Positions 1-64,000 of a DNA stretch of 64,000 bases are shown here, in pieces; the stretch's first letter is position 1, and every line of letters begins with the position of its first letter. The stretch is from Streptomyces sp. NBC_01142. GTDB taxonomy: Bacteria; Actinomycetota; Actinomycetes; Streptomycetales; Streptomycetaceae. Below the pieces are notes generated by a model. It saw only the letters and a list, made by a program, of their open reading frames with translations. It was not told the origin of the DNA and did not search any database. The stretch is from NCBI RefSeq assembly GCF_026341125.1, contig NZ_JAPEOR010000002.1:1984001-2048000 (forward strand), read 5' to 3'. Both the position numbers and the translations under genes were made by a program.

Positions 1-81
1 ATCCTCACACGACCTAGCAGCACGGCAGCGCGCCGCCTGCTGCGGGAGTTGCAACAGACGGCACAACCAGATGCGACCTGA
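1..81 (+). CDS. 3' end of an unknown gene (partial)
   Basis: Frame 1 is open from the first base to a TGA at 79-81 and gives 26 residues rich in Arg, Leu and Gln, with typical third-position GC. The stop lies directly against the stop of the convergent helicase gene, which is how tightly packed convergent genes often end. Too little is visible for a family assignment. It could be another part of the neighbouring operon's locus or an unrelated gene. Confidence 0.4.
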   Translation: MLTRPSSTAARRLLRELQQTAQPDAT

Positions 82-1902
82 CTAGCTTCGTCCCATATGC
101 CTCAATAGGGCTTCTACATCGCCGGGAGCGAGGCCGGCGGCCACAGCGGGTTCCTCCTGCAAGTCAGCCAACTGCTGGACAGAGGGGTCATCGAGGATCT
201 TGCCCATGAACTCCAATTTTTGATCAAGGCGAGCCTCTACCACCTCATCGATCGTGTCTCGGACAGCGAGCACCGTCACACGAGTCTCGGTATCTGGGTC
301 AAGCCCGAGCCTGTGGATACGGTCAAGGCTCTGGAGGAAGCGTCCAGCGACGAAGTCTCGGTCGACATACACAGCGTCATGACAGACCTGGTGCAGGCTG
401 ATGCCTTCACCGAGCGTCGCCGGGTTAGAGAGCAGCACCATGCATGCCGGATCCTCCCGGAAGCGTCGCAACTGCTCATCCCGGTCTGGGGTCCCGCCGT
501 ACACGGTCGCGGGGGCGTACTTCTCCAGTAGCCGTTCGAGAGTGGTCAGGCTGCGAACGAACGTCGTCCAGATCAGAGTCTTGCGTCCCTGCCTGGCGTT
601 CTCGGCAACGATCGCGGCTGTCTCCTTGTACTTGGGCGACAGCTCGTAGTCAGGCAGATTCTGCATGAGCGCGTAGAGCGAGTGCCCCTGAGGAATCTCG
701 AGCGGTGGCAACTGGTATGCCAGGGGCTCGTATCGGCTGGCGCCGTCGAGCAGTAGCGCCGGGCTCGTCGCGGCCATCAGCAAGCGAAGGGCTGTCTTGC
801 CCAGACCACTGAGGTCGTCGTTTGCAGCGCGGGAGTCAGGATCGCCCACTAGAGAGCCGTAGATGTCGGCGTGTAGGGGCGGCATATCCACGTACCGCAT
901 CCGAAGCTCTACCGGCGGCAGACCAAGCTCCAGCTTCGTCGTCCGCGTGAAAAGCGGCTTGAGCGCGACACTGGCCTGGGCCAGATTCCCGCCGGCCACG
1001 GCGCGGGTGACCGATCGCTGTCCGTGTCCCGGCCAGACGAAGCCCAAAAGGTTTTCCAAGTCCTTCGATCCATTGGGAGCTGGAGTACCCGTGAGAATCA
1101 GCCGTCTCTGAGCCAGGGGGCCCAGAGCCATACAGGCAGCTCCGTAGGTGCCTCGGGCCCCGAGCTTCATCCGATGCGCCTCATCAAGGATGAGCATCGC
1201 GGGCTCGGCCTTGAGCCACGCCGCCAGTGTCGCGAGCGACCGGTCCAGTCGTTCGTAGTTGACGATCAGAACCTCCGCCCACTCATCCAGTGAACCGTCC
1301 AGCACATGTGGGCGGAGCCTGTGTCGGAAACACACCGCCGTCTCGTACTTCCACGACTCATAGGCCGACTTCGGACACACAACGAGCAGTCGATTGACGT
1401 GTCCCATCGTCTTCTGTGCCGAGTACACGCCAAGAGCTGCCCGAGTCTTCCCCGCACCCGGGACGCTGAAGTTCGCCCCATGCTGGAGGGAGAGCAGCTT
1501 CGCTATGTCACGCCGCTGGAACTCACCCAGCTCCGCGATCCACTCATCGCCGAGCAAGTGAGGCACGTCATCCGAGAGGACCTCGCCCGTGTGGTCCGGA
1601 GTGCTGAGCCTCCTCTCAACCGTCGCTGCATCTTGAAGGTTGCCAAGGATCAGGGCTCTCAGGTCTGGAGCCCACTCCACCCCTTCTGGATCAGACCAGC
1701 CTGCGACCTCACCCACACTGGCAAGCAAGTCATCGAGATCAACCGCAGCTGTCAGAGGGCCGAGCTGGCCGCCCGTCCGGAAACGAGCGGCCAGCTGCAC
1801 GAGCTCCCCTCGGTAGTTCTCCGTGGTCCCGAGAACTACCTTGGTACGCGTCTCGTCGAATCCGAGGCTCAGCGTGACCTCGGCTGCCGTACCAATTGTC
1901 AC
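82..1902 (-). CDS. SNF2-family DEAD/DEAH helicase/translocase
   Basis: A 606-residue superfamily 2 ATPase. Walker A is VPGAGKT (about 147-153), the DEAH box is ILDEAH (about 238-243), motif III is LTGTP (about 270-274), and motif VI is QSLDRIHRLGL near 524-534. The first 130 residues form an N-terminal region without a recognised motif. SNF2 proteins of this size move along double-stranded DNA and often serve restriction or anti-phage systems rather than chromatin. The start is a GTG that overlaps the stop of the ParB-like gene as GTGA, so the two are translationally coupled. It is the last gene of a three-gene operon. The family is clear from the motifs; a defence role is inferred from context only. 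Confidence 0.85.
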   Translation of the reverse strand: MTIGTAAEVTLSLGFDETRTKVVLGTTENYRGELVQLAARFRTGGQLGPLTAAVDLDDLLASVGEVAGWSDPEGVEWAPDLRALILGNLQDAATVERRLSTPDHTGEVLSDDVPHLLGDEWIAELGEFQRRDIAKLLSLQHGANFSVPGAGKTRAALGVYSAQKTMGHVNRLLVVCPKSAYESWKYETAVCFRHRLRPHVLDGSLDEWAEVLIVNYERLDRSLATLAAWLKAEPAMLILDEAHRMKLGARGTYGAACMALGPLAQRRLILTGTPAPNGSKDLENLLGFVWPGHGQRSVTRAVAGGNLAQASVALKPLFTRTTKLELGLPPVELRMRYVDMPPLHADIYGSLVGDPDSRAANDDLSGLGKTALRLLMAATSPALLLDGASRYEPLAYQLPPLEIPQGHSLYALMQNLPDYELSPKYKETAAIVAENARQGRKTLIWTTFVRSLTTLERLLEKYAPATVYGGTPDRDEQLRRFREDPACMVLLSNPATLGEGISLHQVCHDAVYVDRDFVAGRFLQSLDRIHRLGLDPDTETRVTVLAVRDTIDEVVEARLDQKLEFMGKILDDPSVQQLADLQEEPAVAAGLAPGDVEALLRHMGRS

Positions 1903-3332
1903 GGCCGACCCTCCGCGACGGCCTCAACGAGCCAGGAAACGCCGTCGCCAGGCTCCCCCTGAATCCGCTTCGCCTGCTGGGCAAGCTTGCTGAGGCTTTC
2001 CCGCAGCTGAAGCACGGCATCGTCGAACGCCTCTTCATCGAGGCTTCGAGCCGTCCGCGCCTGCACAAGCTCGACTACGCACTGGTCGATGTCGGCGCAG
2101 GCGTCCGCGAGACGAGCGGGAGCGAGCTGCTTCCGCTTGCGTACACGTGCGTCCCGGCCGGCGTCGTCGATCGCCTTGTCGAACGCATCCTTAGCGCTAT
2201 CAAAGAGCGCACGAGCCGCCTGCTTGTCAGCATCCGGCACATCCGTCGCCGTAGCGCCAACGACAGCCTTTGCCCTCAGAATCTGATCGTTGAGCGCGCG
2301 GGCCGCGGCCACACGAGATGTCGTCCCGGGCACCGCGACACCAAGACCGGGAACCATCACAGCTTCCGGCTCAGGGCCTACGCTCTGTCCGGCGTCGCTG
2401 AGGCTCGCCGGAAGGCTCCTTGCCAGGTAGTCGGCCTTCGCGAAGTGCTCGTCGATGTGGCGAACATCCGTCTTGGCGAAGTCCAGCAGCATCGCGGCGA
2501 GACGCCACTCCTTGATGACCTCGGCCTCATCAGGCTCGACCGTCGAGAGCTTCTTGTAGAGCCTTTCGAGTTCCTTCAACTTCTCCTGGTCGTCCTCGAA
2601 GTCGACCAGTCGCAGCGCGGCAGCGCCGCTCCTGCTCCGCTCGATCAGTTCCCGGATGGTGCTGAGGATCCACCGCTCCTGGTGGTACGTCTTGGGATAG
2701 ACCCTGAACTCCCTGGCGATCTGGTCCGGAGTCCGACCCAGCGCCGCCTGCTCTTCCATCGCAAGCAGCCGGTTGATGTACGAGTAGTCGCGACGGTGAT
2801 CCTTGCGCAGCTGCAGCGACAGCTCGACGGCGTTGATGTCCGCCCAGGTGAACGAGGCCGGCAGCACGCCCACACGCATCGACTGCACGCCACTCTCTCT
2901 GAGCGCGGCAGCCCTGGTGTTGCCGTTGACGAGCACGCCGTGGTGCGTCACCAGACCCGGATCGTTCTGGCCAAACTGCTCCAGACTCTCCTTGAGCTTG
3001 TCGAAAGCCGTGTCGCGGAGATTCGGATTGGCCGGCTCAGCCTGGAGCAGATACTTCAGATACCCCTGGCTTTCCGCGCTCCAAGGATCACGATGCAGCG
3101 CCTGGTCCTTCACTGGATCATGGCTTCGCTGGGCGCGGATTCGATGGGTGCCGGGGTTGAAGTAGAGGCTTTCGAGGGGAAGATCGATGACCTCGACATG
3201 GACAGCCTGACCGTTCCAATCGACCGTAACGGTCTCCCTGGTCCCTCCCGAAGACTTCACCTCCTCCAACCTCTTCTTGATCAGCTCGCTGAACTGGTCT
3301 GCACGCGGCGGCGGCTGGAACTCTTGAAACAC
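1899..3332 (-). CDS. ParB-like nuclease-domain protein
   Basis: About 477 residues. A ParB/sulfiredoxin-type fold is indicated by the segment GVLVNGNTRAAALRESG near residues 133-149, where ParB-like proteins carry a G-N-T-R motif, followed by a helix-turn-helix-like stretch (about 190-225). The C-terminal half is charged, helical and probably coiled coil. It is too long and in the wrong context for chromosomal ParB, and there is no parA beside it. The chosen GTG has GGAG five bases upstream; an in-frame GTG at 3353, just after the stop of the upstream gene, is the alternative. The 3' end overlaps the helicase start by four bases. Such domains can bind or cut DNA or hydrolyse CTP; which applies here is unknown. 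Confidence 0.75.
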   Translation of the reverse strand: MFQEFQPPPRADQFSELIKKRLEEVKSSGGTRETVTVDWNGQAVHVEVIDLPLESLYFNPGTHRIRAQRSHDPVKDQALHRDPWSAESQGYLKYLLQAEPANPNLRDTAFDKLKESLEQFGQNDPGLVTHHGVLVNGNTRAAALRESGVQSMRVGVLPASFTWADINAVELSLQLRKDHRRDYSYINRLLAMEEQAALGRTPDQIAREFRVYPKTYHQERWILSTIRELIERSRSGAAALRLVDFEDDQEKLKELERLYKKLSTVEPDEAEVIKEWRLAAMLLDFAKTDVRHIDEHFAKADYLARSLPASLSDAGQSVGPEPEAVMVPGLGVAVPGTTSRVAAARALNDQILRAKAVVGATATDVPDADKQAARALFDSAKDAFDKAIDDAGRDARVRKRKQLAPARLADACADIDQCVVELVQARTARSLDEEAFDDAVLQLRESLSKLAQQAKRIQGEPGDGVSWLVEAVAEGRP

Positions 3333-3358
3333 GCTGACTCCGATCCCCTTCACCCTGC

Positions 3359-4048
3359 TTACTTGTCCTCTCCGGACGTTGCCTGCCGGACAGCCTCCCG
3401 GGACGCCACCGGCAGCGTCCGGTAATGGCCCCAGAGCTTCTCCAAGGTCCCCTGCGTACGCTGATCCGCTTCGATCCAGCCCGCCAAGACCTCCTTCTCC
3501 AGAGACGAGAGACCCGCTACCTGGCTGAGAAGGACGCCCAGGTCGATTTCCCGCTCTCCCCTGGTCCCGCACCGCCTGCACTCCGTAACCATCTGGTGGT
3601 CCACAGTGCCGTCAGCAAGCACGACCTTGCGACGGGCAATGTTCAGCTGGGAAAGAACATCGCCGTTGTCGCCATACGGCTCACCTGCTCCGATCCCGCA
3701 GGTACGGCACAGGAAGTTATCGTTCTGCCAGACCTTGGCTCGCTGGGCAGCACTCAGGCTGCTCTTGTGCTTGGCGACCTTCGCCTGGCCGGGGAGCCAG
3801 ACCTCGGCGCCCTTGGTCACGTAGCGCTGCTCCTGCTGCTTCAGGGCAGGGTCGTCGCGGCTCGTGTCAATCCGCCAGCCGTGATCCCGAAGGTCGCGCA
3901 GCCTTCGGTCGATCTGTGCCGACTCGGGGAAAGCCTTGCGCAGTTCGGCCTTGGTGAAGGTGTTCCCCTCCCCCACCTCGGTCTCCAGCCACAGCGCAGC
4001 GCGGATCTTGCCGCCGAACTTTTCGTTCTGCCAGGAAGGCAGCGTCAT
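3359..4048 (-). CDS. HNH-like zinc-ribbon protein, first gene of the ParB/SNF2 operon
   Basis: 229 residues. The N-terminal third (about 30-65) resembles a winged helix with the segment QIDRRLRDLRDHGWRI. The centre has two Cys pairs, C114-x2-C117 and C157-x2-C160, spaced as in a treble-clef HNH domain. The catalytic His pair of a standard HNH nuclease is not obvious between them; only one His (H151) lies near the second Cys pair. It may therefore be a degenerate HNH fold used for DNA recognition, or a divergent nuclease. The ATG at 4046-4048 is preceded by GGAG with six-base spacing. The gene is followed within tens of bases by the ParB-like gene, so it probably heads the operon. Confidence 0.7.
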   Translation of the reverse strand: MTLPSWQNEKFGGKIRAALWLETEVGEGNTFTKAELRKAFPESAQIDRRLRDLRDHGWRIDTSRDDPALKQQEQRYVTKGAEVWLPGQAKVAKHKSSLSAAQRAKVWQNDNFLCRTCGIGAGEPYGDNGDVLSQLNIARRKVVLADGTVDHQMVTECRRCGTRGEREIDLGVLLSQVAGLSSLEKEVLAGWIEADQRTQGTLEKLWGHYRTLPVASREAVRQATSGEDK

Positions 4049-4096
4049 AGGTGTCTCCGATCCAACAGCCAGCCACGACCACCTGCACATGACACC

Positions 4097-4113
4097 GACT
4101 GCGTCGTACAGTC
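4097..4113. promoter_or_regulatory. inverted repeat between divergent HNH operon and HTH gene
   Basis: GACTG and CAGTC arms are separated by seven bases in the intergenic region between the two divergent genes. The position would suit an operator for the HTH protein encoded next door, but the arms are short and the assignment is inference. Confidence 0.25.
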
Positions 4114-4312
4114 AGGCGTGATGTGCCGTATGTGGTCCCCCTGTTGTGCAGGCCCAGGGTTGCCCTGAGTGAGTCAATTGATGACGCACGGCCGAACTGA
4201 AGTCCAGCGAAAACGCATGTTGCGCTCGAAGACGCCGACACTGCAGACACCGCGGATTCCTGCGGCTGGCCCTGCTCTACGACTGCGACCTGAACAAGGG
4301 AGAGGCAACGGA

Positions 4313-5092
4313 ATGCGCGCCGGACAAGTAGGCACCAGGATCGACCCCAACCTCCCTCCCGGGAGGCATCACCTCGCCCGCACTCTCAAAGTGCTGCACG
4401 GCCGGATGGGTACTCCGACACTTGCGGCGGCAGCTCGCCTGTTCCAGGAGCGGGGCTACAAGACGGACCGTGACGCCATATCCCGCTACTTGAACGGCAA
4501 GCGCGTCCCGACTCTGAACTTCGTCACGCTCATGCACGCCATGGCGGTCGACCGGATGGGCTCTGCTGCTGCCGTCGGGCTGACGAGGGAAGACGTGGTG
4601 AAAGCGCACAAGCATGCCGAGAAGAGTCTCTGCAAGACATGCTCAACGCTGCACGGTGACAACAGCGATCTCCGCAGGGAAAACCTTCGGCTCAAGGACA
4701 GCGAAGCCGGCCTGTCAAAAGCGTTGGCCAAGGCTAGACGACGAGCGATGTCGCTGCCGGTCCCCCCCGCGAGAGGGGACCGGCAGCGACAGGAGAGCGA
4801 TGTTGCGGGTGCGAGACACATCGCCAACAGTGCGGGACAGCTCCGAGACCGGGGGAGAGCCGATGCGGCTCTAGCCATGCTGGTCGACACCGTCGGCACT
4901 CTGACGCCGCTCGAAGGGGCCGCATCCCTCGCCGTTCTGCGGGCGCAGCAGCAGGCTCAACTCGCGGACGCTCTGGTGCACATGTACGGACGAGAGCACC
5001 CCGAGAGGGACGTGATCCGAATCGCCCTCGAGCTCCACAAGCATGGAATGGCCGACGATGCTGTCGCGCTCCTGCGCTCAGCCGTCCAGTGA
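4313..5092 (+). CDS. helix-turn-helix protein with C-terminal helical domain
   Basis: 259 residues. The N-terminal 70 residues hold an XRE-like helix-turn-helix (LAAAARLFQERGYKTDRDAI, then SRYLNGKRVP). A CKTC motif near 105 is followed by a basic, probably coiled-coil stretch and a helical C-terminal region that looks like repeat helices. The ATG is preceded by GGGAGAGG; a longer frame begins at 4169, but no ribosome binding site supports it. The gene is divergent from the HNH/ParB/SNF2 operon across about 260 bases, so it is a plausible regulator of that operon. Many Streptomyces carry such HTH proteins in accessory regions; the ligand is unknown. Confidence 0.65.
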   Translation: MRAGQVGTRIDPNLPPGRHHLARTLKVLHGRMGTPTLAAAARLFQERGYKTDRDAISRYLNGKRVPTLNFVTLMHAMAVDRMGSAAAVGLTREDVVKAHKHAEKSLCKTCSTLHGDNSDLRRENLRLKDSEAGLSKALAKARRRAMSLPVPPARGDRQRQESDVAGARHIANSAGQLRDRGRADAALAMLVDTVGTLTPLEGAASLAVLRAQQQAQLADALVHMYGREHPERDVIRIALELHKHGMADDAVALLRSAVQ

Positions 5093-5205
5093 TCAAGCTT
5101 CGGAGCCGGTACAGAAGCCCGGACTGGGATCTTCCTGAGACCTGCGCATCCACGCCGGCAAGCACCTGGCCACTAGGCCCGCGACGGGAGACTTACATGC
5201 GCAGT

Positions 5206-5838
5206 TCAGACAGCCTCAGCCTCGAAGTGCATCTGAGCCCGCTCCAGGATCGCGTCCGGGTCGCCGCCCCTTGCGGTTAGCCAGTGCAGCAAGTCCGCGA
5301 TCAGTTCAGTCGCCGATGTCTCCAAGACAGGCAGGCGGCCGACACTGAGGCGTCCCGGGCTCTCGCCGGCCACCTGATAACCCTCTAGTGCAGCCGCTGC
5401 ACGCTGGATGCGGAGGCATTGCCCGGAATCGCCCAGGACGAACTCGCACCACACTGTCTTGCCTGTCGCCGTCACGATGGTGCCCCAGTCTGCGGACATA
5501 CCTGCCAGCAGGTGAAGTCCCCGGCCACGCTCGGCGCCGCACTCCTGCTCCACAGCCCCCGGCACAGCATGGCTCTGGTCGTGGATCTCTACGCGAAGTG
5601 AGCCCTCCCTTGGCTCCATGACAAGGGTCGCCACCGCTCCGTCACCGACGTGCTTGATTACATTGGTCGCGAGCTCAGTGACCGCCAGCTGCACCTCGTC
5701 GGCCAGAGCAGGGAAGCCCCACTGGGTGAGTTGATCCCTCACGTACCTGCGCAGGATGCGCACCCTGGCCGGTTCTGCCTCGAAGGGCAGCACACAGCGG
5801 AGTCTGGATTGGTTGATGGTCAGTTCGTTGCCGCACAT
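5206..5838 (-). CDS. ATP-binding anti-sigma-factor-type kinase
   Basis: 210 residues. Residues 20-145 match the HATPase_c_2 (RsbW-like) fold: the N-box AVTELATNVIKHVG, the G1-type segment VEIHDQS and a G2-type ERGRGLHLL. The last 60 residues are a variable extension. Streptomyces encode dozens of these, often beside XRE/DUF5753 and DUF397 genes as in abaA- and whiJ-like clusters, and that is the arrangement here. The ATG has AGGAGGGAG seven bases upstream. Cytoplasmic; probably regulates a sigma or anti-anti-sigma partner, but no partner gene is visible nearby. Confidence 0.8.
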   Translation of the reverse strand: MCGNELTINQSRLRCVLPFEAEPARVRILRRYVRDQLTQWGFPALADEVQLAVTELATNVIKHVGDGAVATLVMEPREGSLRVEIHDQSHAVPGAVEQECGAERGRGLHLLAGMSADWGTIVTATGKTVWCEFVLGDSGQCLRIQRAAAALEGYQVAGESPGRLSVGRLPVLETSATELIADLLHWLTARGGDPDAILERAQMHFEAEAV

Positions 5839-5927
5839 AGCCGCACTCCCTCCTGCGCCACAGCAGCACTGCGCCCGCCGTGTCCATACGACTGCGCTGC
5901 GTAGCGATACGACTGGAGTATGACACT

Positions 5928-5952
5928 GAGAAGTCTCACGATGTAACTTCTC
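5928..5952. promoter_or_regulatory. inverted repeat in divergent promoter region
   Basis: Perfect seven-base arms GAGAAGT and ACTTCTC flank 11 bases, midway between the divergent ATPase and XRE genes. It is a candidate operator for the XRE regulator. The arms are seen directly; the function is inferred. Confidence 0.35.
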
Positions 5953-6052
5953 ACGAGAATCGATCGGGTGATCCTTGCGGTTGTTCAACTCCACCCGTGC
6001 ATAGCCTTGTTGGTGGCCAGAGGGCTGGCCCGTATGTAACGGAAGGTCTGCC

Positions 6053-6898
6053 ATGTCAGCGAGGGCCACCACACGTCGCCGCCAGCTGGGCGTGACGATG
6101 CGCAAGCTGCGCGCCCGGAAGGGCATGACCCTGGAGGAAGCCGGCCGCCTGGTTGGGGTCTCGAAGGCCACGGTCAGCCGGTACGAGACACAAGAAGGAC
6201 CCGTGAAGTGGCCCATCGTGGACGCGCTCTGTCGTGAGTACGACGCGAGCGAGGCCGAGCGTAAGGCTGTAGTCGCACTCGCCAAAGAAGCGAAGCAGCA
6301 GGGGTGGTGGAGCTCGTTCGCCGACTCCATCCCGGAAACTATGAACCTCCTGCTGACGCTTGAGGACGAAGCTATTCGCGAGGATCACTTCAACTGCCTC
6401 TATGTACCCGGGCTCTTGCAGACCCGCAGCTACACGGAGGCCGTGCAGCATGCCTCCGAGATGCGGTTGCTGCCCGAAGAGATCGAGCGCCTCGTTGACA
6501 TCCGGATGAAGCGCCAGGAGATCCTCACCCGGGCCAAACCCTTGCACCTCTGGGCCATCCTCGACGAGTCAGTGATCCGCCGCGTGGTCGGTTCGCGCGA
6601 TGTCATGAGGGAGCAGCTCAGCCATCTGCTCCAGGCCAACGAGTCCCCGGACATCACGCTCCAGGTGCTTCCGTTCTCCAAGGGTGCCCACTCGGCGGCG
6701 ATGGGCAGCTTCGTGATCCTCGGGGGCGCGGAGCCCAGCCTGGATGTCGTCTACGTCGACATTCACCTTGGCTCGCTCTTCATGGAGAAGGAGGAAGAAC
6801 TGGATCGATACCGACTTGCGTTCGACTACCTCCGCGCACAAGCGTTGGATATGGCTGCCTCATCAGCCATGATCGAGCGTGTCCGTGAGGAGATGTGA
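6053..6898 (+). CDS. XRE-family regulator with DUF5753 domain
   Basis: 281 residues. An HTH occupies about 10-65 (KGMTLEEAGRLVGVSKATVS) and a DUF5753 domain follows from about 90 to the end, including the characteristic YVPGLLQTRSYTEAV segment. This WhiJ/Scr-like class binds DNA and is paired with a small DUF397 protein; together they modulate development and antibiotic production in Streptomyces. GGAAGG lies upstream of the ATG. The stop overlaps the DUF397 start by four bases (ATGATG region), so the pair is translationally coupled. Cytoplasmic. Confidence 0.9.
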   Translation: MSARATTRRRQLGVTMRKLRARKGMTLEEAGRLVGVSKATVSRYETQEGPVKWPIVDALCREYDASEAERKAVVALAKEAKQQGWWSSFADSIPETMNLLLTLEDEAIREDHFNCLYVPGLLQTRSYTEAVQHASEMRLLPEEIERLVDIRMKRQEILTRAKPLHLWAILDESVIRRVVGSRDVMREQLSHLLQANESPDITLQVLPFSKGAHSAAMGSFVILGGAEPSLDVVYVDIHLGSLFMEKEEELDRYRLAFDYLRAQALDMAASSAMIERVREEM

Positions 6899-7107
6899 TG
6901 CAGAGCCGCACCCCTGAGATACCGGCCGAAGCCTGGTTCAAGTCCTCGTACAGCGGGGCGAACACTAGCGAGTGTGTAGAGGCAGCGGCCGTGCTTGACG
7001 GTGCGGCTGTCCGAGACAGCAAGTATCCGTACGGCCCCCAGATCGCTTTCGACACCCACGCTTGGGCCAGTTTTTTGGCCGCGCTGCGAGACAACCGACT
7101 CAGCTGA
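6895..7107 (+). CDS. DUF397 small protein
   Basis: 70 residues with the DUF397 signature: W-F-K-S-S-Y-S near 14-20, CVEAA near 27-31, VRDSKYP near 39-45 and a C-terminal F-x-x-x-L-R. DUF397 proteins are the small partners of the XRE/DUF5753 regulators and some pairs behave like toxin-antitoxin or anti-regulator modules. It overlaps the upstream regulator by four bases. The biochemical activity of the family is not settled. Confidence 0.9.
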   Translation: MMQSRTPEIPAEAWFKSSYSGANTSECVEAAAVLDGAAVRDSKYPYGPQIAFDTHAWASFLAALRDNRLS

Positions 7108-7223
7108 CCAGCGCCTTGACGGCACCGGCGGGAGTTCAGTCAGGGCCTCGATCTCTTTCGCTATCTGGCCTGCACGCTGGACGACGGAGATACGGGAGGC
7201 ATAGCTGTTCTGTCGCGCCCGTC

Positions 7224-7742
7224 CTAGTGGATCTCGTATTGCTCGTGCGGGATGGCTCGCTCCCAAATGCGTTCGAAGCCGGAGGCGCACAGTTCGATCA
7301 ACTTCGGATCGCTGAGGATCTCATCCTCGATGGAGTCACCGTCGCCGGAGAAGTGGTGAATCTCCACCGAAGTGTCGTCGAAGACCCAGAAGTCGTTGCC
7401 CGGCAGCAGCAGATCCGATGCGAGCCGCCGCGGCAGCCAGCGCACCTGCTCGCCCGCGGTCACGTTGGCGTGGGTGACGTAGTGCTCCCAGCGGATGTAC
7501 TCGGTCACCGGCTCGGAGACGACCCGAGCCCGGCGGACCGTCACCCCGCGGGCGACCGCGTCGGCGATCTCCTGGTGGAAGGGACGCCACCACGAGGCGC
7601 GGTCGTTCCAGTCGACACAGTGCCCCTGCCGCCATGACTCGAAGCGAGGATTGCTGTAGTAAGTGTCTCGCATCTCCAGATGGACGGCCGACCTCTTGGC
7701 TCCGGCCAGTAGGTCAGTGAACGTCGGGACGTTCGACGGCAT
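7224..7742 (-). CDS. DUF6879 family protein
   Basis: 172 residues, about 60 percent identical by eye to the second copy at 9032-9559. Shared blocks are RSAVHLEMRD, DRASWWRPF, VRRARVVSEPVTEYIR, AGEQVRWLPRR, LPGNDFWVFD and the terminal RAIPHEQYEIH. The family is common next to XRE/DUF5753 genes in Streptomyces; its function is unknown. AAGGGAGG lies six bases before the ATG. It is convergent with DUF397 and lies downstream of a second XRE gene, separated by a decayed 417-base stretch. Confidence 0.85.
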   Translation of the reverse strand: MPSNVPTFTDLLAGAKRSAVHLEMRDTYYSNPRFESWRQGHCVDWNDRASWWRPFHQEIADAVARGVTVRRARVVSEPVTEYIRWEHYVTHANVTAGEQVRWLPRRLASDLLLPGNDFWVFDDTSVEIHHFSGDGDSIEDEILSDPKLIELCASGFERIWERAIPHEQYEIH

Positions 7743-8159
7743 CGCATACCTCCCTTTGGGCTATGCACCATGCGGGCTGGGACCCGCCTACCCAGACCCC
7801 GTCCGTCCAGGACGGGGGCCACAGACCGCCAGGGCGCCATTCTGAGGCCGTCGCAATGTGGCCGCGCCGGCTCTTGGCTGACCCCGCGTACGCCGTGAAC
7901 GACGCCACGATCTGGAAAGCCGGGACGGCAGGCTGATGACTCTGTTTGTCTGCTCGAATATCCTGGCCCCCGACGCTCATCCCGAGGACCCCCGCGCCGA
8001 CCCGGCCCGACACATGGCGGCACGGATTGTGCAGGAGCTTCAGGCGGATTGATGGCCAACGCCGCTGTGTTCTCCACAGGGCTGTCCCGGAGTTGGCTCG
8101 GGGAAGCCGAGAGCGGACTCGCCTTCGGGTAGGAAGCGGCGCCATTCATGCCTCCTGGG
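7743..8159. other. intergenic stretch with gene debris
   Basis: No full-length gene. On the plus strand two short frames overlap as TGATG: about 7856-7936 (27 codons) and 7936-8052 (38 residues, ending in MAARIVQELQAD). Their composition looks protein-like, so they may be the broken tail of an older gene, but neither has a strong ribosome binding site or a recognised domain. Confidence 0.3.
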
Positions 8160-9011
8160 TCAGTTCAGAGCGTCGATCGCCTTCACGATCAGCGCCCGTG
8201 CCGCCTGCCCGTACACGGCCATGGTCCGCAACTCCTCGAACGCCTTCAAGTACAGGGCGACCTCAGAGGGCTGCGTGATGTTCACCTGGGCCGACAGCAG
8301 CTCCACCGACACGAGTGTGTCGTCGTACATGTGGAACGTCTCCTGCGGCCAGAGCCGACGCTGTTGCGTGGCCATCGGGATCACTCCGAGGGACACGGAA
8401 GGCAGTGCGCCGACGGTCAGGAGGTAGCCCAGCTGCGCAGCCATCGCGTCTGCCTCCCCGAGCCGGTAGTACAGCGCAGCCTCCTCGACAAGGAGGACGA
8501 ACCGATGGCCGGGGTCGTGAATGACGCGGGACCGCTGGACCCGGGCGGCCGCAGCCTCCGGCCCGTCGTTGGGGATTTCGCGGAAGTCGGCGATGGTACT
8601 CAGCAACGCCGCTGCGTAGCCCTCGGTCTGCAGGAGACCTGGAACCAGCGTCGATGAGTAGACACGGAACAGCTGGGTCTCGTGGAAGAACTCCACCCAG
8701 CTGTCCTGAAGTTGCTTCAGCCCACTGCGCACTTGGTGGCGCCACTCGCTGTACATCGACTCTGCGTTGAGGGACTGAACGATGAGGTCGTCTGCCTGAT
8801 CGGCGTCACCGCACGCACGACACCACAGGCGTATGTCCTTGGCTGAGGGTGCGGTGCGGGCGTTCTCGATGCGAGACGTCTTCGCGTGGTGCCAGCCACA
8901 TCGGTCGGCCAGCTCGGAAACCGTCAACCCTGACGCCTTGCGCAAGTCACGCAACCGCCGCGCGACCGTTTCGCGGGCAGACCGAGCGGACGACGATGGG
9001 GAGATGGGCAT
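8160..9011 (-). CDS. XRE-family regulator with DUF5753 domain (second copy)
   Basis: 283 residues. An HTH occupies about 15-70 (SGLTVSELADRCGWHHAKTS) and a DUF5753 domain follows with YSSTLVPGLLQTEGYA and RQQR-like segments. It is clearly paralogous in architecture to the regulator at 6053-6898 but diverged. The ATG follows the stop of the DUF6879 gene by about 20 bases, so DUF6879 and XRE are one transcription unit. AGGAAGGA is upstream. No DUF397 gene accompanies this copy; DUF6879 appears to take that partner position. Confidence 0.88.
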   Translation of the reverse strand: MPISPSSSARSARETVARRLRDLRKASGLTVSELADRCGWHHAKTSRIENARTAPSAKDIRLWCRACGDADQADDLIVQSLNAESMYSEWRHQVRSGLKQLQDSWVEFFHETQLFRVYSSTLVPGLLQTEGYAAALLSTIADFREIPNDGPEAAAARVQRSRVIHDPGHRFVLLVEEAALYYRLGEADAMAAQLGYLLTVGALPSVSLGVIPMATQQRRLWPQETFHMYDDTLVSVELLSAQVNITQPSEVALYLKAFEELRTMAVYGQAARALIVKAIDALN

Positions 9012-9031
9012 GAGCCGGTCTGTCCTTCCTG

Positions 9032-9559
9032 CTAGTGGATCTCGTACTGGTCGTGCGGGATCGCGCGCGACCACACGGCCTCAAAGGCGTGGGCACACAG
9101 CTTCGCGGCGGCCGGGTCGTCACTGATCTCCCCGCCCATGGACGATCCGTCACCCGCGAAGTGGTTCCAGCGCACCAGCTGTTCGTCGAAGAGCCAGAAG
9201 TCATTGCCCGGGAGGGCAATATCCGATGCCTGGCGCCGGGGCAGCCACCTCACCTGTTCCCCGGCCGCCACGTTGGTGAAGGTGCCTGAGTGCTCGTAGC
9301 GGATGTACTCGCTCACTGGCTCGGACACGAGGCGCGCTCGCCGCACGACGACACCGCGGGACACCGTCTCGGACATGAGGTCGAGCCACGGCCGCCACCA
9401 GGACGCCCGGTCGGCTGGATCGTGTCGGAAGCCGTTCTTCCAGGCCGCGAACGGGCCCGCCTCGTAGTCGACGGCGTAGGAGTCGCGCATCTCCAGGTGC
9501 ACGGCGGAACGCGTGCAGCCGTGGATCAGCTCATCGAATGTCGGAACGCGCGACGGCAT
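9032..9559 (-). CDS. DUF6879 family protein (second copy)
   Basis: 175 residues, same length and block structure as the 7224-7742 protein, including WWRPW, VRRARLVSEPVSEYIR, EQVRWLPRR, NDFWLFDE and a near-identical C-terminus ending in DQYEIH. It sits immediately upstream of the XRE/DUF5753 gene on the same strand. GGGAGG lies just before the ATG. Function unknown; the repeated pairing with XRE genes suggests a regulatory partner. Confidence 0.85.
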   Translation of the reverse strand: MPSRVPTFDELIHGCTRSAVHLEMRDSYAVDYEAGPFAAWKNGFRHDPADRASWWRPWLDLMSETVSRGVVVRRARLVSEPVSEYIRYEHSGTFTNVAAGEQVRWLPRRQASDIALPGNDFWLFDEQLVRWNHFAGDGSSMGGEISDDPAAAKLCAHAFEAVWSRAIPHDQYEIH

Positions 9560-9604
9560 CGCGTGCCTCCCTGATCATGTGCACCATCGTGGCGGGGATC
9601 CGGA

Positions 9605-9760
9605 TCACTGCCTCGTGGTCGCTTCGAGTTCGAGGATCGGCTTCCAGCCCTGGAAAACGAGTCCTGCTTCTCAACGTCGGCCCACACGGTGGGACTTTGC
9701 TTGTCATCGGTGTGGGGATCGATTCCGATGAACCTGATGGCATGTCAATTTCCAGCAAGG
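9605..9760 (-). pseudogene. decayed small protein gene
   Basis: Two frames together read like one protein: IGIDPHTDD followed by SPTVWADVEKQD in one frame, then after a shift VFQGWKPILELEATTRQ and a TGA. No single frame spans both and no in-frame start with a ribosome binding site is present. It lies just upstream of the DUF6879/XRE pair on the same strand, so it is probably a broken former member of that unit. Confidence 0.4.
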
Positions 9761-10122
9761 AGTTGTGCGGCTGTGTGCACCACTGTGGAACAGACAGAAT
9801 ATGCCGTCAAGGGCGCAAAGCGGCCATCACCCGACGTAGAGGATGGGTACGCACAGATCTGCACATTGCTTGAAGTGCGTCGGCATCCAACGCCAGATAC
9901 TCGGCGCGGCCCCGGCCGACCGAACCGCTCAGTGGCCAGCCGTGGCGCTCAGTCAGCCTGCGGAGGCAACTTCCCGAGACTGCTGCGGGCCGCCCGCGGG
10001 ATGCGTCCGCTCATCGCCGAACACGGTAGGGCCGGTGCGGCAACTGTCGAGATACAGTGCGGTCGCGATCTGATCCTTGCTCACGCCATTGCGCATGCGC
10101 GGGCTTGCATATGGGGGAACCA
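9761..10122. other. intergenic region
   Basis: No frame on either strand has convincing codon bias, start signal or recognisable motifs. It holds the promoter region of the following secreted-protein gene, for which I see no clear consensus hexamers. Confidence 0.3.
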
Positions 10123-10590
10123 ATGCTTCGTGTCCATCGTGGCCTGGCGACGCTGGCCGCCGCCGCCGTCGGCGTCATCTTCGCCTCAGGTTCGGCTTCG
10201 GCCGCCGGTACCTGGCAGCCGGGACGGTACCTCGGCGAGTCGAACTGGTACTGCTCGGCTTCGAAGACCCACTCCGTCTCCGACCACGTGCAATACCGGG
10301 GCTGCCTCGTGACGAACCGCAGTGGTGGAGCGCAGATCGCGCTGATTGCGACCCTGAACACCTCCAAGGCCGTAGACATCAGCGGTGCACTCAGCAGCAA
10401 CTTCGGCAGCAGCGCTCTCTGCACCAAGGAGCGGTACCTCGGCCAGTACAGCCTGATCTGCTATGCGCCGACCCGGCCGGTGGGCGTGTGCGACACGCTC
10501 ACGGGAAAGACGTCGATGATCGTCAATGGTGTCTCCAACGAGACGCAAACCGGCACGCGATCCCGGCCGGCCGCCTGCGACAACGGGTAG
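10123..10590 (+). CDS. small secreted protein of unknown function
   Basis: 155 residues. A signal peptide spans residues 1-27 (MLRVHRG, a hydrophobic core of LATLAAAAVGVIFAS, then an SAS-A type cleavage site). The mature part has five or six Cys and many Ser, Thr and Tyr residues, with no recognised domain. GGGGGAAC precedes the ATG. Probably exported by Sec and disulfide-bonded outside the cell. A longer upstream extension lacks a ribosome binding site and would bury the signal peptide. Confidence 0.7.
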   Translation: MLRVHRGLATLAAAAVGVIFASGSASAAGTWQPGRYLGESNWYCSASKTHSVSDHVQYRGCLVTNRSGGAQIALIATLNTSKAVDISGALSSNFGSSALCTKERYLGQYSLICYAPTRPVGVCDTLTGKTSMIVNGVSNETQTGTRSRPAACDNG

Positions 10591-11110
10591 GCGCACCGCT
10601 TGAGCCCGGGGACCGCGAGGTTGTCGCCGCGGTGTTGCGGGTCCCGCTCAAGGCGGTGGACGGCTGGTGGGTCACGTGGTCGGCCGGCGGACGTCAGGCG
10701 CTGCCGGCTCAACCGCGCGGGCGGCGCGTGGGCGGCGCGTGGGCGCGCATCAGGTCCTTGATACGGCCCAGCAGCAGGCGATTGGGCAGGCTGTTCCGGG
10801 TCACCGGCCCAGTGACCCGGGACTTGGGCCGCGCTGCTGGATGGTGTTGCCCACCCACTTTGTACTCGGGTGTGGCCTGGCGGGACGCGGGCGACGCGGC
10901 AATGTGGCGGCCGACGAGACGGAACTCCTGCCGGGAGCACCTCTTGGCACCGGCGTGCTGACCGTCGATCCGAAGTTGCCGGACGAGCGGTGGCAGACGC
11001 TGCACTCCTCGCTGGACGCGCTGGTCAACGCTGCGAGCGAGGTGGTCGCCTGAGTCGGCCTCAGAGGCTGCCCGGGTGGCGGGTCGGCTCGGACCGGTGC
11101 CCGAGGTCCG
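10591..11110. other. degenerate region without an intact gene
   Basis: Several frames are open but none has consistent codon bias. One plus-strand stretch ending at 11053 (ELLPGAPLGTG onward to LVNAASEVVA) and one minus-strand stretch near 10720-10830 (TRNSLPNRLLLGRIKDLMR) look protein-like, so fragments of two decayed genes may be present. I cannot name either. Confidence 0.3.
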
Positions 11111-11626
11111 CTACAGCGGGATATGGATGTCCAGGACGGGCCCTGTCGCGCGGGCGGGCGGCGCATCCAGGCTCTCCAGGACGTGGAGCATGGGCGCGTT
11201 GACCGCGGCGACCGACGCGGTGAGGGTGTGGTGGCCGGCCCGGCGGGCCACGTCGGCCGCGTGCGCGGCCAGCGCGGTGCCCAGTCCCTTGGACTGCCAT
11301 GCGTCCTCGATCAGCACGGCGAGTTCGCCGACCCCTTGCTGATCGGTGCGCATGACGTTGGTCATGGCGATGATGCGGTCCGTCTGCTGGGTGGTGGTGG
11401 TGACCAAGGTGGTGCCGCGCTCCGGGTCGGACAGCACCCGCCATCCGGCCCGGGACAGCTCGAGTTTGCCCGCGTGATAGCGCAGCGCACGGCTGCCCAG
11501 CGAGCAACGGCGGTGCAGCGCCTGGATGGGGGCGAGGTCAGCGTGGGCCACTTCACGGGTCCGGGTGGCAGTGCCGTCGGTAAGCGTGATCGGGTGTGCG
11601 CTACTTCGATGCCCGGTGTCGGACAT
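11111..11626 (-). CDS. GNAT-family N-acetyltransferase
   Basis: 171 residues. The acetyl-CoA-binding motif A appears as ELAVLIEDAWQSKGLGTAL (about 101-119), followed by a helix AAHAADVARRAGHHTLTASV. The N-terminal half has the R-R-C-S-L-G-S-R-ALRY region typical of a Streptomyces GNAT subfamily that resembles the acetyltransferase domain of protein lysine acetylases. The substrate is unknown. The ATG is preceded by GAGGAGACC. It is convergent with debris and divergent from the lipoprotein gene. Confidence 0.85.
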   Translation of the reverse strand: MSDTGHRSSAHPITLTDGTATRTREVAHADLAPIQALHRRCSLGSRALRYHAGKLELSRAGWRVLSDPERGTTLVTTTTQQTDRIIAMTNVMRTDQQGVGELAVLIEDAWQSKGLGTALAAHAADVARRAGHHTLTASVAAVNAPMLHVLESLDAPPARATGPVLDIHIPL

Positions 11627-11968
11627 GTGGTGGTCTCCTCAGATTTCGAGCATGGCTGATGTGCGCGGGGCCCCTCCCCGGTCCCTGCCTGTCTCTGGCA
11701 CAGGAGCAGTCTTTTGCCGCTCCCCGGCCGGACTCAAGAAGGGTTCAGGCCATATCGATCACGTTATGCGCATACTTGATTACGCAACGGAGTTGCACAG
11801 AGTCCCCGGACCCGCCACGCGGCCGGGTAGGGGGGACGGTCCGTTCGGGACGCACACACATTTTCATCACAATTGGATGACCTTCCCCCACATTTACCCC
11901 GCATGGACCGCAAGCGGAGTGCCATGCTCAGGCCCTCTCAACCGGATCCAGAAAGCCTTGGGGGGCAC
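11627..11968. other. intergenic region upstream of the Excalibur lipoprotein
   Basis: It holds an AT-richer segment near 11755-11800, suitable for a promoter of the plus-strand lipoprotein gene, and no coding frame I would trust. Confidence 0.3.
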
Positions 11969-12634
11969 ATGTCAGGGAGAGGCAGTACACACCGGAACAG
12001 CACGCTGGCCGCCTGCGCCGTCGTCGCGGTCGCGGTCGGGCTCGTGGGGTGCGGGGGCACGTCCAGTGACAGCAAGTCCGTCGCGGCCGCATCGAGTCCG
12101 GCGGTCAAGAAGGCCGTCACGCCGACGCCCTCGCCCACACCCACGCCGGTCCTCGACCTCGTCGATGACGACGAGAGCGCCGACGCCGGGAAGCCGATCG
12201 TCGTGGACGTCCTGAGCAACGACACCCTGACGAAGGCCGGCAGCACGGCGGAGAGTGTGGAAGCCGCCCTGGACGCAGGAGAGTTCAGCCTTGCTGTCGA
12301 CGTCCTGCCCGGGCACGGCACCGCCACCGTCGACGGTTCCACCATCGTCTACACCCCCTCCCGCGGGTACGGCGGCGCGGACGAGTTCACCTACCGGCTC
12401 GATGCGAAGGGGGCCGAGCCGCTGACCGGAACCGCCGTCGTGCGGATCACGGTGGCCGCGCCGACGCCCACCCCGACGCCGACACCCGCCAAGCCCAAGA
12501 AGCCCGCTCCGCCCAGGGTTTCGTACACCAACTGCACTGCGGTACGGGCTGCGGGCGCCGCCCCGATCCACACCGGGGATCCCGGCTACGGGCCGCACCT
12601 CGACCGTGACGGGGACGGCGTCGCCTGCGAGTGA
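11969..12634 (+). CDS. lipoprotein with Ig-like and Excalibur calcium-binding domains
   Basis: 221 residues. A lipobox (GLVGC) ends a signal peptide at about residue 28. A Pro-Thr-rich linker (TPTPSPTPTP) leads to a cadherin-like Ig module with the repeat-type core VVDVLSNDTL, then GHGTATVDGSTIVYTPSRGYGG and FTYRL. A second TP linker precedes a C-terminal Excalibur domain: YTNC, then DRDGDGVACE with the D-x-D-x-D-G-x-x-C-E calcium loop. It is probably lipid-anchored on the outer face of the membrane. GGGGGG precedes the ATG. The role is unknown; Excalibur domains are frequent in secreted nucleases and surface proteins. Confidence 0.8.
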   Translation: MSGRGSTHRNSTLAACAVVAVAVGLVGCGGTSSDSKSVAAASSPAVKKAVTPTPSPTPTPVLDLVDDDESADAGKPIVVDVLSNDTLTKAGSTAESVEAALDAGEFSLAVDVLPGHGTATVDGSTIVYTPSRGYGGADEFTYRLDAKGAEPLTGTAVVRITVAAPTPTPTPTPAKPKKPAPPRVSYTNCTAVRAAGAAPIHTGDPGYGPHLDRDGDGVACE

Positions 12635-12884
12635 CCCGTGACCCCGTGCCCCCGTACCGCATTCCCGGCAGCCGCCCACCGCGGGGGATGTGAGCGGACG
12701 ACTACCGGGAATGGGCACTCTGCGGCGGCCGTTGAGACGGGTTACGGCCGCCGCAGGCTTATGGGGTGGGTGGGACAGGATGAAGTGGAACGGGACAGAG
12801 AAGTGAAATTCTCATAAAGTCCCGGCTTTATGAACGACGCATGAATTCCGGTTGTCGGAACGTGCCGGACGGTGTCCGGACGCG

Positions 12885-13376
12885 TCAGGTCGTCTTCTTG
12901 ATGAGCTTGCCGTCCGCCGCGACCACGAACCACTCGCCGTCCAGGCCCTGCCCGTTGACGTCCCCCGGCGCCGCGTCGCCCACGTAGTAGTAGAGCGGCC
13001 AGTCCCCGTACCTGGCCTGCTCCGCCCCCTCGCCGAGCTTCGTCTCCTTCAGCAGCGCGGCGTCGGTCCCCGGACCCGCCGTCACGTCCTTCGCCGAGGT
13101 GAGGGCCGGCCAGACCGCGATGCAGTCGGCGTCGCAGTTGCTCGCGCCGGGCTTGTCCTTGGTGAATCCGTACAGCGTACGGCCCGAATCGTCGACGAGG
13201 ATCCTGCCGAGTTCCGAGTCCGCCATCGCGACCGAGACCTCCTTCGCGGGCTTCGCCGCGGGCTGTGCGGCGCCGTCCTTCGCCTCGTCGGCCGAGCCGC
13301 CGCAGGCGGCCAGGACCAGCAAGGCCGCCGCCGTCGGCGGCGCCGCGAGCAGAGCTTTCCTACGGGTGCTGCGCAT
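12885..13376 (-). CDS. COG4315-type secreted lipoprotein
   Basis: 163 residues. A signal peptide with lipobox LAAC is followed by two copies of the secreted-repeat motif: LGRILVDDSGRTLYGFTKD with CDADCIAVWPAL, and a later YGDWPLYYYVGDAAPGDVNGQ with WFVV. This family is common in Streptomyces as lipid-anchored proteins of unknown role, sometimes linked to redox or heme-like binding. GGGGGAAC precedes the ATG. It is divergent from the CHRD protein gene across a region with inverted repeats. Confidence 0.85.
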   Translation of the reverse strand: MRSTRRKALLAAPPTAAALLVLAACGGSADEAKDGAAQPAAKPAKEVSVAMADSELGRILVDDSGRTLYGFTKDKPGASNCDADCIAVWPALTSAKDVTAGPGTDAALLKETKLGEGAEQARYGDWPLYYYVGDAAPGDVNGQGLDGEWFVVAADGKLIKKTT

Positions 13377-13462
13377 GTCGTTCCCCCGGTTTGATGAGTG
13401 GGTGTGAGTGAGTGTGAGCGAGTGATGCCCACGCCGGGTTGTACGGGTCCAACTGACCAGTG

Positions 13463-13494
13463 GTTCAACTGAATTCAGAATTTCCCCGTTGAAC
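13463..13494. promoter_or_regulatory. inverted repeat GTTCAAC-N18-GTTGAAC
   Basis: Seven-base perfect arms flank 18 bases in the region between the divergent lipoprotein and CHRD genes. A partial direct repeat (CCAACTGACCAGTGG and TTCAACTGA) lies just upstream. The spacing fits an operator or overlapping divergent promoters. Function inferred. Confidence 0.35.
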
Positions 13495-13567
13495 AAGCCG
13501 ATCCCCCGGCCCGTACTTTCTTGCGACCGGCCCGAGACGGAGTCGGCCAAACGGGAGGACAGAAACA

Positions 13568-14557
13568 ATGCAGAAGCGTTATATCTCTGTGACCGCAACG
13601 GCAATTGTGCTTGGTGTTGCCGGTGTTACTCCGGCCCTCGCGCACGGTGGGCACGGCGGAAGCAGCGAAAGCAGCGGGCACGGCGGAAGCAGCACCCACG
13701 GCAGCGGCAGCAGCGCGCACGACTCGGAGAGCGCCCGTACGTTCAGCAAGCCCGCCTCCGGGCGCGCCCTCACCTTCGCCGCCAGCCTCTCCGGCGCCAA
13801 CGAGGTGCCCGTCCAGGGAGGGCCCGCCGTCAATGACCCCGACGGCAAGGCCGTCGCCCTCGTCAAGGTGAAGGGCGACCGGGTGACCTTCGCGCTCCAG
13901 TGGAAGGGGTTCGTGCCCAGCCTCGGGCACATTCACCAAGGGGCCGCCGGGAAGAACGGCGAGGTGAAGGTCCCCCTCTTCGGCACCGCCATGCCCGACA
14001 GTGTCCACTCGGCGGCCGGGCAGGTGGCCCTCACCGACGCCAAGCTCGCCGAGAGCATCCGTACCGACCCCCACGGCTTCTATGTGAACCTGCACAGCGC
14101 CGAGTTCCCGGGCGGGGCCGTACGAGGCCAGCTGCAGCCCCTCCACAAGAGCGTCAACCCGCTCGACATCATCAAGGGCGGCAAACTGCGGGCGCTGTCC
14201 AACGGCGATCAGGAAGTCCCCAAGAACGACGCCTCCAAGGTCGGCGACCCGGACGGGCACGCGGTGACCTTCCTGCACCCCAAGGGCACGTCCGTCGACT
14301 ACTCCCTCGCCTGGATCAACATCAAGAGCCCCACCAACGGCCACATCCACAAGGGCAGGTTCGGCAAGAACGGCGACGTCGTCTTCAACTTCTTCAACCG
14401 GCCCGTGCCGGAGGGGCTCTTCGCCGTCTCCGGACGGCTGGAGAGCCAGAACCCCGACGTGGTCAAGCGCGTCCGCGCCAACCCGGGCAACTACTACTCC
14501 AACACCCACACCGCCGAGTTCCCCGACGGTGCCGTACGCGGGCAGCTCTTCCACTGA
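13568..14557 (+). CDS. secreted protein with two CHRD domains
   Basis: 329 residues. A signal peptide ends at AxA (TPALA-H, about residue 25). A His-Gly-Ser-rich linker follows (repeats of GHGGSS, about 26-60). Two CHRD domains cover about 75-195 and 210-329; both share the pattern GxxEVP, DPDGxA, GHIHxGxxGKNG, HTAEFPxGAVRGQL. CHRD domains were defined in chordin and occur in bacterial surface proteins; the His-rich segment could bind metal. GGGAGG lies nine bases before the ATG. Confidence 0.9.
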   Translation: MQKRYISVTATAIVLGVAGVTPALAHGGHGGSSESSGHGGSSTHGSGSSAHDSESARTFSKPASGRALTFAASLSGANEVPVQGGPAVNDPDGKAVALVKVKGDRVTFALQWKGFVPSLGHIHQGAAGKNGEVKVPLFGTAMPDSVHSAAGQVALTDAKLAESIRTDPHGFYVNLHSAEFPGGAVRGQLQPLHKSVNPLDIIKGGKLRALSNGDQEVPKNDASKVGDPDGHAVTFLHPKGTSVDYSLAWINIKSPTNGHIHKGRFGKNGDVVFNFFNRPVPEGLFAVSGRLESQNPDVVKRVRANPGNYYSNTHTAEFPDGAVRGQLFH

Positions 14558-14635
14558 ACAGCTGAGCCCCACCGTACGTACTCCACAGCACCTCCCCAAA
14601 GGTGGCTGGGCGTGTGACCGGCAGGCAGGGAACGG

Positions 14636-16039
14636 TCATGCGCCCAGCGCATGGGCCACTGTGTAGATCAGCAGACCGGCCAGCGCGCCGACCACCGTGC
14701 CGTTGATCCGGATGAACTGCAGGTCCCGGCCGATGTGCGCCTCGATCTTGCGCGAGGTGTGCTCCGCATCCCAGCTCGCGACCGTGTCCGAGATCAGCGA
14801 GGTGATCTCGGTGCGGTACGTCGTCACCACATACACCGCCGCGTCCTCCACCCACCCCTCGACCTTCGCCTGGAGCCGGCCGTCCGTCGCCAGCCGGGTG
14901 CCCAGCTTCAGCAGCGAGGCGCGGGCGCGCAGGCGCAGTTCGCTGCGGTCGTCCTCCGCCGCCGAGATGATCATGGCGCGTACGGCGGCCCAGGCGGACG
15001 CGATCACGTCCTGCACCTCGGAACGGGCCAGCAGCTCCGACTTCATACGCTCCACCCGGGCCCTGGTGTCCGTGTCCGACTGGAGGTCGACCGCGAAGTC
15101 CGTCAGGAACCGGTCGATCGCATGGCGCGCCGGGTGGCCCGGCATGTCCCGCATCTCCGTGACGAAGCGCAGCAGCTCCTTGTAGACGCGCTCGCCGACC
15201 TTCCTGTCCACGAAGCGCGGGGTCCAGCCCGGCGCCCCGCCCTCGACGGCGTCCATCACCGAGTCCGCGTGGAGGACCATCCAGTCGTGGGCGCGGCCGC
15301 AGATCAGATCGACCGCCCGGTGGTGGGCGCCTTCGGCGACGACCTTCCCCAGGGTCTTGCCGACGCCGGGGGCGATCTCCGCGTGGTCCGCGCGGCGTGT
15401 GATCGCCTCACCGACGACCGCCTGGACGTCGGAGTCGCGCAGCACCCGCAGCGCGCCCCGCAGCGCGGTGGAGAGCTCGGCGGTGACCCGGTCGGCGTGC
15501 GCGGGTTCCGCGAGCCAGCTGCCCAGACGGCCGCCGATGCCCAGTGCGCTCAGCCGGTCCCGTACGACATCGCCGGAGAGGAAGTTCTCCCCGACGAACG
15601 TGCCGAGTGAGGCCCCCAGCTGGTCCTTCTTGTTCGGGATGATCGCGGTGTGCGGGATGGGCAGGCCGAGCGGGTGGCGGAAGAGCGCCGTGACGGCGAA
15701 CCAGTCGGCCAGCGCGCCCACCATGCCGGCCTCCGCCGCGGCCGCGACGTAGCCGGTCCAGCCGCCCAGGCCGGCGTTCTTCCCCCAGGTGGCGAGAGCG
15801 AAGATCAGCGCGACCAGCAGCAGCATGCAGGTCGCCGTCGCCTTCATTCGGCGTACGCCGCGCTGTTTCTCCTCGTCCGCCTCGGTGTACGCGAACGAGG
15901 GCAGGCCCGAGCGTGCCGCCGACCGCGCCGCCGCTCCTCCCGCCGCACCCGCACGGGGCCCGCCGGGCGTTCCGGGCACGCCGAAGCCGGTACCCTCGGT
16001 CTGTTCGGGTTCGGCCCGTTCAGGTTCTGTACGTTCCAT
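14636..16039 (-). CDS. DUF445 family membrane protein
   Basis: 467 residues. After an acidic, Pro-Gly-rich N-terminus (about 1-60), a transmembrane segment (CMLLLVALIFALA) and a conserved block AAAAEAGMVGALADWFAVTALFRHPLGLPIPHTAIIPNKK mark DUF445 (YjiN-like). A long soluble helical region follows, and a C-terminal membrane segment (VVGALAGLLIYTVAHAL) closes the protein. The start chosen has GGAG just upstream; longer starts are possible. Function unknown. Divergent from the SGNH hydrolase gene. Confidence 0.85.
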   Translation of the reverse strand: MERTEPERAEPEQTEGTGFGVPGTPGGPRAGAAGGAAARSAARSGLPSFAYTEADEEKQRGVRRMKATATCMLLLVALIFALATWGKNAGLGGWTGYVAAAAEAGMVGALADWFAVTALFRHPLGLPIPHTAIIPNKKDQLGASLGTFVGENFLSGDVVRDRLSALGIGGRLGSWLAEPAHADRVTAELSTALRGALRVLRDSDVQAVVGEAITRRADHAEIAPGVGKTLGKVVAEGAHHRAVDLICGRAHDWMVLHADSVMDAVEGGAPGWTPRFVDRKVGERVYKELLRFVTEMRDMPGHPARHAIDRFLTDFAVDLQSDTDTRARVERMKSELLARSEVQDVIASAWAAVRAMIISAAEDDRSELRLRARASLLKLGTRLATDGRLQAKVEGWVEDAAVYVVTTYRTEITSLISDTVASWDAEHTSRKIEAHIGRDLQFIRINGTVVGALAGLLIYTVAHALGA

Positions 16040-16128
16040 CCGCTCCACCCGTCCGCGCGCATACCGTACGCATTTACGCATTGTCCCTACCTGAGGTACT
16101 CCTGGGGTGCACATCAAGTTCCCGCGCC

Positions 16129-17403
16129 ATGTCGGATGATGTGTTCATGAACAAGCGTCACGGGTATGCGACCCTCGCTGCCCTCATGGCCGTAGTGGCT
16201 CTCATCTGCTGCGCCATATACCTCGGAGTCGGGGCCACCAAGGCCCGTACCGCCGCCCGTACGTCCGTCGCACCCGCCCCCGTCTGGGTCGGCACCTGGT
16301 CCGCCGCCCCGGTGATGGCCGCACCCGCCGGTCCCGCCGACCCCATCGGCCGAATAGACGCGGCAGGGCCCGCAGGACGCTCCGTGCGCAACGTGGTGCA
16401 CACCAGCATCGGCGGCTCCGCCGCCCGCATCACCCTCTCCAACGTCCTCGGCGCGAAGCCGCTCACGATCGCCCGCGTCTCGCTCGCCGTACGCGCGGAC
16501 AACGGGCCCGCCGCGGTGCCGGGCACCCTGCGCCGCATCACGTTCCGGGGGGCGCCCGGCGCCACCATCACGGCCGGCGGGCAACTGGTCAGCGACCCGG
16601 TCGTACTCCGGGTCCCGGACGACGGCGATCTGCTGGTCACCGTCCACACCCCCGCCCCCGGCGGTCCCCTGACCTTCCACCCGCACGCACGCCAGACCTC
16701 CTACCTCGCGGACGGCGACCGCACACAGGACGTGCTCGGCACCGCGTACACCCGGCTGACCCCGTCCTGGTACCACCTCACCGGCATCGACGTACTGACC
16801 CCGGAAGCACGCGGCACGATCGTCGCCATCGGCGACTCGATCACCGACGGCGTGAGCTCCACCCCCGACACCAACAGCCGCTGGCCCGACGTCCTCGCCG
16901 ACCGCCTCAGCGGCCGCTACGGCGTGCTCAACCAGGGCATCAGCGGCAATCGCCTGCTCATGTACGGACGCGGCCCCAGCACGCTCGACCGATTCGAGCG
17001 CGATGTGCTCGACCAGTCCGGGGCCAGAACGGTGATCGTCGCCATCGGCATCAACGACCTGCTGCGCGCGCCGTACGAGCCCACCGCCGACCGGGTCACC
17101 GCCGGGCTCGCCGAGCTCACCCGCCGGGCGCACGCGCGCGGACTGCGCGTCGTCGGCGCGACGCTGCTGCCCTGCGGCGGACACGCCCTGTGCACCCCGG
17201 CGGTCGAAGCCGCACGCACCAAGGTCAACACCGCCGTACGGACGGGCAGGATCTTCGACGCGGTCGTCGACTTCGACCGGGCGCTGCGCGACCCGTACGC
17301 GCCCCACCGGATGCGTGCGGTCTACGACTCCGGGGACCATCTCCACCCCAGCGACATCGGATACCGGCGGATGGGCAGGGCCGTGGACCCGGCGCGGCTG
17401 TGA
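16129..17403 (+). CDS. SGNH/GDSL-family esterase, membrane-anchored or secreted
   Basis: 424 residues. A signal anchor lies near residues 13-37. The SGNH blocks are present in order: block I GDSITDG (Ser nucleophile), block II GISGNR, block III GIND, and block V SGDHLHPSD with the Asp and His. The N-terminal 200 residues form a beta-rich domain seen in secreted actinomycete GDSL lipases. ATG starts at 16129 and 16147 are both possible, neither with a strong ribosome binding site. It probably acts outside the cell on esters or acetylated polysaccharide; the substrate is not predictable. Confidence 0.85.
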   Translation: MSDDVFMNKRHGYATLAALMAVVALICCAIYLGVGATKARTAARTSVAPAPVWVGTWSAAPVMAAPAGPADPIGRIDAAGPAGRSVRNVVHTSIGGSAARITLSNVLGAKPLTIARVSLAVRADNGPAAVPGTLRRITFRGAPGATITAGGQLVSDPVVLRVPDDGDLLVTVHTPAPGGPLTFHPHARQTSYLADGDRTQDVLGTAYTRLTPSWYHLTGIDVLTPEARGTIVAIGDSITDGVSSTPDTNSRWPDVLADRLSGRYGVLNQGISGNRLLMYGRGPSTLDRFERDVLDQSGARTVIVAIGINDLLRAPYEPTADRVTAGLAELTRRAHARGLRVVGATLLPCGGHALCTPAVEAARTKVNTAVRTGRIFDAVVDFDRALRDPYAPHRMRAVYDSGDHLHPSDIGYRRMGRAVDPARL

Positions 17404-17429
17404 CGACGCGCGCTCGCTAACCTCGTCGG

Positions 17430-18572
17430 ATGCGCGAATGGGTGAACAGGGGCGGGCGGCGGCGCGCGGTCGCCGTCGCGCTGCCGGTCGCGGTCGTGGT
17501 GGCAGCGGCCGCCGGAACAGCTGTCGCGCTGGCGGGCCGCCAGGACGACGAACAGCCCTGCTGGAAGGTTCCGGTGGCGACCGCGGCCCTGGCCGACGAC
17601 CCGGCGGCGGCCACCAAGGCACTGGACCCCCGTGACGACCTCTCCCGCTACCCGGTCATGACGGAGCTGCTGAGCGAAGAGCATCTGCACACGTGCGACG
17701 GGCAGGGCGCGATCCTCGGCAAGGTCGTGCTGAACGCGGCCACCGGCGGCGCGGGCGAGCCGCACACCCTGGCGCAGGCACGGGCCGCGTACGCGGCCGC
17801 CTCCGCGCTGTCCGAGGAGAGCGATCCGCTGCCCGCCGGGATGAGCCCGTACGTCGCGCGGATCCTCGCCGACTACATCATCGACGTCCAGCGCACCTGG
17901 TACAGCAGGCCCGCCAGGAACGAGTTCTTCCGTCCTGCCGGGACGTACGAGGAAAGCCGGGTGTGGGCCGGGGAGTTCCCGGACCGGCGCGATGCGACGG
18001 CCGCCTTCAGTATCCCTAACGATGCCGAGAACACCGACGTGATGCTCGAGCGGGTCATCGGGCGGATCGCCGCCGACCCGGAGGCCTTCGCCGTCCTCTA
18101 CGACGCCTACCGCGCCTATTTCGCGTACTACCTGGAACGCCTGGACAGCGACGGCGCCGTCCCGGCGAGGCGCGGCGAGAAGTACAACGGGGCCAAGCAC
18201 GCCGCCGACCACGATCTGGGCATCGCCGCGCGCGGCATCGGCACGCTCATGCAGCTGCGCGCCAAGGCGGCGCAGGACGGCACGATCCGCGATGCCGCGG
18301 CCTTCAACTCGGCCGTACGGAAGCACAGCAGGGGCGCCTTCCCCGCGGCGTCCGGGCCCGTCACCAGCACACCGCCGATGGGCGACATCGCCAGGCGCGC
18401 GGCGGGCGGCGGCGCGAAGCCGCCGGCCGCGACCCTGCTGGACGGCCGCCACCAGCTGTTCGGCGTACTCGAGCAGTGGCGCAAGGACCGCAAGGTGTCC
18501 GAGGGCCGGATCGCCGATCTGCGCGTCGAGATCGACGAGTCGTACGTCAACGGGATGCGGGAAGCGCTCTGA
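17430..18572 (+). CDS. conserved membrane-anchored protein of unknown function
   Basis: 380 residues. A basic N-terminus and a single hydrophobic segment (VALPVAVVVAAAAGTAVALA, about 14-34) suggest export with the N-terminus held in the membrane. The rest is soluble, helical, with two early Cys and no recognised motif. It is 26 bases downstream of the SGNH hydrolase and may be co-transcribed. I do not recognise the family; it looks like a genus-restricted protein. Confidence 0.6.
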   Translation: MREWVNRGGRRRAVAVALPVAVVVAAAAGTAVALAGRQDDEQPCWKVPVATAALADDPAAATKALDPRDDLSRYPVMTELLSEEHLHTCDGQGAILGKVVLNAATGGAGEPHTLAQARAAYAAASALSEESDPLPAGMSPYVARILADYIIDVQRTWYSRPARNEFFRPAGTYEESRVWAGEFPDRRDATAAFSIPNDAENTDVMLERVIGRIAADPEAFAVLYDAYRAYFAYYLERLDSDGAVPARRGEKYNGAKHAADHDLGIAARGIGTLMQLRAKAAQDGTIRDAAAFNSAVRKHSRGAFPAASGPVTSTPPMGDIARRAAGGGAKPPAATLLDGRHQLFGVLEQWRKDRKVSEGRIADLRVEIDESYVNGMREAL

Positions 18573-18670
18573 CCCGCGGGGGATCGTCGGGACCGGAGAC
18601 CTCTGGGCTCAACCAGTGCCGTATCAGGCAACGTTCGCCCCGATGTGACGTGTCGTCCGGTTGCTGCACC

Positions 18671-18700
18671 GGGCGGCACCGGGCGGCACCGGGCGGCACC
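18671..18700. repeat. 10-bp tandem repeat GGGCGGCACC x3
   Basis: Three exact copies follow one degenerate copy (TTGCTGCACC). They lie just upstream of the IS630 transposase fragment and may derive from the element's noncoding end. Confidence 0.8.
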
Positions 18701-18719
18701 GGATGGTCAGAATGATCAC

Positions 18720-18902
18720 GTGGCTGAACGCGTGCGGGTCCGTGAGATCGATGACGACGGCAGGCGGTTGCTGCGGACCGTCCGCCGGGGCACTGGCTCG
18801 GTGGTGACCTGGCGGCGGGCTCAGATGGTGCTGCTGTCCGCGCAGCGCATGCCGGTGACGAAGATCGCCGAGGTGACGTTCACCAGCCCGGGTATGCCAT
18901 GA
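18720..18902 (+). pseudogene. IS630-family transposase N-terminal remnant
   Basis: It begins with GTG and reads VAERVRVREIDDDGRRLL, RRGTGSVVTWRRAQMVLLSAQ and MPVTKIAEVTFTS, the typical start and helix-turn-helix of actinomycete IS630 transposases. After about 57 residues it leaves the family alignment and stops, so the catalytic DDE domain is absent. Two other IS630 relics lie at 20058-20117 and 40395-40818. Confidence 0.75.
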
Positions 18903-18943
18903 AGCCCCGAGCAGGATTCCCCGCGGCACCGTCGCGCCAGGGC

Positions 18944-19738
18944 TCAGGTCGTCTTGGTCTGGCCGCCGTCGATGAGGAATTCGGCGCCTGTGATGTTCGC
19001 GGCGCGGGGCGAGGCCAGGAAGAGCGCGAGGTTGGCGACCTCCTGAGGTTCGGTGAAGCGTCCCGTCGTGATGCCCATCTGCTGGGGCACCACCACGTCC
19101 ACGGCCTCCTGGGCAGTGGTCCCTGCGCCGGCCGCCACGGCCTCGGCGAAGCCGCCAGGGGCGGTCCAGAACGGGGTGCGGACCGGTCCCGGAGCGATGG
19201 CGTTCACCCGTACGCCGCGCGGCGCAAACTCCTCCGACAGCGCCTTGGTGAGGCTGGTCAGCGCGGCCTTGGCCGCCGAGTAGTCCACCACGGTGGGGAA
19301 GGGCATCCGGGCGTTGAGGGAACTGATGTTGACGACCGCGCCTTCGCCGTCCGCGAGCAGGTGCGGCAACGCGGCGCGGCTGGCGCGGACGGCGCTGAAG
19401 AAGTTCAGGTCGAAGCCCCGCTGCCACTGTGCGTCGTCGACGGCGAGGAAATCGGTGCGGGGCTCGGTGGCTCCGACGTTGTTGACCAGGACGTCGATCC
19501 TGCTATGACGTTCCATCGCCGCCTGGATCAGTGCATCCACGCCTTCGCCGGTAGCCAGATCGCCGGTGACGAAGGCCACGTCATACGTCTCGCGCAACGC
19601 GGCCAGCTCAAGGGTCTCGGAACGGCTGCCGGCGACCACTCGCGCGCCCTCACGCAGGAACGCCTCGGTGATGGCCAGGCCGATGCCCTTGCTGGCGCCG
19701 GTGACGACGACGACTTTGTCGGTGAGCTCCAGATCCAT
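18944..19738 (-). CDS. SDR-family oxidoreductase
   Basis: 264 residues. The Rossmann motif TGASKGIG is near 13-20, NNVGA near 88-92, the catalytic Ser in NISS and the YxxxK pair as YSAAK near 150-154, and APGPVRTPF after that. The C-terminus ends in AEFLIDGGQTKTT. This is a classical NAD(P)-dependent short-chain dehydrogenase, close to 3-oxoacyl-reductase-like enzymes, but the substrate is unknown. AGGAG lies nine bases before the ATG. It stands alone, flanked by two IS630 relics, so it may be a cargo or late arrival. Confidence 0.9.
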   Translation of the reverse strand: MDLELTDKVVVVTGASKGIGLAITEAFLREGARVVAGSRSETLELAALRETYDVAFVTGDLATGEGVDALIQAAMERHSRIDVLVNNVGATEPRTDFLAVDDAQWQRGFDLNFFSAVRASRAALPHLLADGEGAVVNISSLNARMPFPTVVDYSAAKAALTSLTKALSEEFAPRGVRVNAIAPGPVRTPFWTAPGGFAEAVAAGAGTTAQEAVDVVVPQQMGITTGRFTEPQEVANLALFLASPRAANITGAEFLIDGGQTKTT

Positions 19739-20057
19739 CGGCACGCACTCCTGTGTCAAGAACTCGGCATGGACTTTTCTCATGAATCGGATATTCATTG
19801 GCATTGTGGGCGTCGGATCCCATGCGCCCTCGCAGGCACGCCGCGCCCTGCTGTCGGGGTGTGAGACCACCATCAGCTGCGGTCGGCCCTCGACTGATCC
19901 TCTGGCTCTGGACATCGCATCGGCCCCAACCTTCGGTGTGCGTCCAGCCGCACCGTCCGCGGCCGCGCCCGCCGCCGGGTTGCCACCCTCGGCGCGCGGC
20001 CGCCGGAGGCGTCCGCCGGTGTGCACCCTGATGTCACGCAGTTCTTCGCGGTCGGAT

Positions 20058-20117
20058 CAGACGTCACCGCACATCCAACCGTCACGACCACCAACCCGGC
20101 GAACCTATGCGGTCACA
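20058..20117 (-). mobile_element. IS630-type end relic
   Basis: Read on the minus strand, the segment CTGTGACCGCATAGG, then TTCGCCGGGTTGG and GGTTGGATG, closely matches the noncoding left end of the IS630 relic at 40727-40818 (CTGTGACCGCATGAG, CTCGCCGGGTTGG). No transposase follows. It is a solo end or deletion remnant. Confidence 0.6.
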
Positions 20118-20129
20118 GCACCAGCGAAG

Positions 20130-20525
20130 CTATTCGGCGTCGTCGCGGCGCAGGTAAGAGCGGATGTCATCGAGGCCGTCGAGGGCTCGTCCGTCGACAT
20201 CCGACGGGTCCAGCTCGGCCCGGGTCGCCAGAGACTCGGCCAGCGCAACCGCTCGATTGCCGAGTCGTCCGAACCTGCGGGCCGTATGCCCCAAGCACAG
20301 GCCGGCCAGCCCGAGCAGCTGGCTCCCGGGCGCCGCCCTCGACCCCACCTCGATACAGCAATGCTCGATGAACGCTCGATCGTCGTCGTTCAAGGCGATG
20401 CCGACCAATGCGACTGCTGCCGGGGCTTCCAGCGCGCTGTCATCGAGTGCCCTTTCCACTGCCTCGGCGACGACGTCATGGGGCAGCGCGGGGGGATTCT
20501 CGAACGTGCGGTGGGAGTGCGTCAC
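20130..20525 (-). CDS. conserved hypothetical protein
   Basis: 131 residues beginning at a GTG (VTHSHRTFENPP). The protein is helical, with LGLAGLCLGHTARRFG and a charged C-terminus DIRSYLRRDDAE. Similar small proteins with the pattern D-x-R-x-F-I-E-H-C-C are common in Streptomyces and look HEAT-repeat-like. I do not know a function. The 3' end lies just beyond the IS630 end relic. Confidence 0.65.
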   Translation of the reverse strand: MTHSHRTFENPPALPHDVVAEAVERALDDSALEAPAAVALVGIALNDDDRAFIEHCCIEVGSRAAPGSQLLGLAGLCLGHTARRFGRLGNRAVALAESLATRAELDPSDVDGRALDGLDDIRSYLRRDDAE

Positions 20526-20617
20526 GCGGTGAGGCTACGCGGTGCACATGGACGCGCAGCGCGAAGCCCTACACCCTCAGTCAGGGGCATACGAGGCGAA
20601 GGTTGCCCGATGCGGCA

Positions 20618-21700
20618 CTAGTGCTTGGGGGCAGGCACTTCACGGCCGGGGAGTGCAAGATCCGTGCAGCCGTGCCGCTTCACCTGGTCCTGCGCGAACG
20701 TGGTGAGCAGCGCCCTCAGCTGTGGCCCCCCGATGCCGGGCACCCCGCCCGAAGATGCCTCGAAGTTGGCGGTCTCGGCATCGCACCGGGCCTTTGCCCG
20801 GCCCCAGTCGGCGGTCAGCAGCGGCCGGGTCTCCCCGCCGTCCCCCGCCAGGCTCACCCGCTCGGCGGCAACCTTCTTGAAGGGGACCTCGCTCCAGTCC
20901 CCGTACCAGGCGTTGAAGCGCATCGCCGGGCTCTTGTCACCCTTGCGGTAGAGCTCGCAGCGGCTGACGGGCGCGGCGTCGTTGGCGTCGATGCCCACCC
21001 TCCACTCCGCTTCCCGGGGCAGCTTCGCGCCGGCCAGCCAGCCGCAGGGGGTGCCGGCCGAGGCCGAGATCCGTACGGGCTCAGGCCGCTGGGACAGCGC
21101 TCGGTCCGGGGCCTTGACCGGCTCCGCCCCGCAACCGAGCTTCCTGGAAGCCTCGTTGGTCACGGCGACGGCGGTCCGCAGGAGGGCATCGGGCGCCTCC
21201 TTCATGAGAGCCCCGGAAGCCGACGTACGGACAAGCAGGCGCCGCGGCCGGCCCTCCGCGTCCTTGCCGAGGTCCGGGCAGGTCTGCAGCAGCCGCACGG
21301 TGCGGCGGCCCTCGTCGACGAACCCCGGCAGACCTTCGGGCAGCGCGCCGACCTCCTGGGCGGTCCCGCGGTGGAAGGCGCTTCTCATCATCAGGTCCTG
21401 GCTGTCGCGGTCGGTGTACGCGACCGCGGTGATGCCCCTGTTCCGGAAGTCGTCGCTGTAGCCGAGCGCACAGGAGTAGGCGCCCATCTCCTTGCTGACG
21501 TACTCGTACTCGGAGGTCAGATGCTCGTCGTCCGGCATCAGCGCGTCGACCGCCTCGTCCGGCAGCGCACCGCCGCAGGCCTCGCGCGCCAGCCACCAGT
21601 CCTTGGCGTACGGCTGCGCGAAGTAGCCGACCGCGGCCAGCACGACCGCGGCGATCACGCCGACCTTGACCCACCGCGGCAACATCCCCGCCCCCGTCAC
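20618..21700 (-). CDS. membrane-anchored protein of unknown function
   Basis: 360 residues from a GTG, or 355 from the ATG five codons later (MLPRWVKVG). One N-terminal hydrophobic segment (VGVIAAVVLAAVGYFA) is followed by a soluble region with eight or more Cys and many Arg and Asp residues. No recognised domain. It is probably anchored with the bulk outside the cell, where the Cys could pair. A run of Gly-Tyr-type sequence repeats lies just upstream. Confidence 0.6.
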   Translation of the reverse strand: MTGAGMLPRWVKVGVIAAVVLAAVGYFAQPYAKDWWLAREACGGALPDEAVDALMPDDEHLTSEYEYVSKEMGAYSCALGYSDDFRNRGITAVAYTDRDSQDLMMRSAFHRGTAQEVGALPEGLPGFVDEGRRTVRLLQTCPDLGKDAEGRPRRLLVRTSASGALMKEAPDALLRTAVAVTNEASRKLGCGAEPVKAPDRALSQRPEPVRISASAGTPCGWLAGAKLPREAEWRVGIDANDAAPVSRCELYRKGDKSPAMRFNAWYGDWSEVPFKKVAAERVSLAGDGGETRPLLTADWGRAKARCDAETANFEASSGGVPGIGGPQLRALLTTFAQDQVKRHGCTDLALPGREVPAPKH

Positions 21701-21712
21701 AACCGTCGTACC

Positions 21713-21800
21713 CGGCGTCCTGGCGTACCTGGCCTACCGGGTCCCGGGGTACCCGGCCTACCGGGCGTACCGGCGTCCCCGGCCTACGGGCGTACCCGCC
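21713..21800. repeat. imperfect repeats of CCTACCGGG/GTACC type
   Basis: Units such as GGCCTACCGGG and GGCGTACC recur imperfectly in the gap between two minus-strand genes. No coding function. Confidence 0.55.
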
Positions 21801-21836
21801 GGACTCGAACCACTGACCGACGGGACCCTACCGGGC

Positions 21837-22544
21837 TCAGCCGAGCTCCTTGCGGTCGCCCTTGTCCAGCCGGCCGCGCTCGCCCCTCTCCAGGCGCTCC
21901 CGCTCGGCCGCGCGCTCCGCCTTGATCCGCTGCTTCTCGGCCTTCCTGAGCTTGCGCTCGACGCCCACGCCGCCCATCAGCGCAAAGCCCGTGATCTTCA
22001 CGCGCGGCGCCGTCGGATCGGGCTCCGCGTCGCCCTCGCCCTCCTCGCCGAAGCCGCCCATGAAGCCGATGCCGCTGACGTCGACGTTCAGGTCGGGCGG
22101 TACGACGATGTGGACGCCGCCCATGACGGCGAAGCAGCGGATCACCGTCTCACGGTCCTCGAACCGGGCCTCGCGCAGGTCGAGTTCGCCGCCGCCCATC
22201 AGCGTGAAGCTGGTGAACAGCCGGGGGACCGTCCAGGTGCCCTTGCGGCTGAAGCCGCCCCAGAAGGCGAACGCGCCCTTGGAGGTGCCGGGCCCTCCGA
22301 TGCGCTCGGCCCAGCGGCCGGAGCCGGTGGCGGCCGCCGGGGACGTGGTGAAGGCGCCCGTCAGCGGAAGGTCGCTGACCAGAGGTTCCAACTCGCCGTG
22401 CGTACGCGCCTTGTAGGCGGCGTCGAGGCGCTGCTCGAACTCCTCCATGTCGAGCCGCCCCTCCGCCACGGCGTCACGCAGCCGCTCGGCCACCCGCTCA
22501 CGCTCGGAGTCGGAGGCACGCATCTCAGGGAGTTCGCTCGTCAT
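21837..22544 (-). CDS. DUF1707 (SHOCT-like) protein with LiaF-like C-terminal domain
   Basis: 235 residues. The N-terminal DUF1707 motif MRASDSERERVAERLRDA continues into GRLDMEEFEQRLDAAYKART. The second half (about 115-200) matches the cell-wall-antibiotic-response domain of LiaF-type proteins: FTLMGGGELDLREARF, AVMGGVHIVVPPDLNVDV and FALMGGV. There are no clear membrane segments. The C-terminal 35 residues are very basic and charged. Proteins of this layout are linked to envelope stress signalling, but no two-component genes are adjacent. Confidence 0.8.
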   Translation of the reverse strand: MTSELPEMRASDSERERVAERLRDAVAEGRLDMEEFEQRLDAAYKARTHGELEPLVSDLPLTGAFTTSPAAATGSGRWAERIGGPGTSKGAFAFWGGFSRKGTWTVPRLFTSFTLMGGGELDLREARFEDRETVIRCFAVMGGVHIVVPPDLNVDVSGIGFMGGFGEEGEGDAEPDPTAPRVKITGFALMGGVGVERKLRKAEKQRIKAERAAERERLERGERGRLDKGDRKELG

Positions 22545-22633
22545 AACGGCAGCCTAGTCAAGACCGCCCCGCCCTCACAGACCTGATCTCACGGCTCCGA
22601 CCTCGCAGACCTCATCCGCCAGACCCGATCTCA

Positions 22634-22689
22634 GGTCCGATCTCACGGGTCCGATCTCACAGGTCCGATCTCACAGGCCGGATCTCACA
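22634..22689. repeat. 14-bp tandem repeat, four copies
   Basis: Unit GGTCCGATCTCACA with small variation. The last copy overlaps the stop codon and 3' end of the ABC ATPase gene, so copy-number change could alter that C-terminus. Confidence 0.8.
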
Positions 22690-23644
22690 GGCCCGACCGT
22701 TCCGCGTACATCTTCGCGATCACGGCCTCGATGTCCGGCTCCCGCACCGACAGGTCCACCAGCGGATACCGGGCCGCCAGCTCGGCCACCAGCGGCGCCG
22801 CCGACTGCGCCGCCGGGAACGCCAGCCACTGCCGCGGCCCCTCCACCCGCACCGTGCGCGCGGAGTCCAGGATGATCGGCGGCAGCACGCGCTCCAGGTC
22901 CACCACCAGCGTCCGCTCGCTCTCCCCCACCTCATGGAGACCCGCCAGCGCCCCGTCGTACATCAGCCGACCGTGATCGATGACCATCACCCGCTTGCAC
23001 AGCTGCTCGATATCGGTCAGATCGTGCGTCGTCAGCAGCACCGTCGTCGCCCGCTCGGCATTCAGGTCCCGCAGAAACTCCCGCACCTTCGCCTTGGAGA
23101 TCACATCGAGCCCGATGGTCGGCTCGTCCAGATACAGCACCTCGGGATCGTGCAGCAGCGCCGCCGCGATGTCCCCGCGCATCCGCTGACCGAGTGAGAG
23201 CTGCCGCACCGGCACCTCCAACAGCGCGCCGAGGTCGAGCAGTTCGACACAGCGGTCCAGGTTCTCCCGGAACCGCTTGTCCGGGATCCGGTACATCCGG
23301 TGCACCAGCCGGTACGAATCCTTCAGCGGCAGGTCCCACCACAGCGTCGTACGCTGCCCGAACACCACCCCGATCCGCTGCGCCAGCCTCGTACGCTCCC
23401 GGGACGGATCGATACCCGCGACCCGCAGCCGCCCCCCGCTCGGCGTCAGGATGCCCGTCAGCATCTTGATGGTGGTGGACTTCCCGGCGCCGTTCGGGCC
23501 GATGTAGCCGACCATCTCGCCGCGCGGCACGCGGAAGCTGATCCCGTCGACCGCCCGGACCTGATGCTTCTCGCGGCGCAGCCTGCCCGCCTTGCGCCGT
23601 ACGTCGAAGACCTTCTCGACACCGTCGAGCTCGATGAAGTCCAT
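22685..23644 (-). CDS. ABC-2 exporter ATP-binding protein
   Basis: 319 residues. Walker A is GPNGAGKST (about 49-57), the signature is LSLGQRMRG (about 150-158), Walker B is VLYLDEPT (about 169-176) and the H-loop is TTHD. The C-terminal 90 residues form the extra domain typical of COG4586-type ATPases. It energises the two membrane proteins encoded just upstream, giving a three-gene exporter of unknown substrate. It is separated from the upstream permease gene by about 100 bases made of 8-bp repeats. Confidence 0.9.
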   Translation of the reverse strand: MDFIELDGVEKVFDVRRKAGRLRREKHQVRAVDGISFRVPRGEMVGYIGPNGAGKSTTIKMLTGILTPSGGRLRVAGIDPSRERTRLAQRIGVVFGQRTTLWWDLPLKDSYRLVHRMYRIPDKRFRENLDRCVELLDLGALLEVPVRQLSLGQRMRGDIAAALLHDPEVLYLDEPTIGLDVISKAKVREFLRDLNAERATTVLLTTHDLTDIEQLCKRVMVIDHGRLMYDGALAGLHEVGESERTLVVDLERVLPPIILDSARTVRVEGPRQWLAFPAAQSAAPLVAELAARYPLVDLSVREPDIEAVIAKMYAERSGL

Positions 23645-23683
23645 GCAGTAGCTCCCTCGCTCCCTGACTTCGTGGCTTCCTGA

Positions 23684-23739
23684 CTTTCGGGCTTTCGGGC
23701 TTTCGGGCTTTCGGGCTTCCGGGCTTCCGGGCTTCCGGG
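23684..23739. repeat. 8-bp tandem repeat CTTTCGGG/CTTCCGGG, seven copies
   Basis: Four copies of CTTTCGGG followed by three of CTTCCGGG in the gap between the permease stop and the ATPase start. It could space or fold the message between the two genes. Confidence 0.85.
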
Positions 23740-23743
23740 CTGC

Positions 23744-24676
23744 CTAGCTCCCTGTGCTCCGGTAGGAGCGAAGTCCGGCCCGCCAGGCGAGAGAGGCCAA
23801 CCAGCAGCACACCGCAGCGACCACCGGCGGCAGGAAGGCCAGCCACTGCGGCACGTCCAGCGGATACGGCCGGCCCAGCACGTACAGCGCCGGCAGCCAG
23901 TTGATGAAGGCCAGCGGGACCACGAACGTCACCCCGCGCACCAGATCCTTCGCGAACAGCGTCGGCGGATACTGCAGCAGCGTGTTACCGCCGTACGTGA
24001 AGGAGTTCTGCACCTCGGAAGCGTCCTGCGCCCAGAACTGGAACGCCGCCCCCGCCACATACAGCGCCGAGAAGATCGCCGCCCCGCTGAGCACCATCAT
24101 CGGCACCATCAGCACCCGCAGCAGAGTCCAGTCGATGTTCAGAACGAGCACGCCGTAGCCGAACACCAGCATCCCCTGGGTGATCCGGCCGAGACGGCGC
24201 AGCGCGAACCGGTCCGCCGCCACCTGCGCGAGCACCGGCACCGGACGTACCAGCAGCGTGTCCAGCGTCCCGTCGCGCACCCGCCGCCCCAGCCGGTTCA
24301 TCGACCCCATGACCAGGTCGGCGAGGCCGAAGGAGGCGCCCGTCGCCCCGTACAGAAAGGCGATCTCGGCGAGGGAGTAGCCGCCCAGCGCGTTCACGTG
24401 CTGGAACATCAGAATAATCGCGATGAAGTCGAAGCCGGTCGCCACGAAGTTCCCGAGCGCCGTCATCACGAACGAGGCGCGGTACGCCATCGTGGAGCGG
24501 ATCCACATCATCGCGATCAGACCGTACGCGCGCAGTCCGTTCGACAGCACCGACAGCCGCGACAATCGCGGCGGCCCAGGAATCCCCTGAATCCCAGGGA
24601 GCCCAGGGAGCCCAGGCCCCCCGGGCAGCTCCCGAGGCCCCGCGGGGCCCGTGCGCCCCGGCAGTCCGTCAGCCAC
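23744..24676 (-). CDS. ABC-2 family permease with collagen-like N-terminus
   Basis: 310 residues from a GTG that overlaps the stop of the first permease by eight bases. The core (about 45-310) has six membrane segments and matches the COG3694-type permease: MWIRSTMAYRAS near the start, then RDGTLDTLLVRPVPVL. The first 40 residues are unusual: Gly-x-y triplets rich in Pro (GPRELPGGPGLPGLPG) that resemble collagen. A GTG at 24550 would remove this part but has no ribosome binding site. Forms an exporter with the flanking genes. Confidence 0.8.
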   Translation of the reverse strand: MADGLPGRTGPAGPRELPGGPGLPGLPGIQGIPGPPRLSRLSVLSNGLRAYGLIAMMWIRSTMAYRASFVMTALGNFVATGFDFIAIILMFQHVNALGGYSLAEIAFLYGATGASFGLADLVMGSMNRLGRRVRDGTLDTLLVRPVPVLAQVAADRFALRRLGRITQGMLVFGYGVLVLNIDWTLLRVLMVPMMVLSGAAIFSALYVAGAAFQFWAQDASEVQNSFTYGGNTLLQYPPTLFAKDLVRGVTFVVPLAFINWLPALYVLGRPYPLDVPQWLAFLPPVVAAVCCWLASLAWRAGLRSYRSTGS

Positions 24677-25469
24677 CCTGAACCACCACCCTGCGCGTCG
24701 CGACGGACTGCAGCGCCCGCCCGGCGGCCAGCAGCGCCAGCGCCCAGCCGCCCTGGAAGGCATACGCCCGCACCAGTCCCCACCCCGTGTACTTCCCGAG
24801 GAGGACATCCGCGGGGACCTGCAGCAACGACGACCACGGCAACGCCCGCGCCACCTCGCCCAGCGCGCCGGGGAACAGATTGAGCGGCAGCAGCATCCCG
24901 GAGAAGAACATCCCCGCCAGCCAGCAGATCTGCATCACCCCGGCCCCGTCCATCAGCCAGAACGCGGAGAGCGCCACCAGGAAACGGACCGCGAAGCTCA
25001 CCACCACCCCCAGCGCCACCGACACCACGAAGGCGATCCAGGTCAGCGGGGACAGCGGCAGCGCCAGATCGAAGGCGAGACCTCCGAGCATCATCGGCAC
25101 CATCCCACGTCCCACCAGATGGAAGGCAGCCCGGCCCAGGTCTCCTGCCATCCACCACAGTTGAAGGTCGGCCGGCCGGTACAGATCGATCGCGATGTCG
25201 CCGGTGCGGATCCGCTCCATCAGCTCGTCCTCGAAACCGCCGCCCATCATGGCGCAGGTCATCAGCAGCGCCTGGCCCAGCCACACATAGGTGAGCGCCT
25301 GCGAGAGGTCGTACCCACCCAGCTGCGGGCGCTCGTCCCACAGGGCGATATAGGTGTACGCCATGATGAAGCCGAAGACGGTGTTGGTGAACACTCCGGC
25401 CGCCGTCGCCATCCGGTACGTCGCATAGCGCCGGAACCCACCCGCCGCGACGGCCACGTACAGCCGCAC
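24669..25469 (-). CDS. ABC-2 family permease
   Basis: 266 residues, six membrane segments, COG4587 type: RRYATYRMATAAGVFTNT near the N-terminus and a central GDIAIDLYRPADLQLWW block shared by this permease family. The GTG start is preceded by AGAGGGGGG with good spacing. It heads the exporter operon, divergent from the penicillin-binding protein gene. The substrate is unknown. The same strand stays open far upstream of the start, but that part is the shadow of the divergent gene. Confidence 0.85.
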   Translation of the reverse strand: MRLYVAVAAGGFRRYATYRMATAAGVFTNTVFGFIMAYTYIALWDERPQLGGYDLSQALTYVWLGQALLMTCAMMGGGFEDELMERIRTGDIAIDLYRPADLQLWWMAGDLGRAAFHLVGRGMVPMMLGGLAFDLALPLSPLTWIAFVVSVALGVVVSFAVRFLVALSAFWLMDGAGVMQICWLAGMFFSGMLLPLNLFPGALGEVARALPWSSLLQVPADVLLGKYTGWGLVRAYAFQGGWALALLAAGRALQSVATRRVVVQGG

Positions 25470-25586
25470 TGGGACCCCCCTCTGCCGCCGGGCACCAAAG
25501 CGCACGACCTTAGCCCAGCGGCGAAGGCCGCCGCGACCGTATTTCGGCCCGACGGGTCCAGGGGTTGACCGCACGAAAAGTGCAGT

Positions 25587-27986
25587 ATGGGTGACATGAG
25601 CGACGATCCACAGCAGCCGGTCTGGACAGTCAGGGACGCGACCGCCGTCCAGTCGGCGCCCGCACCCCGGAAGATGGGCAAGCAGGGTGGGAAGCCCCGC
25701 CGCGAGCACACCGGTTGGCGCCGGCTCATCCCCACCTGGCGGATGGTGCTCGGCACGTCCCTGCTGATCGCGCTGCTGCTGATCGGCGGCTTCTCCGCCG
25801 GCTACATGCTCGTCGAGATCCCGCCCGCCAACGCCACGGCCACCGCCCAGTCCAATGTCTACCTCTACCGGGACGGCACCCAGATCGCCCGCGACGGCGA
25901 GGTCAACCGCGAGAACGTGGCCCTCGCGCAGGTCCCCCTGACGGTGCAGCACACGGCACTGGCCGCCGAGGACCGGGACTTCTACTCCCAGCCCGCCGTC
26001 GATCCCAAGGCGATGGTCCGCGCCGCCTGGAACACCCTCACCGGCAAGGGAAAGCAGTCCGGCTCCACCATCACCCAGCAGTACGTCAAGAACTACTACC
26101 TGGGCCAGGAGCAGACCATCACCCGAAAGGTGAAGGAGTTCTTCATCGCGGTGAAACTGGGCCGCGAGGAGAGCAAGAGCGACATCCTCGAGGGCTATCT
26201 CAACACCAGCTACTTCGGGCGCAACGCCTACGGCGTCCAGGCCGCCGCCCACGCGTACTACGGCAAGGACATCAAGGACCTCGACACCGCGGAGGGCGCC
26301 TACCTCGCCTCGCTCCTCAACGCACCCAGCGCCTACGACGTCGCCACCCACCCCGAGAACAGGGCGGCGGCTCTCGCCCGCTGGAACTACGTACTCGACG
26401 GCATGGTCAAGGAGAAGTGGCTCAGTCCCGCCGAGCGCGCGGCCACGGAATTCCCCGTGCCGCTGACGGCGAAGCCCGCGACCGGCCTGTCGGGGCAGCG
26501 CGGCTACATCGTCCAGGCGGTCGAGGACTACCTCACCAACAACCACATCATCGACGAGAACACCCTGGCCACCGGCGGCTACCGGATCACCACCACGCTC
26601 CAGAAGCCGAAACAGGACGCTTTCGTCAAGGCCGTCGACAAGCAGGTGATGTCGAAGCTGAAGAGCAAGCGCGCCGCCGACCGCAACGTCCGCGTCGGCG
26701 GCGCCTCCATCGACCCGGCCACCGGCAAGGTCGTCGCCCTGTACGGCGGCATCGACTACACGAAGCAGTACGTCAACAACGCGACCCGCCGCGACTACCA
26801 AGTCGGCTCCACTTTCAAACCATTCGTCTTCACCTCCGCCGTCGAGAACGGATCCACCACCGAGGACGGCGTGGCGATCACCCCCAACACCTACTACGAC
26901 GGCAGCAACCAGAGGCCGGTCCAGGGCTGGAGCGGGCCGCCGTACGCCCCCGAGAACGAGGACGAGGCCTCGTACGGCCCCATCACCGTCCGTGCCGCCA
27001 CCGACAGGTCCGTCAACTCGGTCTACGCCCAGATGGCCGTCGACGTCGGTGCCGAGAAGGTCGAGCAGACCGCGATCGACCTCGGGATCCCCGAGAACAC
27101 CCCGGACCTGGACGCCTCACCCTCCATCGCCCTGGGCCCCGCCACCGCCAGCGTCCTCGACATGACGGAGGCGTACGCGACCCTTGCCAACCACGGCAGG
27201 CACGGCACGTACACGCTCGTCGAGAAGGTCACGAAGAACGGCGTGGACGTGGAGCTGCCCGAGGAGGACGAGGAGCAGGTCGTCAGCCGGGAGGCCGCCG
27301 ACACCACGACCTCGATCCTGCAGAGCGTGGTCGAGGACGGCACGGGCACGGCGGCCCGGTCCGCGGGCCGTCCGGCGGCCGGCAAGACCGGTACGGCGGA
27401 GGAGGACAAGGCCGCGTGGTTCGCGGGCTACACCCCGAACCTGGCGACCGTGGTCGCGGTGATGGGCCAGGACCCGGTCACGGGGGTGCAGAAGCCGCTG
27501 TACGGGGCGCTGGGGCTGTCGCGGATCAACGGGGGCGGGGCGCCCGCGAAGATCTGGGGCCAGTTCACGGCCGCCGCGCTCGAGGACGAGGAGATCGAGG
27601 AGTTCGATCTGACGCTGGGGGAGGGCGCGGAGGAGGAGCGGCCCGAGGAGGAGGAGGAGGAGTCCGAGGAGCCGGAGGAGCCGGCCGAACCGAGCGAGCC
27701 GTCCCCGTCGGCCGAGCCGTCCCAGCCGGCCCGGCCCGGCGAGCCGAGCCCGTCGCAGGACGCGGACACCCAGGGCCGGACCGGGGGCAGGACCGAGGGC
27801 AGGACCAGCGGCGGAGCCATCGGCGGAACCATCGACGGCCTGACCAACGGCACCACGGACACCGGCGGAGGAACGACCGACCACGGAACAGCCACCGGCG
27901 GAGGCACGGACGGCACCACGGGCAGAGGCACGACCGACAGCCGCGGCACCGGCACGGGCACGGGCACAAGCCGCCCGCCGCAGTGA
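25587..27986 (+). CDS. class A penicillin-binding protein (transglycosylase/transpeptidase)
   Basis: 799 residues. A membrane anchor lies at about 53-77. The GT51 domain (about 95-290) has the catalytic-Glu motif AAEDRDFY (E128) and the GSTITQQ motif. The transpeptidase domain has S408-T-F-K, S475-V-N and K600-T-G. The tail after about 660 is low-complexity: acidic (EEEEESEEPEEP), then Pro-Ser, then Gly-Thr rich. It polymerises and cross-links peptidoglycan at the outer membrane face. Starts at 25587 and 25596 are both possible. Downstream bases repeat AGTGACCCGGCCG several times. Confidence 0.95.
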   Translation: MGDMSDDPQQPVWTVRDATAVQSAPAPRKMGKQGGKPRREHTGWRRLIPTWRMVLGTSLLIALLLIGGFSAGYMLVEIPPANATATAQSNVYLYRDGTQIARDGEVNRENVALAQVPLTVQHTALAAEDRDFYSQPAVDPKAMVRAAWNTLTGKGKQSGSTITQQYVKNYYLGQEQTITRKVKEFFIAVKLGREESKSDILEGYLNTSYFGRNAYGVQAAAHAYYGKDIKDLDTAEGAYLASLLNAPSAYDVATHPENRAAALARWNYVLDGMVKEKWLSPAERAATEFPVPLTAKPATGLSGQRGYIVQAVEDYLTNNHIIDENTLATGGYRITTTLQKPKQDAFVKAVDKQVMSKLKSKRAADRNVRVGGASIDPATGKVVALYGGIDYTKQYVNNATRRDYQVGSTFKPFVFTSAVENGSTTEDGVAITPNTYYDGSNQRPVQGWSGPPYAPENEDEASYGPITVRAATDRSVNSVYAQMAVDVGAEKVEQTAIDLGIPENTPDLDASPSIALGPATASVLDMTEAYATLANHGRHGTYTLVEKVTKNGVDVELPEEDEEQVVSREAADTTTSILQSVVEDGTGTAARSAGRPAAGKTGTAEEDKAAWFAGYTPNLATVVAVMGQDPVTGVQKPLYGALGLSRINGGGAPAKIWGQFTAAALEDEEIEEFDLTLGEGAEEERPEEEEEESEEPEEPAEPSEPSPSAEPSQPARPGEPSPSQDADTQGRTGGRTEGRTSGGAIGGTIDGLTNGTTDTGGGTTDHGTATGGGTDGTTGRGTTDSRGTGTGTGTSRPPQ

Positions 27987-28085
27987 CCCGGCCGCGGCGA
28001 CCCCGCCGGTGATCCGGCCTCAGTGACCCGGCCGCCGCCCCGGCCCAGTGACCCGGCCGCAGTGACCCGCCTCAGTGACCCGCGG
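27981..28085. repeat. repeats of CAGTGACCCGGCCG after the PBP gene
   Basis: Four to five imperfect copies begin at the PBP stop codon and end at the stop of the convergent SMR gene. Confidence 0.6.
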
Positions 28086-28392
28086 TCGCCTTCAGCCCCA
28101 CCACCGCGACCAGCAGCAGACAGACGAAGAAGATCCGGGCCGCGGTCACCGGCTCGTTCAGCACGAGCATGCCGACCACCGCCGCACCGGCCGCACCGAT
28201 GCCGACCCAGACGCCGTAGGCCGTACCGATCGGCAGAGTCCTGGCGGCATGCGACAACAGCAACATGCTCACGACGATCCCGAGACCGGTGAACACGCTC
28301 GGCCACAGCCGGGTGAACCCGTCGGTGAACTTCATCCCGATCGACCAGCCGACCTCGAGCAGACCGGCGACAACAAGCAGAACCCAGGCCAT
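28072..28392 (-). CDS. sugE: SMR-family guanidinium exporter (Gdx/SugE type)
   Basis: 106 residues with four membrane helices. The conserved Glu of the first helix is present (GLLEVGWSIGMKF) and the W-G-I-G-A-A-G-A-A-V-V-G-M-L-V-L-N-E segment marks the family. The SugE/Gdx subgroup exports guanidinium with proton antiport rather than multiple drugs. That assignment is supported here by a guanidine-III riboswitch directly upstream in the leader. GGAGGTG precedes the ATG. It acts as an antiparallel dimer in the membrane. Confidence 0.92.
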   Translation of the reverse strand: MAWVLLVVAGLLEVGWSIGMKFTDGFTRLWPSVFTGLGIVVSMLLLSHAARTLPIGTAYGVWVGIGAAGAAVVGMLVLNEPVTAARIFFVCLLLVAVVGLKATAGH

Positions 28393-28427
28393 GACGGCAC
28401 CTCCGAGACGCGGAACTTCAGCGGGGT

Positions 28428-28468
28428 GCGTCGTCTTTGCCTGACCCGGTACGACGCGTCTCGTCGGG
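28428..28468 (-). promoter_or_regulatory. guanidine-III riboswitch (ykkC-III)
   Basis: On the minus strand the leader reads CCCGACGAGACGCGTCGT, then ACCGGGTCAGGCAAAG and ACGACGC. It follows the known class III aptamer position by position. The pseudoknot arms CCCG/CGGG and the stem GCGTCGT/ACGACGC both differ from the Thermobifida aptamer as I recall it, yet still pair, which is compensatory change. It sits about 35 bases before the ATG of the exporter, so it probably exposes the ribosome binding site when guanidine is bound. Confidence 0.9.
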
Positions 28469-28557
28469 ATCAGTCAAAGATAGCAAATGCGGTGCAAGGG
28501 TCACGTGACAAGGAAAGGGCTGATGGCGTCCGCCACCAGCCCTCTCACCTGCGGTTC

Positions 28558-28899
28558 TTACAAGTACAGCCCGGTCGAGTCCTCGGATCCCTCAAAACGG
28601 TCCGCGGCGACAGCGTGCAGATCGCGCTCCCGCATCAGTACGTACGCCACGCCCCGCACCTCGACCTCGGCGCGGTCCTCGGGGTCGTACAGCACCCGGT
28701 CCCCCGGCTCCACGGTCCGTACGTTCTGCCCGACCGCGACCACCCCGGCCCAGGCGAGACGCCGGCCGACCGCCGCGGTCGCCGGGATGACGATGCCGCC
28801 GCTGGAACGCCGCTCGCCCTCCGGGATGTCGGTCCGGACCAGCACACGGTCGTGCAGCATCCGGATGGGCAGCTTGTCGTCGTGGGTGTTGTCGCTCAC
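28558..28899 (-). CDS. GroES-like co-chaperone
   Basis: 113 residues. GroES fold: LPIRMLHDRVLVR near 10-22, SSGGIVIP near 32-39, then GVVAVGQNVR and VEPGDRVLYDPEDRAEVEV, and a C-terminal YVLMRERDLHAV. The protein is slightly longer than canonical GroES and stands alone without groEL, like the second chaperonin-10-like genes of Streptomyces. It may serve a separate GroEL or have another partner. Confidence 0.85.
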   Translation of the reverse strand: MSDNTHDDKLPIRMLHDRVLVRTDIPEGERRSSGGIVIPATAAVGRRLAWAGVVAVGQNVRTVEPGDRVLYDPEDRAEVEVRGVAYVLMRERDLHAVAADRFEGSEDSTGLYL

Positions 28900-28942
28900 G
28901 CCTCGAACCTACCTGGCGTGAAGCGTCCCGTACGCCGCTGGG

Positions 28943-29263
28943 TCACCCGCGGCGCCTGCGCGCCGACACGGCCAGCAGCCCCACCAGCCCCACGGCCACC
29001 AGCGCGACGGGCACCAGCCGCTCCAGCCGGGGAGCCCCGTCCTCCGCCACGAACTTCTCCCTGACGTCGGACACCGTGCGGTTCACGGCGACGAACGCCC
29101 GCCCGGCGGTCTGGTCCACGCTCGAGGCGATCCTGGCCCTGACGTCACCCATGATCGTCTTCGGGTGCATCCGCACCCCGATCTCGTCGAGCGTCTCGGC
29201 AAGCTGGTCGCGCCTGCGGACGATGTCCGCCTCGATCTGCGCAGGGGTCCTGGCATCCGACAC
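28943..29263 (-). CDS. DUF3618 family protein
   Basis: 106 residues from a GTG preceded by GGAGG. The N-terminal DUF3618 block is TPAQIEADIVRRRDQLAETL followed by DEIGVRMHP. A central segment is helical and a C-terminal membrane helix (VPVALVAVGLVGLLAV) ends in RRRRG. It is a membrane-associated protein of unknown function, conserved in actinobacteria. Confidence 0.85.
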   Translation of the reverse strand: MSDARTPAQIEADIVRRRDQLAETLDEIGVRMHPKTIMGDVRARIASSVDQTAGRAFVAVNRTVSDVREKFVAEDGAPRLERLVPVALVAVGLVGLLAVSARRRRG

Positions 29264-29400
29264 CGCGCTGCCTCCGTGGTCGTTTCCGGTAGTCCTTCGT
29301 CGACAGTCTGTCAGCTCGGCAGCGCCCGCACCCCACGGCACCCCTATTACGCTCGATGACGTACACACCTCACGCGCGCCCGACACGATTACGGAGAACC

Positions 29401-29868
29401 ATGAGCGAGCGACTCCAGCCCGGCGACACCGCCCCCGCCTTCACCCTGCCCGACGCGGACGGCAACGAGGTCTCGCTCGCGGACCACAAGGGCCGGAAGG
29501 TCATCGTCTACTTCTACCCGGCGGCCCTGACGCCCGGCTGCACCAAGCAGGCCTGTGACTTCACGGACAACCTGGAGCTGCTGACGGGCGCGGGCTACGA
29601 CGTGATCGGCGTATCCCCGGACAAGCCGGAGAAGCTGGCGAAGTTCCGCGAGCAGGAGAGCCTGAAGGTCACGCTGGTCGGCGACCCGTCGAAGGAGACG
29701 CTGGAGGCGTACGGCGCGTTCGGCGAGAAGAAGCTGTACGGCAAGACGGTGACGGGCGTGATCCGCTCGACGGTCGTCGTCGACGAGGAGGGCAAGGTCG
29801 AACGCGCGCTGTACAACGTGAAGGCCACCGGCCACGTCGCCAAGATCATCAAGGACCTCGGCATCTGA
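29401..29868 (+). CDS. bcp: thioredoxin-dependent peroxiredoxin Bcp
   Basis: 155 residues. The AhpC/TSA fold has the active site YFYPAALTPGCTKQACDF, in which the peroxidatic Cys (about residue 44) and a resolving Cys (about 49) lie five residues apart, as in Bcp/PrxQ. FTLPDADGNEVSLADHKG marks the N-terminus. It reduces hydroperoxides with thioredoxin in the cytoplasm. The ATG is preceded by GGAGAACC. A strong terminator hairpin follows. Confidence 0.95.
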   Translation: MSERLQPGDTAPAFTLPDADGNEVSLADHKGRKVIVYFYPAALTPGCTKQACDFTDNLELLTGAGYDVIGVSPDKPEKLAKFREQESLKVTLVGDPSKETLEAYGAFGEKKLYGKTVTGVIRSTVVVDEEGKVERALYNVKATGHVAKIIKDLGI

Positions 29869-29881
29869 GCCCCGTGCTCCC

Positions 29882-29918
29882 GGAAGGGCCCGTACCGTCA
29901 GGCGGTGCGGGCCCTTCC
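29882..29918 (+). terminator. hairpin after bcp
   Basis: GGAAGGGCCCGTACC pairs with GGTGCGGGCCCTTCC around a short loop. GC-rich stem without a long T-run, as usual in Streptomyces. Confidence 0.75.
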
Positions 29919-29999
29919 GCATTCCGGACGTGACCATCCGATAAACGGTTCGTTACTCAGTGCGAGGCTGCGAACGCGCAGCCGGAGGACGGGGGGACG

Positions 30000-30689
30000 A
30001 TGGTGGTCAGTCCATACACACGGGAGCGCCTGGCCGAGGCCGCCGATTCGTCGCGGACACTGTCCGAGGCGCTGACAAAACTCGGGGTGGACCCCAAGGG
30101 CTCGCGCCGTTCCTACGTTCGCGAGCGCATGAGGAAGTTGGGTATCGACACCTCACACTTCGAGCGCGAAGGCACGCGCTGGACGAGAGACATCCTGGAG
30201 TCCACTGTCGCCGTGTCGACCAGCGTGTACGAGGTGTTGCGGCGGCTCGGTCTTGATGTCGTGGGCGGTCAGCACACACATATCAGCCGTCGCATACGAG
30301 CCCTTGGGATCGATACGTCCCACTTCACACCGCATGCGCGAACAGAGCGAACGCGGAACGACAGGCGCCGCAGGACAGCCGCCGAAATCCTGGTCGAGGA
30401 ACAATCAGCGACCGCTCGCCGCGTACCCGGCGAGCGGCTCAAGAGAGCACTGCTCGAACTCGGCATCGCCGAATCCTGCGCCATCTGTGCAATCAAGTCC
30501 GAATGGCTGGGCCGCCCGCTGCCGCTCGAGGTGGATCACGTCGATGGCAACTGGCGAAACAATCGCATCGAGAATCTGCGGCTCCTGTGCCCAAACTGCC
30601 ACTCGACCACGGACACCTACCGGGGGCGCGGCAAGGTGCGCAGAGCCGGCATTCCCCGGCCATCGCGTCTCGGCGACGAGTACCGATGA
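30000..30689 (+). CDS. HNH endonuclease with two N-terminal helix-turn-helix modules
   Basis: 229 residues. Two similar modules of about 50 residues end in the same motif, MRKLGIDTSHF and IRALGIDTSHF. The C-terminal HNH domain (about 158-205) is CAIC, EVDHVDGNWRNNRIENLRLL, CPNCH, with both Cys pairs, the catalytic His in DHVDG and the Asn and final His. GGGGGACG precedes the ATG. The last codon overlaps the start of the paralogue below as ATGA. Such nucleases occur as stand-alone homing-type enzymes in phages and actinobacteria; no intron or intein is visible here. Confidence 0.85.
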   Translation: MVVSPYTRERLAEAADSSRTLSEALTKLGVDPKGSRRSYVRERMRKLGIDTSHFEREGTRWTRDILESTVAVSTSVYEVLRRLGLDVVGGQHTHISRRIRALGIDTSHFTPHARTERTRNDRRRRTAAEILVEEQSATARRVPGERLKRALLELGIAESCAICAIKSEWLGRPLPLEVDHVDGNWRNNRIENLRLLCPNCHSTTDTYRGRGKVRRAGIPRPSRLGDEYR

Positions 30690-31342
30690 AGCAACGCAGG
30701 CAGTACACGCAAGAGTTGCTGGCCGAAGCCGCAGCACAGTGCAGCGACGCCGATGAGGTCATCGCGTTCTTCGGCACCACTCCGTATGAACGTCTCGGCC
30801 GCTATCTGATGAGCCGCTTCAGCCACTACGGCATCGACGTCTCGCACTTCTCACCCGCAGGAGGGGGCCAACGGCCCTCCACAGCGGACCTGAGACAGGC
30901 CGTGGCCGAGTCTGTCTCCATCGCCGAGACGCTGAGACTGCTCGGCCGCCCGGACAACCGGAGCCAACGGGCTCTGCTGCACCGCTGGACGACCGGGGAC
31001 GGGCTGGACACGGGGCACTTCTTGGGCCAGGCCCATCAGCGGGGGAAGGCCGGCCCAACCCCGGTCAGGGCCGCCACGGATGTGCTGGTCAAGCACAACG
31101 GCAAGCGCCGCCCCCGCGCAGCGATGCTGCGAAGAGCACTGCACGAGATCGGCGTTGCCGAACAGTGCGCCATGTGCGGTACCGGCCCAGTCTGGAACGG
31201 TATGCCCATGACCCTGGAGGTCGACCACATCAGCGGCGACTGGAGCGACGACAGGGTCGAGAACCTTCGGCTGCTCTGCCCCAACTGCCACGCCGTCACC
31301 AGCACGTGGTGTCGGGGAGGCCGGCGCCGAAGAGCCCTTTGA
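30686..31342 (+). CDS. HNH endonuclease paralogue, coupled to the previous gene
   Basis: 218 residues with the same architecture: two N-terminal modules ending in SHYGIDVSHF and GDGLDTGHF, then an HNH domain with CAMC, EVDHISGDWSDDRVENLRLL and CPNCH. The sequence has diverged from the upstream copy mainly in the N-terminal modules, as expected if these read different DNA sites. It starts inside the upstream stop (ATGA) and ends about 50 bases before tRNA-Leu. Confidence 0.85.
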   Translation: MKQRRQYTQELLAEAAAQCSDADEVIAFFGTTPYERLGRYLMSRFSHYGIDVSHFSPAGGGQRPSTADLRQAVAESVSIAETLRLLGRPDNRSQRALLHRWTTGDGLDTGHFLGQAHQRGKAGPTPVRAATDVLVKHNGKRRPRAAMLRRALHEIGVAEQCAMCGTGPVWNGMPMTLEVDHISGDWSDDRVENLRLLCPNCHAVTSTWCRGGRRRRAL

Positions 31343-31393
31343 CGTACCTCGATCTGCTTCGGCCGCCTGCCCCGGTACCATGGCAGGCGGCTG

Positions 31394-31477
31394 GCGGCGG
31401 TGGCGCAACGGCGACGCAGCAGACTTAGGATCTGTGGCCTGTGAAAGGGCTTGAGGGTTCGAATCCCTTCCGCCGCA
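31394..31477 (+). tRNA. tRNA-Leu (anticodon UAG)
   Basis: Acceptor GCGGCGG pairs with CCGCCGC. The D stem is GCG/CGC, the anticodon stem GCAGA/TCTGT encloses CTTAGGA (anticodon TAG), a long class II variable arm follows, and the T arm has GGTTCGAATCC. CCA is not encoded. Length and variable arm fit tRNA-Leu. Confidence 0.95.
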
Positions 31478-31482
31478 CGATG

Positions 31483-31521
31483 AATGGCCTGCGAATCAAG
31501 AGGTTCGATTCGCAGGCCATT
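31483..31521. terminator. strong hairpin between tRNA-Leu and rdgB
   Basis: AATGGCCTGCGAATC and GATTCGCAGGCCATT pair perfectly over 15 bases around a nine-base loop. It probably terminates the tRNA transcript and the convergent rdgB transcript. Confidence 0.85.
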
Positions 31522-31536
31522 GTTGCGTGTCAGCGT

Positions 31537-32139
31537 TCAGCCCAGCAGCTCACGTACCACCGGGACCAGTGCCCGGAACGCCTTGCCCCGGTGGCTGATC
31601 GCGTTCTTCTCCGCGGGAGTCAGCTCCGCGCAGGTACGCGTCTCGCCCTCCGGCTGGAGGATCGGGTCGTAGCCGAAGCCGCCCGTGCCCGAGGGGCTGT
31701 GCCGCAGGCTGCCGAGCAGTCGGCCCTCCACCACCCTCTCCGTGCCGTCCGGGAGCACCAGGGCCGCCGCGCACGCGAAGTGGGCTCCCCGGTGCGCCTC
31801 GTCGATGTCGGCGAGCTGGGCGAGCAGCAGGTTCAGGTTGGCGGTGTCGTCGCCGTGACGGCCTGCCCAGCGCGCGGAGAAGATGCCGGGCGCGCCGCCG
31901 AGGACGTCGACGCAGAGGCCGGAGTCGTCGGCGACGGCCGGGAGGCCGGTCGCCCGGGCCAGGGCGTGGGCCTTGAGGAGTGCGTTCTCGGCGAAGGTGA
32001 CGCCGGTTTCCCTGACATCGGGGATGTCGGGGTAGGCCTCCGCGCCGACGAGGTCGTGGGGCAGGCCCGCGTCGGCGAGGATGGCCTTGAGTTCGGTGAT
32101 TTTCCCGGCGTTGCGGGTGGCGAGAATCAGACGGGTCAT
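31537..32139 (-). CDS. rdgB: non-canonical purine NTP pyrophosphatase RdgB/HAM1
   Basis: 200 residues. The HAM1 fold is marked by LATRNAGKITELKAIL at the N-terminus, GVTFAENALLKA, AVADDSGLCVDVLGGAPGIFSARWAG and GFGYDPI near the C-terminus. It hydrolyses dITP, ITP and XTP to monophosphates and keeps them out of DNA and RNA. It lies downstream of rph with a lipoprotein gene between, the same neighbourhood as in mycobacteria. Confidence 0.96.
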   Translation of the reverse strand: MTRLILATRNAGKITELKAILADAGLPHDLVGAEAYPDIPDVRETGVTFAENALLKAHALARATGLPAVADDSGLCVDVLGGAPGIFSARWAGRHGDDTANLNLLLAQLADIDEAHRGAHFACAAALVLPDGTERVVEGRLLGSLRHSPSGTGGFGYDPILQPEGETRTCAELTPAEKNAISHRGKAFRALVPVVRELLG

Positions 32140-32147
32140 GCCCTCGA

Positions 32148-32534
32148 TTATCCGGGCGTGCAGACCTTGCCGATCTCCGTCGCCGCGTCGGTGACCGGCG
32201 TGATGTCCGGGGTGCTGTCGCCGCCCTCGATCGACTTGCGGACGTTGTCGACACCCGTGCCCAGGTCGTCGACGGCCTTGCTCAGGTCGGCGTTGTCGGT
32301 CTTGTCGCCGAGGTCCTTGAGCTCCTTGTCGATGTCGTCGAGGGCCTGCTCGGCCTTGAGCGGGTCTTCGGCGGCGCTGGAGACGGACTGCTGGAGCTTG
32401 TCGACGCTGGTGGCGATCGCGTCGGCGGTACGGGCGCAGTCGAGGGCCTTGTCGAGAGCACCGCAGCCGGCGGTGATCGGTACGACCAGAGCGGCGGTGG
32501 CGAGCGTGAGGGCTATGCGGCGGCGCGCAGACAT
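32148..32534 (-). CDS. small lipoprotein of unknown function
   Basis: 128 residues. A signal peptide with lipobox ITAGC is followed by a helical, acidic body of heptad character (KLQQSVSSAAEDPLKAEQAL) and one C-terminal Cys. GGGAGGAC precedes the ATG. It is probably membrane-anchored outside the cell. Conserved in position between rdgB and rph in Streptomyces to my knowledge; no function is known. Confidence 0.75.
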   Translation of the reverse strand: MSARRRIALTLATAALVVPITAGCGALDKALDCARTADAIATSVDKLQQSVSSAAEDPLKAEQALDDIDKELKDLGDKTDNADLSKAVDDLGTGVDNVRKSIEGGDSTPDITPVTDAATEIGKVCTPG

Positions 32535-32630
32535 GGAACGGTCCTCCCCAAATACGGACGGGCGCACGGTTCGGCCCGTGCGCCCGTGAGTGTAACGACG
32601 CCCGACGGGGCGCTCTTGGTTGCTTCTTTA

Positions 32631-32695
32631 CCTGATTGCCCGGCCTGATTGCCCGGCCTGATTGCCCGGCCTGATTGCCCGGCCTGATTGCCCGG
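32631..32695. repeat. 13-bp tandem repeat CCTGATTGCCCGG, five exact copies
   Basis: Five perfect copies lie between the stop of rph and the start of the lipoprotein gene. The absence of mutations points to recent expansion. Confidence 0.95.
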
Positions 32696-32700
32696 CCTGC

Positions 32701-33423
32701 TTACCCGAGCACCTCGCGCTGGATCGCGGCGAGGTCGGCGCAGCCGCCGGTGGCCAGGTCGAGGAGGGCGTTGAGCTCCTTGCGGTCGAAGGGCTCGGCC
32801 TCGGCGGTGCCCTGCACCTCGACGAAGCGGCCGTCGCCGGTGCAGACGACGTTCATGTCGGTATCGGCGCGCACGTCTTCCTCGTAGCAGAGGTCGAGCA
32901 GCGGGATGCCGTCGACGATGCCGACGCTGACGGCGGCGACGGTGCCGGTGAGCGGCTGGCGGCCGGCTTTGACGATCTTCTTGCCCTGGGCCCAGGCGAC
33001 GGCGTCGGCGAGGGCGACGTACGCGCCGGTGATCGCGGCCGTACGCGTACCGCCGTCGGCCTGGAGGACGTCGCAGTCGAGGACGATGGTGTTCTCGCCG
33101 AGGGCCTTGTAGTCGATGACGGCGCGCAGCGAGCGGCCGATGAGACGGCTGATCTCGTGGGTGCGGCCGCCGATCTTGCCGCGTACGGATTCGCGGTCGC
33201 CGCGGGTGTTGGTGGAGCGCGGCAGCATCGAGTACTCGGAGGTGACCCAGCCTTCGCCGCTGCCCTTGCGCCAGCGCGGGACGCCTTCGGTGAAGGACGC
33301 GGTGCAGAAGACTTTGGTGTCGCCGAAGGAGATGAGGACGGAGCCCTCGGCGTGCTTGCTCCATCCGCGTTCGATGGTGACCGGGCGGAGCTGTTCGGGG
33401 GTGCGGCCGTCGATTCGAGACAT
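32701..33423 (-). CDS. rph: ribonuclease PH
   Basis: 240 residues, full family length. Motifs: [94 protein letters not shown] and a C-terminal [14 protein letters not shown]. It trims tRNA 3' ends by phosphorolysis as a hexamer. It is the first gene of the rph, lipoprotein, rdgB run. Confidence 0.97.
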
Positions 33424-33449
33424 GCCGTCGAGCCTAGCGGCTGTGCGGA

Positions 33450-33479
33450 AGGGCCCCGTTCCGGCCTGAACGGGGCCCT
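33450..33479. terminator. hairpin between rph and nagF
   Basis: AGGGCCCCGTTC and GAACGGGGCCCT pair perfectly around a six-base loop, downstream of nagF on the same strand. Confidence 0.75.
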
Positions 33480-33530
33480 CCGGCGGCTGAGCTCAGCGGC
33501 TCATACGGGCTGAGTCGGACATGGCTGAGG

Positions 33531-33764
33531 TCACATCATGTCTTCGATGTCCGCGGCGATGGGGTCGGCGTCGGTGCCGATGACGACCTGGATCGCGGTG
33601 CCCATCTTGACGACGCCGTGTGCGCCGGCGGCCTTGAGGGCGACTTCGTCGACCTTGCCGGGGTCGACAACTTCGGTACGGAGGCGGGTGATGCAGCCCT
33701 CGATCTCTTCGATGTTCTCGATTCCACCGAGCCCGGCGACGATCTTCTCAGCCTTGCTGGCCAT
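33531..33764 (-). CDS. nagF: PTS glucose/GlcNAc-type EIIB component
   Basis: 77 residues. EIIB fold with the phosphorylated Cys in the motif IEGCITRLRTEV (about residue 24). Stand-alone EIIB domains like this receive phosphate from EIIA and pass it to sugar bound by EIIC; NagF serves the GlcNAc permease NagE2 in S. coelicolor. AGGGAG precedes the ATG. Divergent from nagE1 with a DasR-type operator in between. Confidence 0.9.
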   Translation of the reverse strand: MASKAEKIVAGLGGIENIEEIEGCITRLRTEVVDPGKVDEVALKAAGAHGVVKMGTAIQVVIGTDADPIAADIEDMM

Positions 33765-33935
33765 GTCTTTCTCCCTGCGTTTCAAGAGCGCTGAGCGCTG
33801 CCTCGGCCCACCATTGGTCCGCTTCGTCACGGTAACGCACGGTTGGCCCATCTTCGCGGGCGGGTAACCGTCTCATACCGAATGATGACGATCACCAGAG
33901 CCCTGTCCCGCGAGCGGTTCCGGGGCCGTGCCCCG

Positions 33936-33951
33936 ACTGGTCTACACCAGT
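33936..33951. promoter_or_regulatory. DasR-responsive element (dre)
   Basis: ACTGGTCTACACCAGT is a near-perfect palindrome matching the dre consensus ACTGGTCTAGACCACT that the GntR-type repressor DasR binds. It lies 43 bases before nagE1 and about 170 before nagF on the other strand, so it could serve both. Confidence 0.88.
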
Positions 33952-33993
33952 CTGCTACAGCTGCCAAACCTGGCTCGTTCCGGGAGGACGTCG

Positions 33994-35253
33994 ATGAGCT
34001 CCGACAGCGCTGCCGCGCCGCAGCGGACGTGGCGGAACGGGCTGTACCAGGGGCTGCAGAAGGTCGGCCGCAGCCTCCAGCTCCCGGTGGCGGTTCTGCC
34101 TGCCGCCGGTCTGCTCGTCAGCCTCGGCAACCTATTCTCGGCGTCTCTGGACGGACCGTTCTGGGACAAGACCTCCAAGGTCCTCATGCTGGGCGGCGGG
34201 GCGATCCTGGACGGCGCCTTCGGTCTGCCGCTGCTGTTCTGCATCGGTGTCGCGATCGGCTTCGCGAAGAAGGCCGACGGTTCGACGGCCCTCGCCGCGG
34301 TTGCCGGATTCCTGGTCTACAGCAATGTGTTGAAGGCGTTCCCGATCGACGGCACGGTCACCGAGCTGCTCCCGGACGGCAAGCCGCAGAACCCGGGCGT
34401 CCTCGGCGGCATCCTCATCGGCCTGCTGACCGCGGTGATCTGGCAGCGCTACCACCGCACCAAGCTCGTCGACTGGCTCGGCTTCTTCAACGGCCGACGG
34501 CTGGTCCCGATCATCATGGCGTTCCTCTGCGTGATCCTCGGGGTGCTGTTCGGGCTGCTGTGGGAGCCAGTGGGTGACGCGCTGACCTGGTTCTCCAAGC
34601 AGCTGATCGATCTGGGCGCATGGGGTGCGGGCATCTTCGGTGTCGCCAACCGGCTGCTGATCCCCATCGGCATGCATCAGTTCCTGAACACGTTCTTCTG
34701 GTTCCAGGCGGGCGAGTACACGGCGGCCGACGGCAAGGTCGTCCAGGGTGACCTGACGCGCTTCTTCGCCGAGGACCCCTCGGCGGGCCAGTTCATGTCG
34801 GGCTTCTTCCCGATCATGATGTTCGGACTCCCGGCCGCCGCCCTCGCCATCGCGCACTGCGCCCGTCCCGAGCACCGCAAGAGGGTGATGGGGCTGATGA
34901 TCTCCGTCGCTCTCACCTCGTTCGTCACGGGTGTGACCGAACCCCTGGAGTTCTCCTTCATGTTCGCGGCGCCGCTGCTGTACGGCGTGCACGCGCTGCT
35001 GACGGGTGCGTCCATGGCGATCACCTGGGCGCTGGGGGTGCATGCGGGCTTCGCCTTCTCGGCCGGCTTGATCGACTACGTCGTCAACTGGCATCTGGAC
35101 ACCAAGCCATGGCTGATCATTCCGATCGGCCTGTGCTTCGCCGTCGTGTACTACGTGGTGTTCCGCTTCGCGATCACGAAGTTCGACATCCCCACTCCCG
35201 GTCGCGAACCGGAGGAGGTCGAGCAGGAGCTGGAGCGGGAGAGCACCAAGTAG
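33994..35253 (+). CDS. nagE1: PTS EIIC component, N-acetylglucosamine type
   Basis: 419 residues, about ten membrane helices. EIIC-Glc/NAG family motifs: LQLPVAVLPAAGLLVSLGN, GVAIGFAKKADGSTALAAVAG, IPIGMHQFLNTFFWFQAGEY, SAGQFMSGFFPIMMFGLPAAALA and FVTGVTEPLEFSFMF. It transports the sugar while EIIB phosphorylates it. GGGAGG lies six bases before the ATG. In S. coelicolor the neighbouring paralogue NagE2 is the main GlcNAc permease; the role of this copy is less clear. Confidence 0.88.
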   Translation: MSSDSAAAPQRTWRNGLYQGLQKVGRSLQLPVAVLPAAGLLVSLGNLFSASLDGPFWDKTSKVLMLGGGAILDGAFGLPLLFCIGVAIGFAKKADGSTALAAVAGFLVYSNVLKAFPIDGTVTELLPDGKPQNPGVLGGILIGLLTAVIWQRYHRTKLVDWLGFFNGRRLVPIIMAFLCVILGVLFGLLWEPVGDALTWFSKQLIDLGAWGAGIFGVANRLLIPIGMHQFLNTFFWFQAGEYTAADGKVVQGDLTRFFAEDPSAGQFMSGFFPIMMFGLPAAALAIAHCARPEHRKRVMGLMISVALTSFVTGVTEPLEFSFMFAAPLLYGVHALLTGASMAITWALGVHAGFAFSAGLIDYVVNWHLDTKPWLIIPIGLCFAVVYYVVFRFAITKFDIPTPGREPEEVEQELERESTK

Positions 35254-35385
35254 CCACCCGCTCCCGCCCCGTAACCCCCCGCAAGACCCTCGGCCCCCAT
35301 GACCCGGGGCCTCATGTCGTACATGTCAATTTATGATCCAGGCCACAGAAATCGAAGGTTCCTTATAGAACCCTCACGTGCTACA

Positions 35386-35401
35386 ACTGGTCTACACCAC
35401 T
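35386..35401. promoter_or_regulatory. DasR-responsive element 1 of nagE2
   Basis: ACTGGTCTACACCACT matches the dre consensus at nearly every position. It is the first of two sites in the nagE2 promoter region. Confidence 0.88.
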
Positions 35402-35402
35402 G

Positions 35403-35418
35403 AGTGGTGTAGACCACG
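35403..35418. promoter_or_regulatory. DasR-responsive element 2 of nagE2
   Basis: AGTGGTGTAGACCACG overlaps the dre consensus and is spaced 17 bases centre to centre from site 1. Two adjacent sites suggest tight, cooperative repression of nagE2. Confidence 0.85.
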
Positions 35419-35527
35419 CGGCGGTCGCCGCGTTCCCCTTGAGACGCCGCCCTCCCCGTGTCATGTCCCCTGGCGGCGCCTTGCCCTCCCCCAGCCTCCG
35501 GCCGGGGGGACTCCCAGGAGGAAGTTG

Positions 35528-36796
<1,269 letters not shown>

Positions 36797-36821
36797 GCCT
36801 CAGGCATTCGGGCACCGCGCA

Positions 36822-36859
36822 CGAAGCCCCTGCCTTCCGTACGGAGGGCAGGGGCTTCG
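36822..36859 (+). terminator. hairpin after nagE2
   Basis: CGAAGCCCCTGCC TTCC and its complement GGAGGGCAGGGGCTTCG form a long GC stem with a minimal loop. Confidence 0.85.
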
Positions 36860-36900
36860 GTCTGTTCCCGCGTTTCGCGCCGGTCGCCGGACCTCGCGGG

Positions 36901-36936
36901 CTTCGCAGGCCTCGCAGGCCTCGCAGGCCTCGCAGG
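36901..36936. repeat. 9-bp tandem repeat CCTCGCAGG, four copies
   Basis: One variant and three exact copies in the gap between the nagE2 terminator and popR. No gene is present in this 290-base gap. Confidence 0.85.
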
Positions 36937-37087
36937 CCGTGTTCGGATCTCGCAGAGCGCGCCCAGCCCCGCGTCCAGTGCTGTGACCGGAAAGTTCACC
37001 GGCTCGCGACACCTCCAGTCCGCCCGCACGGCTTCACCCAGGGCAGAACGCCGCTCCCCCGGCGCCCCGGATCCCTAGGCTGAAGGG

Positions 37088-37519
37088 GTGAGCACTCATG
37101 CGCCGAACGAAGCCCGTGTCATCCCCCTGCGCCCGCAGACCTCGCCGCCCGGTTCCGGTGGGGCGACCCGCGCCCCGCAGCGACCGGCGGGAGCCCCACA
37201 GACACCCGCGCCGAGGGAAACCCTGTGGCGCGACCTCGTCGGCGGTGTGCTGCGGCGCGAGCGGCTCGCCCAGGAGCGCACGCTGAAGGACGTCGCGGAG
37301 GCGGCCCGGATCTCGATGCCGTACCTGTCGGAGCTGGAGCGCGGACGCAAGGAGGCCTCCTCCGAGGTGCTCGCGGCCGCCGCCCAGGCCCTCGGGCTCG
37401 GCCTCGCCGACCTGCTCTCGCTCGCCCAGGACGAGCTGGCCCGGTACGCCCGGAGCCGGGTGGGCCGGGGCCGCACGTCGCCCACGGCGCAGTACGACGG
37501 CCTCTGCCTCGCTTCCTAA
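37088..37519 (+). CDS. popR: PopR-like HTH regulator of clpP3-clpP4
   Basis: 143 residues. A disordered Pro-rich N-terminus (1-45) leads to an XRE-type HTH of the ClgR/PopR class: LRRERLAQERTLKDVAEAAR and ISMPYLSELERGRKEASSE. The C-terminus is AQYDGLCLAS. PopR activates the clpP3-clpP4 operon when ClpP1/P2 fails and is itself degraded through C-terminal Ala residues in S. lividans. Its identity rests on the HTH subtype and on clpP4 and clpP3 lying next door, now separated by an IS110 element inserted just after this stop codon. Confidence 0.78.
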   Translation: MSTHAPNEARVIPLRPQTSPPGSGGATRAPQRPAGAPQTPAPRETLWRDLVGGVLRRERLAQERTLKDVAEAARISMPYLSELERGRKEASSEVLAAAAQALGLGLADLLSLAQDELARYARSRVGRGRTSPTAQYDGLCLAS

Positions 37520-37520
37520 T

Positions 37521-38814
37521 GTTGTTGTCAAGCAGCCGGTGTCACTGGGGGTGCGACCTGGTAGCACCGTCGGTCGCGGATCAGGGCCCATAGGACGTTG
37601 ACGCGTCGGCGGGCGAGGGCGAGCACGGCCTGGACGTGTTTCTTCCCCTCGGCGCGTTTGCGGTCGTAGAACTTCCGGGAGTTGGGATCGCATCGGATGC
37701 TGACCAGCGCGGAGGTGTAGAACACCCGCTGCAATCGCCGGTGGTATGCCATGGGCCGGTGGAGATTGCCGCTGACCTTGCCCGAGTCACGCGGCGCGGG
37801 AGCGACACCGGCGAAGGCCGCCAGGGCGTCCGGGGAGTCGAACTCGTCGAGGCTGCCGCCGATGGCGGCGAGGAACTCCGCACCGAGCACGGTGCCGATG
37901 CCCGGAACACTTTGGACTATGTCGGCGAGTTCGTGCTCGCGAAACCGGCCCTCGATGAGCTTGTCCATCTCGGAGATCTGCTCGTTGAGGGTCATCACCT
38001 CCTCGGCCAGGGTGTGGACCAGCCTGGCGATGGTCTTCTCCCCTGGGATCGAGGTGTGCTGGCGCTCGGCGGCCCCGACCGCCGCCTCGGCCAGGGCCCT
38101 CGCGTTACGGACCTTGCGGTTGGCCAGCCACTTGGTCAGCCGCGAGGTGCCGGTGCGGCGGATCGCGGCCGGGGTCTGGTAGCCCGTCAGCAGCTTGAGC
38201 GGTCCGGCGTTGGTCACGTCCAGGGCCCGTTCCAGGGCCGGGAACATGCTCATCAGGGTGCCGCGAAGGCGGTTGACCACGCGGGTGCGGTCCTCGACAA
38301 GGTCGGCACGGCGTCCAGTCAGCAGCTTGAGCTCGATGGCGGCTTCGTCGCCGGGGCGGATGGGCCGCAGGTCGCGGCGCATCCTGGCCTGGTCGGCGAT
38401 CACGTAGGCGTCGCGGGCATCGGTCTTGCCCTCACCGCGGTAGCCGTCGGAGGCCCGGTTGACCAGGCGGCCGGGGATGTAGAGGACCTCCTGGCCGTGG
38501 CTGACCAGCAGGGCCAGCAGCAGCGCGGGCTCGCCCCCGGTCATGTCGATGGCCCAGGTGACCTGACGGCCGTCGGCCAGGTCGAGGACGTCACCGATCA
38601 GCTTCAGCAGCTCGGGCTCGTCGTTGGCGACCCGCCGCGAGAGCAATGTCTTGCTGTCGGCGTCCATCGCAAGGCCGTGATGATGGCCCTTGCCGCTGTC
38701 GATGCCCACCCATATCCGGCTCATCGCGCTCCTGCCATGCGTATTCGTACGGTTCGTACCACGGACGACCTCGCCGGCATTGCTCTACTCAGCGACTTGT
38801 TCGCACTTCCTAAT
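37521..38814 (-). mobile_element. IS110-family insertion sequence (limits uncertain)
   Basis: One transposase gene with short noncoding ends. The nine-base sequence CTTCCTAAT occurs at 37512-37520, overlapping the popR stop, and again at 38806-38814. If these are the flanking copies, the element is about 1.3 kb. If the left end is longer, as IS110 elements with bridge RNA often are, the element may reach about 38940. No terminal inverted repeats are seen, as expected for IS110. Confidence 0.65.
37528..38724 (-). CDS. IS110-family transposase (bridge-RNA-guided recombinase type)
   Basis: 398 residues, intact. The N-terminal DEDD RuvC-like domain has VGIDSGKGHHHGLAMD (first acidic residue), AIDMTGGEPALLLALL and GKTDARDAYVIADQAR. 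The C-terminal transposase_20 domain has the Ser-recombinase-like block SVPGIGTVLGAEFLAAIG with FAGVAPAPRDSGK. IS110 enzymes use a noncoding bridge RNA to recombine donor and target DNA. The ATG has a GGAGCG just upstream. An intact frame suggests a recent insertion. Confidence 0.92.
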   Translation of the reverse strand: MSRIWVGIDSGKGHHHGLAMDADSKTLLSRRVANDEPELLKLIGDVLDLADGRQVTWAIDMTGGEPALLLALLVSHGQEVLYIPGRLVNRASDGYRGEGKTDARDAYVIADQARMRRDLRPIRPGDEAAIELKLLTGRRADLVEDRTRVVNRLRGTLMSMFPALERALDVTNAGPLKLLTGYQTPAAIRRTGTSRLTKWLANRKVRNARALAEAAVGAAERQHTSIPGEKTIARLVHTLAEEVMTLNEQISEMDKLIEGRFREHELADIVQSVPGIGTVLGAEFLAAIGGSLDEFDSPDALAAFAGVAPAPRDSGKVSGNLHRPMAYHRRLQRVFYTSALVSIRCDPNSRKFYDRKRAEGKKHVQAVLALARRRVNVLWALIRDRRCYQVAPPVTPAA

Positions 38815-38969
38815 CGGCGGCCGAGTCGTCGTGGGGCGCCGGGCGGCGAAGCGAGGGAAGCCACCGTCGGCAGCAGCCTGATAGCCACACCCGACACCCC
38901 TGGGTGTCCTCACCCTACGAATGGGAGGACCAACCCGATCAAGAAGGTAGAGCGGCCTGACCGAACCGA
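38725..38969. other. 5' noncoding region of the IS110 transposase, candidate bridge RNA
   Basis: About 245 bases without a gene. Read on the minus strand it contains GACACCCAGGGGTGTC, a perfect hairpin, and further GC-rich segments capable of folding, ending just before the transposase start. In IS110-group elements this is where the bridge RNA is encoded. I cannot fold it properly by eye. Confidence 0.35.
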
Positions 38970-39008
38970 CGGCCGGTACGACGGGGCGCACCACCGCCGT
39001 ACCGGCCG
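38970..39008. terminator. hairpin downstream of clpP4
   Basis: CGGCCGGTACG and CGTACCGGCCG pair perfectly over 11 bases around a 17-base loop. It would end the clpP3-clpP4 transcript and perhaps, before the insertion, popR. Confidence 0.65.
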
Positions 39009-39040
39009 GCTCGCCGGCCTTCGGCCACGGCCGCGCGGGG

Positions 39041-39643
39041 TCAGACGAACGCGAGCCGTCGGCTCAGCACCTCGTCGGCGAGCCCGTAGGCGACGGCCTC
39101 CTCGGCGGTGAGCACCTTGTCCCGGTCCATGTCCGCGCGCAGCGTCGCCACGTCGTGATGCGTGTGCCGGGACAGGACCTCCTCCACCTGCGAGCGGATG
39201 CGGACCATCTCCTTGGCCGCGAGGCTGAGGTCGGAGACCGTCCCCTGCCGGCCGTCGCTGGCCGGCTGGCCGAGCAGCACCCGCGCGTGCTGGAGCACGA
39301 ACCGTCGCCCGGGATCTCCGCCGGCCAGCAGCACCGCCGCCGTCGACGCCGCCTGACCGACGCAGAACGTGGAGATCGGCGCCTGCACGAACGTCATCGT
39401 GTCGTAGATCGCCATCAGCGAAGTGAACGATCCACCGGGCGAGTTGAGATAGATCGAGATCTCGTGCTCCGGGTTCGCCGACTCCAGATGCAGGAGTTGC
39501 GCGATGACCACATTGGCGACCCCGTCGTCGATCTCGGTGCCGAGGAAGATGATCCGCTCGTTCAGCAGCCGGCTGAAGACGTCGTAGGACCGCTCACCCT
39601 GCGCGGTCCGCTCGATGACGTAGGGAACCGTGTACGACCCCAT
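39041..39643 (-). CDS. clpP4: ClpP4 protease subunit, catalytic His position altered
   Basis: 200 residues. ClpP fold: [41 protein letters not shown], the Ser motif GQAAST (S100), and [13 protein letters not shown] near the end. At the position of the catalytic His, where ClpP has HQP, this protein reads LLGQP (G125). The ATG lies two bases after the clpP3 stop (TGACATG), so the two are coupled. It probably forms a mixed ring with ClpP3 and may be structural rather than catalytic. Confidence 0.88.
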
Positions 39644-39644
39644 G

Positions 39645-40283
39645 TCACAACCCCATCCGTCGGCGCGACGCGGCCGGGCGGATGTCGGCGAGCGACTCCA
39701 CCACCCGGTCCACGATCCCGTACTCCCTGGCCTGCTCGGCCGTGAACCAGCGGTCCCGGTCGCCGTCCCGCGCGATCGTCTCCTCGCTCTGCCCGGTGTG
39801 CTCGGCGGTGATCCGCTCGACGGCCTTCTTGGTGAACTGGAGGTTCTCCGCCTGGATCTCGATGTCCGCGGCGGTGCCACCGATGCCCGCTGAGGGCTGG
39901 TGCATCATGATCCGCGCGTTCGGCAGCACCAACCGCTTGCCGGGCGCCCCCACGGTGAGCAGGAACTGGCCCATGCTGGCGGCGAACCCCATCGCCAGCG
40001 TCGAGACGTCGTTCGGGATGAGCCGCATGGTGTCGTAGATGGCGAGACCCGCGGTGACCGACCCGCCGGGGCTGTTGATGTACAGGCTGATGTCGGTGCG
40101 CGGGTCCTCCGCCGACAGCAGCAGCAGCTGCGCGCACACCCGGTTGGCCGACACGTCGTCGACCTGTGAGCCGAGGAGGACGATCCGCTGGGCGAGCAGC
40201 TGTGCCGCGAGATGGTCGTCGAAGCGGCTGGGCGGTGTGTCGCCCTCCTCCGCGCGGGGCCGGAGCGTGGTGAGTGGAGTCAT
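39645..40283 (-). CDS. clpP3: ClpP3 protease subunit
   Basis: 212 residues. Motifs: [53 protein letters not shown] (S103), ARIMMHQPS (H128) and [18 protein letters not shown]. The Ser-His-Asp triad is complete. AAGGAGACC precedes the ATG; a start 13 codons earlier is less likely. It heads the clpP3-clpP4 operon, which in Streptomyces is switched on by PopR when the main ClpP1/P2 peptidase is missing or blocked. Confidence 0.92.
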
Positions 40284-40355
40284 CTGGTCTCCTTGTCGAG
40301 GCAGGATTGCTGTCGGCTCCACTCTTGACCTCGGGAGATCATCGGATGCGGTTTC

Positions 40356-40370
40356 TCTGCCCGCCGCAGA
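40356..40370. promoter_or_regulatory. candidate PopR box upstream of clpP3
   Basis: TCTGCCCGCCGCAGA lies about 73 bases before the clpP3 start. As I recall, PopR recognises TCTGCC-3N-GGCAGA; this site matches at all but one position and is a perfect five-base dyad around CCGCC. Confidence 0.65.
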
Positions 40371-40394
40371 TTCGCCACGAGCAGAGATGACGGC

Positions 40395-40818
40395 TCAGCC
40401 CTGGCCGAGCTCGGTGGGGCGGGTAGTGGCCATCTGGACGACGAAGCCCTCGTCGTCAGGGGTGAGCAGGCGGGGACGGCCTCCCGCCCACTGAGGGTCC
40501 AGGCGGGCCAGGCCGATCTCGTTGAACCGGTGGATCACATCCCGCACGTGTCCTCGTCGGCCTGGACAAGCCGGGCGATCACCGGCACCCGGTTCCCGCC
40601 GGCAGATGCCAATGGCATCATCGCCCGGCGACAGCGCACCGAGCCGGTACTGCCCCGGCGCACGATCTGCTGAAGCTTCTGCCCTTCCTGATCGGTCAGT
40701 CTTCACACCCGCACAGGCTCGGCCACCACACCTCCAGCGGTCGGAACGACGTCACCGCCCGTCCAACCGCTCCAACCGCTCCAACCGCCAACCCGGCGAG
40801 CTCATGCGGTCACAGCGC
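40395..40818 (-). pseudogene. IS630-family transposase remnant with left end
   Basis: The noncoding end at 40727-40818 leads into a GTG-started frame VAEPVRV that is stopped at once. Continuing in other frames one reads RRGSTGSV, VPVIARLVQADED, then RDVIHRFNEIGLARLDPQWAGG and PRLLTPDDEGFVV, the IS630 helix-turn-helix and linker. At least two frameshifts and a missing DDE domain show that it is dead. It lies between the clpP3 promoter and the phosphodiesterase gene. Confidence 0.75.
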
Positions 40819-41570
40819 TAGACCTCGTAGACCGCGCCCGGAACGGCGATCTCGGTCGGGCCTCCGTACACCGCGCGCGCGTCGGCCAGGTTCTGCCGGG
40901 GGTCGGTCCACGGCGGGATGTGGGTCAGCACGAGCCGGCCGGCCCTCGCGCGCTGCGCGTGCGCCCCGGCCTCGCGGCCGTTGAGGTGGAGGTCGGGGAT
41001 GTCCTCCTTGCCGTGCGTGAAGGACGCCTCGCACAGGAACAGATCGCTGCCGTCGGCGAGTTCGTGCAGGGCCTCGCAGACACCGGTGTCACCGGAGTAC
41101 GTGAGCACCTTGCCGGCGTGCTCCAGACGGATGCCGTACGCCTCGACCGGGTGGTGCACCTTCTCCGTACGGACGGAGAACGGGCCGATGTCGAAGCTGC
41201 CGGACTTCAGCGTGCGGAAGTCGAAGACCTCGCTCATGGCGGAGGGGGAGGGGGTGTCCGCATAGGCGGTGATGAGCCGCTGCTCGGTGCCCTCGGGGCC
41301 GAAGACCGGGAGAGGGTCGCAGCGGCCGCCGTCGTGGCGGTAGTAGCGGGCGACGAAGTACCCGCACATGTCGATGCAGTGGTCCGCGTGGAGGTGGCTG
41401 AGGAAGATGGCGTCGAGGTCGTAGAGACCGACATGGCGCTGGAGCTCGCCCAGGGCGCCGTTGCCCATGTCGAGGAGCAGCCGAAAGCCGTCGGCCTCTA
41501 CGAGGTAGCTCGAGCAGGCCGATTCCGCGGACGGAAACGACCCCGAGCAGCCGACGACGGTGAGCTTCAT
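40818..41570 (-). CDS. metallo-beta-lactamase-fold phosphodiesterase, Rv1339-like
   Basis: 250 residues. N-terminal MKLTVVGCSGSFPSAESACS, the metal site HLHADH (H59-L-H61-A-D63-H64), YSGDTG, LFLCEASFTH and a terminal VLTHIPPWTDP. Sequence and gene neighbourhood (near cysM, cysO, mec, rph and rdgB) match M. tuberculosis Rv1339, an atypical class II cyclic nucleotide phosphodiesterase that lowers cAMP. Cytoplasmic. The stop codon abuts the IS630 relic, so the element may have inserted right behind the gene. Confidence 0.87.
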   Translation of the reverse strand: MKLTVVGCSGSFPSAESACSSYLVEADGFRLLLDMGNGALGELQRHVGLYDLDAIFLSHLHADHCIDMCGYFVARYYRHDGGRCDPLPVFGPEGTEQRLITAYADTPSPSAMSEVFDFRTLKSGSFDIGPFSVRTEKVHHPVEAYGIRLEHAGKVLTYSGDTGVCEALHELADGSDLFLCEASFTHGKEDIPDLHLNGREAGAHAQRARAGRLVLTHIPPWTDPRQNLADARAVYGGPTEIAVPGAVYEV

Positions 41571-41794
41571 GGAGCTTGAACCTCCGTTGACGAGGAGGGC
41601 TGGGGGAAGGTCGTGCGGTCTGTCGAGCGTAAGGCGCGAAAGGCCTGGTCGCTCCTTGGTCGCAGGCTGTTGTGGGGGAACTCACCTGCGTTGTCACCGG
41701 TTCGGGGGGCGCGGGTGGGACGGCGTGCGCGGGCCGGGACGGGAGGCGGTGCGGAAGGCGCGCATGCCGACCGGTGCGCCGGTACCGTCTGGGT

Positions 41795-42304
41795 ATGGAC
41801 ACGTCGTGGTGGCTCGCTGTGTTTGCCGTGGTGGTGATCGCGCTGGTCGCCGCGGTGGTGGACGGGCGGGGCCGGAGCGGGAGCCGCCGGCCCGGCGGGC
41901 GTGCCCGTCCGCCGGGCCGGCCGACCGGCCCGCGGCGCGGGCCGAAACGGAGGCCGCAGCCGGGCGAGATCTGGTGGGCGGATGTGCCGTACGAGGACGG
42001 GCACGGGTCGAAGGACAGGCCGTGCCTGGTGCTGTCGGTACGGGGCGCGCGCGGGGTACGCGGCGTCCGGGGCGTACGTGGCGCCCAGAACGGCACGGCG
42101 CTGGTCGCGAAGATCACGAGCAAGTACCGCGACGAGAAGGCGGGAGTGATCTCGCTGCCGCCGGGGACGGTGGGCGACGCCCACGGCAGGCCGAGCTTCC
42201 TGGAGACGGCGGAGCTGCGCGAGGTCGCGATGTGGGAGTTCCGGCGCCGGGTGGGCGTGGTGGACCCCACGGTCTGGGACCAGGTCCGGCACCTCGCGGT
42301 GTGA
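41795..42304 (+). CDS. membrane-anchored PemK/MazF-like protein
   Basis: 169 residues. An N-terminal membrane helix (WWLAVFAVVVIALVAAVV, about 5-22) and a basic Pro-Arg linker precede a PemK/MazF fold: PGEIWWADVPYEDGHGSKDRP, CLVLSV, and later LREVAMWEFRRRVGVVD. A short repeat GVRGVRGVRG sits in a loop. MazF proteins are mRNA endonucleases paired with an antitoxin; no antitoxin gene is adjacent, and the membrane anchor is unusual. It is convergent with cysM and divergent from the phosphodiesterase gene. Activity is uncertain. Confidence 0.8.
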   Translation: MDTSWWLAVFAVVVIALVAAVVDGRGRSGSRRPGGRARPPGRPTGPRRGPKRRPQPGEIWWADVPYEDGHGSKDRPCLVLSVRGARGVRGVRGVRGAQNGTALVAKITSKYRDEKAGVISLPPGTVGDAHGRPSFLETAELREVAMWEFRRRVGVVDPTVWDQVRHLAV

Positions 42305-42468
42305 CGGGGTGGGGCGGCCGGCCCTCCGGGCGCCCGTACCCCAGAGCAACGGGCGGGTGGGTGGCAGCGGGCGCCGCCCCGCACCTCCCGAGGGACGGGC
42401 GGGTGGACAGGCGCCGTGTTCCGGGCAGGGGCTGCACCTCCGCGCCCCCGCCCTACGCCCCTACGCCC

Positions 42469-43697
<1,229 letters not shown>

Positions 43698-43799
43698 GGC
43701 ATGGGCTCCTGTCGGGCGTGTGGCGGGGGCATGAGGGGCGCGCGGCTCTGGGACCCCCGCGCGAGGGGTGGTGCGGTGGTGCGCTCGGGCCGTCCGTGG

Positions 43800-43916
43800 T
43801 CAGAACGCGGCGGGGCACGTACACATGGCGCTGGCGAGGCGGCACAGGTCGACGTGCAGCCGCGCCACGAGCAGCACAGTGCTCGGCGTCTTGTCGCTCA
43901 CGTCGTGGAAAACCAT
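43800..43916 (-). CDS. cysteine-rich leader peptide upstream of cysO-cysM
   Basis: 38 residues, MVFHDVSDKTPSTV, then LLVARLHVDLCRLASAMCTC and PAAF. The core R-x-H-V-D-L-C-R-x-A-S-A matches the small putative leader peptides that precede sulfur-assimilation genes in Streptomyces. Three Cys codons fall close together near the end (C25, C32, C34). No Shine-Dalgarno is seen, but a TACGAT -10 hexamer lies six bases upstream of the ATG, so the message may be leaderless. It probably senses charged tRNA-Cys by ribosome stalling and so controls cysO-cysM. Confidence 0.8.
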   Translation of the reverse strand: MVFHDVSDKTPSTVLLVARLHVDLCRLASAMCTCPAAF

Positions 43917-43994
43917 GCGGTCATCGTATCGATTCCCGGTCCGTGTTCCGGAATGTGATCCCGCATGGTGGACATCTCATGCTCACCAGCTGGA

Positions 43995-44849
43995 CTACGG
44001 GAGATAGGTGATCGAGGGGCAGCCCGTCGTCGGATGCGTGGTGACCTCGGCGTTGACCTCGTAGACGGCCGACAGCAGCTCCGGCGTGAGGACGTCTGCG
44101 GGAGTGCCCGAGGCGACGATCCGGCCGGCCCGCAGCACATACAGACGGTCGCAGTAGTACGCCGCGAGGTTCAGATCGTGCAGCGCCAGCAGACTCGTCG
44201 TGCCCAGGGTGCGGATCAGGGTGAGGATCTCGAGCTGGTAGCGGATGTCGAGATGGTTCGTCGGCTCGTCGAGGACGACGAGGGCGGGGTCCTGCACCAA
44301 CGCCCGTGCCACCAGGGCCCGTTGCCGCTCCCCGCCGGAGAGTGAGCGGAAAGCGCGGTCGGCCACGGCGGGCTCGATGCCGACCCGGGCGAGGGCTTTG
44401 CTCACCAGATCCGCGTCCGTCGCCGTGTCAGCCTCCCAGAAGCGTTTGTGCGGGGAGCGGCCCATGGCGACGACCTCGCGGACGGTCAGCTCGAACTCCG
44501 CCTGCCCTTCCTGCGGGACGGTCGCGATACGCCGGGCGCGGGCCTTGGGGCCCATGGTGTGGAGATCGTCACCGTCGAGGAGGGCGCGGCCGCGGGTGGG
44601 GCGCAAGGTGCCGTACACGCAGCGCAGCAGTGTCGTTTTGCCGCTGCCGTTGGGACCGACCAGGCCCACCGTCTCGCCGGGGGCCGCCGTCAGGTCGGCG
44701 GAGTCGACGAGGGTGCGACCGTCGATCCCGTACGACAGGCCTTCGACACTCAGGGCGGCGGTCGGCCCGGCGGCCGCCTCGGCCGAGAGCCCGGCGGAGA
44801 GCCCGGCGGAGAGCCCGGCGGTCGTGCGAGCAGTCGTACGGGAGGTCAT
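43995..44849 (-). CDS. B12-type ABC importer ATPase (BtuD/FecE-like)
   Basis: 284 residues. Walker A GPNGSGKTT, signature LSGGERQRALVARAL, Walker B LVVLDEPTNHLD and the H-loop LALHDLNLA. An N-terminal run of TAGLSAGLSAGLSA, encoded by short tandem repeats, precedes the fold. It overlaps the permease stop by four bases (ATGA). Together with the permease and binding protein, and under a cobalamin riboswitch, it should import cobalamin or a corrinoid precursor. Confidence 0.9.
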   Translation of the reverse strand: MTSRTTARTTAGLSAGLSAGLSAEAAAGPTAALSVEGLSYGIDGRTLVDSADLTAAPGETVGLVGPNGSGKTTLLRCVYGTLRPTRGRALLDGDDLHTMGPKARARRIATVPQEGQAEFELTVREVVAMGRSPHKRFWEADTATDADLVSKALARVGIEPAVADRAFRSLSGGERQRALVARALVQDPALVVLDEPTNHLDIRYQLEILTLIRTLGTTSLLALHDLNLAAYYCDRLYVLRAGRIVASGTPADVLTPELLSAVYEVNAEVTTHPTTGCPSITYLP

Positions 44850-45886
44850 ACGAGGGATCCTTCCGGGCGGCGGCGCATCAGCCACAGGAACAGCGGGCCG
44901 CCGGTCAGCGCGGTGAGCACGCCGACCGGGATGTCCTGCGGGGCCGCGACCGTACGGGCGGCGAGGTCGGCCACCACCAGGGCCACCGCCCCGCCGAGCG
45001 CGGCCACGGGCAGCAGCGTGCGATGACCGGCCCCGACCGCCATCCGGGCCGCGTGCGGCACCATGAGCCCGACGAAGCCGACGGCCCCGCTCACCGCCAC
45101 CATCACCGCGGTGAGCAGCGAGGCGAGGACGAAGACGGCGGCGCGGAAGCGTGAGGTGTCCAGGCCGAGGACCGTCGCGCCCTCCTCCCCCACCAGCAGC
45201 AGATCCAGCGGCCTGGCGAGCGCGGTGAGCAGGGTGATGCCGACGGCGAGTACGGCGGCGGGCACCAGCAGGCTTTCCCAGCGGGCGCTGCCGAGTCCGC
45301 CGAGCGTCCAGAACATCGCCTCCTGGAAGTGCTCAGGGCGGCCGGAGACGACCAGTACGAGGGTGGTGAGCGCGGAGAGGATGTACGAGACGGCGACCCC
45401 GGCCAGCACGAGCCGGCCGCCGGTGATCGTGCCGCCGGTGCGGGACAGGGTGTAGACGAGCACCATCGCAAGGAGCGCGCCGACGAACGCCGCGGCCGGC
45501 ATGGCGACCGTGGTGGTGATCCCGCCGCCGATGCCGAGGACGAGCACCAGCACCGCACCGACCGAGGCCCCCGACGAGATGCCGAGCAGGAAGGGGTCGG
45601 CGAGCCGGTTGCGTACGAGCGCCTGGAGGACCGTGCCGACGACGGCGAGCCCGGCGCCGACGACCGCGCCGAGCAGCACGCGCGGCAGCCGTACGTCCAG
45701 CACGATCGTGCGGAAGGGGCTCGGGTCCGCGCCGCCGGTGAGGATGGTGAGGACGTCGGCGGGCGGGATGCGTACGGATCCGAGTGCGAGACCGGCGACG
45801 ACGGCGGCGGCGAGAGCGAGAGCCAGCCCGCCCAGGACAAGGGTGTAGCGGAGCCGCCCGCGTGCGGGCGGGGTCGCGCGGCCCAC
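44846..45886 (-). CDS. FecCD/BtuC-family permease
   Basis: 346 residues from a GTG nine bases after the stop of the binding-protein gene. About ten membrane helices. Typical blocks: DVRLPRVLLGAVVGAGLAVVG, RNRLADPFLLGISSGASVGA, GGRLVLAGVAVSYILSA, LGLDTSRFRAA and VAVSGAVGFVGLMVPHAAR. It forms the homodimeric channel of the importer. The frame remains open upstream but that part overlaps the binding-protein gene. Confidence 0.9.
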   Translation of the reverse strand: MGRATPPARGRLRYTLVLGGLALALAAAVVAGLALGSVRIPPADVLTILTGGADPSPFRTIVLDVRLPRVLLGAVVGAGLAVVGTVLQALVRNRLADPFLLGISSGASVGAVLVLVLGIGGGITTTVAMPAAAFVGALLAMVLVYTLSRTGGTITGGRLVLAGVAVSYILSALTTLVLVVSGRPEHFQEAMFWTLGGLGSARWESLLVPAAVLAVGITLLTALARPLDLLLVGEEGATVLGLDTSRFRAAVFVLASLLTAVMVAVSGAVGFVGLMVPHAARMAVGAGHRTLLPVAALGGAVALVVADLAARTVAAPQDIPVGVLTALTGGPLFLWLMRRRPEGSLV

Positions 45887-45894
45887 GGCGGGCG

Positions 45895-46869
45895 CTACTT
45901 CTTCAGCTCGGGGTGGATCTGCTGCGCCAGCTTTGCGATGGCGGCCGGGGCCCGTACCCCCAGCACCGCGTCGGACAGCGGCAGCACCGCGAAGCGCTTG
46001 TTCTTGATCGCGGGTACGTCCTTGAGCACCGGGTCGTCCAGCAGCCGCTGCTTCTTCTGCTCGACGGTGGTGGAGCCGTAGTCGTAGATGACGATGGTCT
46101 CGGGCTTGCGGGCGACGACCTGCTCCCAGGTGGCGTCGCCGAACGACTTGTCGATGTCGGCGAAGACGTTGCGGCCCCCGGCGCGGTTGATCATCTCGTT
46201 GCCGATGCCCTTGCCGCCCGCGGTGAAGGCGGTCTTGTCGCCGCTGTCGTAGACGAAGACGGAGACCGGCTTGACGTCCTTGAGCTCGGTGGCGGTGGCC
46301 GCGACGGTCCCACGGGCCGCGGCGATCCACTTCCCGGCGCGGTCGGGAACGCCGAAGGTGCGGCCGGCCTCCGCGACCTCCTGGTAGACGTCGTCCATGG
46401 AGGTGCTGCCGTTGGCGCAGTTCTCCAGGTTGAGGCGGGTGTTGATGCCGGCGGCCTTGAGGTCGTCGCGGCTGCGGCCGTCCTTGGCGTCGAAGGCGCT
46501 GGCGTAACCGCCGTAGACGAAGTCGGGGTTGGCGGCCAGGAGCTTCTCCTTGGCGGGGTACTCCTTGGCGAGCACGGGGACGCTCTTGTACGCCTTCTCG
46601 TAGCGCGGCAGCACACGGTCGTCGAGATAGGCCGTGCCGACCAGGGACTTCGCCAGGCCCAGTTCGAGCATGACCTCGGTGACGTGCTGGTTCATGGTGA
46701 CGACCCGCTCGGGCGGGGCCTGGTAGGTCGTCTTCACCCCACAGTTGGAGACGGTGTACGGGAAGCCGGGCGCGGCCTTCGCGTCGGGCTTCGCCTCCGT
46801 GGTGGTGCCGCCGCAGGCGGCGAGCGGGAAGAGTGTGACGGCTATGAGCGCAGCATGACGCCTGGACAT
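45895..46869 (-). CDS. B12-type substrate-binding lipoprotein (BtuF/FepB-like)
   Basis: 324 residues. A signal peptide with lipobox LAAC, then the periplasmic-binding_2 fold: PERVVTMNQHVTEVMLELGL, FVYGGYASAFD, and a C-terminal AVLGVRAPAAIAKLAQQIHPEL. Lipid-anchored outside the membrane, it delivers substrate to the permease. GGAGGAGG precedes the ATG. The cobalamin riboswitch in its leader argues for a corrinoid substrate rather than a siderophore. Confidence 0.9.
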   Translation of the reverse strand: MSRRHAALIAVTLFPLAACGGTTTEAKPDAKAAPGFPYTVSNCGVKTTYQAPPERVVTMNQHVTEVMLELGLAKSLVGTAYLDDRVLPRYEKAYKSVPVLAKEYPAKEKLLAANPDFVYGGYASAFDAKDGRSRDDLKAAGINTRLNLENCANGSTSMDDVYQEVAEAGRTFGVPDRAGKWIAAARGTVAATATELKDVKPVSVFVYDSGDKTAFTAGGKGIGNEMINRAGGRNVFADIDKSFGDATWEQVVARKPETIVIYDYGSTTVEQKKQRLLDDPVLKDVPAIKNKRFAVLPLSDAVLGVRAPAAIAKLAQQIHPELKK

Positions 46870-46919
46870 GGCGTGGCCTCCTCCGGGGATTTCCGCGTCC
46901 CCTGGGTGGTGGAAGAAAA

Positions 46920-47011
46920 GGCGGCAGGCCAGTTCCTGGCTTCCGGGCAGCGCCCGGTCACAGTGGCGGGACCGTGCCGGATTCACACCGGCTTCCTGGG
47001 TCCTGCCGCCT
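46920..47011 (-). promoter_or_regulatory. cobalamin riboswitch
   Basis: On the minus strand the outer stem pairs GGCGGCAGG with CCTGCCGCC. Inside are the classic elements GAAGCCGGTGTGAATCCGG, CACGGTCCCGCCACTGT and GACCGGG. Together with position in the leader of the binding-protein gene, this is a clear B12 riboswitch that should switch the importer off when cobalamin is plentiful. Confidence 0.93.
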
Positions 47012-47023
47012 CAAAGGTCGTGC

Positions 47024-47446
47024 TCAGTATGCCTCTACGACCTTGACCTCTTCCTCGGTGACTTCGCCGTCCACGATGCGGAACGAGCGGAACTGGAAGG
47101 GGCCCGCGTCATCGGTGTCGGCGGTGGAGACCAGGACGTAGTGGGCGCCCGGCTCGTTGGCGTAGCTGATGTCCGTACGGGACGGGTACGCCTCGGTCGC
47201 GGTGTGCGAGTGGTAGATGATCACCGGCTCTTCGTCGCGGTCGTCCAGCTCGCGGTAGAGCTTCAGCAGGTCCGTGGAGTCGAACTCGTAGAACGTGGGT
47301 GAGCGGGCCGCGTTCAGCATGGGGATGAAGCGTTCGGGCCGGCCGCTGCCCTCGGGGCCCGCGACCATGCCGCAGGCCTCGTCGGGGTGGTCGGCGCGGG
47401 AGTGCGCGACGATCTGGTCGAACAGGGCCTGGGTGAGGGTCAGCAT
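47024..47446 (-). CDS. mec: Mec, JAMM/M67 metalloprotease acting on CysO
   Basis: 140 residues. The JAMM motif is complete: E23, then H79-S-H81, S89 and D92 in IIYHSHTATEAYPSRTD. The Mycobacterium homologue removes cysteine from the CysO-Cys adduct, the last step of this cysteine pathway. In mycobacteria mec, cysO and cysM are adjacent; here a three-gene B12 importer lies between mec and the leader-cysO-cysM unit. It ends just before the riboswitch. Confidence 0.92.
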   Translation of the reverse strand: MLTLTQALFDQIVAHSRADHPDEACGMVAGPEGSGRPERFIPMLNAARSPTFYEFDSTDLLKLYRELDDRDEEPVIIYHSHTATEAYPSRTDISYANEPGAHYVLVSTADTDDAGPFQFRSFRIVDGEVTEEEVKVVEAY

Positions 47447-47466
47447 GGGGATCAGGATAAACAGAA

Positions 47467-47504
47467 GGGCCGGCCCGTACCGAGGAGTGGTACGGACCGG
47501 CCCG
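47467..47504. terminator. hairpin between the amino acid permease gene and mec
   Basis: CCGGCCCGTACC and GGTACGGACCGG pair around a seven-base loop, placed after the permease stop on the minus strand. Confidence 0.7.
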
Positions 47505-47528
47505 AATGCTGGACGGGACGCTTACGCG

Positions 47529-48959
47529 TCAGCGCTTGGCGAAAGCCGCGCCCTGCGGGTTGCGCTTCTTCAGGACCAGGTACGACACGGCGAGGAGCAG
47601 GCCCCACAGCGGCGCGCAGTACAGCGAGATCCGCGCGTCCTTGTCGATGCCCATCATCACGATGACCATGCCGATGAAGAGCAGTGCGAACCAGCTGGTG
47701 TACGGGGCGCCGGGCGCCTTGAAGGTCGACTGCGGCAGCTCACCGCGGTCCGCCTTGGCCCGGTAGCGGATCTGGCTGACCAGGATCATGATCCAGGCCC
47801 ACATGCCGGAGATGGTCGCGAAGGAGACGACGTAGTTGAACGCCTCGCCCGGAGCCTTGTAGTTGATCCAGACGCCGACCAGCATCAGCGCGGCGGAGAA
47901 GGTCGTGCCGATCAGCGGCAGGCCGTTCTTCGTCAGCTTGGTGAAGGCCCTCGGGCCCTGCCCGTTGAGCGCCAGGTCACGCAGCATGCGGCCGGTGGAG
48001 TACATACCGGAGTTGCAGGAGGAGAGTGCGGCCGTCAGCACGACGAAGTTGACGATCGCGGCGCCGATGCCGAGGCCCATCTTCTCGAAGGCGGCGACGA
48101 ACGGCGAGATGCCCGGCTGGAAGTGGGTCCAGGGCACCACCGACAGGATCATGATCAGCGCGCCGACGTAGAAGACGGCGATACGCCACGGAACGGTGTT
48201 GATGGCCTTGGGGAGGGTCTTCTCCGGGTCCTTGGACTCGCCGGCGGTGACGCCGACCAGCTCGACCGCGAGGAAGGCGAACATCACGAGCTGCAGGGTC
48301 ATCAGCGTGCCGCCGATGCCCTTGGGGAAGAAGCCGCCGTCGGCCCACAGGTGGGTGACGGACGCGGTGTCACCGGCGTCGGAGAAGCCGATCGTGAGCA
48401 CACCGGCGCAGATCAGGATCATGCCGATGATGGCCGTCACCTTGACCATCGAGAACCAGAACTCCAGCTCACCGAAGAGCTTCACGGAGATGAGGTTCGC
48501 GCCGTACAGGATGATGGTGAAGACCAGCGCGGAGAGCCATTGCGGAATGTCCCACCAGTACGTCATGTACGTGGCGGCCGCGGTGACTTCGGTGATGCCG
48601 GTGACGACCCAGAAGAGCCAGTACGTCCAGCCGGTGACGAAGCCCGCGAAGGGACCGACGAACTCACGCGCGTACTCGGCGAAGGATCCCGAGACGGGGC
48701 GGTACATGAGCAGCTCGCCCAGGGCCCGCATGATGAAGAAGATGACCAGGCCCGCAATGGCGTAGGCCAGGATGAGGCTGGGGCCGGCCTTGGAGATGCC
48801 CTTGCCCGCGCCGAGGAAGAGGCCGGTGCCGATGGCGCCGCCGATCGCGATCATCTGGATCTGACGAGCACCCAGTCCGCGCTGGTAACCCTCGTCCGCG
48901 CCTGCCGCGGACCCCGCGGCCTCATTGCCGTCGTGCTTGTCGACCTGCAGTGAGGTCAT
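47529..48959 (-). CDS. APC-family amino acid permease
   Basis: 476 residues, twelve membrane helices. APC motifs: QRGLGARQIQMIAIGGAIGTG, GISKAGPSLILAYAI, MRALGELLMYRPVSGSFAEY and GWTYWLFWVVTGITEV. The subgroup resembles the AnsP/GabP/proline-type exchangers; the substrate cannot be told from sequence. An ATG eight codons upstream is an alternative start. A 400-base leader region lies upstream. Confidence 0.9.
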   Translation of the reverse strand: MTSLQVDKHDGNEAAGSAAGADEGYQRGLGARQIQMIAIGGAIGTGLFLGAGKGISKAGPSLILAYAIAGLVIFFIMRALGELLMYRPVSGSFAEYAREFVGPFAGFVTGWTYWLFWVVTGITEVTAAATYMTYWWDIPQWLSALVFTIILYGANLISVKLFGELEFWFSMVKVTAIIGMILICAGVLTIGFSDAGDTASVTHLWADGGFFPKGIGGTLMTLQLVMFAFLAVELVGVTAGESKDPEKTLPKAINTVPWRIAVFYVGALIMILSVVPWTHFQPGISPFVAAFEKMGLGIGAAIVNFVVLTAALSSCNSGMYSTGRMLRDLALNGQGPRAFTKLTKNGLPLIGTTFSAALMLVGVWINYKAPGEAFNYVVSFATISGMWAWIMILVSQIRYRAKADRGELPQSTFKAPGAPYTSWFALLFIGMVIVMMGIDKDARISLYCAPLWGLLLAVSYLVLKKRNPQGAAFAKR

Positions 48960-49360
48960 GGTGATGCGCCCTTTCTCCATGCCGATCCGCGTCCGCTGCA
49001 TCTGCCGCGCGACTGCGGACCAGGTCCTGATCCCCCCGGATGTGAATGGAGTGCTACCGGCGGTCTGCCGGCCCAAGCGCCCCCAGGAACATGGGTGGCG
49101 TCCCCGGCGGTCGTGAAGATTTATCACGGCCGTCACATGATCCACGGGGGGCGATGTGGCGTACGCCACAGAAAGAAGCGGACAAAGGGCTCTCGGCATC
49201 GCAAACCATGCCGTTGTGGTGACGGGATCGTTATCCGGATTTGAGTGTCCGTTGAGCGAACACTTCAGGACACCGGGACGTCGGTCTCAGGACATCTCCG
49301 GGAGGCCTCTCGGGAGACGTCCCGGGACGTCTCTGACGACTCCGACATCTCTGACGTCTC
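48960..49360. other. leader region of the amino acid permease
   Basis: No gene. It contains the permease promoter, which I cannot place precisely, and at 49314-49333 the perfect 20-base palindrome GAGACGTCCCGGGACGTCTC. Further copies of GACATCTC and GACGTCTC follow near the stop of the upstream DUF2017 gene. Confidence 0.5.
49314..49333. repeat. perfect 20-bp palindrome
   Basis: GAGACGTCCCGGGACGTCTC reads the same on both strands. It could be a terminator for the DUF2017 transcript or a protein-binding site. Confidence 0.6.
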
Positions 49361-49954
49361 TCAGGACATCAGGGTCTCGACGAGCGTCTCCTGGAGCGCA
49401 CCGAGCCAGAGGTAGGCCATCACCATCGGTTTGCGCGGGTCCGAGTCCGGCAGCCGGTAGAGATCGCCGCTCTCGTCCTCGTCGCTGACCTCGAGGCGGG
49501 TACCGATGGTCAGCCGCAGGTCGTTGAGCGCACCGAGCCAGTGCAGGCAGTCGTCGGCGGTCAGCTTGAGGACGGCACCGCCCTCGCCCGCGGCGGTCGT
49601 CGAGTCCAGGGTGCGGACGACCGCGAGCGCGTCATCCCGCTTGCGGGAGCGCAGGTCGGTTTCGGTGAAGCGCCTGAACTCCGCGGAGGCGGCGCGCAGT
49701 TCGTCGTCCTCCGCATCGGCGTCCGGGCCGCCGTACGCCTCCGGGAACAGCCGGGCCAGCGCCGGATCGGACGGCGGCTCGCTGGGGCCCTCGGTGAACA
49801 GCGCGGCGAGCGGGTCCTCGCCCTCGACCCGCTCGTCGCCGGGCCCGATCAGCTCGAGCAGCTGGACGGCGAGCGAGCGCAGGATGGAGATCTCGACGTC
49901 GTCGAGCGCGACGGCAGCGCCGCCGCCGGGGATCTGCTCGAAGTGCCCGGACAT
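49361..49954 (-). CDS. DUF2017 family protein
   Basis: 197 residues. Conserved in actinobacteria directly downstream of clpS; the ATG overlaps the clpS stop (TGATG). Motifs include ALDDVEISILRSLAVQLLEL, GGAVLKLTADDCLHWLGALNDLRL and YLWLGALQETLVE. Its persistent pairing with clpS hints at a role in Clp-dependent proteolysis or its regulation, but no activity is known. Cytoplasmic and acidic. Confidence 0.88.
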   Translation of the reverse strand: MSGHFEQIPGGGAAVALDDVEISILRSLAVQLLELIGPGDERVEGEDPLAALFTEGPSEPPSDPALARLFPEAYGGPDADAEDDELRAASAEFRRFTETDLRSRKRDDALAVVRTLDSTTAAGEGGAVLKLTADDCLHWLGALNDLRLTIGTRLEVSDEDESGDLYRLPDSDPRKPMVMAYLWLGALQETLVETLMS

Positions 49955-50268
49955 CAGTTGCGGTCCTGGGAGAGCGTCGCCCACAGTCCGTATCCGTGCA
50001 TCGCCTGCACGTCACGCTCCATCTCCTCGCGGCTGCCGCTGGAGACGACGGCGCGCCCCTTGTGATGAACGTCGAGCATCAGCTTGTGCGCCTTGTCCTT
50101 GGAGTAGCCGAAGTAGGCCTGGAAGACATAGGTGACGTAGCTCATCAGATTGACCGGGTCGTTGTGGACGAGCGTCACCCAGGGCACATCCGGCTCGGGT
50201 ACGGCAAAGGTCTCCTCGGCCGACTCGGGGCGTTCGATCTCTACGGGAGCAACACTCACCTGGTCCAT
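49954..50268 (-). CDS. clpS: ClpS adaptor of the N-degron pathway
   Basis: 104 residues. [20 protein letters not shown] and [20 protein letters not shown] are the ClpS core, including the Asn-Asp and Met residues of the N-degron pocket. It hands proteins with destabilising N-termini to ClpC/ClpA-type unfoldases. Translationally coupled to DUF2017. The start used is MDQVS; an upstream ATG nine codons earlier is possible. Confidence 0.93.
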
Positions 50269-50305
50269 GCTGCCACCCGGGAGGGCGCATCGCACAAACG
50301 ACCCT

Positions 50306-50332
50306 CACATCTCGTCAGTCTGACGAGATGTG
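50306..50332. promoter_or_regulatory. 27-bp perfect palindrome, candidate NAD-salvage operator
   Basis: CACATCTCGTCAG and CTGACGAGATGTG are exact inverted copies around a single T. It ends 17 bases before the pncB start and lies between the divergent clpS and pncB genes. The central GTCAG-T-CTGAC resembles operators of Nudix-type NAD regulators (NrtR). Binding is inferred. Confidence 0.7.
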
Positions 50333-50348
50333 GAGTAGCATCCTCGCC

Positions 50349-51677
50349 ATGAACACTGCGGACCTGGGCCTGCCGGTGGATGTTCCCTCGACAGCGCTCT
50401 TCACGGACCAGTACGAGCTCACGATGCTGCGGGCCGCCCTGCAGTCGGGCACCGCGGACCGGCGCTCCGTCTTCGAGGTCTTCACGCGCAGGCTGCCCGA
50501 GGGACGTCGTTACGGCGTCGTGGCGGGCACCGGCCGGGTGCTCGACGCCGTCGAGAACTTCCGCTTCGACGCCGGCGTACTGGCCTTTCTGCGCGAGCAG
50601 CAGATCGTCGACGAGCCGACGCTGCAGTGGCTCGCGTCGTACCGCTTCAACGGCGACATCTGGGGCTACCCCGAGGGCGAGGTGTACTTCCCGGGCTCGC
50701 CGATCCTGCGCGTCGAGGGTTCCTTCGCCGAGTGTGTGCTGCTCGAGACCGTGATCCTGTCGATCCTCAACCACGACTCGGCCATCGCCGCGGCGGCCTC
50801 GCGGATGTCGGCCGCGGCGGGCGGGCGCAGGCTGATCGAGATGGGCGCCCGGCGCACACACGAACTCGCCGCGGTCGCCTCCTCGCGCGCCGCGTACGTC
50901 GGCGGCTTCCACTCCACCTCGGACCTGGCCGCCGGATTCCGCTACGCCATCCCGACGGTGGGCACCAGCGCGCACGCCTTCACCCTGCTCCACGACAGCG
51001 AGCGCGACGCCTTCCAGGCGCAGGTGAACTCACTCGGACGAGGGACAACGCTGCTCGTCGACACCTATGACGTGGCCGAGGCCGTCCGCACCGCCGTGGA
51101 GATCACGGGGACCGAGCTCGGAGCCGTACGCATCGACTCCGGGGACCTGCTGCTGGTCGCGCACCGGGTGCGGCAGCAGCTGGACGAACTCGGCGCGGTG
51201 AACACCAAGATCGTGGTGACCTCGGACCTGGACGAGTACGCGATCGCCTCGCTCGCCGCGGCGCCGGTGGACGCGTACGGCGTGGGGACACAGCTGGTCA
51301 CCGGCAGCGGGCACCCCACCTGCTCGATGGTCTACAAGCTGGTCGCCCGCGCACGGTCGACAGACCCGAAGGCGCCGCTTCAGCCGGTGGCGAAGAAGTC
51401 GCTGGGCGCGAAGACCTCGGTGGGGGGCCGCAAGTGGGCGGCGCGGCGCCCGGACGCGTACGGGGTCGCCGAGGCCGAGGTGATCGGTGTCGACACCGTC
51501 CCGTCCGGGCTTGTGGACCAGCAGCTGCTGGTGGAGCTGGTCAAGGGCGGCGAGGTCGTCGCCCGGGAGTCGCTGGACGCGGCGCGCGAGCGCCACATCG
51601 CGGCGCTCGCCGGGCTGCCCATGTCGGCGATCCAGCTCTCCAAGGGCGAGCCGGTCATCCCCACGGAGTATGTATGA
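50349..51677 (+). CDS. pncB: nicotinate phosphoribosyltransferase
   Basis: 442 residues. NAPRTase fold: LFTDQYELTMLRAALQSG, FEVFTRRLPEGRRYGVVAGTGR, GARRTHELAAVASSRAAYVGG, GTSAHAFTLLH, VRIDSGDLLLVA and VDAYGVGTQLVTGSG. It converts nicotinate and PRPP to nicotinate mononucleotide. A start seven codons earlier falls inside the palindrome and is less likely. Followed by pncA, so the two salvage steps are together. Confidence 0.95.
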   Translation: MNTADLGLPVDVPSTALFTDQYELTMLRAALQSGTADRRSVFEVFTRRLPEGRRYGVVAGTGRVLDAVENFRFDAGVLAFLREQQIVDEPTLQWLASYRFNGDIWGYPEGEVYFPGSPILRVEGSFAECVLLETVILSILNHDSAIAAAASRMSAAAGGRRLIEMGARRTHELAAVASSRAAYVGGFHSTSDLAAGFRYAIPTVGTSAHAFTLLHDSERDAFQAQVNSLGRGTTLLVDTYDVAEAVRTAVEITGTELGAVRIDSGDLLLVAHRVRQQLDELGAVNTKIVVTSDLDEYAIASLAAAPVDAYGVGTQLVTGSGHPTCSMVYKLVARARSTDPKAPLQPVAKKSLGAKTSVGGRKWAARRPDAYGVAEAEVIGVDTVPSGLVDQQLLVELVKGGEVVARESLDAARERHIAALAGLPMSAIQLSKGEPVIPTEYV

Positions 51678-51774
51678 ACGCGCCCGAAGCCCTCTCCCGC
51701 ACGGCCGCCCCAGTCTCTACGCTCATACAATCGCTCGCCGCCCGCCGGTCTCTCCCCACCTAAGGACACCCGCC

Positions 51775-52359
51775 ATGCACCGCGCCTTGATCGTCGTGGA
51801 CGTTCAGAACGACTTCTGCGAAGGCGGCAGCCTCGCGGTGTCGGGGGGTGCCGATGTCGCTGCCGCCATCACGGACCTGATCGGACAGGCCCAGCCCGGC
51901 TACAGCCATGTGGTGGCCACCCGCGACCACCACGTCGAGCCGGGCGACCACTTCTCCGACAACCCGGACTACGTCCGCTCCTGGCCGCCCCACTGCGTCG
52001 CCGGTACGGAGGGAGTGGGCTTCCACCCGAACTTCGCGCCGGCGGTCGCGTCCGGCGCGGTCGACGCGGTCTTCGACAAGGGGGCGTACACGGGCGCGTA
52101 CAGCAGCTTCGAGGGCTCGGACGAGAACGGCTCCACGCTGGCGCAGTGGCTGCGGGAGCGGAAGGTCACCGAGGTCGACGTGGTCGGCATCGCGACGGAC
52201 CACTGCGTGCGGGCGACGGCGCTGGACGCGGCGCGGGAGGGCTTCACGACGCATGTCCTGCTGGACCTGACGGCGGGGGTGTCGGTGGAGACGACGGAGA
52301 GGGCACTGGAGGAGATGCGGCGCGCGGGTGTGGAGCTCACCGGCAAGCCGGTGGTGTGA
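51775..52359 (+). CDS. pncA: nicotinamidase
   Basis: 194 residues, isochorismatase-like fold. The N-terminal VVDVQNDFCEGGSLAVSGG holds the catalytic Asp, a Lys is in VFDKGAYTGAYSSFEG, and the nucleophile Cys is in GIATDHCVRATALDA. The metal-binding residues are in the ATRDHHVEPGDHF region. It deamidates nicotinamide to nicotinate for PncB. AAGGA precedes the ATG. Confidence 0.93.
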   Translation: MHRALIVVDVQNDFCEGGSLAVSGGADVAAAITDLIGQAQPGYSHVVATRDHHVEPGDHFSDNPDYVRSWPPHCVAGTEGVGFHPNFAPAVASGAVDAVFDKGAYTGAYSSFEGSDENGSTLAQWLRERKVTEVDVVGIATDHCVRATALDAAREGFTTHVLLDLTAGVSVETTERALEEMRRAGVELTGKPVV

Positions 52360-52431
52360 CCGGGGTCCTCACCCCGGCCCTTCCCGAACCGGGTGCCCGC
52401 ACCGGACAGGACCCCGCGCCACGGGCCCGGG

Positions 52432-52743
52432 TCAGGGCTGGGGCTGGGGAGCCGGGCGGAGCAGTGCGCCTATCGGGTGCCAGAGTTCCTCCGGCTGCGT
52501 GCGCCACAGCAGGCCGTCCGGATGGTGCAGCACCGCCGTGATCTCGTCCGGCGTCGGCGGCTCCGCGTTGCCCCGCAGATACACCGCCCGCATGCCCAGA
52601 TTCCGCAGCCGCGTCAGCGCCCTCGCCCGGTTCACGGCATGCACCAGGAACCGCGCCGTCGCGCCGTCGCCGACCGGGCTGGGCAGGCTGAGCGCGACCA
52701 CCACACTGCCGTTCGGCAACTTGCTGAAACCTCCGCCGGGCAT
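52432..52743 (-). CDS. conserved hypothetical protein
   Basis: 103 residues. FSKLPNGSVVVALSLPSP, then RALTRLRNLGMRAVYLRGNA and WRTQPEELWHPIGALLR. GGGGGAG precedes the ATG. Conserved in Streptomyces beside pncA in my recollection; there is no known domain. The Pro-Gln-Pro tail is short. Confidence 0.7.
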   Translation of the reverse strand: MPGGGFSKLPNGSVVVALSLPSPVGDGATARFLVHAVNRARALTRLRNLGMRAVYLRGNAEPPTPDEITAVLHHPDGLLWRTQPEELWHPIGALLRPAPQPQP

Positions 52744-52804
52744 GCTGAACCACTCCCCCGTGAGATGGCATGTCAATAAGGACCTCGTAGACGCACCTAA
52801 ACAC

Positions 52805-52840
52805 GATCGGCCGCCGCCCGCTAGAGGGCGACGGCCGATC
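52805..52840. terminator. hairpin downstream of the M6 protease
   Basis: GATCGGCCGCCGCCC and GGGCGACGGCCGATC pair with one mismatch around a six-base loop. It lies 26 bases past the protease stop. Confidence 0.8.
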
Positions 52841-52865
52841 ATGGTCTGACCTGCGATAACACGAA

Positions 52866-55283
52866 TTACTTGACCGATGGACCAACCTTGACCGTGATCG
52901 TCTGGCCGCTCGCCGGCTCGTTCACGATCGAGATCTTGGTGTTGGTGTCAGTTACCTTCACACTCGCGGTCGGGTTCTCCGCGTCCCAGTACACGCCCTT
53001 GCGGTCGTCGAAGACCGGGTTGCCCGACTGCGGCTTGATCCGCAGTGCCGTGTCCGCGTTGTGCAGCGTGAAGCCGTCCGTCCGGTACCGGCTGAACGGC
53101 GAGTCGAACGACTGGATCTTGTTCCGCATCAGCTTGCCGTCCGCCCACTTCAGCGGCTTGGCGTGGGCATCGACCGGAAGGATCAGACCCTGGCCCGGGT
53201 GGGCGCTGGTGTTGTTGTCCTTCTGGGAGGTGTCCCACAGCCAGACCATCAGGCCGTTCTGGTACGGGTAGTGCTCGACCCAGCCGTCCTTGGGCGCCTT
53301 GAAGCCGAAGTTGTACGGACCGACCTTGAGGGTCTTGTCGTACGACACGTACTGACGGTTCTCGGCCAGGTAGTACTGCTCGTACTCCTTGGTGAAGGAC
53401 TCGCCGATGCGGGAGAAGCCCTTCGACGTCCACCCCGCGTCGTCACCCTCGGCGTTGTCGCTGAAGAGCGGCTTGCCGTCCGCGACCACGCTCAGCGCGT
53501 CCGCCGCGAAGCCCTTGCCGCCCGCGCCGCCGTCCGTCTGGTAGCGGAAGCGGACGTCGACCTTCTTGCCTGCGTACGCGTCCAGCGGGTACGCCAGCTT
53601 CTTGTACGCACCCGACGCACCGGTCAGTGCCGGCTTGTCGCCCGCGTCACGGGTGACCGGCTTGCCGTCGGCCGTGCCGTCCACCGGCGTCCAGTTGGCG
53701 CCGCCGTCCGTCGACACCTCTGCGTAGAGGTAGTCGTAGTTGGCCTCGATGTCCCACCAGCCCGAGAGCTCCAGGGACGCCTTCGCCTTGCCGGTCAGGT
53801 CCACCGGGCGGGACAGGGTGTTCTTGAGGTCGTCACCCATGTCGCTCCACCACTGCTTGGAGCCCTCTGCGGGCTTCACGACAGTCGTGGTGACCGGCTT
53901 CTTCGGCAGCTCGACGACGAGCGCCTGCGGGTTCTTGGTGTTGTACTCCGCCACACCCAGCTTGTGGGTGGACTTCGTCGCCGCCTTGCCCTTGCTGTAG
54001 TTGAGCCAGCCCAGCTGCAGCTTGTCCCAGGCGGTCATGTCGCCCGGCAGGTCGCCGATGGAGTCCTTGCCGGTGCCGAGCCAGGAGCCGGCCGACATCA
54101 GGGACCAGTAGCCGGTCGAGTTCTCGCCCTTGCCCGAGGTGTCGTACAGGTCGGGCAGACCCAGGTCGTGACCGTACTCGTGGGCGAAGACACCGAGGCC
54201 GCCGTTCTCGGGCTGCATGGTGTAGTCGCCGACCCAGATGCCGGTGGAGCCGATCTGGGTACCGCCGGACTTGTTGTTCGCCGGGCCGGTGTTGCCGGCG
54301 TCCGTGCCGTACGCGTACCAGCGGTGCGCCCACAGCGCGTTGGTGCCCTGGGCACCGCCGCCGGCCGACTCGTCCTCGCCCGCGTGGACGATCTGGAAGT
54401 GGTCGATGTAGCCGTCGGGCTCGTTGAAGTTGCCGTCGTTGTCGAAGTCGTAGCGGTCCCACTGGTCGTACGCGGACAGGTCCGCCTTGATCTGCGCGTC
54501 CGTACGGCCCTTGGCCTTCTGGTCGGCGGCCCAGGCGGTCACGCCGTCCTTGACCGTGTCCCAGACGTTGGAGCAGTTGGTGTCGCCGCAGTAGTTGGAG
54601 CCGTAGCGGGCCTCGTTGTAGTCGACCTTGACCCAGTCGGAGACCTTGCCCTCGACCGAGTACCGGCCCGAGGAGGTCTTCTCGTAGTAGGTCTTCAGCG
54701 ACTCCTTCGGCTTGCCCTTCTTGTCCTTGCCGGTGCCAAAGTAGAGGTCCTGGAAGTGCTTCTGGTTGTAGTCCGCCTGCCAGGCCGTGGAGTTGTCCGT
54801 CTTGCGGTCCGGCTTGGCGATCTTGTTGTGCAGCGGGCCGGGCGTACCGGCGTACTTCTTGACCGGCGCCTCGGGTCCTTCCGGACCGTCCGGGTCGAAC
54901 ATCGTGGTGTCGTCGACCTTGTCGCCGAACTCCACCAGGATCGTGAAGATCTTGTCCGTCTTCTCCCGGCCGAGCTCGACGTACTTCTTGTTGTCGAGTT
55001 TGACGACCTTGGACGCGCCGCGCTGCTGCACGGTCGCGTCGCCGGCTATGACCTGCTCCAGCGCCGCCTGGCGCTGCTGTTCCTGCTGCTTGCTGAACGG
55101 ACCCTCGAGGTCGTGCTCGACATGGCCCTTGCCCGGAGCCGGATCATGGCGCTCGATACCGGCCGGATCCGACGTCCCCTGGTTGTCGGCCTGGGCGCTG
55201 GTGAACGCCGCGGCCGTCGCGGTGGTCGTGGCCAGAGCCACGAGCACCGCAGATGCTCTGATCGTCCGTCGCTTGGTGGTCAC
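52866..55283 (-). CDS. secreted M6-family (immune inhibitor A type) metalloprotease
   Basis: 805 residues from a GTG with GGGGAGG upstream. A signal peptide of about 30 residues ends near SAQA. A propeptide follows (to about 90), then the M6 catalytic domain with H368-E-Y-G-H372 (FAHEYGHDLGLPDLYD) and WSLMSAGSW. The C-terminal third carries the VEG/MAM-like and PKD-type beta modules of this family. It digests proteins outside the cell. InhA-type enzymes attack host defence peptides in Bacillus; in Streptomyces a nutritional or developmental role is more likely. Confidence 0.92.
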   Translation of the reverse strand: MTTKRRTIRASAVLVALATTTATAAAFTSAQADNQGTSDPAGIERHDPAPGKGHVEHDLEGPFSKQQEQQRQAALEQVIAGDATVQQRGASKVVKLDNKKYVELGREKTDKIFTILVEFGDKVDDTTMFDPDGPEGPEAPVKKYAGTPGPLHNKIAKPDRKTDNSTAWQADYNQKHFQDLYFGTGKDKKGKPKESLKTYYEKTSSGRYSVEGKVSDWVKVDYNEARYGSNYCGDTNCSNVWDTVKDGVTAWAADQKAKGRTDAQIKADLSAYDQWDRYDFDNDGNFNEPDGYIDHFQIVHAGEDESAGGGAQGTNALWAHRWYAYGTDAGNTGPANNKSGGTQIGSTGIWVGDYTMQPENGGLGVFAHEYGHDLGLPDLYDTSGKGENSTGYWSLMSAGSWLGTGKDSIGDLPGDMTAWDKLQLGWLNYSKGKAATKSTHKLGVAEYNTKNPQALVVELPKKPVTTTVVKPAEGSKQWWSDMGDDLKNTLSRPVDLTGKAKASLELSGWWDIEANYDYLYAEVSTDGGANWTPVDGTADGKPVTRDAGDKPALTGASGAYKKLAYPLDAYAGKKVDVRFRYQTDGGAGGKGFAADALSVVADGKPLFSDNAEGDDAGWTSKGFSRIGESFTKEYEQYYLAENRQYVSYDKTLKVGPYNFGFKAPKDGWVEHYPYQNGLMVWLWDTSQKDNNTSAHPGQGLILPVDAHAKPLKWADGKLMRNKIQSFDSPFSRYRTDGFTLHNADTALRIKPQSGNPVFDDRKGVYWDAENPTASVKVTDTNTKISIVNEPASGQTITVKVGPSVK

Positions 55284-55676
55284 TTGATGCAGTCCTCCCC
55301 GGCGCTCCGTCGCAGCGGACCGGATGTGGGGTTCGTCCGCGCGCGGTGACGCGTCACAAGTGACGACATTCGACCGGAGTCGCGGGAGAAAAGACAGACC
55401 TTGACTTGAACAGACCAACTGCACTATGCAGGAGCTCAGTTCCGGTATCCGGACGTCACGGAGGGCCACCGAGGACGCGGTCAAACCGGACAACGGGCGC
55501 ATTCGAGCGACCACTTGGTGGACACCATGAATCCGTGCGCCCCCGATGCTCCGGCACCGTGGGTTAGGTCACGCTTACCGGCGGTTCCTCTCGGGCATCC
55601 ACCGTCGTAGAGTTATTTGACAGTGCGACCGAGTTGAGAGACACCCCCTGACCACGTCCCGAGGACGGATACCGTC
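55284..55676. other. promoter region between the M6 protease and a divergent gene
   Basis: No gene. Near 55353-55364 GTCAC-AA-GTGAC is a small dyad. The divergent spacing suggests promoters for both genes; I cannot place them exactly. Confidence 0.3.
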
Positions 55677-56024
55677 ATGCCGCGTCCGACTGCCGCACAG
55701 CTTGCCTACGGTTCGGCCACCGTGGTCTTCTCGACCCTCGCCCTGCTGCTGCTCACCCGCACCACCCACAGCGCAGGAGTCGCCGCCGTCGGAGTTGCCT
55801 CAATGGCGCTCGGCCTGCTGGTCGCGGTCGCTCTGCCCATGGGCCGGACCGCGTACGGCGCCCGGACAGCGAAAGCGGCGCACACGGTCCGTACGAACCG
55901 TGCCGCCGCCGAGAGCACTGTCGCCTCCGCCGCCTCCTCCGACGGCCTCACCACCCGGGTGCCCACAGTCCGCGCACACGCGGGCGCCGAGGTCAGGATC
56001 GGCGAGCACTCACTACGCCGCTGA
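55677..56024 (+). CDS. small membrane protein of unknown function
   Basis: 115 residues. Two hydrophobic helices (VVFSTLALLLL and VAAVGVASMALGLLVAVALP) and a soluble, basic C-terminal half. GAGGACGG precedes the ATG. It overlaps the convergent RDD gene by 12 bases. I do not recognise the family beyond a Streptomyces-conserved short membrane protein. Confidence 0.65.
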   Translation: MPRPTAAQLAYGSATVVFSTLALLLLTRTTHSAGVAAVGVASMALGLLVAVALPMGRTAYGARTAKAAHTVRTNRAAAESTVASAASSDGLTTRVPTVRAHAGAEVRIGEHSLRR

Positions 56025-56750
56025 GACCACCACCGTCTTGCCCGCCTTGTCGTGCAGCCCCTGCTTGTACGGCTTGTCGGTCAGGATCGTCACGATGATG
56101 ACGAGCCACCAGATGCAGAAGCAGCACACCAGTGCGGGCACCCACAGCACCGCGGCACGCATCAGCGAGGAGCTGGTGTCCGGCACGCTGCCGTCGTTGA
56201 GCATCGCGACCCGCAGCTTCATCACACGCTTGCCGACCGTCTGACCGCTCCGCTTGACCATGATCGTGTCGTAGCCGACGTACGCGATCAGGGAGAGCAG
56301 CGACCAGAGCCACTGTCTGCCGGTGTTCATCTGGTCGGTGATGTCGTCCCAGCTGTCGTCGCCGTTGGTCGCGACGCCCCAGCCGCCGAAGAGCAGCGAG
56401 ATCAGGAAGAGCGGCACGAAGACGATCAGCGCGTCCATGACTCGGGCGAGGAACCGCTTGCCGAAGTCCGCGAGCGGCGGCATCCCGGCGAGCGGGTCGG
56501 CGCCGCCGTACCCCCCGCCGAAGGCGTTCGGATCGTACGGAGGGGGCTGGCCGCCACTACCGCCGTACGGATCCGAGCTGCCACCGCCGCCGTAGGGAGA
56601 GCCGTACGGCGAGCCCGATGGTGGACCCTGCGGGGGTTCCTGGGGAGGCTCCTGAGGGCCGCCCGCCGACGCCGGCGGGGGCTGCTGCGGCTTCTTGCGG
56701 AACGGGTCGTTCTCTGGCGGCTCGCCGGGCGTCGGCTGGTCGTTGCTCAT
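56013..56750 (-). CDS. RDD-family membrane protein
   Basis: 245 residues. A Pro-Gln-Gly-Tyr-rich cytoplasmic N-terminus (about 1-90) precedes the RDD domain: FGKRFLARVMDALIVFVPLF, then IMVKRSGQTVGKRVMKLRV and a C-terminal KPYKQGLHDKAGKTVVV. Three or four membrane helices. RDD proteins are often Na+/H+ antiporter-like or of unknown role; in actinobacteria Pro-rich N-termini are common. It lies directly downstream of a second RDD gene. Confidence 0.88.
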   Translation of the reverse strand: MSNDQPTPGEPPENDPFRKKPQQPPPASAGGPQEPPQEPPQGPPSGSPYGSPYGGGGSSDPYGGSGGQPPPYDPNAFGGGYGGADPLAGMPPLADFGKRFLARVMDALIVFVPLFLISLLFGGWGVATNGDDSWDDITDQMNTGRQWLWSLLSLIAYVGYDTIMVKRSGQTVGKRVMKLRVAMLNDGSVPDTSSSLMRAAVLWVPALVCCFCIWWLVIIVTILTDKPYKQGLHDKAGKTVVVSAA

Positions 56751-56824
56751 GGGGGCAGTGCATCCCGCCCCGAGGGGCCCCGCAACGGCTCGCACGCCGT
56801 TCGGGGGACCCCCGGTCGGCCCTG

Positions 56825-58387
56825 TCAGCCGGCCACGAAGGTGTGCGCCGCCTTGTCGTGCCAGCACTGCCGCCACGGGCGGTCGAACAGGCACCACAGC
56901 ACGTTGAGCACTCCGACGGCCAGGATGCCCAGCACGCCGTAGACGAGCCAGCGGCGCAGCGCGGCCCCGAAGGACGGGGGCTCGCGGGACTCGATGCCCC
57001 AGACGGTCAGGCCGCAGAGCTTCTTGCCGAGGGTGCGGCCCCACTTGGCGGTCGGCAGGGCTTCGTACAGCACACCGAGGACCAGCAGAGCACCGAGGAT
57101 GATGCCGAGGTGGCCGGCGGTGGTGCCGTCGACCAGCCAGACGGTGACCGTCTCGCCCGACTGCTTGGCCGCCTCGATCTTCTCGTCGATATGGGCACGC
57201 GCCTGGGACACGACCGGTACGGCGGCGGCGGCGACGAGCACGCCGAGCAGCACGGTGTCGATGAGCCGGGCGGCGAGCCGCTTGCCGAGGGATGCGGGCC
57301 TGGCCGCCGCCTGGGCCTGGGCGGCCTGCAGGAAGGGATCGTTGACCGGCGGCTTCCAGGGCACGACGGGCTGCTCGGCCTCGGCGCCGGACTGTGGGCT
57401 CTGGGCCAGCTGGCGCACCTGCTGCGGCCAGGAAGCCGCGCCGCCGCCGGGGCCGTTGGTGACGGGCTGCTGGGACGGGTCGGGCACATGGGGCTGCTGG
57501 GGTTGGGGCTGCTGAGGCTGGGCGGGCGCCTGGGGCTGCGGTTGGCGCTGAGCCGGGGCCTGCGGCTGGGGCTGGGGCTGCGCGGGCGCGGAGGGTGCCG
57601 CAGGTGCTGCGGCTGCCTTGGGGCCGCCCGGAGCCAGCGACCGGATCGTCATGGTGCCCTCGGCCTGCTCGGCGGGTGCGCCGCGACCGGCCCGCGGGAC
57701 ACGGATGGCGGCGGTGCCCTCGGTCGGAGGCTGCGGTTGCCCCTGCGGCTGGGGGTGACGACGGCCGGGGCTCTCACCCCCGGGGGCCGGTGCGGCGTCC
57801 GACGCGCCGGCAGCGGAAGACGCACTGCCGGGGCGGCGCAGCGCGCGGATCGCGACGGTGCCGTCCACGGGAGGCTCGCCCGCGCCGGCCGGTCCCAGCG
57901 AGCGGACGCCGGGCAGGGCGCCGCCCGTCGGGTCGGCAGGGTTGGCCGGGCGGCGCGGATCGGCCGGCGCACCGGACGTACCCGCTACACCCGATGCACC
58001 CGACGTATCCGTCCGGGCGGGCGTGCGCGGGTCCTGGCCGCCACCGCCCCAGGAGACCAGATGGTCCCGCTCGCCGCCGAACCCGGTCTGGCGCGAGGTG
58101 TCGGCCTGCCAGGCGGTGGCCGCCTCCGGGCGGGACGGCGCGTCGAACGGCTCCTCGTCGAGGAAGACGGGTCCTGTCTCCTCCAGCGGGGAAGGGGGTG
58201 GAACGGGGGCGGACGCCCCCGAGTGGGGCGCCGGGGGCATCGCCTCGCCCGACGTGGGCGCAGGCCGGCTCGTACCGGGCACCCACGCCGCACCGTTCCA
58301 GTACCGGACATATCCAGGAATGGACGGATCGGGGTAATAGCCGGGCGTGGGGCTGCCGTCACCGGTTGCCGGGGTTGGGGCGCTCAT
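56825..58387 (-). CDS. large RDD-family protein with DUF2510 N-terminus
   Basis: 520 residues. The N-terminal DUF2510 motif PGYYPDPSIPGYVRYWNGAAW is followed by a 330-residue disordered, Pro-Gln-Ala-rich region. That region holds three related motifs, DGTVAIRALRR, EGTAAIRVPRAG and EGTMTIRSLAPG. The C-terminal RDD domain (about 370-520) has LGKRLAARLIDTVLLGVLV, WGRTLGKKLCGL and WHDKAAHTFVAG. The protein sits in the membrane with a long cytoplasmic arm. Starts differ by one codon (GTG or ATG). Confidence 0.85.
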   Translation of the reverse strand: MSAPTPATGDGSPTPGYYPDPSIPGYVRYWNGAAWVPGTSRPAPTSGEAMPPAPHSGASAPVPPPSPLEETGPVFLDEEPFDAPSRPEAATAWQADTSRQTGFGGERDHLVSWGGGGQDPRTPARTDTSGASGVAGTSGAPADPRRPANPADPTGGALPGVRSLGPAGAGEPPVDGTVAIRALRRPGSASSAAGASDAAPAPGGESPGRRHPQPQGQPQPPTEGTAAIRVPRAGRGAPAEQAEGTMTIRSLAPGGPKAAAAPAAPSAPAQPQPQPQAPAQRQPQPQAPAQPQQPQPQQPHVPDPSQQPVTNGPGGGAASWPQQVRQLAQSPQSGAEAEQPVVPWKPPVNDPFLQAAQAQAAARPASLGKRLAARLIDTVLLGVLVAAAAVPVVSQARAHIDEKIEAAKQSGETVTVWLVDGTTAGHLGIILGALLVLGVLYEALPTAKWGRTLGKKLCGLTVWGIESREPPSFGAALRRWLVYGVLGILAVGVLNVLWCLFDRPWRQCWHDKAAHTFVAG

Positions 58388-58615
58388 CACCGTGGTCCCG
58401 TATCTGCTCGAGGCCTCAATTCAAGGCACCACATCTATCAGACCCTCGCGCCCCCCTGGGCCGGTCCTGCGTTAACGACCACTATCCGGTCACTGTCACC
58501 GCACAGAAAGTAGCGAAAAGTTATCGGCGAAAGTCGCGTCATAGCCGGCGGGGAAGGCGCTCTCTCCCTGTGCGGCCCGCTCACAGGGCCTCGCACAAGA
58601 AAGGAGAGCACTCTC

Positions 58616-59092
58616 ATGCACACCGTGGTGGAACGCGAGCTGGAGCTCAAGCTGGTGCTGTCGCCCGAACTCAGCATCCCTGTCCCCGCCAGGCTGACCT
58701 ACCGCACAGACGATCCGTATGCCGTGCAGATCACCTTTCATGTCGGCTCGGACTACCCCGTCAAATGGACCTTCGCCCGCGAAGTTCTGGTCGAAGGAGT
58801 GTTCCGGCCCGGCGGGCACGGAGATGTCCGGATCTGGCCGACCAAGCTGGAGGGCCGGAGCGTGGTCATGATCGCGCTCAGCTCCCCGGAGGGCGACGCC
58901 CTGCTGGAGGCGTCGTCCGCGGTGGTGTCCGCGTGGCTGGAGCGGACACTACGGGTGGTCCCTCCGGGCTCCGAGTCCGAGCGGCTCGCCATCGACGACG
59001 GCCTCGCCGAGCTGCTCGCGCCCGCCCCGGCCGACGATCTGTGGCTGCGGGACCCCTGGCCGTCGGACGAGTCCGCGGACGGTGACAGCTGA
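58616..59092 (+). CDS. ssgG: SsgA-like protein, SsgG-type
   Basis: 158 residues. The SALP fold is marked by VPARLTYRTDDPYAVQITFH, VKWTFAREVLVEGV and GHGDVRIWPTK. SsgA-like proteins guide septum placement and autolysins during sporulation. SsgG is the closest named member by location and by the extended acidic C-terminus; that subtype assignment is tentative. AGGAGAGC precedes the ATG. Confidence 0.85.
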   Translation: MHTVVERELELKLVLSPELSIPVPARLTYRTDDPYAVQITFHVGSDYPVKWTFAREVLVEGVFRPGGHGDVRIWPTKLEGRSVVMIALSSPEGDALLEASSAVVSAWLERTLRVVPPGSESERLAIDDGLAELLAPAPADDLWLRDPWPSDESADGDS

Positions 59093-59109
59093 GCGGTGGC
59101 CCGCTGATG

Positions 59110-59490
59110 TCAGTCGGTGACGTACGTATGCGTGATGAATTCGATGGAGTGCCCGTCGGGGTCGTCGATGTACACCCCGCGGCCTCCGAAGTGGTGGTTG
59201 ATCTGCTGCGGCCTGGCATGCATCGGGTCGGCCCAGTACGGGAGTTCGCGATCGGTTATCCGGCCGAAGATCTCGTCGAACTCGTCCTCCGAAACCAGGA
59301 AGGCCAGGTGCTGCGAGGTGATGGCGGCGTCCGCGTCGAGGTAGTCGAGGGTGACGCCGCCCTCCAGCGGGAGGCTGGCGAAGGGGCCGAACGGCTTGGG
59401 CTCGGGCCCCCCGATCAGCTCGGCGAGAAAGCGGGCGCCGGCGAAGCGGTCACGGCTGTGGACGATGGTGTGATCAAGACGTGCGGGCAC
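59110..59490 (-). CDS. VOC-family protein (glyoxalase/bleomycin resistance fold)
   Basis: 126 residues from a GTG preceded by AGAGGAGGAG. Tandem beta-alpha-beta-beta-beta units: LDHTIVHSRD, ARFLAELIGG, LAFLVSEDEFDEIFGR and GGRGVYIDDPDGHSIEFIT, with metal-ligand-like His and Glu. The substrate is unknown. Its stop lies 18 bases from the convergent ssgG stop. Confidence 0.88.
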   Translation of the reverse strand: MPARLDHTIVHSRDRFAGARFLAELIGGPEPKPFGPFASLPLEGGVTLDYLDADAAITSQHLAFLVSEDEFDEIFGRITDRELPYWADPMHARPQQINHHFGGRGVYIDDPDGHSIEFITHTYVTD

Positions 59491-59579
59491 GGCTCCTCCT
59501 CTGAAGTGAGGCGGTTTCTGGTTGATCTGCACCTTTCACGCTAGGCGGGCTGCCGTGCCCGTACCATCGGGCTTTCGCC

Positions 59580-59680
59580 GTACGCCTGAGGACCCAGCGG
59601 TTTCGAGCCAGGTCCGGGGCCCGGGGTCCGGGGTTCAGGTCCGGGTCCGGGGTTCAGGTCCGGGGTCCGGGATGGAGACT
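59580..59680. repeat. imperfect repeats of GGTCCGGGG/TTCAGGTCC
   Basis: Units such as GGTCCGGGGTTCA recur three to four times between the VOC gene start and the oxidase stop. Non-coding. Confidence 0.7.
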
Positions 59681-61080
59681 CAGAAGATCTTGCCGGGGTT
59701 GAGCAGGCCGAGCGGGTCGAAGGTCTGCTTGATGCCTCGCTGCAACTCCACGCCCACCGGGCCGAGTTCGCGCGCCAGCCACTCCTTCTTCAGCACGCCG
59801 ACGCCGTGTTCGCCGGTGATCGTGCCGCCGAGCTCCAGGCCGAGCGCCATGATCTCGTCGAAGGATTCGCGGGCGCGCCGGGATTCGTCGGGGTCGGTGT
59901 GGTCGAAGCAGACGACGGGATGGGTGTTGCCGTCGCCGGCATGCGCGCAGACGCCGATGGTCAGGTCGTACTTCTCCGCGACGGCGGCCGTACCGTCGAT
60001 CATCGCGGCAAGCTTCGAGCGCGGCACACAGACGTCGTCGATCATCGTGGCCGACTTGACGGTCTCCAGCGCGGTGAGCGACATCCTCCGCGCCTGGAGG
60101 AGGAGTTCGGACTCGGCGACCGTGTCCGCCGGGACGACCTGCGTGGCGCCGGCCGCGCTGCACAACTCGCCGACGGCGGCCAGGTCGGCGGCCGGGTCCG
60201 GGGTGTCGAAGGCGGCCAGCAGCAGCGCCTCGGTGGTGTCCGGCAGCCCCATGTTCGCCATGGCGTTCACGGCCCGGACGGTCGTACGGTCCATGATCTC
60301 GAGGAGCGACGGGGTGTGGCCGCGCTCCATGATCGCGCAGACGGCCTCGCAGGCGGCGGCCGCGGAATCGAACTCGGCGGCGAGGACGAGCTGCGCGGGC
60401 GGCTGCGGCCTGAGCGCGAGCACGGCCTTGACGACGATGCCGAGGCTGCCCTCCGAGCCGACGAAGAGCCGGGTCAGGTCGTAGCCCGCGACGCCCTTGG
60501 CGGTGCGGCGGCCGGTGCTGAGGAGACGTCCGTCGGCGAGGACGACGTCCAGGCCCAGCACGTACTCCGCCGTCACGCCGTACTTCACACAGCACAGGCC
60601 GCCCGACGCGGTGCCAATGTTCCCGCCGATGGTGCACATCTCCCAGCTGGAGGGGTCCGGCGGGTAGTAGAGGCCGTGCTCGCCCACGGCGCGGGACAGC
60701 ACCGCGTTGATGACACCCGGCTCGACCACGGCGATCCGGTCGACCGGGCTGATCTCCAGGATCCGGTCCATCTTGGTCAGCGACAGCACGATGCAGCCGT
60801 CGGAGGCGTTGGCGGCGCCGGACAGGCCGGTGCGGGCACCCTGCGGGACGACGGGGACGCGCAGCGCCGTCGCTGTGCGCATGACGTGCTGCACCTGTTC
60901 GACGGTGCGCGGCAGGACGACCACGGCGGGGGTGCCCGCCTCGCAGAAGCTCGCCATGTCGTTCGCGTAGGAAGCCGTGACGTCCGGGTCGGTGATCAAG
61001 GCTTCGGCCGGCAGTCCGGCGCTCAGCCGCTCAAGGAGGCGTCGGGGGTCCGGGGGCTGTTCCCCGGGAAGATGCAGCAT
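59680..61080 (-). CDS. FAD-linked oxidase (GlcD/D-lactate dehydrogenase type)
   Basis: 466 residues. FAD_binding_4 domain (about 40-180) with VVVLPRTVEQVQHVMRTA, VPQGARTGLSGAANA and the PPDPSSWEMCTIGGNIGTASGG loop; then GYDLTRLFVGSEGSLGIV. The FAD-oxidase C-terminal domain ends in HAGDGNTHPV, GGTITGEHGVGVLKK and DPLGLLNPGKIF. It oxidises a 2-hydroxy acid such as glycolate or D-lactate; the substrate is not settled by sequence. Confidence 0.93.
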   Translation of the reverse strand: MLHLPGEQPPDPRRLLERLSAGLPAEALITDPDVTASYANDMASFCEAGTPAVVVLPRTVEQVQHVMRTATALRVPVVPQGARTGLSGAANASDGCIVLSLTKMDRILEISPVDRIAVVEPGVINAVLSRAVGEHGLYYPPDPSSWEMCTIGGNIGTASGGLCCVKYGVTAEYVLGLDVVLADGRLLSTGRRTAKGVAGYDLTRLFVGSEGSLGIVVKAVLALRPQPPAQLVLAAEFDSAAAACEAVCAIMERGHTPSLLEIMDRTTVRAVNAMANMGLPDTTEALLLAAFDTPDPAADLAAVGELCSAAGATQVVPADTVAESELLLQARRMSLTALETVKSATMIDDVCVPRSKLAAMIDGTAAVAEKYDLTIGVCAHAGDGNTHPVVCFDHTDPDESRRARESFDEIMALGLELGGTITGEHGVGVLKKEWLARELGPVGVELQRGIKQTFDPLGLLNPGKIF

Positions 61081-61179
61081 GATCCCAGCGTCGCACCGGG
61101 GGCCATCGGTGTGAACCCGTCCGGCTTCCGCGTCGCAGGGCCGAGCCCTTTCTTCGTATTGACTGCGCGCTGACGCACA

Positions 61180-62895
61180 GTGAGCGCCATGAAGAGCGAA
61201 ACCCTGAAGAACGCTGCGGTCAGCTCACTGGTCGGCGCGACGCTGGTCACCGGCGTGATCTTCCTTGCGCCCGGATGGGGGGATCAGGCCCCGCCGCCCG
61301 CGCCGGGACCGGCCGCGCGGGCGGTCGCGGCGGCGGGCTCGGGGGCGCCGGCTTCCCTGGCCGAGCTGGCCGCGCTCATCGGGGACCGGGAGAGGTGGTT
61401 GCGGGCGCACCCTCGTGACGAGGAGTCATGGGCGGTGCTCGGATCGGCGTACGTGGAACGGGGCAGCCGGCTCGCGGACACGACGTACTACCCCAAGGCG
61501 GAGGACGCGCTGCGGCGGTCGCTGAACGTGCTCCCCGCCGAGGACGGCAACGTCGACGCGCTGGTGGGTCTTGCGGCGCTGGCCAACGCCCGGCACGACT
61601 TCACCAGGGCCCGCACCTTCGGTGAGAGCGCGATGAAGCAGAAGCCGAAGCGGTGGACGGTGTATCCGGTACTGATCGACGCGTACAGCGGACTCGGCGA
61701 CCACAAGGCCGTGAGCAGGGCGATGGACAGGCTCCTGAAGCTGAACTCGCTCCCGCCGGTCCTGGGGCGGGCGGCGGAGGTCTACCGGGACAAGGGCTGG
61801 CGCGAGGACGCGGCGGCGATGGCGTACGACGCGATGTCGCACGCCGACGCACCCACGGAGAAGGCGTCCGCGCTGCACCGGCTGGGTGAACTGGCCTGGG
61901 AGCGGGGTGAGCCGGCCGAGGCCGTGGGCCAGTACGACGCGGCGTTGCGGGCGGCGAGCGATCACCATCCCTCGCTGGTGGGGCGGGCGCGGGCACTGGC
62001 GGCGCTGGGGCGTAATGACGAGGCCTTCCACGACTACCAGGCGGCGCTCGGACAGGTGCCACTGCCCGAGTACTACCTGGAGGCGGGCGAGTTGTACGAG
62101 TCGCTGGGGCTGGACGGGGACGCCCTCACCCAGTACGAGCTGCTGCGCGAGCATGTGGTGCGGGCGGAGTCGCACGGGGTGAACGAGGAGCTCGTGCTGG
62201 CTCGCTTCGAGGCGGACCACGGGGATGCGGCGGTGGCGGTACGGCGGCTGCAGCGCGAATGGCGCCGGGGCCACCGCAGCATGTACGTCGCGGACGCGAT
62301 GGGGTGGGCGCTGTACCGGGCGGGGAGGGCGCAGGCGGCGCTGCCGTTCGCGAAGAAGGCGATGGACCAGGGGCTGCGGAGCGCGCTGTTCGCGTACCAC
62401 CGGGGCGAGATCGAGCGTGCGCTGGGGATGCACGGTCCGGCGCGCAGGCACCTCACCGAGGCGCTGCGGACGAATCCGCGCTTCTCACCGCTGCTGGCCG
62501 TGGTGGCACGGGAGTCGCTGAACACGCTCGGGGAGCCACCGGCGGGCGGCCCTCAGGGGCTGAACGGGGACGTGCCGGCGGAGGCCGATGCGCCGGAGAG
62601 CGGCGTGGGGGCGGGTACGGGCACGGGTACGGGCACGGGTACGGGTACGGGTTCGGGCACGGGCTCAGGTACAGGTACGGGCTCAGGTACGGGCACGGGT
62701 ACAGGTACGGGTACGGGCTCAGGTACGGGCACGGGTACGGGCTCAGGTACAGGTACGGGCTCAGGTTCCGGCTCCGGTTCCGGCTCCGGTTCCGGTTCCG
62801 TGAGTGTGCCGCAGCGTACGGCTGCGCAGCCGGCAGTGCCGCAGCCTGCACCGCCGCCCATGCCGACGCCGACGGTATGGAAGCCGGCCGGATGA
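61180..62895 (+). CDS. TPR-repeat protein with hypervariable Gly-Thr/Gly-Ser tail
   Basis: 571 residues. One N-terminal membrane segment ([17 protein letters not shown]), then about eight tetratricopeptide-like units, e.g. [20 protein letters not shown] and [20 protein letters not shown]. From about 478 the sequence is a run of Gly-Thr and Gly-Ser pairs encoded by six-base repeats, ending in a short Pro-rich tail. It is anchored to the membrane and probably a scaffold. A GTG at 61180 or an ATG at 61189 could start it. Confidence 0.8.
62614..62800 (+). repeat. hexanucleotide repeat tract inside the TPR gene
   Basis: About 30 units of the type GGTACG, GGCACG, GGCTCA and GGTTCC. Each unit codes for two residues, so copy-number change keeps the frame and only lengthens or shortens the Gly-Thr/Gly-Ser tail. 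Confidence 0.9.
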
Positions 62896-62954
62896 GAGGC
62901 GGGAGCGTGGGGGCACGCTGCACTCCCGCACTCCCGGTGAGCCGCCCGCGCCCG

Positions 62955-63542
62955 TCAGACCGCCGCCGTGCCGATCAGCGCATTGCGCGTCACCAGTGCA
63001 GCCAGGTCCGGCTCCGGCAGGGCTTCCGTGCCCACAGGGCGTCGCGGCAGCACCATGTAGCGGGTCTCCGAGGTGGAGTCCCAGACCGTGATCCCGGTGT
63101 CCGCCGGCAGGCTTAGGCCGAACTCCTCGAGCACCGCGCGGGGGTCGCGCACCACCCGGGAGCGGTAGGCCTCACTCTTGTACCAGCTCGGGGACGGGCC
63201 GAGGAGACGGATCGGGTAGCAGGAGCAGAGCGTGCAGACGATCACGTTGTGCGTGTGCTCGGTGTTCTCCACGACGCGCAGCCGCTGCGGCTGGACTCCC
63301 CCGGCCGACAGTCCGAGTTCCGCGACGGCGGCGGTTCCGTCCGCCAGCAGCCGGGCGCGGAAGTCCGGATCGGTCCAGGCCCTGGCGACCACCCGGGCCC
63401 CGTTCGCGGGGGACGCGCCTGTCAGGAAGGCGTCGATGGCCTCGTCCAGCGCGGCGCCCGCGACGAGGCCGCGCTCCTCCAGGAGGGTCTCCAGGCGGCG
63501 TACCCGGCGGGAGATCAGGGCGTCGGCGTGGGATCCGGTCAC
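62955..63542 (-). CDS. nitrile hydratase alpha subunit, cobalt type
   Basis: 195 residues from a GTG overlapping the stop upstream. The metal-binding motif is V-C-T-L-C-S-C (C103, C106, C108), the form found in cobalt-containing nitrile and thiocyanate hydratases; iron enzymes have Ser where this has Thr. [20 protein letters not shown] is the conserved segment behind it. With its beta partners it turns nitriles into amides. The last gene of a three-gene unit. Confidence 0.93.
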
Positions 63543-63817
63543 GGCTGGTCGTCCTCCAAGTAGCTTTCGAACAGGTCCAGTACGACATGGTGGTCACCGT
63601 CGCCCCACAGGTCCCGGGCCGCGAACCGCACGGCGTAGACCTGCTCGACGGGGGCGTCCTCGCGTCCCTGGGAGCGGATGTCCGCGAGGGGCGCCGGCCC
63701 CTCGGGTTCGACGACCGTGCCGCGCTTGCCGCGGGCGTACCGCGGAAGCCGGGTGTGGTGCGGCGGGTCGTGGTGCACGGTCCTGACCGCCGCGCCGGGC
63801 GCGAAGCGGTCAGGCAT
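63539..63817 (-). CDS. nitrile hydratase beta subunit, C-terminal-half protein
   Basis: 92 residues. [23 protein letters not shown] and [13 protein letters not shown] match the C-terminal SH3-like half of nitrile hydratase beta, here a separate protein. The 3' end overlaps the alpha start. Together with the adjacent N-terminal-half gene it replaces the usual single beta chain, as in the three-subunit toyocamycin nitrile hydratase. Confidence 0.9.
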
Positions 63818-64000
63818 CGAGCTCGCCCGCCTCGATGACGCCCTTGCGCTCCAGGAGGGTGACGATCGCGTGGAACCAGCGCTCGTAGTAGGACGCCGCC
63901 AAGTACTCCGAGGGCGGCATGGATTCGATCGCGTCGCGGAACTCGTCGAGGTTGAAGACCTTCTCGGCGATGAGTGCGCGGTTGAGGGCGAACACCCTGG
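63810..64000 (-). CDS. nitrile hydratase beta subunit, N-terminal-half protein (partial)
   Basis: At least 63 residues, cut by the window edge. FALNRALIAEKVFNLDEFR and PPSEYLAASYYERWFHAI are the conserved N-terminal half of nitrile hydratase beta and of the accessory proteins derived from it. Its stop overlaps the start of the C-terminal-half gene. The true start lies beyond the window. Confidence 0.85.
   Translation of the reverse strand, partial: RVFALNRALIAEKVFNLDEFRDAIESMPPSEYLAASYYERWFHAIVTLLERKGVIEAGELDA

Follow-up and report, generated by a model that had tools for sequence, protein, structure and literature searches.

A Streptomyces locus in which a restriction-enzyme homologue without catalytic residues may guide a ParB-like protein and an SNF2 motor

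At one end of the window, by which we mean the whole 64,000-nucleotide stretch of Streptomyces sp. NBC_01142 DNA that was analysed, three genes lie on the minus strand between positions 82 and 4048 (Table 1), and they are a real three-gene set just as the preliminary description had it. They encode an HNH-like protein, here called X, a ParB-like protein and an SNF2-family ATPase, and the SNF2 gene overlaps the stop of the ParB gene by GTGA (1899-1902). It had been advised to look for a methyltransferase just outside the window, and such a gene is indeed there: a gene for a C5-cytosine methyltransferase begins 148 bp beyond the SNF2 stop, followed by a convergent gene for Vsr. What was first presented as a stand-alone trio appears instead to supply the motor and the reader of a larger locus that resembles a restriction-modification system. 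Next to X lies a divergent gene for a protein of 259 amino acids, for which no Pfam family scored above its cut-off; its single-linkage cluster is present in 43 of 56 related loci, mostly divergent from X, and it is a candidate controller.

Table 1. Genes of the locus. Positions are those of the window, whose base 1 corresponds to C2:1984001, except for the two genes outside it.
Feature	Position	Strand	Remarks
X (HNH-like)	3359..4048	-	229 aa; winged helix and treble clef (HNH-derived)
ParB-like protein	1899..3341	-	480 aa
SNF2-family ATPase/translocase	82..1902	-	606 aa; complete motifs
C5-cytosine methyltransferase	G000:C2:1982602-1983933	-	outside window, downstream; PF00145, E 2.8e-49
Vsr	G000:C2:1982203-1982679	+	outside window, downstream; convergent with methyltransferase
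Divergent 259-aa gene	4313..5092	+	HTH-like by eye only

Do these genes travel together? In the sample of 56 loci, which was collected with ParB as the sole query, ParB is flanked by X and SNF2 in every locus, and in the same ParB-found sample a methyltransferase is present within the fetched locus in 54 and Vsr in 51, while L048 and L064 have no methyltransferase nearby. Of 199 genomes from the genus to which the window belongs, 32 gave strong X matches, and the strong ParB matches were in the same 32. The trio is one co-inherited unit, as had been suggested for checking, and it is linked to DNA modification. A ParB fold could also be taken as a sign that the trio is a cassette for maintenance of a plasmid or another element, in which ParB serves partition and a restriction system happens to lie beside it. 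Relatives of the trio do occur on plasmids and phage-like contigs, and ParA genes are annotated in the fetched stretch of the plasmid loci L065, L069 and L071; however, the copy in the window genome sits on a 3.57-Mb contig and the coupling of ParB to X and SNF2 is invariant, and we regard this reading as the least probable of all those considered here.

X is related to HNH proteins, and its zinc cysteines, C114, C117, C157 and C160, have been retained in 86/86 X proteins, but at the position of the catalytic His there is an Arg. The His is found in none of the 86 proteins and the Asn of CxxCN in only one, so that X does not have the His and Asn by which a catalytic HNH enzyme is recognised. 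In six active-looking paralogues of X, one of them a fragment, the His is present in all and the Asn in five. Since the catalytic His is missing from all 86 relatives, X is very unlikely, judging from its residues, to cut DNA. The ParB-like or the HNH-like protein had been supposed to recognise or cut DNA; for X, recognition is the half of that idea which is now favoured, and we propose that X may be a dead nuclease serving as a DNA reader. Could X nevertheless be an active nuclease with an altered centre, so that the trio would be a motor-equipped HNH restriction enzyme of the ordinary kind? The retained zinc site would agree with this, and so would the Arg itself, which is conserved in 80 of the 86 proteins, but the paralogues have kept both of the residues in question, and two unrelated families that fill the place of X elsewhere have lost residues in a similar way. 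An active X seems very improbable.

These two families are found in related loci of other phyla, where the X slot is occupied by members of other restriction-enzyme families whose motif residues are likewise lost. Alphaproteobacterial X proteins (4/4) show 27-29% identity to the restriction enzyme of Rhizobium L073, and all four have IQK at the position of its ELK. Phage-type X proteins were above the BanI family cut-off in all five examined, and comparison with a DpnII-type enzyme shows three replacements in them: Ser for Asp, Asp for Glu and Ser for Asn. It might be that a module of ParB clamp and SNF2 has recruited catalytically dead restriction enzymes as target readers at least three times, from three unrelated families (HNH, PD-(D/E)XK type and BanI/DpnII), so that, in an immunity resembling restriction-modification, recognition of unmethylated sites would lead to clamp loading and translocation and not to direct cutting, with some lineages perhaps free of any nuclease. 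We hold this view tentatively, as one that falls just short of probable.

The ParB-like protein combines a ParB CTPase-fold domain and a helix-turn-helix with an extended helical region at its C-terminus. Within box II, N141 and R143 are invariant among 53 aligned proteins, and the N-domain fold together with the box II Arg places it, at the level of sequence, in the ParB CTPase-clamp superfamily. Some relatives of the ParB fold are reported to bind ATP or GTP and not CTP (PMC12704722). The SNF2 protein carries the ATPase motifs I, II, III, V and VI; four motif patterns were found in 57/57 proteins and that of motif VI in 53/57.

Genes for nucleases accompany some of the loci. Nine of the 56 loci, all of them deep actinobacterial ones, have a NOV_C/DUF3883 gene after SNF2 (Pfam on two); the same order occurs in four alphaproteobacterial plasmids (by annotation, with Pfam on L066) and in L074 and L125 (Pfam); in L066, an IS lies between the two genes. 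NaeI-like genes are found in 11 of the 56 loci (Pfam NaeI on three), L114 houses an active-looking HNH enzyme together with X, and type III restriction genes lie immediately upstream of ParB-SNF2 in L067 and L069. In 40 of the 56 loci neither a NaeI-like nor a NOV_C gene was found, these being the two families searched, and beside the trio of the window's lineage no dedicated nuclease was seen. Where an active enzyme is present, X might compete with it at unmethylated host sites while ParB-SNF2 removes the enzyme, and self-cutting would thereby be prevented. L114 would suit such an arrangement, as would Rhizobium L073, in which restriction enzyme and X are related. However, usually nothing was found nearby to be restrained, as the 40 loci indicate; in the window genome the 14 of 71 first-look candidates that were scored included no further protein matching the X profile, and no NaeI match in a search that was silent in control genomes too. 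This protective role is, in our opinion, quite unlikely.

Distances among X proteins co-vary moderately with those of the target-recognition region (TRD) of the methyltransferase, although one of two test designs failed. With distances of ParB, SNF2 and the catalytic part of the methyltransferase controlled for, r is 0.37 in 51 loci and 0.39 in 39 main-clade loci (0/1000 permutations each), and with non-linear controls it is 0.26 and 0.26 (0/1000 and 1/1000 permutations). Eukaryotic SNF2 remodellers assist maintenance methylation, and it can be imagined that X finds unmethylated sites of the host, where ParB-SNF2 removes bound proteins and recruits the methyltransferase, foreign DNA not being attacked. 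The co-variation, the linked methyltransferase and the many loci with neither of the two nuclease genes all speak for such a helper; it is difficult to reconcile with the NOV_C genes beside SNF2 in nine of the actinobacterial loci and in other phyla, with the type III restriction genes of L067 and L069, and with L048 and L064, which have no methyltransferase nearby. We consider it unlikely.

We rather favour a restriction-modification-like system that depends on ATP, and probably also on CTP, with X as the reader of unmethylated sites, a reading that we regard as evenly poised between right and wrong. The linkage of the genes, the states of their motifs and their homologies were observed; the reading of target sites, the order of loading, translocation and defence are inferred. 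The C5 methyltransferase would mark target sites of the host, and X, a restriction-enzyme homologue that would have lost catalytic residues and kept its DNA-binding frame, would bind the same sites when they are unmethylated, that is, on incoming DNA. There it would load the ParB-like protein as a clamp, together with SNF2 as the motor, and spreading of the clamp and translocation by the motor may silence or strip the foreign DNA, and pass it on for cutting where a NOV_C, NaeI-like or active-looking HNH enzyme is encoded. Because no such dedicated nuclease was seen beside the trio in the window's lineage, the end step there may be non-nucleolytic, as a block of transcription or replication, or may proceed via Vsr or some other nuclease. 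The ParB clamp is known from chromosome segregation; if the favoured reading is true, it also acts in DNA defence, with a motor like those of chromatin remodellers, in a restriction system whose central component is a restriction enzyme that has been disarmed, and restriction enzymes have repeatedly been converted to non-cutting sensors. Such a system would account for pairs of C5 methyltransferase and Vsr in Streptomyces that seem to have no restriction enzyme, and makes it testable how methylation-based reading of self and non-self can be coupled to an outcome other than cleavage.

How does the locus compare with known systems? The preliminary description knew no named system of these three components, and none was matched in the searches made; in the literature searched, from which subscription papers and preprints were largely outside scope, a combination of ParB and SNF2 with a protein resembling a restriction enzyme was not described. 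DISARM was considered and rejected, the match to its DrmD helicase being 39.9 bits against a curated cut-off of 610. Operons in which SNF2, HNH, cytosine methylase and Vsr accompany MORC genes were described in 2008 (Iyer, Abhiman and Aravind, PMC2292703). Like the trio locus, one group of these restriction-modification operons pairs a SWI2/SNF2 helicase with nucleases of the HNH or EcoRII-like type; cytosine methylases are frequent, as is Vsr. The ATP-dependent CglI and NgoAVII systems likewise encode a C5 methyltransferase, a separate recognition subunit and an SF2 motor adjacently (PMC4267653, PMC5737866, both in part); their recognition subunit, however, has a PLD nuclease and a B3 domain, whereas X is HNH-related and gave no PLD or B3 match in Pfam at E up to 1. 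Type II cassettes of C5 methyltransferase, Vsr and NaeI-family enzyme resemble the 11 trio loci with NaeI-like genes, and an adjacent, putatively cognate methyltransferase, as in conventional Type II systems, is found in 54/56; they differ from the 40 loci with neither NaeI-like nor NOV_C genes, and from all in the added X, ParB and SNF2. Type IV enzymes of the GmrSD type also combine a ParB fold and an HNH fold in one system (PMC12839542, in part), but in the trio these are encoded by separate genes, the HNH-derived subunit has no catalytic residues, and the locus further includes SNF2 as its motor and is linked to a methyltransferase.

The window is taken from an assembly of 10.1 Mb in 15 contigs (G000:C2:1984001-2048000), and a GTGA overlap joins its ParB-like and SNF2 genes. 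The preliminary description suggested looking for a methyltransferase just outside the window, and one of the C5-cytosine type is indeed present there, with a gene whose 3′ end overlaps that of Vsr.

Genes of the locus (L006, stretch left of the window) and an HNH-motif paralogue of X in a related locus (L114)
Feature	Position	Strand or orientation	Profile match
SNF2 gene	82-1902	minus	
ParB-like gene	1899-3341	minus	
X	3359-4048	minus	
259-aa gene	4313-5092	divergent from X	
C5-cytosine methyltransferase, 443 aa	L006, 148 bp past SNF2 stop		PF00145, E 2.8e-49
Vsr gene	L006, beyond methyltransferase	convergent	PF03852, E 1.2e-19
HNH-motif paralogue	L114 6613-7317, between SNF2 and methyltransferase of same locus as X		X profile, E 5.5e-56

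The same description regarded X, ParB and SNF2 as one cassette, and this linkage holds. The outcome that it named as refuting, a complete lack of co-occurrence among the homologues, was not obtained. When related loci were gathered with the ParB protein alone as query and neighbours were placed by tblastn of five proteins (X, ParB, SNF2, methyltransferase, Vsr), X and SNF2 were both beside ParB in 56 of 56 loci. The fetched loci include the methyltransferase in 54 of 56 (absent from L048 and from the incomplete stretch L063) and Vsr in 51 of 56. X shares the strand of ParB in 47 loci, and in the other nine (L051-L058, L062) the two genes diverge. An independent sample from the window's genus comprised 199 genomes; in it, strong X matches (E ≤6e-83) and strong ParB matches (E ≤5.5e-185) fell in the identical 32 genomes, and the 33 strong ParB places each adjoin an X place, judged by eye from coordinates; two genomes have a weak X match only (G027, G132) and two others a weak ParB match only (G030, G126). 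A search of 296 genomes of the phylum gave matches in 2 only, both in the window's genus, and the nearest ParB relatives are from Streptomyces (84-85% identity). Patterns of the other components are mostly kept, some search patterns being narrow: ENV in 55/55 and PC[PQ]P[FW]S in 48/55 methyltransferases, two Vsr patterns in 51/52 and a third in 42/52, and NG[NHS][TR]R in 45/56 ParB proteins.

Elsewhere in the window's genome, an SNF2 domain (G000:C4:109880-110857) is embedded in a 10,814-aa open frame, which we liken to the giant polyvalent proteins that plasmids of actinomycetes are described to encode (PMC5512222). Two more C5-methyltransferase frames (514 and 450 aa) are near each other at G000:C4:25727-33081, each matching the family in pieces only.

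What kind of protein is X? C114, C117, C157 and C160 are invariant in alignment A1 of 53 X proteins. A larger alignment combined six paralogues with 86 X proteins, of which 57 come from L008-L063 plus the window and 29 from L076-L105; the zinc Cys is kept at each position in 86/86. The His, found in 6/6 paralogues, is found in 0/86 X proteins (Arg 80, Gln 3, Lys 2, Asn 1), and the Asn following CxxC, found in 5/6 paralogues, in 1/86; we take these two positions to be the catalytic ones of HNH motifs. Judged from the alignments, X is a protein without its catalytic residues. The X profile also brings up paralogues with ordinary HNH motifs (L114, G048, G027, G132, G134), and no methyltransferase was found in the stretches fetched round the latter four; among three of the five scanned, the Pfam HNH cut-off was passed by those of G048 and G027 and missed by that of L114. 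In L030, a C-terminal fragment of such a paralogue gene sits between SNF2 and methyltransferase. Near X on the opposite strand, L011 (5913-6611, minus) and L025 (2166-2867, minus) have a second HNH-derived protein that keeps the zinc Cys and shows no clear catalytic His, and an X-like protein of L116 (3359-4051, plus) keeps the winged helix and misses the entire zinc part.

Does X read the site of the methyltransferase? X was compared with the target-recognition region (TRD) in 51 loci, that is, the window and 50 with all five genes; L028 (X incomplete), L048, and L051, L054, L057 and L063 (without methyltransferase or Vsr) were left out. With distances of ParB, SNF2 and the methyltransferase catalytic part as controls, the X-TRD correlation was 0.369 overall and 0.388 in the main clade of 39 (0/1000 permutations each), 0.256 (0/1000) and 0.255 (1/1000) with non-linear controls, and 0.282 and 0.33 (0/1000) when the controls were fast-evolving columns of ParB and SNF2. 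It stayed at 0.32-0.45 in a jackknife over main-clade loci, and was 0.27 after removal of the largest TRD group (14 members left). Comparison pairs were below X-TRD, though not all nil (permutation counts in brackets): X versus catalytic part gave 0.116 (17) and 0.078 (227) linear, 0.047 (246) and 0.03 (398) non-linear; ParB-TRD was at most 0.119 (29), fast ParB or SNF2 columns versus TRD 0.085-0.154 (18-80), and Vsr-TRD negative. When TRDs were grouped into classes, which are not clean, no effect was seen for X (829/2000), and the same test gave one for the catalytic part (0) and for Vsr (27). With shared ancestry controlled only in part, the co-variation gives moderate support to the idea that X would read the methyltransferase's site.

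The X slot can be followed into other phyla. In eight loci from Alphaproteobacteria and Firmicutes, the SNF2 relatives reach 165-348 bits; the window's genome has five further SNF2-domain places, and the best of the four compared, over available stretches, reaches 60 bits. Rhizobium L073 has, beside its methyltransferase, an enzyme gene that matches PADLOC REase_II (E 2e-137) and shares 29% identity with the gene that precedes ParB-SNF2, and alphaproteobacterial X proteins have IQK at ELK of that enzyme (4/4). Phage Javan191 (L074) has the order X-ParB-SNF2-NOV_C with a convergent cytosine methyltransferase, and the seven phage-like contigs keep the order, by eye, as far as each extends (L127 begins at ParB, L129 ends within ParB, L124 ends before a methyltransferase). 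All five phage-type X scanned (L074, L123, L125, L126, L128; not L124, L129) match the BanI family above cut-off, and against a DpnII-type enzyme (L131), adjoining a methyltransferase of adenine type by eye, the motif Asp, Glu, Asn becomes Ser, Asp, Ser in 5/5. The catalytic residues of both X families are presumably those assigned by PD-(D/E)XK-type motif reading.

Still other loci have a different gene upstream of ParB: one annotated as type III endonuclease (L067, L069), or, on enterococcal plasmids, a protein of 815-864 aa without restriction-enzyme match (L070 4309-6903, L075 4459-6906). Because of these four loci, the rule that the slot is filled by a dead restriction enzyme is not valid for every ParB-SNF2 pair. 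Part of the enterococcal protein resembles sigma-70 region 4; this match passes the Pfam cut-off in L070 and stays below it in L075. On a linear plasmid of Streptomyces albidoflavus (L064 5553-8803), ParB-SNF2 comes with a NOV_C match, and the 15.8 kb fetched there gave no X, methyltransferase or Vsr. The ParA genes in the vicinity of relatives on plasmids would suit a plasmid- or element-maintenance cassette, with ParB for partition, standing beside a restriction system; we regard this as very improbable. For restriction by reader, clamp and motor as the mechanism of the locus, we would put the chances at about even.

How would such restriction be completed? NaeI-like genes are found in 11/56 loci and NOV_C in 9/56, both in 4 and neither in 40 (L048 and L063 included; several flanks short). 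NOV_C proteins here are annotated as DUF3883, called a novel restriction-enzyme domain (PMC3710099). The window's genome has one NOV_C match, which lies on a different contig within a frame of 1,813 aa; the genome's NaeI search gave no match, an absence that is unproven since no control genome was matched either. For the lineage to which the window belongs, restriction may end in silencing, in the action of Vsr, or in that of a nuclease of another kind.

Searches of an open-licence library found no published description of a restriction-enzyme-like protein with ParB and SNF2, and the term 'SNF2' is absent from the main text of a 2025 ParB-fold survey, as far as available (PMC12704722). Among the closest systems in print are the MORC-gene operons of 2008, with SNF2, HNH, cytosine methylase and Vsr (PMC2292703), and the CglI/NgoAVII systems (PMC4267653, PMC5737866). 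In the available parts of these papers, neither kind of system includes ParB or relies for reading on a dead restriction enzyme.
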